The notes under the pieces: generated by a model
What the model was told of the DNA's origin: nothing
The model's database searches: none
What the model saw: only the letters and a program-made list of their open reading frames with translations
Made by a program: the position numbers and the translations under genes
Shown here: piece by piece, positions 1 through 41,837 of the stretch
How positions within the stretch are numbered: position 1 is the stretch's first letter
How the letters are laid out: each line of letters begins with the position of its first letter
Source: an uncultured Celeribacter sp.
GTDB lineage: Bacteria; Pseudomonadota; Alphaproteobacteria; Rhodobacterales; Rhodobacteraceae
DNA: 41,837 nucleotides
Assembly (NCBI GenBank): GCA_938008015.1
Contig: CALLMA010000005.1
Span: 1 to 41,837, forward strand
Direction: 5' to 3'

Positions 1-487
1 GTCAGTAAAAATACTCTGAAAATAGAAAATCTTGCGCTATATTTAAGGCCGGTTTTGCAACAAAAACACGCCGCTAATTTTGCCTTCCCTCAAAAATCAT
101 TCCGTCCATTTTTATGAGCACCGGCCTTTACAGTATTCAGAGAGCTGTCCGCCCGACAATCAATCTATTATATTTTTGTTAAACTGCTGACCTGCGTTAC
201 AAGCTCATCACCATGCGCTTTGGTAATGAGCTCAGACACCATATGGCGCATAACACCCAAACTCCGAAATATAACCCGAGTTAAACCGCGATCAAGTAAA
301 GTGATACAATTTCACCTTTGCTGAGTGCTTTCGACAGTGCCCCCTATTTTTACCACAGTTTTTACCACACATCGATAACAACACGACATAAAATAGGGAT
401 TAAAACAGTGAGATAATCAACGGAACTTATAAGTTTAAAACTGAAATACGATTATTCAAACTGAGCGAAAATAAAGAAAAATCTAAG
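1..487. other. Gene-free stretch downstream of tRNA-Ser
   Basis: I see no convincing gene here. It lies 3' of the minus-strand tRNA-Ser. It holds a nested inverted repeat: a 9-bp arm AAGGCCGGT at 45-53 pairs with ACCGGCCTT at 120-128, and outside it CTCTGAA at about 14-20 matches TTCAGAG at about 136-142. The minus strand carries a roughly 47-codon open frame ending near 178 with no ribosome binding site or family I recognise, so I do not call it. T-rich minus-strand sequence at about 460-485 may end the tRNA-Ser transcript. Confidence 0.6.
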
Positions 488-577
488 TGGCGGACAGGAA
501 GGGATTCGAACCCTCGAGACGGTTTCCCGCCTACACACTTTCCAGGCGTGCGCCTTCGACCACTCGGCCACCTGTCC
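488..577 (-). tRNA. tRNA-Ser (anticodon GGA)
   Basis: Read on the minus strand, the 90-nt sequence folds as a type II tRNA. The acceptor stem GGACAGG pairs with CCTGTCC, followed by discriminator G and an encoded CCA. The anticodon arm is CACGC-CTGGAAA-GTGTG, giving anticodon GGA. A long variable arm and the T-loop signature GGTTCGAATCC are present. Long variable arm and anticodon together identify a serine tRNA reading UCC/UCU codons. A promoter-like pair sits directly upstream. Confidence 0.97.
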
Positions 578-584
578 AAGGCCG

Positions 585-614
585 TCTATAATTTAAGACC
601 TCAACCAAATGCAA
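585..614 (-). promoter_or_regulatory. Predicted promoter of tRNA-Ser
   Basis: On the minus strand TTGCAT (609-614) and TATAGA (585-590) are separated by 18 bp, close to the sigma-70 consensus. They would start transcription near 578, almost exactly at the tRNA 5' end. Called by inspection only. Confidence 0.45.
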
Positions 615-657
615 GCCCTATAAAAGAAAAATGAGTACATTTTCAATGAACCTATCG

Positions 658-1704
658 TCATTGAGCTTCATAGACTTGAGGAATATCTACTTCCCTCTCT
701 TCTAACCAATCAGGAACGGGCAGGCCCTTGCTCTTTAAGAATGTAGGATTGTAGAGTTTGCTCTGATAACGTGTGCCACAATCACATAAGATCGTCACAA
801 TTTTATGCCCAGGCCCTAAATCACGGGCCATTTTGATAGCCCCCATCACATTAACCCCTGCCGATCCTCCCAAACAAAGCCCTTCGTGCTTTAGCAGATC
901 AAACAATATGGGAAGCGCTTCTTCATCTGCCACTTGATAAGAATAATCTGGCGTGAACCCTTTCAAATTTGCCGTAATCCGCCCCTGCCCAATCCCCTCT
1001 GTGATTGAATTTCCAGAGGATGCGAATTCCCCCTGCGTATAAAACGAATAGAGTGCTGCGCCCATAGGGTCTGCCAAACCAATTTTGACGCCTTTTGGCT
1101 GTAAATATTCCGCAACGCCAGCCAAAGTTCCTCCCGATCCTACAGCGCAAATAAACCCATCAAGATTGCCTTCCATTTGCTCATAGATTTCGGGGGCTGT
1201 TGTTTCAAAATGCGCATGCTTATTGGCAACATTATCAAATTGATTGGCCCAAATAGCACCATTCGGTTCTGTTGCGGCTAAGGCCGCCGCGAGACGACCA
1301 GAATAGCGCACATAATTATTTGGGTCTTTATATGGTGCTGCAGGCACCTCGATCAGCGTTGCCCCCGCAAGCCGGATCATATCCTTTTTCTCTTGAGACT
1401 GTGTTTCAGGTATGACGATAACAGTCTTAAATCCTAAGGCCGCCCCAACCAGACTGAGACCAATGCCTGTATTCCCTGCAGTCCCCTCAACGATTGTACC
1501 CCCAGGCTTGAGTTCTCCGCGCTCTATCGCATCTTTAATGATATAAAGAGCAGCGCGATCCTTTACAGATTGCCCTGGGTTCATAAATTCGGCTTTGCCA
1601 TATATATCGCACCCTGTGAGCTCTGAAGGCCCCTTCAAGCGAATGAGAGGCGTATTTCCAATCGCCTCAATCAAGTTCTCTTTTAAATTCGACTGAAATA
1701 CCAT
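658..1704 (-). CDS. cysK: Cysteine synthase (O-acetylserine sulfhydrylase family)
   Basis: Fold-type II PLP enzyme of 348 residues, expected to make cysteine from O-acetylserine and sulfide in the cytoplasm. The PLP lysine is K48 in SVKDRA. The substrate loop is TAGNTG at 75-80 (most CysK proteins have TSGNTG), and a GSGGT phosphate-binding loop lies in the middle. The protein is longer than E. coli CysK (about 320 residues); the extra length is a C-terminal tail. The EGTAGNTGIGL variant is common in long alphaproteobacterial cysteine synthases and also resembles cystathionine beta-synthase-like members, so exact substrate is less certain than the fold. The ATG at 1704 has AAGAGG upstream at suitable spacing. 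It stands alone, about 120 AT-rich bases downstream of the P450 gene on the same strand. Confidence 0.9.
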   Translation of the reverse strand: MVFQSNLKENLIEAIGNTPLIRLKGPSELTGCDIYGKAEFMNPGQSVKDRAALYIIKDAIERGELKPGGTIVEGTAGNTGIGLSLVGAALGFKTVIVIPETQSQEKKDMIRLAGATLIEVPAAPYKDPNNYVRYSGRLAAALAATEPNGAIWANQFDNVANKHAHFETTAPEIYEQMEGNLDGFICAVGSGGTLAGVAEYLQPKGVKIGLADPMGAALYSFYTQGEFASSGNSITEGIGQGRITANLKGFTPDYSYQVADEEALPILFDLLKHEGLCLGGSAGVNVMGAIKMARDLGPGHKIVTILCDCGTRYQSKLYNPTFLKSKGLPVPDWLEEREVDIPQVYEAQ

Positions 1705-1821
1705 AACATATGCCTCTTAAAATCATCTAAAATTTAGAATTTTATACAGAAAAATACAATATAAACTCTGATAATATGGATTTAATTCACAATAAAATCA
1801 AAATATATGACTTATAGTCCA

Positions 1822-3183
1822 CTAACGCTGAGTTAACTTGAGCCATATACCATCTTTCGAACGCACCGTAAGATGCGCGATGGGCACTGGCTCTTTTTCG
1901 GCAACAATTTCAATTTTAAACCGCGCCAATACCGCCGCGATCAGGAGCGGCCCTTCAACCATCGCAAATCCAGCGCCGGTGCACACACGCGCTCCAGATG
2001 AAAATGGAATATAAGCATCTCTCAGGCATTGTTTGCCATTCTCCGTTTCAAATCGATCCGGATCGAAAGCATGAGAATTCTCCCAAAAAATCTCATGCCT
2101 ACCTAAATGCCAAGGCGATAAAACAATTTGAGAGCCTTTCGGCACATCCCGCTCTCGAAAGCGAACAGGGCACGATGCCTCGCGCACCATCATTGGAACC
2201 GGTGGATAAAGTCGCAAGGTTTCTTTGAAGACATTCTTGATAAACTTGAGATATTTCAAATCTGAGAAATCTGGCTCAGGCCCCAGCATATCCGCCTCGC
2301 GCGCGGCGCGTTCTTGGATGTCAGGATTAGCTGCGAGAAGCCATAGCGCCCACCCTAAAGCGGCTGCAGAGGTTTCATGGCCAGCCAAAAAGAATATCGC
2401 GACCTGATCAACCATCTCTTGCGAGCTAAAACTCTGGCCCGTTTCAGGATCTTTCGTGGTCATGATTTTAGTGGCCAAATCATCTGGCGCTGTGCCCGCT
2501 TGAATTTGCGCCATCCGCTCTACAGTCAAAGCTTCAATGAGCCCCCTAATTTCTTTTGCAGCCCTCATCGCTTTGCGCCGATGGAAGCGTGGCATCCATT
2601 TCGGCAAAGGAATAAAAGCCGAGATGTTTAAAATGGGCTGTGTGGCTTGATACTCTTGAAATTTATCGAAGGTTTTTGCCGCAACTTCATTGGTAATCGG
2701 AATTGAAAACAATGTTCGAAAGATGACATCTGCGGCCGCATGTGAGGCCTCTGGCTCTATATCCAACAGGGCGTCTGCGCTCTCCAATCGCCTGACCATC
2801 GCCTGCGCGCTCATCCACATAGCCGGAAATGTATCTTTCAAACGCCCTCCCTCAAACGCAGGGTCTATGATACGTCTTTGGCGCTTCCAAACTTCGCCAT
2901 TTGTTAAAAAGACACTTTCTCCTAAAAGCGGCCTCAACCCTTCAGCGATCCGTCCAGATTTGGGGAAATCCATCGGCTCATCTTTCAAAACGCGTTTGAC
3001 AAGAGAGGGTTGATTAACGAGATATGAACGGAAAAACGGCGTGCGAAACTCAGCCATCCAAGCTTTATAAAGCTTCGCGGGCTGAGCGGATAATATATCT
3101 TTGCGGAAAAGCTTTACATACTCGCGCAAGCTCGCCTTCTCAGGCCTTGCTTTCGGCTTTGGGGGGATCATTTTATCTGTCAT
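1822..3183 (-). CDS. Cytochrome P450
   Basis: Heme-thiolate monooxygenase of 453 residues, full length for the family and without an N-terminal membrane anchor, so probably soluble. Diagnostic motifs are all present in order: C-helix WKRQRR at 99-104, I-helix oxygen-activation motif AGHETS at 267-272, K-helix ETLR at 321-324, and the heme loop FSSGARVCTG with proximal cysteine C401. The arrangement resembles the CYP4/CYP102-like bacterial group that often hydroxylates fatty acids or terpenoids, but the substrate cannot be read from sequence. No ferredoxin or reductase gene lies nearby, so electrons must come from partners encoded elsewhere. Its start overlaps the end of the upstream membrane hydrolase-like gene by 11 bp, pointing to a two-gene operon. 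Confidence 0.95.
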   Translation of the reverse strand: MTDKMIPPKPKARPEKASLREYVKLFRKDILSAQPAKLYKAWMAEFRTPFFRSYLVNQPSLVKRVLKDEPMDFPKSGRIAEGLRPLLGESVFLTNGEVWKRQRRIIDPAFEGGRLKDTFPAMWMSAQAMVRRLESADALLDIEPEASHAAADVIFRTLFSIPITNEVAAKTFDKFQEYQATQPILNISAFIPLPKWMPRFHRRKAMRAAKEIRGLIEALTVERMAQIQAGTAPDDLATKIMTTKDPETGQSFSSQEMVDQVAIFFLAGHETSAAALGWALWLLAANPDIQERAAREADMLGPEPDFSDLKYLKFIKNVFKETLRLYPPVPMMVREASCPVRFRERDVPKGSQIVLSPWHLGRHEIFWENSHAFDPDRFETENGKQCLRDAYIPFSSGARVCTGAGFAMVEGPLLIAAVLARFKIEIVAEKEPVPIAHLTVRSKDGIWLKLTQR

Positions 3184-4411
3184 TTGCGCGACTTATTGAA
3201 GTATGGCGATTAGCGTTTACCTTAATAACACTCGGGCTTTCAGGAACATTCATAAAACGATCGCGCAATGTGAGAGGGCCTGCAGTAATAGAGAAGTAAT
3301 CGAATATATCGGGGCGATCGAAAGCGCATAAATATTGGAAGTGTAGGCGAAAGAAGCGCTGCTTGATTTCGTTTTGCTTCTTTTTAGAAAGGGTTTGCGT
3401 GAAGGCGGCTGAGATGATTTTGGGCTGAAAAGATTCAGTGCAGGCAACGCCTGTACAAGCGATAGGATCACACAAAGAAAACGAACAAGGATCACCTGGC
3501 GCGGAAATATCCACCCAATAGAGGCCAACATGCGCGCTTAAATATTGCAAATCTTGCCGCAACTTTTGTGCATCTGGCAAAAAAGAAACCATAGGGATAA
3601 CCTGCCCTAAGGACATAAAAGATAACGTCCCAGAAGATTGCAATTCCGGTTCTTCTCTCAAAAGCTGGGCCAAGATTTGAACGCCCAAATGAGCACCAGA
3701 ACTATGCCCAACCACCAAAACTTCATCCCAATCTTGCCTGAGCGCCTGCGCAATATCGCGCTGAAACTCCGCAATGCGCGGCCGCAAAACAGGAGGCTCA
3801 GCCCCACGCCAACGCGCCGAGAAGCCGTAATCATGCATAAGGTAATAGGCGAAAATTTTATTATCAACTTTTTTAAACCACCTCAGCAAAAGGCAAAAGG
3901 CAATTGGTGCGATAATATAGCCTAATCCAGTCATCGGCGGTGGAAACAGTGAGAAAGCCCACAATAACGACAAAAATAATGCAACAGCTAAAACAAGCTG
4001 CCCCAAAAGCATCGCAACTGGATATAAAGCCGCTATGATTGGTCCGCGACGCAATTTCATCAAATCACGTAGTGTGCCCGAACGAATATAAATCCACGCC
4101 GTTGAAATCAAGATGAGATATGTGCGCAAGATGCCCGCCTTCATACTTGATTGAACAATATCAGCCCATTCCAGCACGTCGATTTCAACATAAGTTTGAG
4201 CCTCCTCAAACTGCCCCTCAACACTCCACCCAAACCTATCGCCCGTTTTGGGGGTTTGTGACAGCGAGAAGCCTGAAATTTCAGCCTGTTCCCGCCCCTC
4301 TTTACGATATAACTCCCGATACCGACGAGGAGGAATAGGATCATACCCAGGAATATAGAACACCCGCCGACGCTTTACATTGCTCGCATTTTCTTTTGCA
4401 AAATCATTCAT
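3173..4411 (-). CDS. Membrane-anchored alpha/beta-hydrolase-like protein
   Basis: A 412-residue protein I cannot place in a named family. The N-terminus has a motif YIPGYDP (about 19-25) followed by an RRYRELYRKEG stretch. Two or more hydrophobic helices lie at about 126-157 and 160-178. The C-terminal half contains GHSSG (235-239), the nucleophile elbow of alpha/beta hydrolases with S237 as candidate nucleophile; D301 or D307 and H403 could complete a triad. Four cysteines cluster at about 309-324. Inference: a membrane-bound serine hydrolase, esterase or lipase acting on a lipophilic substrate. Its last codons overlap the P450 start by 11 bp, so the two are probably translationally coupled and may act on the same molecule. 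The start at 4411 precedes the conserved N-terminal motif. Confidence 0.8.
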   Translation of the reverse strand: MNDFAKENASNVKRRRVFYIPGYDPIPPRRYRELYRKEGREQAEISGFSLSQTPKTGDRFGWSVEGQFEEAQTYVEIDVLEWADIVQSSMKAGILRTYLILISTAWIYIRSGTLRDLMKLRRGPIIAALYPVAMLLGQLVLAVALFLSLLWAFSLFPPPMTGLGYIIAPIAFCLLLRWFKKVDNKIFAYYLMHDYGFSARWRGAEPPVLRPRIAEFQRDIAQALRQDWDEVLVVGHSSGAHLGVQILAQLLREEPELQSSGTLSFMSLGQVIPMVSFLPDAQKLRQDLQYLSAHVGLYWVDISAPGDPCSFSLCDPIACTGVACTESFQPKIISAAFTQTLSKKKQNEIKQRFFRLHFQYLCAFDRPDIFDYFSITAGPLTLRDRFMNVPESPSVIKVNANRHTSISRANDR

Positions 4412-4480
4412 GGTATAACACCTAACATTACATTTAAGATGCTACAAAAATCTCTAATAAATAGTAAGCCTCAAAACGAC

Positions 4481-5233
4481 TTAGCCAATATTTTGTAGAA
4501 ATGGGAATGCAGAAAGTAGCCAATTGGAAATGGCTGTAAACTGACCCGTTAGAAGAAGCACACCTATTACCAAAAGAAAACAGCCAGAGACACGTTCAAC
4601 TGTTTGCAAATGCCTCTTCATCCAAGACATCAGCCTATTGAGCCTTGGCAAGAAAATGGCGAGTAAAAGGAACGGCAAGCCAAGACCTGCTGCATAAACG
4701 GCAAGAAGAGACACACCTTTTGTGATTTCTGCTTCTTTCGCAGCAATTGTCAAAATGCCTCCCAAAATTGGCCCAAGGCATGGCGTCCATCCGAATGCGA
4801 ATGCAAGGCCAAGTAGATACGCACCAAAGGAGGAGCCGCCCTTATCGCCGACATCCACTCGAACTTCTCTATCGAGGAAGCGCAAGCGGAATATGCCGAT
4901 AAAATGCAGACCGAAAACGATCACAATCACCCCAGCAAAAATTGCGAAATAATGCTGATAAAAAAGAATTTGGCGTCCAATTTCAGAAGCCGCGGCCCCT
5001 AAAAGCAGAAACACTGTAGAGAGCCCTAAGACAAAAAATACAGCAGATATAAAGGCGCGCCTGCGTGCAGCCGTTGTTTCTTGCATATCGGTAACGCTCA
5101 CGCCCCCCATATAAGCAAGATAAGGCAATGCCACTGGTAAAACACAAGGACTCAAAAAAGATATAACACCCCCGAAGAATGCTAATATCAATGAAACCAC
5201 AAGCGAAGCGTCTAAAATTTCTATACCCAACAT
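4481..5233 (-). CDS. ccdA: CcdA-type cytochrome c biogenesis / thiol-disulfide transporter
   Basis: Polytopic inner-membrane protein of the DsbD transmembrane-domain family that carries reducing equivalents from cytoplasmic thioredoxin to the periplasm, for cytochrome c maturation or other thiol-reducing pathways. With the start at 5233 it has 250 residues and about six membrane helices. The redox pair is C30 in FLSPCVLP and C151 in GWTPCLGP, both in the expected pseudo-symmetric positions. An ATG 12 bp further upstream (5245) is in frame, but the ribosome binding site GAGG sits 6 bases before the ATG at 5233, so I prefer the inner start. No thioredoxin-like or ccm gene is adjacent, so the periplasmic partner is unknown. 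Confidence 0.9.
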   Translation of the reverse strand: MLGIEILDASLVVSLILAFFGGVISFLSPCVLPVALPYLAYMGGVSVTDMQETTAARRRAFISAVFFVLGLSTVFLLLGAAASEIGRQILFYQHYFAIFAGVIVIVFGLHFIGIFRLRFLDREVRVDVGDKGGSSFGAYLLGLAFAFGWTPCLGPILGGILTIAAKEAEITKGVSLLAVYAAGLGLPFLLLAIFLPRLNRLMSWMKRHLQTVERVSGCFLLVIGVLLLTGQFTAISNWLLSAFPFLQNIG

Positions 5234-5309
5234 AGGACACCTCATGCCACTTTAATGATTATAAGGCCAGAGTATTTTGTGGCTAAAACGATCACATTCT
5301 TGTGCGATA

Positions 5310-5347
5310 AAAGCAATAAAGCGCATAAGCAATATCTGCTTACACGC
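5310..5347 (-). terminator. Probable rho-independent terminator of rne
   Basis: About 30 bases after the rne stop, minus-strand RNA can form an 11-bp stem (5337-5347 with 5321-5331, including two G-U pairs) around a 5-base loop, followed by a U-rich stretch. It separates rne from ccdA. Confidence 0.6.
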
Positions 5348-5376
5348 TTTATCAAGATCTTTAAAAGAAGCTTTCT

Positions 5377-8300
5377 TTAGGTGCGAGACCACCAGCCTCG
5401 TTTCTTTTTCTTAGGCGGGCCATCTTGTTCAACCGCTTGAGGTTTTTCAACTGCAACAGGCGCAACATTATCAACAGCAACAGGCTCTGCTTTAGCGACA
5501 GGCGCCTCACTTGCAGTCGCTGAAGGCGCTGAAGTATCTTCTTTAGGAGATGAAATAGCTTTGCCATCTTCCGTCTCAGCTTTTGTTCTGCGACGGCGCT
5601 TTGGCGCGGCCTCTTCACCTTCTGCTTGGCTGGCTGCTTTCTCTGCTTCAATTTCAGCTTTGGTGCGGCGGCGGCGTTTTGGCTTTGGCGCCTCTTCACT
5701 CGCTTCAGAGCCTTCAGTTTCAGACGTTTTCGCAAGCTTTGCAGCCTCTATCTCCGCTTTGGTGCGGCGGCGGCGCTTTGGCTTTGGCGTGTCTTCTGCT
5801 TTCTCGACTTCTGTCGCATCATTGTCTGCAGCAGCCCCAGTAGTACCTTCAGGCGCAACCTCAGCTGTAACTTCAGGCGCAACCTCAGTTCTAGCCTCAA
5901 CTTTTGTACGACGGCGACGCCTTGGTTTTGGTGCGTCTTGCTCGGATGGCGACTGCGCGCCTTCTTCACTTTGTTCAGCCGTGCCAACCTCAGCCGCTCT
6001 ATCTTTCTTAGCAGACCGACGGCGACGCCTTGGTTTCACATCCTCTTTATCTTCAGAAGACGTTTCTGGCGTATCTGATGATAGGGATTCATTCGAATCC
6101 TCAGGTTCTGCAATCTGCATTTCATCAGATTGAGACACTTCATTAGAATTGTCTTTCTGATTTCTTGAACGCGAGCGACGTGTCCTGCGTGGCTTTTGCG
6201 CCTGAGGCTCTTCTTCAGCGGCACCCTCTTCAACTTCAGCTGAAGTTTCGGCGTTATCTGTCGCCTCCGATGCTTCCGAATGTGTTTCAACATCATTCAC
6301 GCCATTCTTACGGCGACGACGACGGCGGCGCTTTTTCTTGGTTGTTTGCTCTTCGCTTTGCTCAAGCTCTTCTGTGCTTTCCTCTTCAAGCTGCTCATCA
6401 TCATAATCAGCCATAAGATCAAGAGAGGCAGAGACAACAGGCGGCTTTTCTTTTGGCAGCACACGTGTCGCCGTTTTGAATTTCTCCAAGCTAAAGTCTG
6501 GTGAAATCATAGCAGGATCCGCTTCAATACGAACAGACATATCGAAGGAAGCCTCTATTTGAGCAATGGCCTCACGCTTCATATTCATGAGATAATTCAC
6601 AACCGCCACAGGCGCTTTCAGGAGAACTTCACGCGTTCTTCTTCTTGTGCCTTCTTCTTCAATTTGACGGAGAATATTGAGCGCCATATTGTCATCAGAA
6701 CGCACAAGGCCTGTGCCGTGGCAATGTGGGCAAGGCTGAGTTGTCGCTTCGAGCATCCCTGGACGCAAACGCTGGCGCGACATTTCTAAAAGGCCAAAGC
6801 CAGAAATGCGGCCGACTTGAATGCGCGCACGATCAGATTTCAATTTATCTTTCAAACGCTTTTCAACTGCTGAGTTATTGCGACGCTCTTCCATATCAAT
6901 GAAATCAATCACAATTAATCCAGCTAAATCACGCAAGCGCGCTTGGCGTGCGACTTCTTCAGCCGCTTCAATATTCGTGCGAAGGGCTGTTTCTTCAATC
7001 GAGCCTTCTTTCGTCGCCCGCCCTGAGTTCACATCAACAGCAACAAGCGCTTCTGTTACATCAATAACGATATAACCACCCGATTTAAGCTGAACGACAG
7101 GGTTAAACATTGAGCTTAGGTAGCTCTCAACTTGATAACGCGTAAATAAAGGAAGCTTTTCTCTATAAGCCTTCACATGTTTCGCATGGGTTGGCATGAT
7201 CATTTTCATGAATCCGCGCGCCTCTAAGAAACCTGCTTCACCATCAACGACAACTTCATCAATCTCTTTCGAATAAAGATCACGAATTGAGCGCTTGATT
7301 AGATTGCCTTCTTCATAGATTTTAGCCGGTGCAATAGACTTGAGCGTAAGCTCCCGAATTTGCTCCCACATACGCTTCAGATACTCATAATCGCGCTTGA
7401 TTTCAACTTTGCTGCGCTGACTTCCAGCTGTGCGAATGATGAGCCCCGCCCCTTGCGGAACAGAAAGAGATCCAGCTATTTCTTTTAACTTTTTGCGATC
7501 TGCGATATTCGTGATTTTGCGAGAAATGCCGCCCCCTCTGGCAGTGTTTGGCATCAATACACAGTAACGTCCCGCGAGAGAAAGATATGTTGTTACAGCA
7601 GCGCCTTTATTTCCACGCTCCTCTTTAACAACTTGAATCAAGAGGATTTGGCGGACATTAATAACCTCTTGGATCTTATAACGGCGCGGCCTTGGGATGC
7701 GCTTTGGACGAATTTCATCCGGCGTATCATCATCCGCAATACTCTCGATTGTTTCGTCACGATCCGCGGCAGTTTCTTTATCTTCATCTTCGGCATCATC
7801 CTCAGATGCCTCTTTTTGATCAAGCTCTTCGGCATCAACGATAACCGCTTCGCTATCGCCTTCAGTTAAATCGATAACCTCGCCTTCAACCGTCGCCAAT
7901 TCCGCAGCTAAAGCTTCTTCAAGCGTTTGCTCTTGGCTCGAGAAAATCGAAACATCTGAAGCCGCAGCAATTGGCGCCTCTGCATCTGATGCTGGAAAAA
8001 CGCCATCTTCAATCAAAAGATCTTCGACTTCCGAAACATCTAAATCAATTAGATCAAGTGCATTTTCTTCTAATGGCGCTTCAATCTCTGATGTTGCAAC
8101 TGATGATTCTTCTTTTGCTGAAGCCGGCCTCACTTTAGAGCGTGAGCGCACACGGCGACGAGAGCGCTTTGGCTTTTCATCTTCATCTTTTTGCGCTTGA
8201 GCGTAAGCAATTTCTTCCGCCAAAAGAGCTTCGCGATCGGCAACAGGGATTTGATAGTAATCAGGATGTATTTCTGAAAAGGCTAAGAAACCATGGCGAT

Positions 8301-8490
8301 TCCCGCCATAATCTACAAAAGCAGCCTGCAAAGACGGCTCTACGCGCGTTACTTTTGCAAGATATATGTTTCCCGCCAGCTGGCGTTTGTTTTCAGATTC
8401 AAAATCAAATTCTTCGACTTTGTTCCCTTCAACTACAACAACGCGAGTTTCCTCGCCATGTGTAGCATCTATAAGCATTTTTTTTGCCAT
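5377..8490 (-). CDS. rne: Ribonuclease E
   Basis: Essential endoribonuclease for mRNA decay and rRNA/tRNA processing, and scaffold of the RNA degradosome. It has 1037 residues. The N-terminal S1 RNA-binding domain (about 36-100) is interrupted by an acidic, low-complexity insertion (about 105-265) and resumes near 270. The DNase I-like catalytic part carries D486 in VDVNSG and D529 in VIDFIDM, corresponding to the two metal-binding aspartates of the E. coli enzyme. The zinc-link cysteines are C587 and C590 in CPHC. From about residue 715 the protein is disordered, with repeated Arg-rich blocks separated by acidic Ala/Glu spacers, ending in a basic GWW tail typical of alphaproteobacterial RNase E. 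The ATG at 8490 has AGGA 8 bases upstream. A long leader precedes it, consistent with the autoregulation known for rne. Confidence 0.97.
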   Translation of the reverse strand: MAKKMLIDATHGEETRVVVVEGNKVEEFDFESENKRQLAGNIYLAKVTRVEPSLQAAFVDYGGNRHGFLAFSEIHPDYYQIPVADREALLAEEIAYAQAQKDEDEKPKRSRRRVRSRSKVRPASAKEESSVATSEIEAPLEENALDLIDLDVSEVEDLLIEDGVFPASDAEAPIAAASDVSIFSSQEQTLEEALAAELATVEGEVIDLTEGDSEAVIVDAEELDQKEASEDDAEDEDKETAADRDETIESIADDDTPDEIRPKRIPRPRRYKIQEVINVRQILLIQVVKEERGNKGAAVTTYLSLAGRYCVLMPNTARGGGISRKITNIADRKKLKEIAGSLSVPQGAGLIIRTAGSQRSKVEIKRDYEYLKRMWEQIRELTLKSIAPAKIYEEGNLIKRSIRDLYSKEIDEVVVDGEAGFLEARGFMKMIMPTHAKHVKAYREKLPLFTRYQVESYLSSMFNPVVQLKSGGYIVIDVTEALVAVDVNSGRATKEGSIEETALRTNIEAAEEVARQARLRDLAGLIVIDFIDMEERRNNSAVEKRLKDKLKSDRARIQVGRISGFGLLEMSRQRLRPGMLEATTQPCPHCHGTGLVRSDDNMALNILRQIEEEGTRRRTREVLLKAPVAVVNYLMNMKREAIAQIEASFDMSVRIEADPAMISPDFSLEKFKTATRVLPKEKPPVVSASLDLMADYDDEQLEEESTEELEQSEEQTTKKKRRRRRRRKNGVNDVETHSEASEATDNAETSAEVEEGAAEEEPQAQKPRRTRRSRSRNQKDNSNEVSQSDEMQIAEPEDSNESLSSDTPETSSEDKEDVKPRRRRRSAKKDRAAEVGTAEQSEEGAQSPSEQDAPKPRRRRRTKVEARTEVAPEVTAEVAPEGTTGAAADNDATEVEKAEDTPKPKRRRRTKAEIEAAKLAKTSETEGSEASEEAPKPKRRRRTKAEIEAEKAASQAEGEEAAPKRRRRTKAETEDGKAISSPKEDTSAPSATASEAPVAKAEPVAVDNVAPVAVEKPQAVEQDGPPKKKKRGWWSRT
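5579..6343 (-). repeat. Arg-rich coding repeats in the RNase E tail
   Basis: Seven basic blocks, most of the form KPRRRRR or PKRRRRTKAE, recur with spacers of 25-50 residues in the C-terminal tail. Three of them share the longer unit RRRRTKAEIEAxK and are nearly identical at the DNA level. The runs of CGN codons make the plus strand read as repeated gcg/gac triplets. Expected role: RNA-binding arms of the degradosome scaffold. Confidence 0.8.
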
Positions 8491-8604
8491 TAAAATAGTC
8501 CTGCACCCAAGGGTCGCCCGCTTTCCTGAGCTGGAGACAGACGGCGATTTGAGTGGTTATAATGTGATGCGCATTCTTAATGTATTCAGAAAAACACATA
8601 ATGG

Positions 8605-8624
8605 GCCTTATAAAAATATAAGGC
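8605..8624 (-). promoter_or_regulatory. Hairpin in the putative rne leader
   Basis: GCCTTATA and TATAAGGC form a perfect 8-bp stem with a 4-base loop (UUUU on the minus-strand transcript), about 115 bases upstream of the rne ATG. It is a candidate autoregulatory element or a weak terminator; only the dyad itself is seen. Confidence 0.4.
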
Positions 8625-8994
8625 GCCAAGCGTTCTTCATTTGGCATCAAGCCAGAATGCATATACTGCATCTCGTTTCCTAAAGACATCATGAGGGCTG
8701 CTCGCTCACTCACGGTCCAATTTATCACCAACACGCTGGAAATACGTGGCCTTTTGATGCATCTTACATACCAAACCACATTCGCACATACATGCCAGTT
8801 TATTCTTACGTCCCTTACAAAGCTTCGAAGGGATGCAATTTCGGTTTGCACCAAAGTCGAATTGTTAAAACAATCTCAAAACTTCAGAGCGACGAATTCT
8901 CTCTGATGGTAAAAAATACCACACACATCATAAGTAATCATCTTATGCGAAGATGACAACATGAAAGTTCAATTTATTATGAATGCTATATGTT

Positions 8995-9014
8995 TAAAAA
9001 GTAATAACTTTTTA
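8995..9014 (-). terminator. Probable terminator of tRNA-Pro
   Basis: TAAAAAGT and ACTTTTTA (8995-9002 and 9007-9014) form an 8-bp AT-only dyad with a 4-base loop, immediately next to the encoded CCA of tRNA-Pro. Its minus-strand 3' arm contains a run of five U. The stem is weak, so termination strength is uncertain. Confidence 0.45.
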
Positions 9015-9091
9015 TGGTCGGGGCGGCGAGATTCGAACTCACGACCCCCTGTACCCAAAACAGGTGCGCTACCAGGCTGCGCCACGCCCCG
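9015..9091 (-). tRNA. tRNA-Pro (anticodon TGG)
   Basis: The 77-nt minus-strand sequence folds as a canonical tRNA. Acceptor arms CGGGGCG and CGCCCCG are followed by discriminator A and an encoded CCA. The anticodon stem CCTGT/ACAGG encloses loop TTTGGGT, giving anticodon TGG, which reads CCA and CCG codons. The T-loop GTTCGAATC is present. It follows the cold-shock/DUF192 gene pair on the same strand, an arrangement seen in other alphaproteobacteria. Confidence 0.97.
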
Positions 9092-9282
9092 ACCGTGAGC
9101 GTTGATCTACAGAAGTCTTATTGGAATGAAAAGGGCTTTTTTTTGAAAAAGTTGAATATTTTTCATTTTTTTTACAATCTACAAAAATAACCAAATAATT
9201 ACCCTTCAAAACGGGCAGATTTCTTCCAACCCCACTCAGAGAAAAATTGATCTCCTAAGCACAAGAGGCGCACAGGCCGAAA

Positions 9283-9834
9283 TTATTCACAATATAATTT
9301 GTAAGCACCTTCAAAAGCCGAATGAAGAATAACATCCCCCTCAGAGATGCCTAATTCGCGAGACAACCCTCCATTCACTTCCAATACGGCATAAACGGAG
9401 TTACCTCCAAATATCGGAGTCGTATCTAAGGGAATCGCATTCTCATGAATTTTAGTGATAACCCCTTCTTGATTTAGAAAGAGCATATCCAGAGGTATCA
9501 ATGTATTTTTCATCCAAAAGCTTGTAGGCTTTGGACGTCCAAAAAGAAAAAGCATACCATGTGATCGCGCCATACTTTCTCGATGCATCAAGCCAATAGC
9601 TTGCTTTTGAGCGGTATCCGCGATTTCTACAGAAAATACCTGAGCATTATTGAGTGCGGCACTTTTGTTATTTTGAGAATATTCTTTGGACGAAACAATC
9701 AACACCTGATGTGCGTCACATGCATTTTTTGCCGTAAGAGGCATAGGTTGCAGCAAAATGCTGCAACAACACAACCCGAACAGTACAAATATGGATCGAA
9801 ATTTTAAAATGCTTTTAAAAAAAATAACGCCCAT
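9283..9834 (-). CDS. DUF192 family exported protein
   Basis: A 183-residue protein of unknown biochemical function. An N-terminal hydrophobic segment (about 12-35) ending near PLTA looks like a signal peptide; three cysteines at 22-24 lie inside it. The DUF192 domain covers about 65-180 with its signature GLMHRESM (81-88), GMLFLF (93-98) and FWMKNTLIPLDMLF (106-119). It starts 17 bp after the double cold-shock-domain gene and is very likely in its operon, a pairing that recurs in alphaproteobacteria. The function should not be guessed beyond periplasmic or secreted location. Confidence 0.9.
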   Translation of the reverse strand: MGVIFFKSILKFRSIFVLFGLCCCSILLQPMPLTAKNACDAHQVLIVSSKEYSQNNKSAALNNAQVFSVEIADTAQKQAIGLMHRESMARSHGMLFLFGRPKPTSFWMKNTLIPLDMLFLNQEGVITKIHENAIPLDTTPIFGGNSVYAVLEVNGGLSRELGISEGDVILHSAFEGAYKLYCE

Positions 9835-9851
9835 ATATGCACCTTTATTAT

Positions 9852-10391
9852 TTAATCATCAAAATTTTCACGCTCACGCGCTTCCATGTCCCATGCAACC
9901 ACATCAGCAGCGAGCTGCCCACGATCGCTTTCGATAATACGCAATCCAACAGCTTCACCAGACTGCAGATCTGAAAAGCCGCCACGGCGCAACACTTCAA
10001 CATGTACAAAGACATCAGCCGAGCGCCCAAAAACATTAGCAAAGCCAAAGCCCTTCGTTTTATCAAACCACTTCACTCGCGCTGGTTCAAGAGGCAAGCT
10101 CATATAATCGATGCCACTATCGAGCAAATCATCTAAAACAGGATCTTCAGAGGTTTCAGAAGTGATGATCTCCATGACCTCAGTCGCCTGAACCCCTCGC
10201 TCAGTTTTCTTGGCCATCAAGATGATTTCAGCACCCTGAACAACAGAGCTCTGACCATAATTGCGCAAAACATTTGCATGCAGCAAGATGTCTGAACCAC
10301 CCTCATCAGACACAACGAAACCAAAGCCGCGCACCTGATCAAACCATTTAACACGGCCAGACACCGCATAAGAACCACAATCACTATTCAT
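9852..10391 (-). CDS. Tandem cold-shock-domain protein
   Basis: A 179-residue protein with two cold-shock (OB-fold) domains, at about 9-75 and 104-168. Each has the RNA-binding motifs: RGFGFV (21-26) with DILLHA (34-39), and KGFGFA (113-118) with DVFVHV (126-131). The linker (about 76-103) is acidic. It likely binds single-stranded RNA or DNA and may act as an RNA chaperone. The double-domain architecture is typical of alphaproteobacteria, unlike the single-domain CspA of enterobacteria. AGGAAG precedes the ATG by a few bases. A promoter-like pair with an overlapping palindrome lies about 90-115 bp upstream. Confidence 0.93.
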   Translation of the reverse strand: MNSDCGSYAVSGRVKWFDQVRGFGFVVSDEGGSDILLHANVLRNYGQSSVVQGAEIILMAKKTERGVQATEVMEIITSETSEDPVLDDLLDSGIDYMSLPLEPARVKWFDKTKGFGFANVFGRSADVFVHVEVLRRGGFSDLQSGEAVGLRIIESDRGQLAADVVAWDMEARERENFDD

Positions 10392-10478
10392 AATCTTCCT
10401 ACCACATTCTTATCGAATACGCCCCCCACTACCCCAGTGAGGCGCCTTAACGTACGTTTTTACATACGAAAAGTAGTG

Positions 10479-10506
10479 TATATATGAGTTATGGCGCGCC
10501 AAGCAA
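10479..10506 (-). promoter_or_regulatory. Predicted promoter of the cold-shock gene
   Basis: On the minus strand TTGCTT (10501-10506) and TATATA (10479-10484) are 16 bp apart. A perfect 10-bp palindrome TACTATAGTA at 10507-10516 abuts the -35 element, within a longer imperfect 17-bp dyad. The spacer contains GGCGCGCC. The implied leader is about 80 nt. Confidence 0.4.
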
Positions 10507-10592
10507 TACTATAGTACTTGTCTATTTAGGCAGGTTTCTCATTAATATGTATGATATTATTTATGAATTTCATTCATATTCATATGTGCAAT

Positions 10593-11210
10593 TCATGGAT
10601 TTAGCCTGTTGATCACCCACCCAGCGCTCAATGTTTCGCGTTGCCAAACAAACCTATCATGAAGGCGGAACTCACCATCCGCCCAAAACTCGATCTCCAG
10701 AGGCAAAATCCTATACCCTCCCCAAAAAGGAGGGCGCTTAGGCGTCGCACCATGCTTTATGCCCGCTTTAGCGGCCGCTTCGACCAGGCGCGTGCGAGAC
10801 TCCAGAGGTTCGGATTGTTTCGACGCCCAGGCTCCGATACGGCTCCCCAATGAGCGGCTATTATAATAGTCATCAGAACTCTTATCATCTGCACGCTCAA
10901 CCAAGCCGCGCACGCGAATTTGGCGCCTCAGCGATTTCCAATGCATAACAAAGGCCGCCTTTTGAGTGTGATCTAATTCGCGCCCCTTGGCACTGTTGTA
11001 ATTCGTATAGACATAAAAGGCCTCATTACTCACCTCCTTGAGCAATACCATACGCGCATTTGGCATCCCCTCTTGATCGACGGTGCTCAGAGAAATAGCG
11101 TTGAAATCATTGAGTTCACTTATTTCCGCCTCAGACATCCACCCCCGTATAAGCTCGAAGGGATTATCACCTGCAAAAATACCTTTGCGCTTTACATCTG
11201 ATAAAATCAT
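10593..11210 (-). CDS. pdxH: Pyridoxamine 5'-phosphate oxidase
   Basis: FMN-dependent cytoplasmic enzyme that oxidises pyridoxamine or pyridoxine 5'-phosphate to pyridoxal phosphate. The 205 residues match the family's usual size. Recognisable stretches are PNARMVLLK (FMN site), the conserved middle segment [11 protein letters not shown], the [11 protein letters not shown] segment, and the C-terminal FRLHDRFVW and RLNP ending. Its start has a strong ribosome binding site, GAGGAGG five bases before the ATG. It is divergent from fabI across a 221-bp intergenic region, and lies upstream of the cold-shock gene, with a promoter between them. Several PLP enzymes are encoded in this window (cysK, ilvE, aspC). 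Confidence 0.96.
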
Positions 11211-11431
11211 TTATTCCTCCTCAGGCCATATCCAACATCATCATCGTAATAAGATGAAGAAAACAAGAGTTAAAGCAAAACGCGTGCCCATATTTTTCGA
11301 CACGGATCCTTAACACAGAATGAAAAACTGCAAAAAGCTAACCCTGTATAAACAGCAAGAGGCTTGCGAGAGAACGCCAAAAGTTTTAAAGGCAACGGAT
11401 ATGAAAAATATTTAGAAAGTGCAGGTTATCC

Positions 11432-12235
11432 ATGACAAAATTGATGGAAGGCAAACGTGGCCTGATTATGGGCCTTGCGAATGACAAATCAATCGCTTGG
11501 GGAATTGCAAAAACACTCGCTGAACACGGCGCTGAGCTTTGCTTTTCTTACCAAGGCGATGCTTTGAAAAAACGCGTTGATCCACTTGCAGCTCAGCTGG
11601 GCTCCGACTTCGTTGAAGAGTGTGATGTATCTGATGGTGAATCTATCGATCGCCTCTTTGATAGAATCAAAGAACGCTGGGGCAAGATTGATTTTGTTGT
11701 TCACGCAATTGGTTTTTCAGACAAAGGCGAACTTCGGGGTCGCTACGTTGATACAAGCCGCAACAACTTCGCAATGACAATGGATATTTCAGTGTATTCA
11801 TTCACTGCAGTTTGCCAACGCGCTGCGGCCATCATGCCTGAGGGCGGCTCTCTGCTGACCTTGACATATTACGGCGCTGAGCAAGTGATGCCGCATTATA
11901 ATGTCATGGGCGTTGCAAAAGCTGCATTAGAATCCTCTGTTCGCTATATTGCAGAGGATCTTGGCAAAGACGGCATTCGTTGTAACTCGATTTCAGCAGG
12001 CCCAATCAAAACGCTTGCGGCATCTGGCATTGGCGACTTCCGCTATATCATGAAATGGAACGAGTATAACTCACCACTGCGCCGCAATGTAACAACTGAT
12101 GATGTTGGCGGATCGGCTTTGTATCTACTTTCAGACCTGAGCGCCGGTGTTACTGGTGAAACGCACCATGTTGATGCAGGTTATCATGTTGTTGGCATGA
12201 AAGCTGTTGACGCACCAGATATTACAAAAGCGTAA
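11432..12235 (+). CDS. fabI: Enoyl-[acyl-carrier-protein] reductase (NADH)
   Basis: Short-chain dehydrogenase fold enzyme of 267 residues catalysing the last reduction in each cycle of type II fatty-acid elongation. The glycine-rich NAD site starts at G14 (GLANDKSIAWGIA). The catalytic residues Y146, Y156 and K163 fall at exactly the positions known in E. coli FabI. AGG lies about 8 bases upstream of the ATG at 11432. The LysE gene begins three bases after the stop, so they are probably co-transcribed. The last codons (from D260 onward) were copied in the tandem duplication that follows, where they survive fused to a gpt fragment. Confidence 0.97.
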   Translation: MTKLMEGKRGLIMGLANDKSIAWGIAKTLAEHGAELCFSYQGDALKKRVDPLAAQLGSDFVEECDVSDGESIDRLFDRIKERWGKIDFVVHAIGFSDKGELRGRYVDTSRNNFAMTMDISVYSFTAVCQRAAAIMPEGGSLLTLTYYGAEQVMPHYNVMGVAKAALESSVRYIAEDLGKDGIRCNSISAGPIKTLAASGIGDFRYIMKWNEYNSPLRRNVTTDDVGGSALYLLSDLSAGVTGETHHVDAGYHVVGMKAVDAPDITKA

Positions 12236-12238
12236 AAC

Positions 12239-12859
12239 ATGACACTTGCTGCCTTTGTTGCCATCTATTTCGTGCACCTTGCTGCAGCAGTCTCTCCAGG
12301 GCCGGCAGTTCTGCTGGCGGCCCGAACCTCTATGCGTGAAGGCATGAGGAATGGGACGTACTTATCCCTAGGGATTGGCATTGGGACAACAATGTGGGTG
12401 CTATGTTCGCTATTTGGCTTAACCACCCTCTTTAAGATTGCACCCAATTTGCTCATTGGTTTCAAAATAATTGGAGCGGCGTATTTATTCTATATTGCAT
12501 ATAAGATGTGGAAGCACGCCGCAGATCCAATGCATATCCAATCTTCTTCACGCCTGCCCAAATCCTCCTCCCCACTCAAACTTATCCGCCTCGGCATTAC
12601 AACCCAATTGGCAAACCCAAAAACAGCACTCTTTTTCGGGACTGTCTTTTTCACTTTAATGCCAGCGACAACGCCTGTTTGGCTTCAAGCATTATTGGTT
12701 GTGATCGTTTTTATTAACGAATGCGGATGGTGCATTGTGATTAGTCGGATTTTTAGCCTTGAAACCACACGAGGCACTTACTTAAAACTAAAGAAACTCA
12801 TCGACCGCGTTTGTGGTGGTTTTCTAGCCGTCCTCAGCGCAAAACTTGTTCTAACATAA
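12239..12859 (+). CDS. LysE family transporter, copy 1
   Basis: A 206-residue integral membrane protein with about six helices, of the LysE/RhtB amino-acid exporter family. The family hallmark [11 protein letters not shown] at about 19-29 is intact, as are the [13 protein letters not shown] segment and the C-terminal helix. Substrate unknown; homologues export basic or small neutral amino acids or homoserine lactones. It starts 3 bp after fabI. It is a tandem paralogue of the gene at 12987: same length, about three quarters identical by my eye alignment, with differences concentrated in the loop at about 94-114. Both copies are open throughout, so both are probably functional. Confidence 0.92.
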   Translation: MTLAAFVAIYFVHLAAAVSPGPAVLLAARTSMREGMRNGTYLSLGIGIGTTMWVLCSLFGLTTLFKIAPNLLIGFKIIGAAYLFYIAYKMWKHAADPMHIQSSSRLPKSSSPLKLIRLGITTQLANPKTALFFGTVFFTLMPATTPVWLQALLVVIVFINECGWCIVISRIFSLETTRGTYLKLKKLIDRVCGGFLAVLSAKLVLT

Positions 12860-12869
12860 GGGGCTCATA

Positions 12870-12983
12870 ATGTCAGAGCACATACCTCATGAAAAAGGTT
12901 TCCGCGTTGGCTGGGGCCAAGGCTACCGCGATTATTGTGCGTTTGCTTTGCGCCTTGATGCGCCAGACAGTAGCAAAGCGTAA
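12870..12983 (+). pseudogene. Chimeric gpt'-'fabI remnant, 37 codons
   Basis: Reading from the ATG at 12870, the first 30 residues (beginning MSEHIPHEKGFRVGW) align with the start of intact gpt ([15 protein letters not shown]), and the last seven, APDSSKA, align with the FabI C-terminus APDITKA, followed by TAA. The Asp codon at 12957-12959 is the join. It lacks the PRPP-binding motif and cannot be a phosphoribosyltransferase. It keeps a ribosome binding site-like AGGGG before the ATG and remains open, so it may still be translated as a short peptide or act to couple translation into the second LysE gene. Confidence 0.85.
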
Positions 12984-12986
12984 ATC

Positions 12987-13607
12987 ATGACTGTTGCAGC
13001 CTTTATCGCCATTTATTTTGTGCATTTAGCGGCAGTAATGTCCCCTGGGCCAGCCGTCCTATTGGTGGCCCGCACTGCTTTGCGCGAAGGCATGCGTAAT
13101 GGTGTCTATCTTTCCCTCGGACTGGGCATTGGGACAGCGCTTTGGATGCTTTGCTCCCTCTTTGGCCTCACCCTCCTTTTTAATCTCGCGCCGGCATTCC
13201 TTATCGGCTTCAAAATAATTGGCGCGGCATATCTCTTGTATATAGCCTATAAAATGTGGAAACATTCCGCTGAACCGCTTTTCCTAGAAGGAGCCGAGGA
13301 TTTGCCGCAAAACTCGACACCCCGTGAGCTTATTCGCCTCGGCATAACAACGCAGCTTGCAAACCCAAAATCAGCACTCTTTTTTGGAACAGTCTTCTTA
13401 ACTCTTATACCAGCGGCAACGCCAACTTGGCTCAAAACGCTGCTTGTGCTCATTGTTTTCATCAATCAATGTGGCTGGAGTATCATCATCAGTCGTATTT
13501 TTAGCCTTGAAACCACTCGTGGCGTTTATTTAAAACTCAAAAAAATCATCGACCGCGTTTGCGGCGGCCTTTTGGCGGCTTTAAGCGCAAAACTTCTTCT
13601 AAATTAA
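12987..13607 (+). CDS. LysE family transporter, copy 2
   Basis: A 206-residue paralogue of the preceding LysE gene, with about six membrane helices and the intact [11 protein letters not shown] motif. Helices and the segment [13 protein letters not shown] are strongly conserved between the copies; the cytoplasmic loop at about 94-114 differs most ([13 protein letters not shown] against HAADPMHIQSSSR), which may reflect relaxed constraint or a shifted substrate. It starts three bases after the stop of the gpt'-'fabI remnant and ends 11 bp before intact gpt, so it probably shares their transcript. Confidence 0.92.
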
Positions 13608-13618
13608 AGGGCTCACAA

Positions 13619-14122
13619 ATGTCTGAACGTTTACCTCATGAAAAAGGCTTCCATGTCAGCTGGGACCAACTCCACCGCGATTCTCGTGCGCTTGCTTGGC
13701 GCCTTGATGGGAAAGGCCCAGAAGATGGCAATTGGCGCGCAATCGTAGCCATCACCCGCGGCGGCATGGCGCCTGCGATGATTGTAGCACGCGAGCTTGA
13801 TATCCGTGTTGTTGATACAATCGCTGTTAAATCCTATCAGCATCAAGATCGCAGTGAAGCAAAAGTTCTTAAAGCCCCTGATGGTGAGCTCATGGGCGAT
13901 GGTGAAGGCGTTTTGATCATTGATGATCTGGTTGACAGCGGCAAAACGCTTGAGCTTGTTCGCAAGCTCTATCCGAAAGCCCATCTCGCAACTGTCTACG
14001 CAAAGCCAAAAGGCCGCCCGCAAGTCGATAGCTTCATCACCGAAGTTTCCCAAGATACATGGATTTTCTTTCCATGGGATATGGCGCTGCAATACGTTCA
14101 GCCATACCGCGGCCAAGATTAA
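13619..14122 (+). CDS. gpt: Xanthine (guanine) phosphoribosyltransferase
   Basis: Purine salvage enzyme of 167 residues converting xanthine, and usually guanine, with PRPP to the nucleotide. The PRPP-binding motif is [10 protein letters not shown] at 101-110, and TRGGMAPA (46-53) forms the loop contacting pyrophosphate. Length is close to E. coli Gpt (152) and to alphaproteobacterial homologues. The frame is open upstream to 13559, but that region is the end of LysE copy 2; the ATG at 13619 has AGGG upstream and matches the start of the duplicated fragment at 12870, so it is the true start. It ends the fabI-lysE-lysE-gpt run; an inverted repeat pair follows. Confidence 0.95.
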
Positions 14123-14155
14123 AAATCTTTCTCAATTCATAGGTTATCAGCATGA

Positions 14156-14214
14156 TGATCTATGAATTTCTGCTCAAAATCATAGATCAAGCCGCTTCTC
14201 CCTTGCGGCGGCTT
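14156..14214 (+). terminator. Tandem hairpins after gpt
   Basis: A perfect 10-bp dyad TGATCTATGA (14156-14165) / TCATAGATCA (14180-14189) is followed directly by a second stem AAGCCGC (14189-14195) / GCGGCTT (14208-14214) and CATTTAAAC. The second is a plausible weak rho-independent terminator; the first could be part of it or a separate operator. Confidence 0.45.
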
Positions 14215-14310
14215 CATTTAAACAATAAATATTCTTTAACACAGAGATAATAGAAATAGACGCCCTGCCCCATATGGGCCTGCGCGCTTCGACATTTCGG
14301 AGGAAGAATA

Positions 14311-16158
14311 TTGAGTAGTAAAAGTTCATTTAGTAAGTTTATTGTATGGGGTATATTAGCCCTTTTAATTCTTGCTATGGGTGGTTTTGGAACATCTCAA
14401 TTTGGCAGCTCAATTCAAAATGCAGCAACAGTTGGTAAAACAAAAGTTAGCGTTGATGAATATTCTCGCGCCCTTCAAAGCCAACTGCAAAACTTGCAGC
14501 GTCAATTCGGAACACAAATCAGCGCAGCACAAGCAGAACAATTCGGCATCCCTTCCCTCGTCTTATCTCAACTCACAAGCCAAGCCGCACTCGATGGTGA
14601 AGCGAAGCGACTAAGCCTGTCAATTGGCGATGAAAACTTACGCCAAGCGATCTTAGGATTGGGATCATTCAACGGCCTTGACGGTACGTTTGATGCCGAG
14701 CTCTACCGCGATAGCTTGCGTCGCATCGGGTTGAACGAGAAAGATTTTGAAGACAGTATTCGAAAAGAAAACACACGTGCAATTCTCGTAGGCGCAATCG
14801 CGACAGGAATAAGCCTGCCGCAATCTTATGGGGATACAGTCGTTACTTGGCTCACAGAAGAGCGCGATATCATAACAGCACGCCTCACATCAGACGCCGT
14901 ATTAGATAGCATTTCAGAGCCAACGGAAGAAGAGCTAAGAGCTTTCTATAACAACAATGAAGCCCGCTTCACATCACCTGAGATGAAGGCCCTGACCTAT
15001 ATTTGGCTGACGCCAAATAGCCTTTCAACCTCAATAGATGTAGATGAAAACGAAGTGCGCGCACTCTATGAAGAAAATAAGGCCATTTACAATCAAGCAG
15101 AGCGCCGCTTGATCGAGCGCCTTGTCTTTGGCACAGATGAAGAAGCACAAAACGCAGTGGATCGCATCTCTTCTGGCGCGAGCACGTTTGAGGCCGAGGT
15201 TGCCGCACGAGATTTAACGCTTATTGACGTAGATATGGGCGATCTCACACAAGCGGAGCTTGGTACAAACGGTGAAAACATATTTGCCGCCAATACCAAT
15301 GAAACAGTTGGTCCGTTTGATACAGACATTGGCCCAGCTATTTTCCGCATCAACGGCGTTATAGATGCAACAAATACAAGCTTTGAAGATGCAAAGCCTG
15401 AAATTGAGGCTGCTTTGAAGGTCGATTTAGCGGCTCGTGAGCTTTCTAACGTATATAATGACGTCGATGACCTCCTCGCATCGGGAGCAACGCTCGAAGA
15501 AATTGCACAAGAAACACCGATGCAACTTGTCGAATTAAACTGGCATGAAGGCATCACAGGCGAAATCGAAAGCCTCTCAACCTTTACAAACGCAGCACAA
15601 GCCGCATTGGTCGGGGATTTTCCTGAAGTCATTGAACTCCAAAATGGCGGGATCTTCTCCTTGCGCTCCAATGCGATCATTGCACCAGAACTCAAACCTT
15701 ATGATGAAGTAAAAAGCGATGTCACACGCTTGTGGGAGCAAGAGGAAATCACTTCCGCCTTGACGAATAAAGCAGCCGAACTTGAGAGCAAAGTCGCTTC
15801 AGGCACGTTTATTGCAGATCTAGGATTGGTCACAAAAGAATACAACGGGCTGACACGCCAAGAGAATATGGATGATCTTCCAGAAGGATTTATCGATGCT
15901 ATTTTTGCACCTGAGTTGAAAGAAGGGGCAACGACTTTAATAAATGATGAGAACAGCATTCTTATCGCGAAAATATCTCGCGTATCTCAACCTTCTGAAA
16001 ACTCTGAGAACACGTCCATCGCCGAAAACTACAATTTTCAAGCGTCTCAAAGTGTTTCACAAGATGTGATCGCTGCTTTCACAGAAGCTTTGCAAGAGCG
16101 TGAAGGCGTCACTATTAATCAAGCCGCATTGAATGCGGTTCACTCTCATTTACGATAA
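14311..16158 (+). CDS. ppiD: PpiD-like periplasmic folding chaperone (SurA_N / parvulin type)
   Basis: A 615-residue inner-membrane-anchored protein of the PpiD/SurA_N family, which helps newly exported proteins fold at the Sec translocon. A single membrane helix (about 9-29) is followed by the SurA_N-like domain (about 35-170) and a parvulin-like PPIC region (about 255-350). The parvulin part is poorly conserved, as in E. coli PpiD where it is largely inactive. The start is TTG at 14311, chosen because a strong GGAGG lies 7 bases upstream and the protein begins with the helix as expected. trpE follows after 14 bp, a ppiD-trpE linkage common in alphaproteobacteria. Confidence 0.9.
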   Translation: MSSKSSFSKFIVWGILALLILAMGGFGTSQFGSSIQNAATVGKTKVSVDEYSRALQSQLQNLQRQFGTQISAAQAEQFGIPSLVLSQLTSQAALDGEAKRLSLSIGDENLRQAILGLGSFNGLDGTFDAELYRDSLRRIGLNEKDFEDSIRKENTRAILVGAIATGISLPQSYGDTVVTWLTEERDIITARLTSDAVLDSISEPTEEELRAFYNNNEARFTSPEMKALTYIWLTPNSLSTSIDVDENEVRALYEENKAIYNQAERRLIERLVFGTDEEAQNAVDRISSGASTFEAEVAARDLTLIDVDMGDLTQAELGTNGENIFAANTNETVGPFDTDIGPAIFRINGVIDATNTSFEDAKPEIEAALKVDLAARELSNVYNDVDDLLASGATLEEIAQETPMQLVELNWHEGITGEIESLSTFTNAAQAALVGDFPEVIELQNGGIFSLRSNAIIAPELKPYDEVKSDVTRLWEQEEITSALTNKAAELESKVASGTFIADLGLVTKEYNGLTRQENMDDLPEGFIDAIFAPELKEGATTLINDENSILIAKISRVSQPSENSENTSIAENYNFQASQSVSQDVIAAFTEALQEREGVTINQAALNAVHSHLR

Positions 16159-16172
16159 GACAGGCATCAAAC

Positions 16173-17687
16173 ATGGCCCGTATCATTCCTGAATTTAGTG
16201 ACTTTGAAGCCGGATATAATGCGGGTTTAAACCAACTTGTTTACACAAAAATAGCCGCCGATCTCGACACTCCCGTCTCGATCATGCTCAAACTTGCCGG
16301 CGCGCGCAAAGATAGCTTTATGCTTGAATCTGTGACTGGTGGTGAGATACGCGGGCGCTATTCAATCATTGGTTTCAAGCCTGACCTTATTTGGAAATGT
16401 GACGGCACATCCGCCTCAATCAACCGCAATGCGCGCTTTGATGATACGGATTACACTGCCCAGAAAGAGGATCCTCTCACTTCCCTTCGCGCGCTTATTA
16501 AAGAATGCGAAGTCGATATTCCCAGCGATCTGCCTGCGGCAAGTGCGGGATTATTCGGCTACCTCGGCTATGATATGATCCGCCTTGTCGAAGATCTTCC
16601 AAATATAAATCCAGATCCAATCGGCTTGCCCGATGCGGTGCTCATTCGCCCTTCTGTTATTGCAATCCTTGATGGTGTCAAAGGCGATGTGACACTGGTT
16701 TCCCCCGCATGGATCACTGCGGGTGTCTCAGCGAAGGCAGCCTATGCTCAAGCAGCAGAGCGTGTTATGGACGCTTTGCGCGATTTAGAACGTGTGCCGT
16801 CAGAAATCACGCATGATTTTGGCACGCAAGTTGATCTGAAGGAAGCCACGTCAAACTTTTCAAAAGAAGGCTACCTACAAGCCGTTGAAAAAGCAAAAGA
16901 ATACATTAAATCAGGTGACATTTTCCAAGTTGTACCAGCGCAAAGATGGACGCATAATTTTCCGCTTCCCCCCTTTGCATTGTACCGCTCTTTAAGACGC
17001 ACTAATCCGTCGCCCTATATGTTCTTCTTTAATTTTGGTGGATATCAACTTGTCGGCGCCTCTCCTGAGATTTTAGTACAATCAAAAGAGGGTACGGTCA
17101 CAATCCGCCCAATCGCAGGTACGCGGCACCGCGGGGCAACACCTGCGGAAGACAAAGCCCTCGAGCTGGATCTTTTGTCCGATAAAAAAGAACTTTCCGA
17201 ACATCTGATGCTATTAGATCTTGGCCGCAATGACGTCGGCCGCGTGGCGGAGATCGGGACGGTGCGCCCAACGGAAGAGTTCATTATTGAGCGCTATTCA
17301 CATGTGATGCACATCGTCTCGAACGTGGAAGGAACACTCTCCAAAGAGCATGACGCCCTCTCCGCCTTGCTCGCAGGCCTGCCCGCAGGCACCGTTTCAG
17401 GCGCTCCTAAAGTGCGTGCGATGGAAATCATTGACGAATTAGAGCCTGAAAAACGTGGTGTTTACGGCGGTGGTGTCGGTTATTTTTCATCTAATGGTGA
17501 TATGGATATCTGTATCGCCCTGCGTACAAGCGTGATTAAAGATGAAAAGCTATATATTCAAGCGGGTGGCGGCGTCGTCTTTGACAGCGATCCAGAAGCA
17601 GAATTCCAGGAAACTGTTAATAAATCCAACGCCCTCAGAAAAGCCGCCCTAGACGCAGGCCTTTTCACAAAAACGGGTAATTACTAA
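16173..17687 (+). CDS. trpE: Anthranilate synthase component I
   Basis: A 504-residue chorismate-utilising enzyme making anthranilate, the first committed step of tryptophan synthesis, with glutamine amidotransferase TrpG as partner. The N-terminal segment FMLESVTGGEIRGRYS (49-64) holds the LES element linked to feedback inhibition by tryptophan. The chorismate-binding domain shows IAGTRHRG, LDLGRNDVGRVA, GTVSGAPKVRAMEII and GGGVVFDSDPEAEF. It starts 14 bp after ppiD and is followed at once by a strong terminator; trpG, trpD and trpC are not in this window, so trpE is separated from the rest of the pathway here. I see no leader peptide with Trp codons before it. Confidence 0.97.
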   Translation: MARIIPEFSDFEAGYNAGLNQLVYTKIAADLDTPVSIMLKLAGARKDSFMLESVTGGEIRGRYSIIGFKPDLIWKCDGTSASINRNARFDDTDYTAQKEDPLTSLRALIKECEVDIPSDLPAASAGLFGYLGYDMIRLVEDLPNINPDPIGLPDAVLIRPSVIAILDGVKGDVTLVSPAWITAGVSAKAAYAQAAERVMDALRDLERVPSEITHDFGTQVDLKEATSNFSKEGYLQAVEKAKEYIKSGDIFQVVPAQRWTHNFPLPPFALYRSLRRTNPSPYMFFFNFGGYQLVGASPEILVQSKEGTVTIRPIAGTRHRGATPAEDKALELDLLSDKKELSEHLMLLDLGRNDVGRVAEIGTVRPTEEFIIERYSHVMHIVSNVEGTLSKEHDALSALLAGLPAGTVSGAPKVRAMEIIDELEPEKRGVYGGGVGYFSSNGDMDICIALRTSVIKDEKLYIQAGGGVVFDSDPEAEFQETVNKSNALRKAALDAGLFTKTGNY

Positions 17688-17699
17688 TCTAAACAAAGA

Positions 17700-17729
17700 T
17701 TAAAGGGCCTATCGGCCCTTTAAGTTTTC
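17700..17729. terminator. Bidirectional terminator between trpE and rppH
   Basis: TTAAAGGGCC (17700-17709) and GGCCCTTTAA (17714-17723) form a perfect 10-bp stem with loop TATC, followed on the plus strand by GTTTTCT and preceded by an A-rich tract for the other direction. It lies between the convergent trpE and rppH genes. Confidence 0.9.
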
Positions 17730-18205
17730 TAAAGCTGATCTTTAAAGTGACCTAACACTTGTGTGTAAATCGCTTTCTTAAATGGAACGATCTCAGCGAT
17801 CAAATCTTCTGGGGTGCTCCATTTCCAACGGGCAAATTCTGGATATTCAACATCCAAAGAAATGCAATCTTCGCCTCCCCTTATCTTAAAGAGATACCAC
17901 AATTGCTTTTGCCCGCGGTATTTCCCGCCCCAGACCTTCCCAATAAGAGAGTCTGGGAGATCATAGGTTAGCCATTCGGGCGTGCAGGCCAATAGTTCGA
18001 CAGCTTCTTTGGGAACGCTCGTTTCCTCAAACAACTCCCGAAAAGCCGCATCTTGTGGATCTTCTCCTTCATCAACGCCACCTTGAGGCATTTGCCATGC
18101 CTCAGGGCAGTCGTTGCGTTCCCCTACAAAAATCTTTCCATTGTCATTTATCAAGACAACGCCGACACAGGGCCGATAAGAAAGTTCATCTTTATTCACA
18201 GTCAT
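17729..18205 (-). CDS. rppH: RNA pyrophosphohydrolase (Nudix)
   Basis: A 158-residue Nudix hydrolase that removes pyrophosphate from the 5' end of mRNAs and so triggers RNase E-dependent decay. The Nudix box spans about 42-64: GGVDEGEDPQDAAFRELFEE then TSV. The catalytic REL..EE glutamates are intact; the usual Gly after EEx is Ser here, a tolerated variation. The upstream PEAWQMPQGG and the later WGGKYRGQKQLWYLF segment are characteristic of RppH rather than other Nudix enzymes. It is the last gene of the rsfS-to-rppH run, starting 15 bp after ctpA, and RNase E is encoded in the same window. Confidence 0.95.
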   Translation of the reverse strand: MTVNKDELSYRPCVGVVLINDNGKIFVGERNDCPEAWQMPQGGVDEGEDPQDAAFRELFEETSVPKEAVELLACTPEWLTYDLPDSLIGKVWGGKYRGQKQLWYLFKIRGGEDCISLDVEYPEFARWKWSTPEDLIAEIVPFKKAIYTQVLGHFKDQL

Positions 18206-18220
18206 AAACGCCCCTCAACG

Positions 18221-19549
18221 CTATTTCTCAAGCTTCGAGAGACCTTTGAGAAGATCTAATGCGTATGAAAGTTGGAAATCTTCATCGCGCAATCTCGCCG
18301 TCTCTTCGGCTTTTTCTCTCTCTTCTTCAATCTGGCGACGCTCATCTTCGCTTAGGCTATCATTGCCGAGCGAGCCACGCAGATCGGCCTCAGAGCGTAC
18401 TGGGCGTTCTTCTGCCACTTCCTCATCTGTCGGCAATTCACGTGGTGGTTGGTTGACAACAATATCAGGAGAGACACCAAGTGCTTGAATGGAACGTCCG
18501 GAAGGTGTGTAATAACGTGCTGTTGTTAAACGCATGGCCCCATCTTGGCGAAGGGGGAGCACTGTCTGAACAGAGCCTTTCCCGAATGACTTTGTTCCAA
18601 CAACCACCGCTCTATGGTGGTCTTGCAAAGCACCTGCAACGATTTCTGAAGCAGAAGCAGAACCGCCGTTAATCAAAACAACAATGGGTTTGCCTTGGGC
18701 AAGATCGCCTTGCTTGGCATTCACACGAGAACTATCCGCTAATTCGCGTCCGCGTGTTGAAACAATTTCACCTTCATTCAAGAAGGCATCCGATACTTTG
18801 ATCGCCTGATCCAACAATCCGCCTGGATTGTTTCTCAGATCAACAACAATACCATCGAGATTATCTAAGCCACCTAGCTCTTCAATGCCCTTTTCAATCC
18901 CATCTGCAAGATTAGGATAGGTTTGTTGATTGAAGGTCGCGACGCGCAAGATGATGGAATTGCCTTCGATGCGAGAGCGAACGGCCGTCAATTTAATTGT
19001 ATCACGAATAATCGACACATCGAATGGCTCTTCGACGCCTTCGCGCACAACGGTGACAACAATCTCTGATCCAACAGGACCACGCATCAAGTCAACCGCT
19101 TCTCCCAAAGTCAGGCCCACGATGCTTTGCCCATCCACCTGCGTGATGAAATCACCGGCTTCAATGCCTGCAACATAAGCCGGCGTCCCATCCATCGGCG
19201 TCACAACTTTTACAAAACCATCTTCTTGCGTGACTTCAATTCCAAGCCCTCCGAAGGAGCCAGATGTTTGCACACGCATCTCTGCGGCATCTTTGGGCGA
19301 TAGGTATGACGAGTGTGGGTCTAGAGAGGATAGCATGCCATCAATGGCAGCCTCAATTAAATCCTCTTCATTGACATCTTCGACATATTCTCTGCGAATT
19401 CTATCGAACACATCGCCAAACAAATCCAATTGTTCATAAACATTTGTCGTACGATCGCTCTCTTGGGCAATGATTGGTGCCGCTAATTGCACAGAAATCA
19501 AGCCACCTGCCAGAATACCCGCCGCGCTCGCCATAAGATATTTTTTCAT
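18221..19549 (-). CDS. ctpA: Carboxyl-terminal processing protease (S41A)
   Basis: Periplasmic serine protease of 442 residues, cutting selected envelope proteins near their C-termini. A signal peptide occupies about 1-29 (ending IIAQ). The PDZ domain is at about 95-170 (GLGIEV, GIEAGDFITQVDG). The catalytic dyad is S299 in GGSASAS and K324 in SFGKGS, spaced 25 residues as in Prc. The C-terminal tail is charged and Glu/Arg rich. In other proteobacteria CtpA trims peptidoglycan hydrolases, which fits its place directly after the EnvC-like gene in this operon. Confidence 0.96.
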   Translation of the reverse strand: MKKYLMASAAGILAGGLISVQLAAPIIAQESDRTTNVYEQLDLFGDVFDRIRREYVEDVNEEDLIEAAIDGMLSSLDPHSSYLSPKDAAEMRVQTSGSFGGLGIEVTQEDGFVKVVTPMDGTPAYVAGIEAGDFITQVDGQSIVGLTLGEAVDLMRGPVGSEIVVTVVREGVEEPFDVSIIRDTIKLTAVRSRIEGNSIILRVATFNQQTYPNLADGIEKGIEELGGLDNLDGIVVDLRNNPGGLLDQAIKVSDAFLNEGEIVSTRGRELADSSRVNAKQGDLAQGKPIVVLINGGSASASEIVAGALQDHHRAVVVGTKSFGKGSVQTVLPLRQDGAMRLTTARYYTPSGRSIQALGVSPDIVVNQPPRELPTDEEVAEERPVRSEADLRGSLGNDSLSEDERRQIEEEREKAEETARLRDEDFQLSYALDLLKGLSKLEK

Positions 19550-19603
19550 TTTATTCCTCTCTTAGGAGCACTCATTTAACGTGCATTTCCTTAAATTCAA
19601 AAG

Positions 19604-20725
19604 TTAGCTTGAAAACCAACCCGCTGGATCAACAGAGTGCCCGCCCTCACGGATCTCTATATAAAGGGTTTCCGTCAGCAAATCTCCGGTGCCTTCTTCA
19701 GATGATTGCACAAACTCCGACAATTCGGGAAGGCTTCCGCCCATTTTGCCAACAACTTGAGCTTCCGACACAACTTCTCCAATCTCGCCATAAACCTCTT
19801 CTAAACCAGCTATAACCAATAAGACATCTTTTCCAGGCTCTAATACAATCACATTCCCGTAATCAAGCAAAGGCCCTTTATAACGTATAGTAGAAGACCA
19901 CGGCGCTAAGACAAGAGATTGTTTACGTGCCGCAAGCACCCAGCCTGGGCGCGTCACGCCCGCGGCATCCGTTTCATTGTATTTTCTGATGAACTGCCCA
20001 TTTAAAGGCAACTTCCACCTGCCTTTAAAACGCGCGACATCTTGCGCCTCAGGAACCGCATCAATTGTATCTAAAATCGCAAGTGAGGCCGCGAAATCCT
20101 CAAAAGAATTTGCGCTTTCGATCAAAGACGCCATTCTTTCATCATTCATCACAAAGCGCTTTGGCATCGATGAGCGTGAAGATATGCTGGAAGATAATTC
20201 CACACGCGCTTCTTGAGCATAGATCAACCCCTGCTCTAAATGCCCAATTAATTCATCTTGAATAGAATGAAGTTTTGCAATTTGAGCCAGCTTATCCGAA
20301 AAAATCTTTGCTTGTGATTGCAACTGCGGTGTTGCTTGTGCAAGCAACATCCCTGCGCGCGCTTGAGCAAGTGGGCCTTGGGGATGAATCATCGCAGATG
20401 GTGTAGCTTGCGTATCTAAACTAATGAGAACACTCAACAATTCAGAAACTTGTTCTTTTTCATCTTCAAACTCAAGCTCGAGTTCTTTTTGATATAAAGA
20501 CAATTGCCTTAACGAAGAGCGCATAGAAATCATGCCCTCCTCATAGACGAGAATTAAGCTCGAAAGCGCTTTGATACGATCTTGAGCTGATCGCGCTCTT
20601 TCAACGTTGCGTTGGGCTTGCGCAAACAAGTCAGCCGTTTTGCGCGCATCACTCAAGGCATCGCTTTGCACCCCAAAGGGCAGACAGCACATAAGGGCTG
20701 TCAGGATATATGGCGCTAATCTCAT
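19604..20725 (-). CDS. envC: EnvC-like murein hydrolase activator
   Basis: A 373-residue exported protein. It has a short signal peptide (about 1-21), a long coiled-coil region (about 25-200) and a LytM/M23-like C-terminal domain (about 235-370). The metal-binding histidines expected of an active M23 endopeptidase are absent or not in place; the usual ending LYFEIR.. is LYIEIREGGHSVDPAGWF. This is the degenerate form seen in EnvC, which activates amidases rather than cutting peptidoglycan itself. The ATG overlaps the gpmI stop as TAATG, so translation is coupled. It likely works in septal peptidoglycan splitting; ctpA follows after 54 bp. Confidence 0.88.
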   Translation of the reverse strand: MRLAPYILTALMCCLPFGVQSDALSDARKTADLFAQAQRNVERARSAQDRIKALSSLILVYEEGMISMRSSLRQLSLYQKELELEFEDEKEQVSELLSVLISLDTQATPSAMIHPQGPLAQARAGMLLAQATPQLQSQAKIFSDKLAQIAKLHSIQDELIGHLEQGLIYAQEARVELSSSISSRSSMPKRFVMNDERMASLIESANSFEDFAASLAILDTIDAVPEAQDVARFKGRWKLPLNGQFIRKYNETDAAGVTRPGWVLAARKQSLVLAPWSSTIRYKGPLLDYGNVIVLEPGKDVLLVIAGLEEVYGEIGEVVSEAQVVGKMGGSLPELSEFVQSSEEGTGDLLTETLYIEIREGGHSVDPAGWFSS

Positions 20726-22245
20726 TAAATCAGTAAACTTTTACCGGTCATTTCTTTTGGTTGCTCCAATGCCATCAACTCTAAAATAGTTGGCGCGACA
20801 TCCGCTAAGCGCCCACCAGAGCGCAATGCAACGCCTTGCTGCGCGCCGTATAAAATCACCGGCACAGGATTAAGCGTATGTGCCGTATGTGGCCCGCCTG
20901 TTTCAGGATCAACCATCGTTTCGCAATTGCCGTGATCTGCAATAACAAGGAGTTGCCCTCCCACATCACCAAGAGCCTCAACAACCTGCCCCAATCCTAA
21001 ATCAACCGCCTCACACGCTTTAATCGCGGCCTCCAAATCGCCTGTATGGCCAACCATATCGGGATTAGCAAAATTACAAACAATGAAATCAAAACCACGT
21101 TTAATCGCATCCACAAAATGCTCACTCACTTCAGGGGCAGACATTTCAGGCTGCAAATCATAGGTCGCCACCTTTGGAGAGGCCGCCATATAGCGCTCTT
21201 CTCCAGCAACAGCCGCCTCATTGCCGCCATTCAAGAAGAATGTCACGTGAGGATATTTTTCAGTTTCAGCAATATGAAATTGCGTCTTTTGCTGCTGAGA
21301 AATCCATTGAGCCAGAGTGTTTTTAATATCCTCTTTCGGATAACAGGCCTCCATATAGCTATTATGGCGATCAGAATATTCCACCATTCCCAGAAGAGAT
21401 GACAACGCAGGCCGAGGACCGGTTTTAAATGCATTAAAATCTGGGTCTGCGATTGCACTGAGCAATTCACGGGCTCGATCTGCACGGAAGTTTATAAAAA
21501 ACAGCCCATCGCCATCCTTCATGCCTTCATAGCCGTCAAGCGCGACAGGTTTGATAAATTCATCCGTTATATTCTGCTCGTAAGCTTGGGAGATAATCTC
21601 TAAAGGGCTGGCTTTGACTGTATCTTCAGGCTGAACCATCGCAAAATACGCCTGACTGACGCGCTCCCATCGATTATCACGATCCATTGCAAAATAGCGC
21701 CCAGAAACCGAAACAATTTCAGCACCCTTTGGCAAAGAGCTTATAAACTCTTCCATCGTTCCAAGCGCAGAACTCGGCGCAACGTCACGCCCATCTGTGA
21801 TCGCATGAATGGCGACTTTTAAACCGGATTGAACTAAAGCCTGAGCAGCCGCAAGCAAATGAGATTGATGTGAATGGACGCCACCCGATGAAACAAGCCC
21901 TGCAATATGCGCAACGCCGCCCCCCGCTTTGATTTTTTGCGCAAATGCCATCAAAGCACTGTTTTTAAAAAAACTGCCATCTTCAATTGCCAAATCAATT
22001 TGGCCAAGATCCATCGCAACAACACGCCCGGCACCAATATTCATATGACCCACCTCACTATTGCCCATTTGCCCCTTCGGCAAACCAACATCAGGACCAT
22101 ATGTAATGAGAGTATCATTTGGGCAAGTTGCGATCAGCTTGTCAAAATTTGGCGTATGAGCAAGCGCAGGCGCATTGTTTTCTTTTGCTGCGCGCAAGCC
22201 CCAACCATCTAAAATGCAAAGAACAACTGGTTTTTTTAGTGACAT
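20725..22245 (-). CDS. gpmI: Phosphoglycerate mutase, cofactor-independent
   Basis: Metal-dependent glycolytic enzyme of 506 residues interconverting 3- and 2-phosphoglycerate, of the alkaline phosphatase superfamily. Motifs: CILDGWG near the N-terminus (metal site), MGNSEVGH with the phosphoserine nucleophile, AITDGRDVAP, NFRADRARE, NFANPDMVGHTG and VIADHGNCE. An in-frame TTG lies 15 bases upstream, but GAGG sits 9 bases before the ATG at 22245 and the protein is expected to begin there. Its TAA overlaps the envC ATG. It follows rlmH after about 150 bp on the same strand. Confidence 0.96.
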   Translation of the reverse strand: MSLKKPVVLCILDGWGLRAAKENNAPALAHTPNFDKLIATCPNDTLITYGPDVGLPKGQMGNSEVGHMNIGAGRVVAMDLGQIDLAIEDGSFFKNSALMAFAQKIKAGGGVAHIAGLVSSGGVHSHQSHLLAAAQALVQSGLKVAIHAITDGRDVAPSSALGTMEEFISSLPKGAEIVSVSGRYFAMDRDNRWERVSQAYFAMVQPEDTVKASPLEIISQAYEQNITDEFIKPVALDGYEGMKDGDGLFFINFRADRARELLSAIADPDFNAFKTGPRPALSSLLGMVEYSDRHNSYMEACYPKEDIKNTLAQWISQQQKTQFHIAETEKYPHVTFFLNGGNEAAVAGEERYMAASPKVATYDLQPEMSAPEVSEHFVDAIKRGFDFIVCNFANPDMVGHTGDLEAAIKACEAVDLGLGQVVEALGDVGGQLLVIADHGNCETMVDPETGGPHTAHTLNPVPVILYGAQQGVALRSGGRLADVAPTILELMALEQPKEMTGKSLLI

Positions 22246-22392
22246 AAATACAAGCCTCAAAAATCAATATGACAATTTATGAAAAGCATATACTTCAATT
22301 GCATTCGAGACCAGTACCAAGTCTAAAACCTCAAAATTAATGCCCTGTAATGGCATAAAATCATTGCGGATGCACAACTGTAAAGCAAAAAT

Positions 22393-22863
22393 CTATACTC
22401 GATGATATGGTAGTCTCGCCTCAATGCTGGCAGCCCGGTAAAGTTGCTCACAAAGCATGGCGCGCACCATCATATGCGGCCAGACCATTTTACCAAAAGA
22501 AATCGAAAAATCTGCCTTGGCCCGCAAGCTTGGTGCAATCCCATCCGCGCCACCAATGATGAAGGCCAAATCTTGGCGTCCAGCATCGCGCCAACTTGCG
22601 ATTTTTTGAGAAAAATCAGGGGAGCTTAAGAGCTTTCCGCGTTCATCCATTGTGACAATAAAAGCACCCTTTGGAATAACGCGCATCAGCAGATCAGCCT
22701 CAGCCTCCATTCCACGCGCCTTTTTATCTTCCACTTCATGAATAGATAACGGCCCTAAAGAAAGAGGCCGGCCTGTACGATCAAGCCGGCTCTGATAGTC
22801 TTTGATAAGCTCTGCTTCTGGGCCAGCCTTTAAGCGCCCCACAGCACAGATATGAATCCGCAT
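22393..22863 (-). CDS. rlmH: 23S rRNA pseudouridine(1915) N3-methyltransferase
   Basis: A 156-residue SPOUT-class methyltransferase that modifies helix 69 of 23S rRNA on assembled 70S ribosomes. It begins MRIHICAVGRLK and shows the knot motif IGGADGI and the C-terminal segment HMMVRAMLCEQLYRA, ending with LPYHR. The open frame extends upstream to 22902, but the conserved N-terminus begins at the ATG at 22863, which overlaps the rsfS stop as TAATG. The rsfS-rlmH pair is widely conserved. Confidence 0.96.
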   Translation of the reverse strand: MRIHICAVGRLKAGPEAELIKDYQSRLDRTGRPLSLGPLSIHEVEDKKARGMEAEADLLMRVIPKGAFIVTMDERGKLLSSPDFSQKIASWRDAGRQDLAFIIGGADGIAPSLRAKADFSISFGKMVWPHMMVRAMLCEQLYRAASIEARLPYHRV

Positions 22864-23240
22864 TACTGAGCCGTTGAGCGAGCCGTTTCTGCAGCCATCC
22901 ACATTTTATCAAGCTGATAGAACTCACGCACTTCATGGCGGAAGATATGAACAACCACATCACCCGCATCAATCAAAACCCAATCACCTTGCTCTTTGCC
23001 CTCAAGGCGAGAATAAACATTGCAATTTTGTTTGAGCGATTCTGTAAGCTTTTCGGCCATAGCGCTCACTTGGCGCGTAGACATACCCGAACAAATCACC
23101 ATATGATCAGCGATTTCAGACTTTCCCTTGAGGTCAATCGTCACAATATCTTGTGCCTTATCTTGGGCGAGCGTATCAGTGATAAACTCTAATAGTTTAT
23201 TACCATCAAATGCTTCAGCGCGCGATTGCTGAGATGTCAT
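22863..23240 (-). CDS. rsfS: Ribosomal silencing factor RsfS
   Basis: A 125-residue protein that binds L14 of the large ribosomal subunit and blocks subunit joining when nutrients are scarce. Family signatures are DIVTIDLKGKSEIADHMVI, followed by SGMSTRQVSAMAEKL and GDWVLIDAGDVVVHIF, then the REFYQLDKMW ending. An in-frame ATG at 23261 lacks a ribosome binding site, while the ATG at 23240 has AAGGAAG 8 bases upstream, so I chose the latter. It heads the minus-strand run to rppH and is divergent from leuC across about 280 bp, which should hold both promoters. Confidence 0.95.
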   Translation of the reverse strand: MTSQQSRAEAFDGNKLLEFITDTLAQDKAQDIVTIDLKGKSEIADHMVICSGMSTRQVSAMAEKLTESLKQNCNVYSRLEGKEQGDWVLIDAGDVVVHIFRHEVREFYQLDKMWMAAETARSTAQ

Positions 23241-23518
23241 TATAAAAACTTCCTTAATCATCGGCGAAGATGATTCACCACGTCGCTAAGACAAGACGAA
23301 TCTCTTCATTTATTACGCGCCTTCAATCTGTGACGCCAAGAACATACCTATAATAAGCATTCTAAAAAGAATCTCAATGGATGAAATACATCAATCTTAA
23401 AGCAACATGAAATCTTACCATGATCAACATGACTTAGATGATGAAGAAGATTGATCCTTGGCCTGACTTATATTAAGTTTTACAAGATATTACTGCAATC
23501 AATGTTTAGGAGAGCAAT

Positions 23519-24940
23519 ATGTGCGCTATGACTACAAGCCATCCCCAAACTTTATACGATAAAATTTGGGAAGCACATACGGTTGCCAATGACAACGAGA
23601 ACACCAACCTCATTTATATTGATCGCCATCTTGTTCATGAGGTCACCTCTCCTCAAGCTTTTGAAGGCCTGCGCATGGCTGGGCGCACAGTCCGCGCGCC
23701 TGAAAAAACGATTGCCGTGCCCGATCACAACGTGCCAACCACAGAAGATCGTACAAAAGGCATCGCCAATGAACAAAGCCGCATTCAAGTCGAGGCCCTC
23801 GATCGCAATGCAAAAGAATTTGGTCTGCATTATTACCCAATGTCAGATATCCGCCAAGGCATAGTCCATATCGTTGGCCCAGAGCAGGGTTGGACACTCC
23901 CAGGGATGACTGTGGTTTGCGGCGACAGTCATACAGCAACGCACGGCGCCTTTGGCGCTTTAGCTCATGGCATTGGAACATCTGAAGTCGAACATGTGCT
24001 TGCGACGCAAACATTGATCCAACAAAAATCAAAGAATATGAAAGTGGAAATCACTGGAAAGCTCAATCCAGGCGTCACCGCAAAAGATATCACACTCGCA
24101 GTTATCGGCGCAATTGGCACAGGCGGTGGAACTGGCCATGTGATTGAATATTGTGGGGACGCGATAAAAAGCTTATCCATGGAAGGCCGAATGACGGTGT
24201 GTAATATGGCGATCGAAGCGGGTGCCCGCGCAGGCCTAATCGCCCCTGATAAAACAACATTTAGCTATATTAAGGGCCGCAGACATGCGCCAAAAGAGGC
24301 TGCATGGGAGCAAGCGGTCGACTATTGGAAAACGCTCTATTCAGATCAAGGCGCGTATTTTGATAAGACAATCACGATAGCTGCCGAAACAATTGAACCT
24401 ATTGTGACTTGGGGAACCTCGCCTGAGGATGTGGTTGGAATTTCAGGAGTTGTCCCAGACCCTGAGAGCTTCGAAGGGGCAAAAGTTGATGCCGCACGCC
24501 GTTCCATCGAATACATGGGGCTTAAGGCTGGCCAGAAGATGACTGACATTGAAATAGACACAGTCTTCATTGGCTCATGCACCAACGGCCGCATTGAAGA
24601 CCTGCGCGCCGCAGCTCATGTTTTAAAGGGCAAAAAGATCAAAACCGGCTTGCGCGCGATGATCGTACCTGGCTCAGGCCTTGTGCGCCAGCAGGCGGAA
24701 GAAGAAGGATTGGCAGAGATCTTTAAAGAGGCCGGCTTTGAATGGCGCATGGCTGGATGCTCAATGTGCCTTGCGATGAATCCCGATCAACTCTCCGAAT
24801 ACGAACGCTGCGTTTCAACATCCAACCGCAACTTCGAAGGCCGACAAGGCTACAAAGGAAGAACCCACCTCGCCTCCCCCGCCATGGCCGCAGCCGCTGC
24901 CATTACAGGGCGCTTGAGCGATGTGAGAAAAGCGACCTAA
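23519..24940 (+). CDS. leuC: 3-isopropylmalate dehydratase large subunit
   Basis: Aconitase-family [4Fe-4S] enzyme subunit of 473 residues, converting 2- to 3-isopropylmalate in leucine synthesis together with the small subunit LeuD. It shows the early LYDKIWEAH and [14 protein letters not shown] motifs, [13 protein letters not shown] with a cluster region, and the iron-sulfur cysteines in GSCTNGR and [14 protein letters not shown] lies 6 bases before the ATG at 23519; a second in-frame ATG three codons on is less well placed. leuD is not adjacent: the next gene is a stealth-family transferase, so the small subunit must be encoded elsewhere. Confidence 0.97.
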
Positions 24941-25008
24941 TTTTATTGCATTCAAACACCAACCTCACTTTAATACAATATTTTCAATAAGCTGGAGCCC
25001 TTACAAAC

Positions 25009-26019
25009 ATGGACGCTGTAATCACTTGGGTTGACGGAACCGATCCTCAACATAAAGCGAAAAGAATAAAGGCTATGAGCGAAAATGGCTTTCTAACATC
25101 AAAACCATCGAATGCAACGTATGAAACTCGATTCACTGATTGTGGTGAAATTTACTTTTCTATTGCCTCCATCTTAAAATACGCTCCGTTTATAGAAACA
25201 ATTTATATAATCACCGATGATCAAACCCCAAAATATCTGCGCGCGTTTGAGCAAGAAGAGATTTGCGGTGCTACTAAAATTAAAGTGGTCAGCCACAAAG
25301 AAATATACCAAGGGTTTGAAGAATATCTACCAACATTCAATTCGTTAGCTATTGAAACCTTGTTGTGGAGAATTCCAGGTCTCTCTGAAAGCTTCATATA
25401 TTTAAATGATGACTTCTTTTTTAATGCCCCCACTGGAATGGATGATTTTTACGACAGCGATAATAAGCTCAAAGTATGCGGCAACAAACGGTCAAATTTA
25501 CCCCTTAAGCTTAAACTGCGCATGCGAAAATGGCGGTACAAAATTCTTCGCAAAGGAAATCTTCCTGCGCATTACAAAACAGCACAAATGCTATCAGCCC
25601 TACTAGCCAAGCAAAAGCACTACATCCAAGTGGAGCACCATCCACATGCTTTAAGTAAAAAGGTTTTTGAGGATTTTTTTGCCCAGAACAAGACAATATT
25701 AGCCAAACAAATCCAACCAAAATTTCGCACCGCAGAGCAATTTCTACCTGTTGGTTTAAACAACCACATTTCTTTAAAAGAACACCAAGCTGCAGTTTAT
25801 CCCTCCCGTGAAGTTGTCTACATAAAACCGAACAACTACGATCAAAATTCACTAAAAGCATTAAAAGCTCGCGATATAAAATTTGCGTGTGTTCAAAGCC
25901 TAGATGAATTTTCAGCATCTGATGCTTTGGAATTGAAAAAGGTTCTGGTTAAGAAATTCTACGATTATTTACCCAGCGCTCTGCGATCATTATATGACGA
26001 TGAAACTGAAGAAAATTAA
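25009..26019 (+). CDS. Stealth-family sugar-phosphate transferase
   Basis: A 336-residue protein of the stealth family, whose members transfer sugar-1-phosphates when building capsules or exopolysaccharides. Conserved region 1 is the N-terminal MDAVITWVDGTDP (1-13). Region 2 runs from about 39, RFTDCGEIYFSIASILK.., through IYIITDDQTP to IYLNDDFFF at about 130-138. Region 3 is near HHPHALSKKVFEDFF (210-224). Region 4 is not obvious. It is cytoplasmic with no signal peptide. The coding sequence is more AT-rich than leuC before it and dxs after it, and no other capsule gene is near, which suggests acquisition or a solitary glycan-modifying role. Confidence 0.88.
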   Translation: MDAVITWVDGTDPQHKAKRIKAMSENGFLTSKPSNATYETRFTDCGEIYFSIASILKYAPFIETIYIITDDQTPKYLRAFEQEEICGATKIKVVSHKEIYQGFEEYLPTFNSLAIETLLWRIPGLSESFIYLNDDFFFNAPTGMDDFYDSDNKLKVCGNKRSNLPLKLKLRMRKWRYKILRKGNLPAHYKTAQMLSALLAKQKHYIQVEHHPHALSKKVFEDFFAQNKTILAKQIQPKFRTAEQFLPVGLNNHISLKEHQAAVYPSREVVYIKPNNYDQNSLKALKARDIKFACVQSLDEFSASDALELKKVLVKKFYDYLPSALRSLYDDETEEN

Positions 26020-26500
26020 ATAGGAAGAAAATGCGCTGCGCGTTTTGCTTGATGAAAGTGTAACGAATAATCCGTTATATTTTCAGTTCAAAATTAACAC
26101 GCGCCACATTTTCCATTGTGCCTACCCTAATCGCCTTGGTGCTAGATGGCGAAGCATTTCAAAGTCTTCCACCAAAGATATTATCTTACAACGACACCCA
26201 ACACCTATTTCCAACCAAAATTGATGCTAATTCTCATACAAGAAAACGCTACAACAACAGCATATAGAATTACGTTTATCTCTAGGTTTCCATCGGACCA
26301 ACTATCGACTTTTTGCCCAAAAAACTCTCAAAACATAGTGATAAAAGACATATTCATACACCTTGCTTGCCTCCACTCAAACACAAATATTCGCACTACT
26401 AAACTAGAAAAATTCGCCTCATCACCATAACATCAGCGCACCATCTGCCATCTTGGCCCTTACCCAATATGGGCCCAGAGGCAGACGGGATGCATTGGTA
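26020..26500. other. AT-rich gene-free stretch after the stealth gene
   Basis: I see no supported gene in these 481 bases. A 94-codon plus-strand frame (26146-26430) has no family resemblance and no good ribosome binding site. Near the dxs end, GGCCC/GGGCC at about 26455-26475 could form a 5-bp stem but without a U run. The AT richness continues that of the stealth gene, so this may be part of the same acquired segment. Confidence 0.55.
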
Positions 26501-28297
26501 TTACGTGGATAGAAGCTCTTCTACGCATTGGCAGATGCGTGTTACACTCAGCGCAGATATGCGCTCTTCTTCTTTTCCTGCATATTCAACGAATTGATCT
26601 GGGAAATGCAAGCTTTTGACTTTCAGCCCTGCTTGCACAAACCCTTGCTCGGCTACAAATTGAAGCACCTGTGACCCAAATCCGCCTCTGGCGCCCTCTT
26701 CAAGCACAAGTAAGGCGCTGTGTTGTTTCGATAAATCTCTGATCATGTCAAAATCGATTGGCTTAGCAAACCTCGCATCCGCGAGTGAGCAGGATATGCC
26801 TTGCTTGGCTAATAAATCTCTTGCCTGACGGCATTTTTCTAAGCGTGTCCCTAATGAAACGATGGCCACATCTGTTCCCTTAGCAATCATGCGGCCCTTT
26901 CCAATTGCCAACATCTCAGGGCAATCGGGCAAAGCAACACCCTGCCCCTCGCCGCGAGGATAGCGAAAGGCGATTGGCCCTTCATTATAGTGAGCGGCCG
27001 TATGCACCATATGCGCCAACTCCCCTTCATCACTTGGCGCCATCACGATGAAATTCGGCAAATTGGCTAAAAAACTAAGATCAAACAAGCCAGCATGCGT
27101 CGCACCATCTGCGCCAACAGCCCCAGCTCGGTCGATCGCAAATTTAACCGGCAAGTTCTGTATTGCAACATCATGGATGATCTGATCATAACCGCGCTGC
27201 AAAAACGTCGAATAAATCGCGCAAAAGGGCTTCATACCCGATGCAGCGAGGCCTGCGGCGAAAGTCACAGCGTGTTGTTCCGCGATACCCACATCAAAAA
27301 ATCGTTCTGGAAAAACCTTTTCAAACTCATGTAGCCCCGTGCCATCGGGCATCGCCGCTGTTATGGCAACAATATCAGGATCATTCTTCGCCGCATTTAT
27401 AAGAGATGAAGCGAAAACCGAGGTATAGCTTGGGATATTTGATTTTGTTTCTGTGCTCTCCCCAGATACCACATCAAATTTGCCAGTGGCATGCCCTTTA
27501 TCAGGGCGCTGCGAAAAAGGAGCAAAGCCTTTGCCTTTTTGCGTCTTAACATGCACCAATACGGGGCCAGATTTTAACGTCTTAGCGCCTTCCAAATGTG
27601 CGATGAGCGTTTCAACATCATGGCCATCGATAGGCCCTTGGTAGGAGCAGCCCAAAGCTTCAAAATATCCTGAATTCTGTGAGATGTCGGGCGAAAGTGT
27701 ACGGAAATGATCTGCCATTGCGCCTGTCGGTGGTGCAATGGACATATCATTATCATTTAAAACTATGATAAGGTGGGTCTTTAGGGCGCCTGCATTATTG
27801 AGCGCCTCAAAGGCTTGCCCTGCTGACATCGCCCCATCGCCAATAATCGCAACAACATGGCCAATATCCCCCTCACGTCGCAAGTCGCGCGCTGCGGCCA
27901 CACCTAAAGCCGCTGAAATAGATGTCGAACTATGCCCCGCACCAAAGGCATCATATTCACTTTCAGAACGTTTCGCAAAGCCAGATAGCCCCCCTGGCTG
28001 GCGCAGAGTGGACATCTGATCACGGCGCCCCGTTAAAATTTTATGAGGGTAAGTCTGATGCGACACATCCCATATAAGTTTATCTTTCGGCGCTTCAAAA
28101 ACGCGGTGCAAAGCAACAGTCAATTCCACGACACCCAATCCCGCACCAAGATGCCCACCAGTTTTAGACACAACATGGATCATCTCATCGCGAATTTCTT
28201 GGCATAAGCTGCCCAATTGAGCGCGAGAAAAACGCTTAAGATCGGCAGGTATTTGCACCTGATCTAAGAGGGGAGTCTTAAAGCTTGGGGATGTCAT
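26501..28297 (-). CDS. dxs: 1-deoxy-D-xylulose-5-phosphate synthase
   Basis: Thiamine-diphosphate enzyme condensing pyruvate and glyceraldehyde-3-phosphate, the entry step of the MEP isoprenoid pathway. 598 residues, slightly short of the usual 620-640. Motifs: [17 protein letters not shown] with the catalytic histidine, [26 protein letters not shown], the TPP motif [18 protein letters not shown], and [17 protein letters not shown] in the transketolase pyrimidine domain. It begins 3 bases after the ispA stop, in an xseB-ispA-dxs order conserved across many proteobacteria. Confidence 0.97.
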
Positions 28298-28300
28298 CGC

Positions 28301-29167
28301 TTAAGTATCGCGTGAAATCGTGAAACGGGCAAGATTTTTAAGATTCTCTGCATCTCGGCCGTAAGGCGCAAGCGCGTCACAGGCTTGATCCACCAGATCT
28401 TGAGAGCGCTTGAGAGCCGCCTGCAACCCTAACAAGGACACAAATGTGGCCTTGCCGGCATCCGCATCTTTTCCGACGGCTTTGCCTGTCTGCTCAGCAT
28501 TTCCCTCAACATCCAAAACATCGTCATGTATTTGAAAGGCCAATCCGAGCGCCTTTGCATAGCTTTGCAATGCATCAGGGCTTTCGGCGCACATAATCGC
28601 GCCAGACATAGCAGACCATTCAATCAATGCGCCTGTTTTATTCAACTGCAGCTGAATGATTTGATCTAAATTGAGGGGAACTGACGATTTTTCAGCAGAC
28701 ATATCTTGCGCCTGCCCGAGCACCATGCCTTGAATGCCTGAACATCGCGCAAGGCTGGATATCAGCTCTATTCGTTGTTTTTCTGGTATGGAAAATTCTT
28801 CACGACACAGCAATTCGTAGCTCAAAGCCTGCAAGGCATCGCCTGCCAACACCGCCGTCGCATCATCCCATTTTTTATGAATCGTGGGTTGTCCTCGGCG
28901 CAAATCATCATCATCCATGCACGGCAAATCATCATGCACTAAGCTATAGGCATGGATTGCTTCAATCGCACAAGCCGGCCAGATGGCGATATCCCTTGCG
29001 ACCGCGTGCAAACGCGCAGTTTCAAGCACCAAATAGGCGCGCATATGCTTGCCCCCGCCCAGCGCATATTTGAGGGCATTTTCCACATCCGTTTGACCTA
29101 GAAAGGCCAAATGGTTTTGAAAACACTGCGCGACTTGTTCTGTGCATTGTTGAAGTTGAGCTCGCAT
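28301..29167 (-). CDS. ispA: Farnesyl diphosphate synthase (polyprenyl synthase)
   Basis: A 288-residue trans-prenyltransferase building farnesyl (or geranylgeranyl) diphosphate from IPP and DMAPP. The first aspartate-rich motif is DDLPCMDD at 79-86 and the second is DDVLD at 215-219. The IPP-binding segment, usually GGKRLRP, reads GGKHMRA here (38-44); the lysine and second arginine are kept. Chain length cannot be fixed by sequence reading alone, though the short motif-1 insert fits bacterial FPP synthases. It starts 3 bases after xseB and directly precedes dxs. Confidence 0.95.
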   Translation of the reverse strand: MRAQLQQCTEQVAQCFQNHLAFLGQTDVENALKYALGGGKHMRAYLVLETARLHAVARDIAIWPACAIEAIHAYSLVHDDLPCMDDDDLRRGQPTIHKKWDDATAVLAGDALQALSYELLCREEFSIPEKQRIELISSLARCSGIQGMVLGQAQDMSAEKSSVPLNLDQIIQLQLNKTGALIEWSAMSGAIMCAESPDALQSYAKALGLAFQIHDDVLDVEGNAEQTGKAVGKDADAGKATFVSLLGLQAALKRSQDLVDQACDALAPYGRDAENLKNLARFTISRDT

Positions 29168-29170
29168 GGT

Positions 29171-29413
29171 TTATAAGTTTTCAACCTTTTGCACAGAAGC
29201 CGCCTCTCCGTTGACACCGATGGAAATTTTTTCAATCTTTTCCATTGCAGACTTTAGCTTCTCTTCACAATGTTTTTTCAATTCTGCGCCACGCTCTGAG
29301 AATTTAACCAAATCCTCAAGCGCCACATCCCCTTGTTCAAGCTTGCGAACAACTTGATCCAACTCAGACATCGCCTGCTCAAAACTCATTTCAGAAATCT
29401 TTACTTCACTCAT
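29171..29413 (-). CDS. xseB: Exodeoxyribonuclease VII small subunit
   Basis: An 80-residue helical subunit that assembles with XseA to degrade single-stranded DNA. It shows the family pattern SFEQAMSELDQVVRKLEQGDVALEDLVKFSERGAELK split over two helices, at about residues 9-52. It is the first gene of the isoprenoid run and starts 39 bases after the petR-like stop, with no visible terminator between, so it may be read from the petP-petR promoter as well as its own. Confidence 0.94.
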   Translation of the reverse strand: MSEVKISEMSFEQAMSELDQVVRKLEQGDVALEDLVKFSERGAELKKHCEEKLKSAMEKIEKISIGVNGEAASVQKVENL

Positions 29414-29452
29414 CTCTGCTTTCCTTTAAATCACGCTATGGCTTTGATTATC

Positions 29453-30148
29453 TTAATCACTGGCCAACATATAGCCTGCGCCACGAACAGTTTGCAAATA
29501 CAGCGGACGCTTGGAATCTTGTTCAATTTTTCGGCGCAATCGCGTGATTTGAACATCAACGGCACGCTCATGCGCACGCCCGCTATCTCGCCCAAGCTTC
29601 TCAACAAGCTTTTCGCGCGAAATTGATTCATTCAAATGATCGACAAAAATCCGCATCAACTGCACCTCTGTACCCGTTAAGCGCACCAAGGCGTCACCAT
29701 TCCAAAGTTCGCTGCGCTCTACGTCATAACGCAATGATCCGAAGTGCAAAACTTTAGGCGCTGCGTTGACGGGCTTAATATCCGGCACACGGCGCAAAAT
29801 AGCATTAATGCGCAACAAAAGCTCTTTAGGTTCAAAAGGCTTCGACAGATAATCATCCGCCCCCGCTTCCAAGCCTTTAATTCGATCTTCAATCTCTCCT
29901 TTGGCAGTGAGAAGTAAAATCGGCGTTTTGCTTTTCTTTCTATATTCTTGCGTAAATTCGACGCCCGTCTTCCCCGGCATCATCACATCAAGGACGATCA
30001 AATCGAAATCAAGCCCTTGCAGCAGCCTTGAGGCATGAGCAGAATCACGCGCTGCCGTCACACAAAAACCATGCTTCATGAGAAATTTTTGCAACAGTCC
30101 ACGAATGCGCGTATCGTCATCAACGATCAATAAGTGTAAATCATTCAT
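29453..30148 (-). CDS. petR: OmpR-family response regulator (PetR-like)
   Basis: A 231-residue two-component regulator. The receiver domain (about 4-118) has acidic D10/D11, phospho-acceptor D54, the TAKG segment and the conserved lysine in LSKPFEPKEL. A winged-helix Trans_reg_C domain occupies about 130-228, with DVQITRLRRKIE and RGAGYML. No histidine kinase is next to it. Its start overlaps the upstream MarR-type gene by 8 bp. This MarR/OmpR pair beside ilvE corresponds to the petP-petR pair of Rhodobacter, which was linked to cytochrome bc1 expression; the regulon in this organism is inference. Confidence 0.85.
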   Translation of the reverse strand: MNDLHLLIVDDDTRIRGLLQKFLMKHGFCVTAARDSAHASRLLQGLDFDLIVLDVMMPGKTGVEFTQEYRKKSKTPILLLTAKGEIEDRIKGLEAGADDYLSKPFEPKELLLRINAILRRVPDIKPVNAAPKVLHFGSLRYDVERSELWNGDALVRLTGTEVQLMRIFVDHLNESISREKLVEKLGRDSGRAHERAVDVQITRLRRKIEQDSKRPLYLQTVRGAGYMLASD

Positions 30149-30629
30149 CGTTGGGATCCTTTTTTAACTTTTGGTAATGAAGGGCTTGATCGGGGTCCAT
30201 CATAGCTTCCAAGACTTTTTGAAATCCTTCAACAGCGTCTTCGCCTGCTTGCTCAAACGCCATTTTCATACGCTTCTCTTGAGATTGAGAAATATCGGCA
30301 AGCAAAGCTTTGCCACTTGCTGTGAGCTTTAAAAGGCGCTCTCTTTTATCTTTGGTGCCGATTTGGCTTTCGACAATACCATCAGAAATCAAGATTCGTA
30401 GCACACGGTTCAAGGATTGCTTCGTTACCCCTAAAATACCCAATAAATTGGTCACATTCATTCCAGGAGAACCGTCTATGAAATGCATTGCTCGATGATG
30501 GGCACGGCCATATCCATGCTCGATCAAAATGCGATCTGGATCGGCTGTAAATCCGCGGTAAGCAAAAAACATTGCCTCAACGCCTTTGCGTAAATTTTCA
30601 TCTGATAAAAACAAAAAGACGCGCCCCAT
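30141..30629 (-). CDS. petP: MarR-family regulator (PetP-like)
   Basis: A 162-residue winged-helix regulator of the MarR type. The helix-turn-helix region is around 60-105 (NLLGILGVTKQSLNRVLRILI, then IGTKDKRERLLKLTASG as the wing). Unlike most MarR proteins it is encoded in a tight pair with a response regulator, overlapping it by 8 bases. The arrangement matches PetP/PetR of Rhodobacter capsulatus. The ribosome binding site is weak, but the start at 30629 fits the family N-terminus (an FFAYRGFT segment near 21-28). It is divergent from ilvE across about 230 bp. Confidence 0.85.
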   Translation of the reverse strand: MGRVFLFLSDENLRKGVEAMFFAYRGFTADPDRILIEHGYGRAHHRAMHFIDGSPGMNVTNLLGILGVTKQSLNRVLRILISDGIVESQIGTKDKRERLLKLTASGKALLADISQSQEKRMKMAFEQAGEDAVEGFQKVLEAMMDPDQALHYQKLKKDPNDE

Positions 30630-30783
30630 TATTGCCAGAATTTCATTTTATAACAGGCTTACCTTGAATTTATACGTTCTTCAACTCCAAGCATCATCTC
30701 TCATGGGGAGAATGAAATATACTTGAAATAATACGTCAGCATTATTGACATTAATAGCATTCGCAGTTAGGGCTTGTAAAATT

Positions 30784-30799
30784 TTTGCACCAATGCAAA
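30784..30799. promoter_or_regulatory. Candidate operator between petP and ilvE
   Basis: TTTGCA (30784-30789) and TGCAAA (30794-30799) form a perfect 6-bp dyad with a CCAA centre, flanked by further AT symmetry. A TTGACA hexamer lies about 45 bp before it on the plus strand. It sits about 60 bp before the ilvE start, in a region shared with petP. Only the symmetry is seen. Confidence 0.35.
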
Positions 30800-30857
30800 T
30801 TTTCAAAGATTGGCAAGTACCGCCATATAGAACAATGGCAAATGAAAAGGATACACC

Positions 30858-31727
30858 ATGGCCGGCAATTATGAAGATCGTGATGGCAAAATCTGGATGA
30901 ACGGCAAATTCGTAGAATGGCGCGATGCACAGGTCCATGTTTTAACACATGCGATGCATTATGCGTCATCCGTATTTGAAGGCGAGCGCGCCTATAACGG
31001 CAAAATCTTCAAAAGTGTCGAGCATTCAGAACGCCTTATAAAATCGGCGGAGCTTTTAGACATGGAAGCGCCCTATAGCGTCGAAGAAATCGAACAAGCA
31101 AAATATGCCGTACTCAAAGAAAATGGTTTAGAAGATGCATATGTTCGCGCTGTGATTTGGCGAGGTGCTGGCGAAGATATGGGCGTTGCATCGAGCAAGA
31201 ATCCTGTTTGCATGGCTGTTGCGGCTTGGGAATGGGGCTCTTATTACGGCGATGCGAAAATGCTCGGCGCAAAGTTGGATATTGCAACTTGGAAGCGCCC
31301 ATCCCCAGAAACGATCCCAACGGCCGCTAAAGCTGCGGGATTATATATGATCTGCACCATCTCTAAGCACCAAGCTGAAGCAAAGGGCTGCTCAGATGCT
31401 CTCTTCATGGATTATCGTGGCTATGTTGCCGAAGCGACCAGCGCGAATATCTTCTTTGTAAAAGATGGCGAGGTTCACACGCCAAACCCAGATGCAATCC
31501 TCAATGGGCTGACACGCCAAACAGTGATTAAAATGCTTGAAGAGAAAGGCGTCAAAGTCAATGTGCGTCATATTCTTCCTGAAGAATTGGGTGATTTTGA
31601 ACAGTGCTGGCTTACGGGCACGGCTGCAGAAGTTACTCCCGTTCGTCAGATTGGCGACTATCACTTTGAAGTCGGCGATCTCACACGCGACATCACCGAA
31701 AGCTACGACAAACTTGTGCGCAGCTAA
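30858..31727 (+). CDS. ilvE: Branched-chain amino-acid aminotransferase
   Basis: Fold-type IV PLP enzyme of 289 residues performing the last step of valine, leucine and isoleucine synthesis. The PLP lysine is K158 in PTAAKAAGLY, equivalent to K159 of E. coli IlvE. Other family features are the N-terminal HAMHYASSVFEGERAY, LFMDYRGYVAEATSANIFF, and the LTGTAAEVTPV ending. AAGG lies 7-8 bases before the ATG. It is monocistronic, closed by a strong terminator; leuC, another leucine gene, lies elsewhere in the window. Confidence 0.96.
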   Translation: MAGNYEDRDGKIWMNGKFVEWRDAQVHVLTHAMHYASSVFEGERAYNGKIFKSVEHSERLIKSAELLDMEAPYSVEEIEQAKYAVLKENGLEDAYVRAVIWRGAGEDMGVASSKNPVCMAVAAWEWGSYYGDAKMLGAKLDIATWKRPSPETIPTAAKAAGLYMICTISKHQAEAKGCSDALFMDYRGYVAEATSANIFFVKDGEVHTPNPDAILNGLTRQTVIKMLEEKGVKVNVRHILPEELGDFEQCWLTGTAAEVTPVRQIGDYHFEVGDLTRDITESYDKLVRS

Positions 31728-31750
31728 GTTCACATCAAAACTTTATACAC

Positions 31751-31784
31751 AACGCGCCGATCTATCCAGATTCGGCGCGTTTTG
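31751..31784 (+). terminator. Rho-independent terminator of ilvE
   Basis: AACGCGCCGA (31751-31760) pairs with TCGGCGCGTT (31772-31781), with a further TCT/AGA pairing inside the loop, followed by TTTGATG. GC-rich stem plus U tract just after the ilvE stop. Confidence 0.88.
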
Positions 31785-31866
31785 ATGAGGGTATCTTTAG
31801 GATGTGATTCGACAGTATTTCAGCCGCACATTCCACCAACCCTCCTCAATCGCCTTGACAAAACCA

Positions 31867-31916
31867 TGCAAAACTGGCTTTTCACACCCATTGCATAAAA
31901 GGCGTGCAAAACTGGC
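31867..31916 (+). repeat. Direct repeat upstream of hemE
   Basis: TGCAAAACTGGC occurs twice, at 31867-31878 and 31905-31916, 38 bp apart (start to start), immediately before the hemE ribosome binding site. A TTGACA hexamer lies at 31855-31860. The repeats may be protein-binding sites controlling hemE, or a small duplication. Confidence 0.5.
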
Positions 31917-31931
31917 ATGAAAGGCGCATCC

Positions 31932-32966
31932 ATGACTGAGAAAACGATCTTAAAAGCTCTCAAAGGCGACGTACAAAAAACACCGCCGATCTGGATGATG
32001 CGTCAAGCTGGCCGTTACCTCCCTGAATATCGAGCAACGCGCAGTCAAGCAGGCGATTTCTTATCGCTTTGCTACAATCCAGAGCTCGCCACTGAGGTGA
32101 CATTGCAGCCCATTCGGCGCTATGGATTTGACGCCGCTATTTTATTTGCCGATATCCTCTTAATTCCTCAAGCTCTCGGGGCAGATCTTTGGTTTGTAAC
32201 AGGGGAAGGCCCTCGCCTTTCCACCATCACAACCAATGATGATTTCGCCAAACTGAAAACCAAAGATGACACCCACGAAACACTCGCGCCCATCTATGAA
32301 ACAGTTGCACGATTAACGGAAAGCCTTCCTAGAGAAACAACGCTTATAGGATTCGCAGGCGCCCCTTGGACCGTTGCGACATATATGATCGCAGGGCGCG
32401 GCACACCAGATCAAGGCCCCGCACATCTACTGCGCGAAACGAATACGCCGCTCTTTGAAAAACTTCTGCACCTCATCACTCTGAGCACAATCGAATATTT
32501 AGATATGCAAATTCGCGCAGGCGCCGAGGTTGTAAAAATATTTGATAGCTGGGCTGGAAGTCTTAAAGGCGAAGCTTTCGAAAAATACGCCGTTAAGCCT
32601 GCGCAAGTTATTACAAAAGAACTCAAAGCACGCCACCCGCATATCCCAATCATCGGCTTCCCTCGCGAAGCAAAAGAGGGCTATATCGGTTTCCATGAAA
32701 AAACGGGGGTTGATTGCGTTGCATTAGACAATTCGATTTCGCCTGAATGGGCCGCCAAGCATGTTCAAAAAGATGGCTGTGTGCAAGGCAATCTGAAATC
32801 TTCACACATGGTCACAGGTGGACAAGCCTTGATTGACGATGTGCGTCATATTCGCCAAAGCTTTTCGCAAGGCGCACATATCTTCAACTTGGGTCACGGA
32901 ATTACACCGGACGCCGATCCTGAAAATGTCGCCTTAATGATTGAGACCTTGCGCGAAAATATCTAA
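31932..32966 (+). CDS. hemE: Uroporphyrinogen decarboxylase
   Basis: A 344-residue cytoplasmic enzyme removing four acetate carboxyls from uroporphyrinogen III to give coproporphyrinogen III in heme synthesis. The signature [16 protein letters not shown] is near the N-terminus, followed by [16 protein letters not shown] with the catalytic aspartate, [20 protein letters not shown] and NLGHGI near the end. An in-frame ATG lies 15 bases upstream (31917), but AAAGG is placed 7 bases before the ATG at 31932, so that is the start. Other hem genes are absent from the window. Confidence 0.96.
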
Positions 32967-33008
32967 TCTAATAAGGTGATTGCTTTTTACGCTTAGGTCT
33001 ATCCAATT

Positions 33009-33554
33009 ATGGAAAAAGCAATACGCTTTACTGTTCACATCTTATTTGCTTGCCTCATGGCTGCCGCTTTTGGAGCGCTGCACAATCAAGTCTCTTATAC
33101 TGTTGGACTTGAATATTTTCACGCGTTCAAATTTATTCAGTTTGCGATTGAAGACGGCCTTCAAAATAGGCTCGGGGCTGCTATTGTGGGCGTTTATGCC
33201 AGCTGGTGGATGGGGATCATCATTGGCTTGCCTGTTGGCATCATTGTACTGTTTGCGCCGCGCGCCTCTCTCTCTACATCTTATTTCATAAGGTCTTGCC
33301 TGCGGGTCATTTTAATCACGGCTGCGACGGCTATGATTGCATTAATGGTTGGCTTTGAAACAATCCATGCAGATGCCCTCCCTATTTGGATGTCTCAGCA
33401 TGAGAGCGTCAATCCTGTTGGCTTCGCGCGTGCCGGATTGATGCACAATTATAGTTATTTTGGCGCCGTCATTGGTTTAGCCTATGCGAGCATATGGAGC
33501 ATAAGGCATACAATCAAAGCGCGCCGCAGACATCTTTTTAGTGCTTTATCATGA
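33009..33554 (+). CDS. Small integral membrane protein of unknown function
   Basis: A 181-residue protein with about four membrane helices (about 7-25, 56-84, 94-115, 143-165). Between the first two helices is a conserved-looking segment HNQVSYTVGLEYFHAFKFIQF (positions 25-45), a pattern I associate with uncharacterised bacterial membrane proteins but cannot tie to a function. The last four bases overlap the asparaginase start as ATGA, so translation is probably coupled. It follows hemE by about 40 bp without a terminator and may be on the same transcript. The C-terminus is basic (HTIKARRRH), suggesting it faces the cytoplasm. Confidence 0.85.
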   Translation: MEKAIRFTVHILFACLMAAAFGALHNQVSYTVGLEYFHAFKFIQFAIEDGLQNRLGAAIVGVYASWWMGIIIGLPVGIIVLFAPRASLSTSYFIRSCLRVILITAATAMIALMVGFETIHADALPIWMSQHESVNPVGFARAGLMHNYSYFGAVIGLAYASIWSIRHTIKARRRHLFSALS

Positions 33555-34504
33555 AAATTTTACTCATACATACCGGCGGCACGATTGGCATGGTGCAAAG
33601 TGATGCTGGATTTGCGCCACAAGACGGACTTGTTGAACAGCAAGCACAAATCATCGCCGCAAAATTTCCAGGGGTTTCAACCTTAGAAATCATGCGTTTG
33701 GATCCCCTTATTGATAGCGCACAAGCGACACCAGCCGATTGGAACCGCATTTCACAAACAATATTTCAGGCCCGTGACAGATATGATGGCTTTATCGTAA
33801 CGCATGGCACAGATACACTCCCTTATACTGCAGCGGCTCTTTGCTTAGCTTTGACAGGGCTTCAGCAGCCCGTCATATTAACCGGATCAATGATCCCCCT
33901 CAGCGTTAAAGGCAGTGATGGCTACCAAAATCTGTTGGAAGCTTTCGTGCAAGTTCTGCAAGGCAAGGCAGGCGTTTGGGTGCAATTCGCAGGCAAAACG
34001 ATGCATGGCGCACTCACCCGAAAGTTACACTCTAACGATCTTGACGCTTTTGAAGCCGAACTCAGCCCAGCCGCCCCCCGCATTGCTGCAGACACTCCCA
34101 TCTTAATGTCGACACGGCCCAAAAGAATTGGGGTATTTTCGATTGTACCCGGCCCTTGCATCGATATTCTTTCTTATATCATTGATGAATGTGATGGCGT
34201 CGTAATCAGATGTTATGGCTCAGGAACAGCACCAGAGACACCTGAACTCAAAGCTGCTTTAAACAAGGCCGTCAAAAAGGAAGTCCCTGTTCTTGCCGTG
34301 AGCCAATGCCCGCGCGGGGGCATGAAGTTTGGAACCTATGCGGCTGGGAAAATCTTACGGGACAATCATGTCATTGAGGGCCACAACATGACACCAGAGA
34401 TGGCCTACGTAAAGCTCCACTATGCGCTCAGTGCTTTTCACAATTTCACGGACACAAAAGAATATTTAAAAAGCTGCCTTTGCGGCGAATTTGGGGCGCA
34501 TTGA
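33551..34504 (+). CDS. L-asparaginase
   Basis: A 317-residue enzyme hydrolysing asparagine to aspartate and ammonia. Both catalytic threonine motifs are present: TGGTIG at the N-terminus (T11) and THGTDT at 84-89 (T87, D88). The following ILTGSMIPL and GSDGYQNL segments are also typical. No signal peptide is visible, so it is more like the cytoplasmic type I enzyme. Its ATG overlaps the stop of the membrane-protein gene. Convergent with an LdtR-like regulator, with a palindrome between them. Confidence 0.92.
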   Translation: MKILLIHTGGTIGMVQSDAGFAPQDGLVEQQAQIIAAKFPGVSTLEIMRLDPLIDSAQATPADWNRISQTIFQARDRYDGFIVTHGTDTLPYTAAALCLALTGLQQPVILTGSMIPLSVKGSDGYQNLLEAFVQVLQGKAGVWVQFAGKTMHGALTRKLHSNDLDAFEAELSPAAPRIAADTPILMSTRPKRIGVFSIVPGPCIDILSYIIDECDGVVIRCYGSGTAPETPELKAALNKAVKKEVPVLAVSQCPRGGMKFGTYAAGKILRDNHVIEGHNMTPEMAYVKLHYALSAFHNFTDTKEYLKSCLCGEFGAH

Positions 34505-34593
34505 GGCAAAGATAGAAGTGATCAACATGGGGTTTAAAGAGCGAAAGAGCACCGGCAATATGACGCCTTAAAGTGCTCAAACGCAATCTATGG

Positions 34594-34621
34594 GATTTAA
34601 AATATTTAACGATTTTAAATC
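34594..34621. terminator. Palindrome between asparaginase and ldtR genes
   Basis: GATTTAAAAT (34594-34603) and ATTTTAAATC (34612-34621) form a perfect 10-bp dyad with an 8-base loop, touching the regulator's stop codon. AT-rich, so only a weak hairpin; a possible convergent terminator. A second dyad, GAGCAC/GTGCTC, lies just to its left. Confidence 0.45.
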
Positions 34622-35130
34622 TAGTAAATGTAACGGATTTGATCCGCCCAATAGCGCTCGACACGGCGAAGTGATGTACTCATTCCCTCAACGCCATCAG
34701 ATGTCAAAATTTGCTTTGCCTGTAATCCAACAGCATGACGCCCAAAGAGCTCATTTACCACAGCGCAAACTTCTTCTCCCTTATCCGTGAGGCGCACGCG
34801 CACAGAGCGGCGGTCAATTTCGCTGCGTTGATGATGCATATAGCCCATATCAACAAGTTTTTTAAGATTGTAAGAAACGTTAGAGCCTTGATAATAGCCT
34901 CGTGACTTGAGCTCCCCCGCGGTGACTTCATTTTCACCAACATTAAACAACAATAGAGCTTGTACTGGGTTAATTTCTAATATCCCGACCCGCTCGAACT
35001 CATCTTTGATGACATCCAAAAGCAGCCGGTGCAACCGTTCCACCAATGAAAGGACGTCCATGTACTGATTCATGAACAAAGCATCATCAGTTTTCTCACC
35101 TGCAACATTTATCGAAGAATGTATCGACAT
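34621..35130 (-). CDS. ldtR: LdtR-like MarR-family regulator
   Basis: A 169-residue winged-helix regulator. The core segment INPVQALLLFNVGENEVTAG then ELKSRGYYQGSNVSYNLKKL and HHQRSEIDRRSVRVRL closely resembles LdtR of Rhizobiales and Liberibacter, which controls an L,D-transpeptidase and stress tolerance. Whether it regulates peptidoglycan crosslinking here is inference; no transpeptidase gene is adjacent. The open frame starts at a TTG at 35160, but GGAG lies 6 bases before the ATG at 35130, which I take as the start. Confidence 0.88.
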   Translation of the reverse strand: MSIHSSINVAGEKTDDALFMNQYMDVLSLVERLHRLLLDVIKDEFERVGILEINPVQALLLFNVGENEVTAGELKSRGYYQGSNVSYNLKKLVDMGYMHHQRSEIDRRSVRVRLTDKGEEVCAVVNELFGRHAVGLQAKQILTSDGVEGMSTSLRRVERYWADQIRYIY

Positions 35131-35256
35131 TTTTATCTCCACGTTATTTCTGTGAGACAAAATGCCTTATACTTGCAAATATTTAGTAAATTTGTTGCAA
35201 AAATATCAAAATCTTTGAAAATCCAAGAAGAAAAAAGGCCTCTTGGACAATTTCAT

Positions 35257-35514
35257 TCAACGCGCTGCAAAATCTAACAGCTTGTTCATCATAGATTTTA
35301 ATTCAGCAGGGATGGTTTTTTGCGATGTGGCATATGCTAAAAGATCTTGATCATGCTCAGCCATAAATGTTTCAAATTCATCAAGCTCAGCTGTCGTCAT
35401 ATCTTGTAAATGCGCATCCGCATAACCGCCAATGAGCAAATCCATTTCTTTGATGCCACGACGCCATGCACGTATTTTTAATCTCTTACGGCGAATCTCA
35501 ATGCTTTCACTCAT
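35257..35514 (-). CDS. sdhE: Succinate dehydrogenase assembly factor SdhE
   Basis: An 85-residue helical protein of the SdhE/SDHAF2 family that promotes FAD attachment to SdhA. It carries the family motif RRGIKEMDLLIGGYAD with the RGxxE element (R19-E23 with this start), followed by LDEFETFMAEHDQDLLAY. Three ATG codons in a row open the frame (35520, 35517, 35514); AGGA is 6 bases before the third, so I chose 35514. It is usually found near recG/mfd in alphaproteobacteria; here neither is in view. Confidence 0.94.
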   Translation of the reverse strand: MSESIEIRRKRLKIRAWRRGIKEMDLLIGGYADAHLQDMTTAELDEFETFMAEHDQDLLAYATSQKTIPAELKSMMNKLLDFAAR

Positions 35515-35652
35515 CATCATTCCTAAATATGACTTATTCGGCTCCCTTCATACCCATACCACCGAAACTTTACCATATGAATTTTCGATGCACCCTTGGC
35601 CTTCTTCAATTATTATGTCTATCTAAGTAAAAAGAATTCATTTCCATGATGA

Positions 35653-36867
<1,215 letters not shown>

Positions 36868-36884
36868 ACACATAGAGATCAACC

Positions 36885-37193
36885 ATGCGCCCCACACACT
36901 ATATATATTCAGCTGCTATACTCATCTCACTATCGGCATGTGACATCCAGAAGTCTCATTATACAGAACCTGAAGTCTCAGGGCTCATTGGTGGCCGCGC
37001 CTATCCAGATCATGGCCACGTATGCCAAGTGATCGGTGAAAACAGTCTTACTCTTCAATACCTCGATGATAGCACCCTTTTAATCGGGTGCCCCCACCAT
37101 GAGAGAGGTGCAATCTCTGATCGGAAAGCAGAAGGCGCAAAAGAATTGATAAGAGTGGGAGATTGGATTCTCCTAGAAGCCCCTCTCAGATAG
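36885..37193 (+). CDS. Small lipoprotein of unknown function
   Basis: A 102-residue protein with a lipoprotein signal peptide ending in a lipobox LSAC, lipidated at C19. The mature part holds two further cysteines and no recognised domain. It follows aspC closely on the same strand and may be cotranscribed. It ends a few bases before the convergent MATE remnant. I do not recognise the family. Confidence 0.75.
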   Translation: MRPTHYIYSAAILISLSACDIQKSHYTEPEVSGLIGGRAYPDHGHVCQVIGENSLTLQYLDDSTLLIGCPHHERGAISDRKAEGAKELIRVGDWILLEAPLR

Positions 37194-37197
37194 AATT

Positions 37198-37389
37198 TTA
37201 GATCTTGGATTTGTAAGCCCAAAAGCGCCACGCCATTGAGATCCATGCCGCCGCGAGGCCAACATTCAAGCCGAGCCAAATGCCAACAGCGCCCATCCCC
37301 AATCGAAAGGCTAAGGTATAGAAGGCAAGCGTGCCGATGAGCCAATAGCTGTCGGAGGCTACGCGCATGGGGATCACAGGCATAATCAT
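37198..37389 (-). pseudogene. C-terminal remnant of a MATE transporter
   Basis: The 63 codons correspond to the last two helices of a MATE efflux protein. The ending SYWLIGTLAFYTLAFRLGMG, then AWRFWAYKSKI, aligns closely with the C-terminus of the intact MATE gene at 38185 (SYWLIGAPACYILAFPLGLG, AWRFWAHKSKI). Similarity stops near 37385, where the acyltransferase region begins. It lacks ten of twelve helices and cannot transport by itself. It is probably the residue of a tandem MATE duplicate. Confidence 0.85.
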
Positions 37390-37415
37390 TGTTGCGGCTT
37401 ATTGACCAATTCCAA

Positions 37416-38024
37416 TCATAAAGACTTCTTACCTTCCACTAAGGCTTCGATTTGCTCAAGAGCCACATTAATATCATCAAAACGAACTGCCTTCATATCA
37501 AAAGGTACCAAAAATTCCCACCAACGTATTTCAAGCAGCTTTAAAATAATTTCTTCGGGAAATCGAAATTTAATTACCCGAGCCGGTGTCCCAGCTACGA
37601 TTGCATAGGGAGGCACATCTTTATTAACAAAACTACCAGCCCCGATAATTGCACCATCGCCAACTACAACGCCTCGCCGTACAATTGCCTTGGCACCAAT
37701 CCAAACATCACTCCCCACGACGACATCTGGCAACTGCTTATGTTGGATCTTTTCGACTTTTCTATATTGTCGACGTATATAGTTGGGGTGGGATTTTTCT
37801 CTCCCAAAGTGAAAATTATTAAACTGAAAAGGATGTGTGCTTAACCAATCAGTTGGATGCTCAAAAGCATTGATATCCACATCTTCTGCTATTGAGCAAA
37901 AACGACCAATAACGGCAGCGTATCGAATTTTTGTGCCCGGCCTGGCATATGTATACCGTCCAATTTTTGCTTTTTTGGAGACAATACACCCCTCTAAGTT
38001 TACTGGCGCTTCAAGATTATCCAT
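37416..38024 (-). CDS. CatB-related O-acetyltransferase (left-handed beta-helix)
   Basis: A 202-residue hexapeptide-repeat acyltransferase expected to use acetyl-CoA. Repeats of the form IGRxxxI.. run over about 20-50 and 98-150. A loop [11 protein letters not shown] starts at candidate catalytic H56. The segment [13 protein letters not shown] (102-114) and the closing [13 protein letters not shown] are typical of CatB/xenobiotic and sugar O-acetyltransferases. The acceptor could be a drug or a surface sugar and cannot be told. It is more AT-rich than neighbouring genes and lies between two MATE 3' ends, both suggesting insertion. A 16-bp palindrome lies at 38133-38148, about 110 bp upstream. 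Confidence 0.9.
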
Positions 38025-38184
38025 TCAATTAAACTTATTCTTCCAGCGTTAATAAATACTAATAACTACCTGTATCACGGACAAAACACAATATCTTTAG
38101 TGGCTTCAAAATAATTTAAACATTTAAACTAAAAATCAAAATTGATTTCAGCCGCGAAAATTTATGTCGTATGTCAAACACATT

Positions 38185-39546
38185 CTAAATCTTTGACTTA
38201 TGCGCCCAAAAGCGCCACGCCATCAAAATCCACGCCATAGACAGCCCGATGATAAAGCCAATCCAAACACCAACCGCCCCCAGCCCTAAGGGAAACGCCA
38301 AAATGTAGCAGGCAGGCGCGCCGATGAGCCAATAGCTCACAGAGGCCAACCACATAGGGATCGTCGTATCATGAACACCGCGCAGACACCCCAGTGTCAC
38401 TTGTTGCCCGCCATCAGAAAGCTGCATCAACCCAGCAAAGAACAGTAATGTTGTCCCCAAGAGCAGTACCTGCTCGCGCGCAGGCTCTAAGGGGGATAAA
38501 AACAATCCTAAAAAGGCTTGTGGCCCAATCACGAACAAAATTGTCGCGATAACGGCAAAGCCTGCAGATAAGACAGTGACACCCCATGCACCTTTGCGCA
38601 ATTCCAAGCGATCTCCGCTCCCATAAGCATTCCCCGCACGGATCGTGCCGGCTTGCGAAAGGCCGATTTGAACCATAAAGGTGAGCGAGGATATTTGTAT
38701 AACAATACCATGCGCAGCAAGTGAAACAGTATCAATCCAGCCAACCATCACAGTCGAAGCCGTAAAAAAGCCAATTTCTGCAAGGGAGGTTATTCCAATA
38801 GGAACGCCCATTTTCAAAAGCTTGGAAAACATGATCCAATCTGGTTGGAGTGGATTTTTGAGCAATTGATTTTCCGGTGTCGCGATTTGTGCGTAAGTAA
38901 AAAGCGCAATAATTGCTAGGAAACTAACAATCATAGAAGAAAGCCCCGCGCCAAAAACGCCAAGCTCCGGAAACCCTAAATTGCCGTAAATCAGCAACCA
39001 GTTCAAAGGGATATTCAGTATAACCGCGCCAAAAGTCATAAAGAAAACAAATCGTGTTTTTTCTAACGCAGAGAAATAGGAGCGCATCACTGCAATAATG
39101 AGCGCCGGCAAAATTTCGACACCCGTTAGAAGCAGATAAGGCCGCGCGATTTTTGCAAGCTCTGGTTCTTGGCCCAGTAGCACTAAGATTTTATCGCCGT
39201 ATAGAAAAAAGGGATAAAAAATAACGCTGACCATAATTGAAATCCAAAAGGCCATCCGTGTTGCGCGTCGAATTGTTGTCTGATCGCCCTGCCCCTTAGC
39301 TGTTGCCACAATAGGCATAACGGCAAAAGCCGCCCCAGCCATTAGGATAAACAGCACAAACCAGTAGCTTGAGGCCAAGGTCAAAGCCGCTAATTCCTCA
39401 AGACCATAGCGCCCGACCATGATCGTATCGGTCATATGGAGCAAAAATTGAGCAACTTGGCTGCCGATCAAAGGCAGACCGAGGATTAAGATGCTGCGAA
39501 TATCTTGTAAAAAGCGACGCTCATCTTTGGCAAAGTGACTATGCAT
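38185..39546 (-). CDS. MATE family efflux transporter (NorM-like)
   Basis: A 453-residue inner-membrane protein with about twelve helices in two homologous halves, exporting cationic drugs or metabolites against Na+ or H+. Family markers: LGLPLIGSQVAQFLLHMTDT in helix 1, GRYGLEELAA, and in the second half LGCLRGVHDTTIPM before helix 10. The ATG at 39546 has GAGG 5 bases upstream. A hairpin with a U-rich tail stands just in front of the start. Its 3' end matches the remnant at 37198. Confidence 0.94.
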   Translation of the reverse strand: MHSHFAKDERRFLQDIRSILILGLPLIGSQVAQFLLHMTDTIMVGRYGLEELAALTLASSYWFVLFILMAGAAFAVMPIVATAKGQGDQTTIRRATRMAFWISIMVSVIFYPFFLYGDKILVLLGQEPELAKIARPYLLLTGVEILPALIIAVMRSYFSALEKTRFVFFMTFGAVILNIPLNWLLIYGNLGFPELGVFGAGLSSMIVSFLAIIALFTYAQIATPENQLLKNPLQPDWIMFSKLLKMGVPIGITSLAEIGFFTASTVMVGWIDTVSLAAHGIVIQISSLTFMVQIGLSQAGTIRAGNAYGSGDRLELRKGAWGVTVLSAGFAVIATILFVIGPQAFLGLFLSPLEPAREQVLLLGTTLLFFAGLMQLSDGGQQVTLGCLRGVHDTTIPMWLASVSYWLIGAPACYILAFPLGLGAVGVWIGFIIGLSMAWILMAWRFWAHKSKI

Positions 39547-39563
39547 ATGGACCTCAAGAAAAG

Positions 39564-39599
39564 ACCCTTCGCACGCCTATACTAAATTGAACGAAGGGT
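39564..39599 (-). terminator. Hairpin between the aldo/keto reductase and MATE genes
   Basis: ACCCTTCG and CGAAGGGT (39592-39599 and 39564-39571) form an 8-bp stem with a 20-base loop, followed on the minus strand by CTTTTCTT and then the MATE ribosome binding site. It may end the upstream transcript or act as an attenuator for the transporter. Confidence 0.5.
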
Positions 39600-39652
39600 T
39601 ATACAGACTGAGCCCGTAAATCAGACACAGTCTTTTAATTTAAGACACTGTA

Positions 39653-40696
39653 TTAAAAAGGCATCGCATTGTCACGATGTGCTTTTTCAATATCTGAAAG
39701 AACCTCATCACTGAGCTTCATCGCGCTAGCGTCTAAAGATTTTTGGAGTTGCTCAACGGAGGTTCCGCCAATAATCGGCATAACATCGAAAGGCCGCGAA
39801 AGCGTCCAAGCAATAGCCATTGTTGTCGGATCAAGATCATGCTTTTTCGCAACATCAAGATAGGCTTGTGTCGCCTTCCATGCAGGCGCCGTCGTTCTGC
39901 CGCCCAATTTCCCATTCAAAGAAAGGCGCGAGCCTTCTGGGATCGTCTTGCCGCCTTGATATTTACCCGTCAACATACCGCACCCAAGGCATGAATACCC
40001 CAAAAGAGAGACTTCCTCATGGACCGCAAATTCCGCTAAATCCCCATCATAAAGCCGGCAGAGAAGAGAATATTCATTTTGAATAGATTGCATCTTTGGC
40101 GCACCTGTTTCTTGTGCAACTCTTTGCCATTGCGCCATTCCCCAAGCTGTTTCATTCGACGTGCCAAAAGCGCGCACTTTGCCCGATTTCTCGAGCGCAA
40201 TCATCGCTTCAGATACATCGCGCATATTCTCTAAAATAGCTTCTTTAGAAGGCTGGGTGCTTGGATCATATTCCCAAATTTGGCGGAAATGATAAGAGCC
40301 ACGATTTGGCCAATGCAACTGGAAGAGATCAATGTAATCTGTTTGCAGACGCTTCAATGAATTATCAACAGATTTGAGCATCGTCTCGGCCGTAATCTCA
40401 GGTGTCTTCATTCCTGGTGAGGCGCCCGCAATTTTCGTTGCCACAACCCAATCCTTGCGATTGCCGCGCGCAGCAAAATACTCACCAATGATTTCTTCTG
40501 TCGCCCCAAACGTATCTGGATGCATCGGGTTGACTGGATAAACATGGGCGGTATCCATAAAATCAACACCCACATCCTGAGAGAGATCGAGCTGCGCAAA
40601 AGCCTCTTCAGTGGTATTTTGCGTCCCCCAAGTCATTGTGCCCAAACAAATCTCAGAAACTTCAATGCCACTTGTGCCAATTTGCTTTTTCTGCAT
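39653..40696 (-). CDS. Aldo/keto reductase (Tas-like)
   Basis: A 347-residue NADPH-dependent (beta/alpha)8 barrel oxidoreductase. The catalytic tetrad is D48, Y53, K88 and H128 (FMDTAHVY, VATKI, FQLHWP). Length, and the insertion after VYPVNPMHPDTFG, match the Tas subgroup rather than the AKR5 enzymes. Substrate unknown. The frame extends to a TTG at 40714, but AAGG is placed 8 bases before the ATG at 40696, and the conserved start QKKQIGTSGIEVSEI fits it. Divergent from the gene at 40805. Confidence 0.93.
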   Translation of the reverse strand: MQKKQIGTSGIEVSEICLGTMTWGTQNTTEEAFAQLDLSQDVGVDFMDTAHVYPVNPMHPDTFGATEEIIGEYFAARGNRKDWVVATKIAGASPGMKTPEITAETMLKSVDNSLKRLQTDYIDLFQLHWPNRGSYHFRQIWEYDPSTQPSKEAILENMRDVSEAMIALEKSGKVRAFGTSNETAWGMAQWQRVAQETGAPKMQSIQNEYSLLCRLYDGDLAEFAVHEEVSLLGYSCLGCGMLTGKYQGGKTIPEGSRLSLNGKLGGRTTAPAWKATQAYLDVAKKHDLDPTTMAIAWTLSRPFDVMPIIGGTSVEQLQKSLDASAMKLSDEVLSDIEKAHRDNAMPF

Positions 40697-40804
40697 ATCT
40701 ATGCCCTTATTCAAAGTGAGTTATTCAATACAGTATCACTCTAAGCCATCTATGGCGCATGACAAGCGATAAAGAAAATGAATTAAGTTTTGGGGAGAAG
40801 GCAA

Positions 40805-41837
40805 ATGAAATGTGAAAAAGAAACAGTTGATCATTTGAGAGAGCGAGCAATAGAGATTTACAGCGATATTTCTGGCAAGGAAATCAAGGAAGACGAGCTC
40901 ACTGAGGCGATCTTAGGTATTGTAGGTGAAGACCATAAGGATGCTATGACGGACACAAAGAATTGTTTAGAGTTTTATGTAGCAAATTTGACAAATAGTA
41001 GTGCGAGAGGCCCTTCGCTAGCTTCATTAAAAGAGCTCAACAGCAGCGTTTTCGATGAAATTGTTACAAATGATGTAGTTAATAATATCACCAAAGAAAA
41101 ATTAGCTAGAAAATACCGAAGCAACGCTAAGAATTACGGTGATCTAAACGAAAAACAGATAGAGAAGATTGACACGCATAACTATAAAATAGAAAAAAAT
41201 AAGCTTCCAACCATCTTAAAATGGATTCAATCCACTGCAGAATTTACCAAATTCTTAAATAACAAACACGAAGCATCTAAGAAATTTTTAGAAAAAGGTA
41301 CCAACAAGCAAAACGTACTTAATGGAACAATTTCTGCCTATACTGATTTTATGAAACGTGCATTTAATGCTTGTGAATCAAATCAAGATAGGGCTGATTT
41401 CTTCGTTAAACATGTCGACAACCTACAAAAAATATACGGCCTTGGCCCAGCACTCGCTGCAAATTTTATCAAAGATTTATTCGCAATAGAGCTTGATAAA
41501 ACAGACCCACTAAACAACGAAAACCCAAAAGATAAACTCGCAGAGTGGTGCATTAAACCCGATATGCATGTGGCGAGAATGATGTATGTCATCACTGGAC
41601 GCGGTGAATACTCTGATGATCTTGTTAAAGAGAAGCAATCTGAAGTTAACAAACTCTACAAGGAAGAAAATCCATACATCAGCTGGCCACGATATGGAAA
41701 AAACGATAAAACTTCTGCCGAAGTGCGTATTATCTGTGATGTTTATGCTCTAGCAAAGGCAGCCGAATGCACACCTCTTGAGATCGATCGTCTTCTATAT
41801 CTCTGTGGTTCAGGCAATTTCGGCAAAAAAGGCGATG
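40805..41837 (+). CDS. Partial gene: protein with a helix-hairpin-helix glycosylase-like region
   Basis: The frame is open from the ATG at 40805 to the window edge: 344 codons and still running. GGGGAGAAGG lies just before the ATG. The N-terminal 200 residues are helical, Lys/Asn-rich and unfamiliar. Residues about 205-260 recall the HhH-GPD DNA glycosylase fold: IYGLGPALAANFI (210-222) resembles the helix-hairpin-helix, and KPDMHVAR (251-258) resembles the segment with the catalytic aspartate (D253), as in VDTHVFR of endonuclease III. The lysine of bifunctional glycosylases is not present at the matching place (GLGPALA). A later segment, ALAKAAECTPLEIDRLLY, follows. Base composition is much more AT-rich than the aldo/keto reductase beside it. 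The assignment is tentative; product and true C-terminus are unseen. Confidence 0.7.
   Translation, partial: MKCEKETVDHLRERAIEIYSDISGKEIKEDELTEAILGIVGEDHKDAMTDTKNCLEFYVANLTNSSARGPSLASLKELNSSVFDEIVTNDVVNNITKEKLARKYRSNAKNYGDLNEKQIEKIDTHNYKIEKNKLPTILKWIQSTAEFTKFLNNKHEASKKFLEKGTNKQNVLNGTISAYTDFMKRAFNACESNQDRADFFVKHVDNLQKIYGLGPALAANFIKDLFAIELDKTDPLNNENPKDKLAEWCIKPDMHVARMMYVITGRGEYSDDLVKEKQSEVNKLYKEENPYISWPRYGKNDKTSAEVRIICDVYALAKAAECTPLEIDRLLYLCGSGNFGKKGD

Follow-up and report, generated by a model that had tools for sequence, protein, structure and literature searches.

A contig-end gene of an uncultured Celeribacter sp. belongs to an unnamed mobile protein family with motifs resembling those of HhH-GPD DNA glycosylases

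Results

The window, by which is meant the whole 41,837-nt stretch analysed here, is one entire contig (C5) of an uncultured Celeribacter genome of 2.0 Mb in 137 contigs, estimated to be 85.7% complete. At its right-hand edge, on the forward strand, an ATG at 40805 opens a frame of 344 stop-free codons (40805-41836) that is still open where the window, and with it the contig, ends. A probable ribosome-binding site, GGGGAGAAGG, can be read directly in the sequence ahead of the ATG (40792-40801, forward strand). The gene, whose protein is here called P0001, is truncated by the contig end, and the full-length protein of a relative described below has 510 aa. The 28 bases at the contig's end were found nowhere else in the assembly, even when one mismatch was allowed. 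The gene on the other side, encoding an aldo/keto reductase (AKR; 39653-40714, reverse strand), starts 90 bases from the P0001 ATG and is treated as context, outside the proposed system.

Four segments of P0001, all on the forward strand, are of interest. The N-terminal motif ANLTNSSARGP (residues 60-70, 40982-41014) reads ANLLNSGARGP in one relative. A helix-hairpin-helix-like segment (residues 204-224, 41414-41476) has Ala216 at the position of the endonuclease III lysine and is followed by KPDMHVAR (residues 251-258, 41555-41578), whose D253, present in all three family members, is proposed as the catalytic aspartate. The fourth, DRLLYLCGSGNF (residues 328-339, 41786-41821), is a C-terminal stretch that the family conserves strongly. 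An earlier note on this DNA had described an open frame at the window edge with a hairpin-like stretch and an aspartate recalling DNA glycosylases but lacking the lysine of bifunctional enzymes, and frame, hairpin-like stretch, aspartate and missing lysine are all present as it described them. The long helical N-terminus that it also proposed is predicted solely by low-confidence AlphaFold models.

Searches of family libraries did not place P0001. It matched no Pfam family at E-values up to 10, no PADLOC family, and in NCBIfam only two unrelated models, at 0.11 and 2.2. The first of these, a phasin model, was taken as chance, as were PHROG 15112 (function unnamed; 38 residues, E 0.006), a match of the C-terminal part to a geminivirus model at 0.22, and PDB sequence matches at 0.33 and 0.25. 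The proteins of the two relatives likewise matched no PADLOC family, and across Pfam, NCBIfam, PADLOC and the PDB sequences nothing reached significance.

The relatives themselves came from scans of a genome collection. An exact-peptide scan gave no relative of P0001; a second scan, which used relaxed motifs set out as an artificial alignment (A3) and covered genomes of 84,980 species, gave 31 stretches, two of which were confirmed by tblastn with the whole 149-aa fragment: one in Caenimonas sedimenti (locus L026, 2e-14) and one in a beta-proteobacterial MAG (locus L027, 1e-12), these E-values being relative to the candidate stretches only. Both fit the pattern D[RN]LL[YW]L[CI]GS (also given as DRLLYL[CI]GS) and neither fits the KPD pattern of the scan. 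Because the relatives fit only DRLLYL[CI]GS, the pattern stage did not select on the hairpin or the aspartate. P0001 and the L026 protein (P0002) share 26% identity over 340 columns (residues 29-339, E 4e-23 in a single BLASTP comparison), and the L026 and L027 proteins 44% over 222 columns. The L027 protein is without the N-terminal part, its frame lying near a contig end and being open only from about base 98, with stops before. A second, weak match in the L027 genome had an E-value of 0.48 and was disregarded.

No relative of P0001 was found in plasmids, and none came from seven scans of viral contigs, and none of P0002 in plasmids and phages at E-values up to 1. Matches of P0001 to Streptococcus satellite phages (E 0.09-2) fell in genes for virulence-associated protein E or hypothetical proteins and were taken as chance. 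The genome scans and the two viral-scan patterns detect only sequences that fit the patterns and measure rarity poorly. P0001 is a member of a mobile family that is unnamed in the libraries searched and has three known members.

Both the composition and the position of the gene are foreign to its surroundings. Its GC content is 37.4%, against 46.9 ± 2.9% in 37 other ORFs of the window chosen mechanically (z = -3.3), and its GC3 is 34.3% against 44.0 ± 4.4% (z = -2.2); among the 38 ORFs it ranks lowest in GC and second lowest in GC3. At an E-value of 0.001 P0001 was not found in 60 further genomes (19 from the same genus, 17 from the same family, 24 from the same class), nor in 384 other genomes of the class. 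At an E-value of 1, 21 of 398 genomes were matched, with a best E of 0.0165 among the 20 others, and the two of these 20 loci that were inspected were judged by eye to be unrelated. With the own genome included, these counts are 1/61, 1/385 and 21/398. At phylum level the family profile (A4) matched the own genome only (1/398, the 397 other genomes being without a match at an E-value of 0.001); the draws of 60, 384 and 397 genomes may overlap. In the order of L026 the profile matched 4 of 399, namely the L026 genome and three others at 0.002-0.004 in the tail region only.

The AKR gene has counterparts in 18 genomes of the genus, and 12 of the 18 loci were fetched. Beyond the AKR start, in the place taken by the P0001 gene in the window, all 12 carry metG, pointing away from the AKR gene. 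It adjoins AKR directly in ten loci, with 216-377 bases between AKR residue 7 and metG residue 9, and follows after about 1 kb in the other two (1102 and 1220 bases); the place may accept insertions repeatedly. The two longer gaps belong to L062 and L064, and that of L062 holds an SDR-like ORF. In the window's own assembly metG was not found, by a search that found it in 12 of 12 relatives' loci and had no whole-genome positive control. The simplest account, we infer, is that the assembly broke at an insertion between AKR and metG. Because it stands where relatives have metG, the P0001 gene was probably acquired from elsewhere, and the transfer suggested in the earlier note is well supported by the low GC content, the absence from 60 genomes and the position beside the AKR gene.

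Two other genes of the window also stand out in composition. One encodes a Stealth-family protein (25009-26019; PF11380 1.5e-31, PF17101 1.2e-9; GC 38%); the other, a hexapeptide-repeat transferase gene between aminotransferase and MATE genes (37416-38024), ranks lowest in GC3 (33%) among the ORFs compared. Either was possibly acquired too.

The glycosylase-like motifs were compared across the family and with true HhH-GPD proteins. The hairpin-like segment reads IYGLGPALAANFIKD in the window, FPQVGVAVGMNFLKD in L026 and FPKVGVAVAMNFFKD in L027, and is followed in all three members, in the same order, by KPD[MK]H[VI]xR; endonuclease III of the reference genomes has LPGVGRKTANVVL...VDTHIFR for comparison. 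A helix-hairpin-helix and then a catalytic-type aspartate, the motif-level mark of HhH-GPD proteins, are accordingly found in each member, while the lysine that marks bifunctional enzymes is replaced by alanine in each. The family departs from endonuclease III in spacing, with 37 residues from the lysine position to the aspartate against 18, and in the hairpin, where L026 has PQVG and L027 PKVG in place of PGVG, the first glycine being missing. The pair of motifs arose in none of 20,000 shuffles of P0001, and among 1686 ORFs (overlapping loci included) it occurred only in the P0001 family, with 0.05 expected per shuffled pass; the pattern was written after the motif had been seen and recognises only 13 of the 40 true HhH-GPD proteins. 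At the level of sequence, the motif pair is more than chance. Two further resemblances to endonuclease III, seen by eye only, are suggestive: that of the ANLTNSSARGP loop to AVLLSAQATDVGVNKAT (the LSAQATD loop) and that of DRLLYLCGSGNF to HWLILHGRYTC.

In profile comparisons the resemblance to HhH-GPD is weak. PF00730 gave no match to P0001 at E-values up to 10 and none to the L026 and L027 proteins up to 0.1; the same model found matches in the own genome and in every one of 19 other and 14 control genomes. Because this profile was tested and gave no match, P0001 is not filed as an HhH-GPD member and is claimed only to be most likely to work like one. A reference set was drawn from 46 of 57 places and one further locus (47 loci), of whose proteins 40 were kept, seven being without the required motif, and 30 of the 40 were assigned to three groups. 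Against the HhH-GPD groups, hhalign gave a probability of at most 1.9%, and the real score was reached by 28 of 200 column shuffles for endonuclease III, 6 for MutY, 103 for AlkA and 3 for the pooled groups, the AlkA group (three sequences) thus doing no better than shuffles. The best alignment sets the hairpin of the P0001 family on those of endonuclease III and MutY.

AlphaFold (AF2) models had a mean pLDDT of 40.4 from the single sequence and 40.8 with three sequences. The best fold matches to these poor models (Z 4.1 and 5.6) were unrelated helical proteins, taken as noise, and the absence of an HhH-GPD chain among the fold matches listed, from models at pLDDT 40-41, excludes nothing. The glycosylase-like hairpin and aspartate of the earlier note find support in the motifs and in their conservation in two relatives, and none in the profiles or in a usable fold model; as a whole, its interpretation is plausible and in part supported.

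The surroundings of the relatives were searched for defence genes, as the earlier note had also proposed. In L026 a DUF2779 gene (2.1e-23) lies directly upstream of the P0002 gene on the same strand and is itself preceded by a divergent gene for a WYL-domain regulator (4.6e-9). On the downstream side, 18 bases past the stop codon of the P0002 gene, is a nucleotidyltransferase gene (L026 10970-11665) matching the PADLOC candidate PDC-M05A at 8.9e-84. A HipA gene with an HTH partner follows about 4 kb further on, and a GmrSD_N gene (PADLOC NsnA, 1.8e-33) lies about 11 kb away on the other side; the genes in between include ordinary ones, such as those of a LysR regulator, an M50 peptidase and an APH-family phosphotransferase. 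No PADLOC model matched the DUF2779 protein or HipA. The P0002 gene has a GC content of 59%, against 65-69% in the surrounding loci. DUF2779 (PF11074) is described as a presumed 3'-5' exonuclease that occurs together with DUF83, a domain similar to PD-(D/E)XK nucleases (PMC3985635), and WYL regulators are reported to co-localise with phage defence systems (PMC9122601). The PDC-M05A nucleotidyltransferase has relatives in 12 plasmid records.

The idea that DUF2779 and P0001-family genes form a fixed pair was set aside: of six plasmid relatives of the DUF2779 protein, the three examined have other neighbours and no P0002 relative. The one from Comamonas has type I restriction genes nearby, and a gene for a nucleotidyltransferase.

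The L027 gene has the GC content of its surroundings (58% and 57%), and no DUF2779 protein was found among the six ORFs scanned after it. PADLOC scores in its neighbourhood (IetA 1.1e-34, DEDDh 7.9e-19) look like those of generic ATPase and exonuclease domains. The region after the relative (L027 1661-10132) carries genes for an AAA ATPase, an unassigned protein and an M41-AAA protease, followed on the opposite strand by those for a VWA protein and a DEDDh-type exonuclease; the group may be a system of its own. A defence-like context is thus seen in L026 alone, with DUF2779 and PDC-M05A, while L027 is ambiguous and the contig of P0001 ends before any neighbour on that side.

Discussion

The reading we favour, at a probability slightly better than even, is that P0001 belongs to an undescribed family and is a horizontally acquired, monofunctional DNA glycosylase built like the HhH-GPD enzymes, perhaps serving defence. 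The gene, its foreign composition and position, the family and the conserved motifs are observed; the fold, catalysis, substrate and defence role are inferred, the mechanism by analogy with HhH-GPD enzymes. On that model the helix-hairpin-helix of residues 204-224 would grip the DNA backbone and, once a base had flipped out, the N-terminal ANLxNSxARGP loop would occupy the space it left. With the assistance of D253, water would attack the glycosidic bond and, with alanine at the lysine position, an abasic site would be left and the strand would stay uncut; in L026 the nuclease encoded next door could go on to degrade the DNA. As predicted substrate, a base of foreign DNA is suggested by the mobile setting and by the neighbours of one relative.

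The closest known design is the endonuclease III branch of HhH-GPD (PF00730), in which, as in the P0001 family, the hairpin is followed by D-x-H-[VI]-x-R. By eye, both also have an N-terminal helix-loop motif and a C-terminal hydrophobic helix ending in G. The P0001 family differs in having no PF00730 match, alanine for lysine and an insert about twice as long. The iron-sulphur site of endonuclease III is located after the last helix that it shares with the L026 protein, and the latter, unlike endonuclease III, is without the cysteine cluster after that helix.

The same insert, from the hairpin to the aspartate, would suit a helix-hairpin-helix protein that binds DNA but is not a glycosylase, serving for instance as sensor or adaptor to a nuclease like DUF2779, with D253 and H255 in structural roles. 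The absence of an HhH-GPD profile match and the nuclease gene adjoining the L026 gene point the same way. KPDxHxxR, however, stands where the catalytic aspartate is expected, and its Asp, His and Arg are kept in all three members at 26-44% identity, which makes this explanation rather unlikely, the best placed of the alternatives all the same.

The position of the gene bears on another account, namely that P0001 is a true, ordinary repair glycosylase that was transferred, removes a damaged base and has no part in defence. The place between AKR and metG may take ordinary genes, the gap being about 1 kb longer in two of 12 relatives, and most known HhH-GPD enzymes are repair enzymes, which counts in favour of this account. 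Against it are the neighbours in L026 (DUF2779 and PDC-M05A) and the patchy occurrence, with P0001 in none of 60 other genomes and two relatives from a scan of 84,980 species limited by two patterns; we regard it as quite unlikely. That P0001 is an all-helical protein of another kind, resembling the hairpin and aspartate by coincidence, would fit the want of a usable fold model and of a significant profile match, but is very unlikely given a motif pair absent from 20,000 shuffles and conserved in three of three members.

Should the monofunctional glycosylase reading hold, the family might be a third independent lineage of defence glycosylases, of HhH-GPD type, stripping modified bases from phage DNA, in some hosts beside a two-nuclease DUF2779 protein able, perhaps, to destroy the abasic DNA. 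This fuller proposal is doubtful. The anti-phage glycosylases Brig1 and Brig3, which belong to the uracil-DNA glycosylase superfamily (PMC11078745, PMC13160076), resemble P0001 only in the proposed role of base excision as defence, and P0001 differs from them in matching no profile of that superfamily (Pfam at E-values up to 10, NCBIfam). The restriction glycosylases of the PabI family, described as having the HALFPIPE fold and as part of restriction-modification systems (PMC10273834), are likewise similar only in the proposed role, base excision from foreign DNA, and P0001 shows no sign of that fold or of such a system. DUF2779 proteins are different proteins from P0001, one being encoded upstream of the L026 relative. 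In the open library searched, from which most subscription papers are absent, no HhH-type defence glycosylase was found to be reported.

Even as no more than a repair enzyme or DNA-binding protein, P0001 would represent a mobile family unnamed in the libraries searched. Phage defence by glycosylases of the UDG superfamily and base-excising restriction by the PabI fold are known already; an HhH defence glycosylase, if true, would mean that the main base-repair fold gave rise to this strategy once more, and could serve as a new enzyme for finding or removing modified bases.
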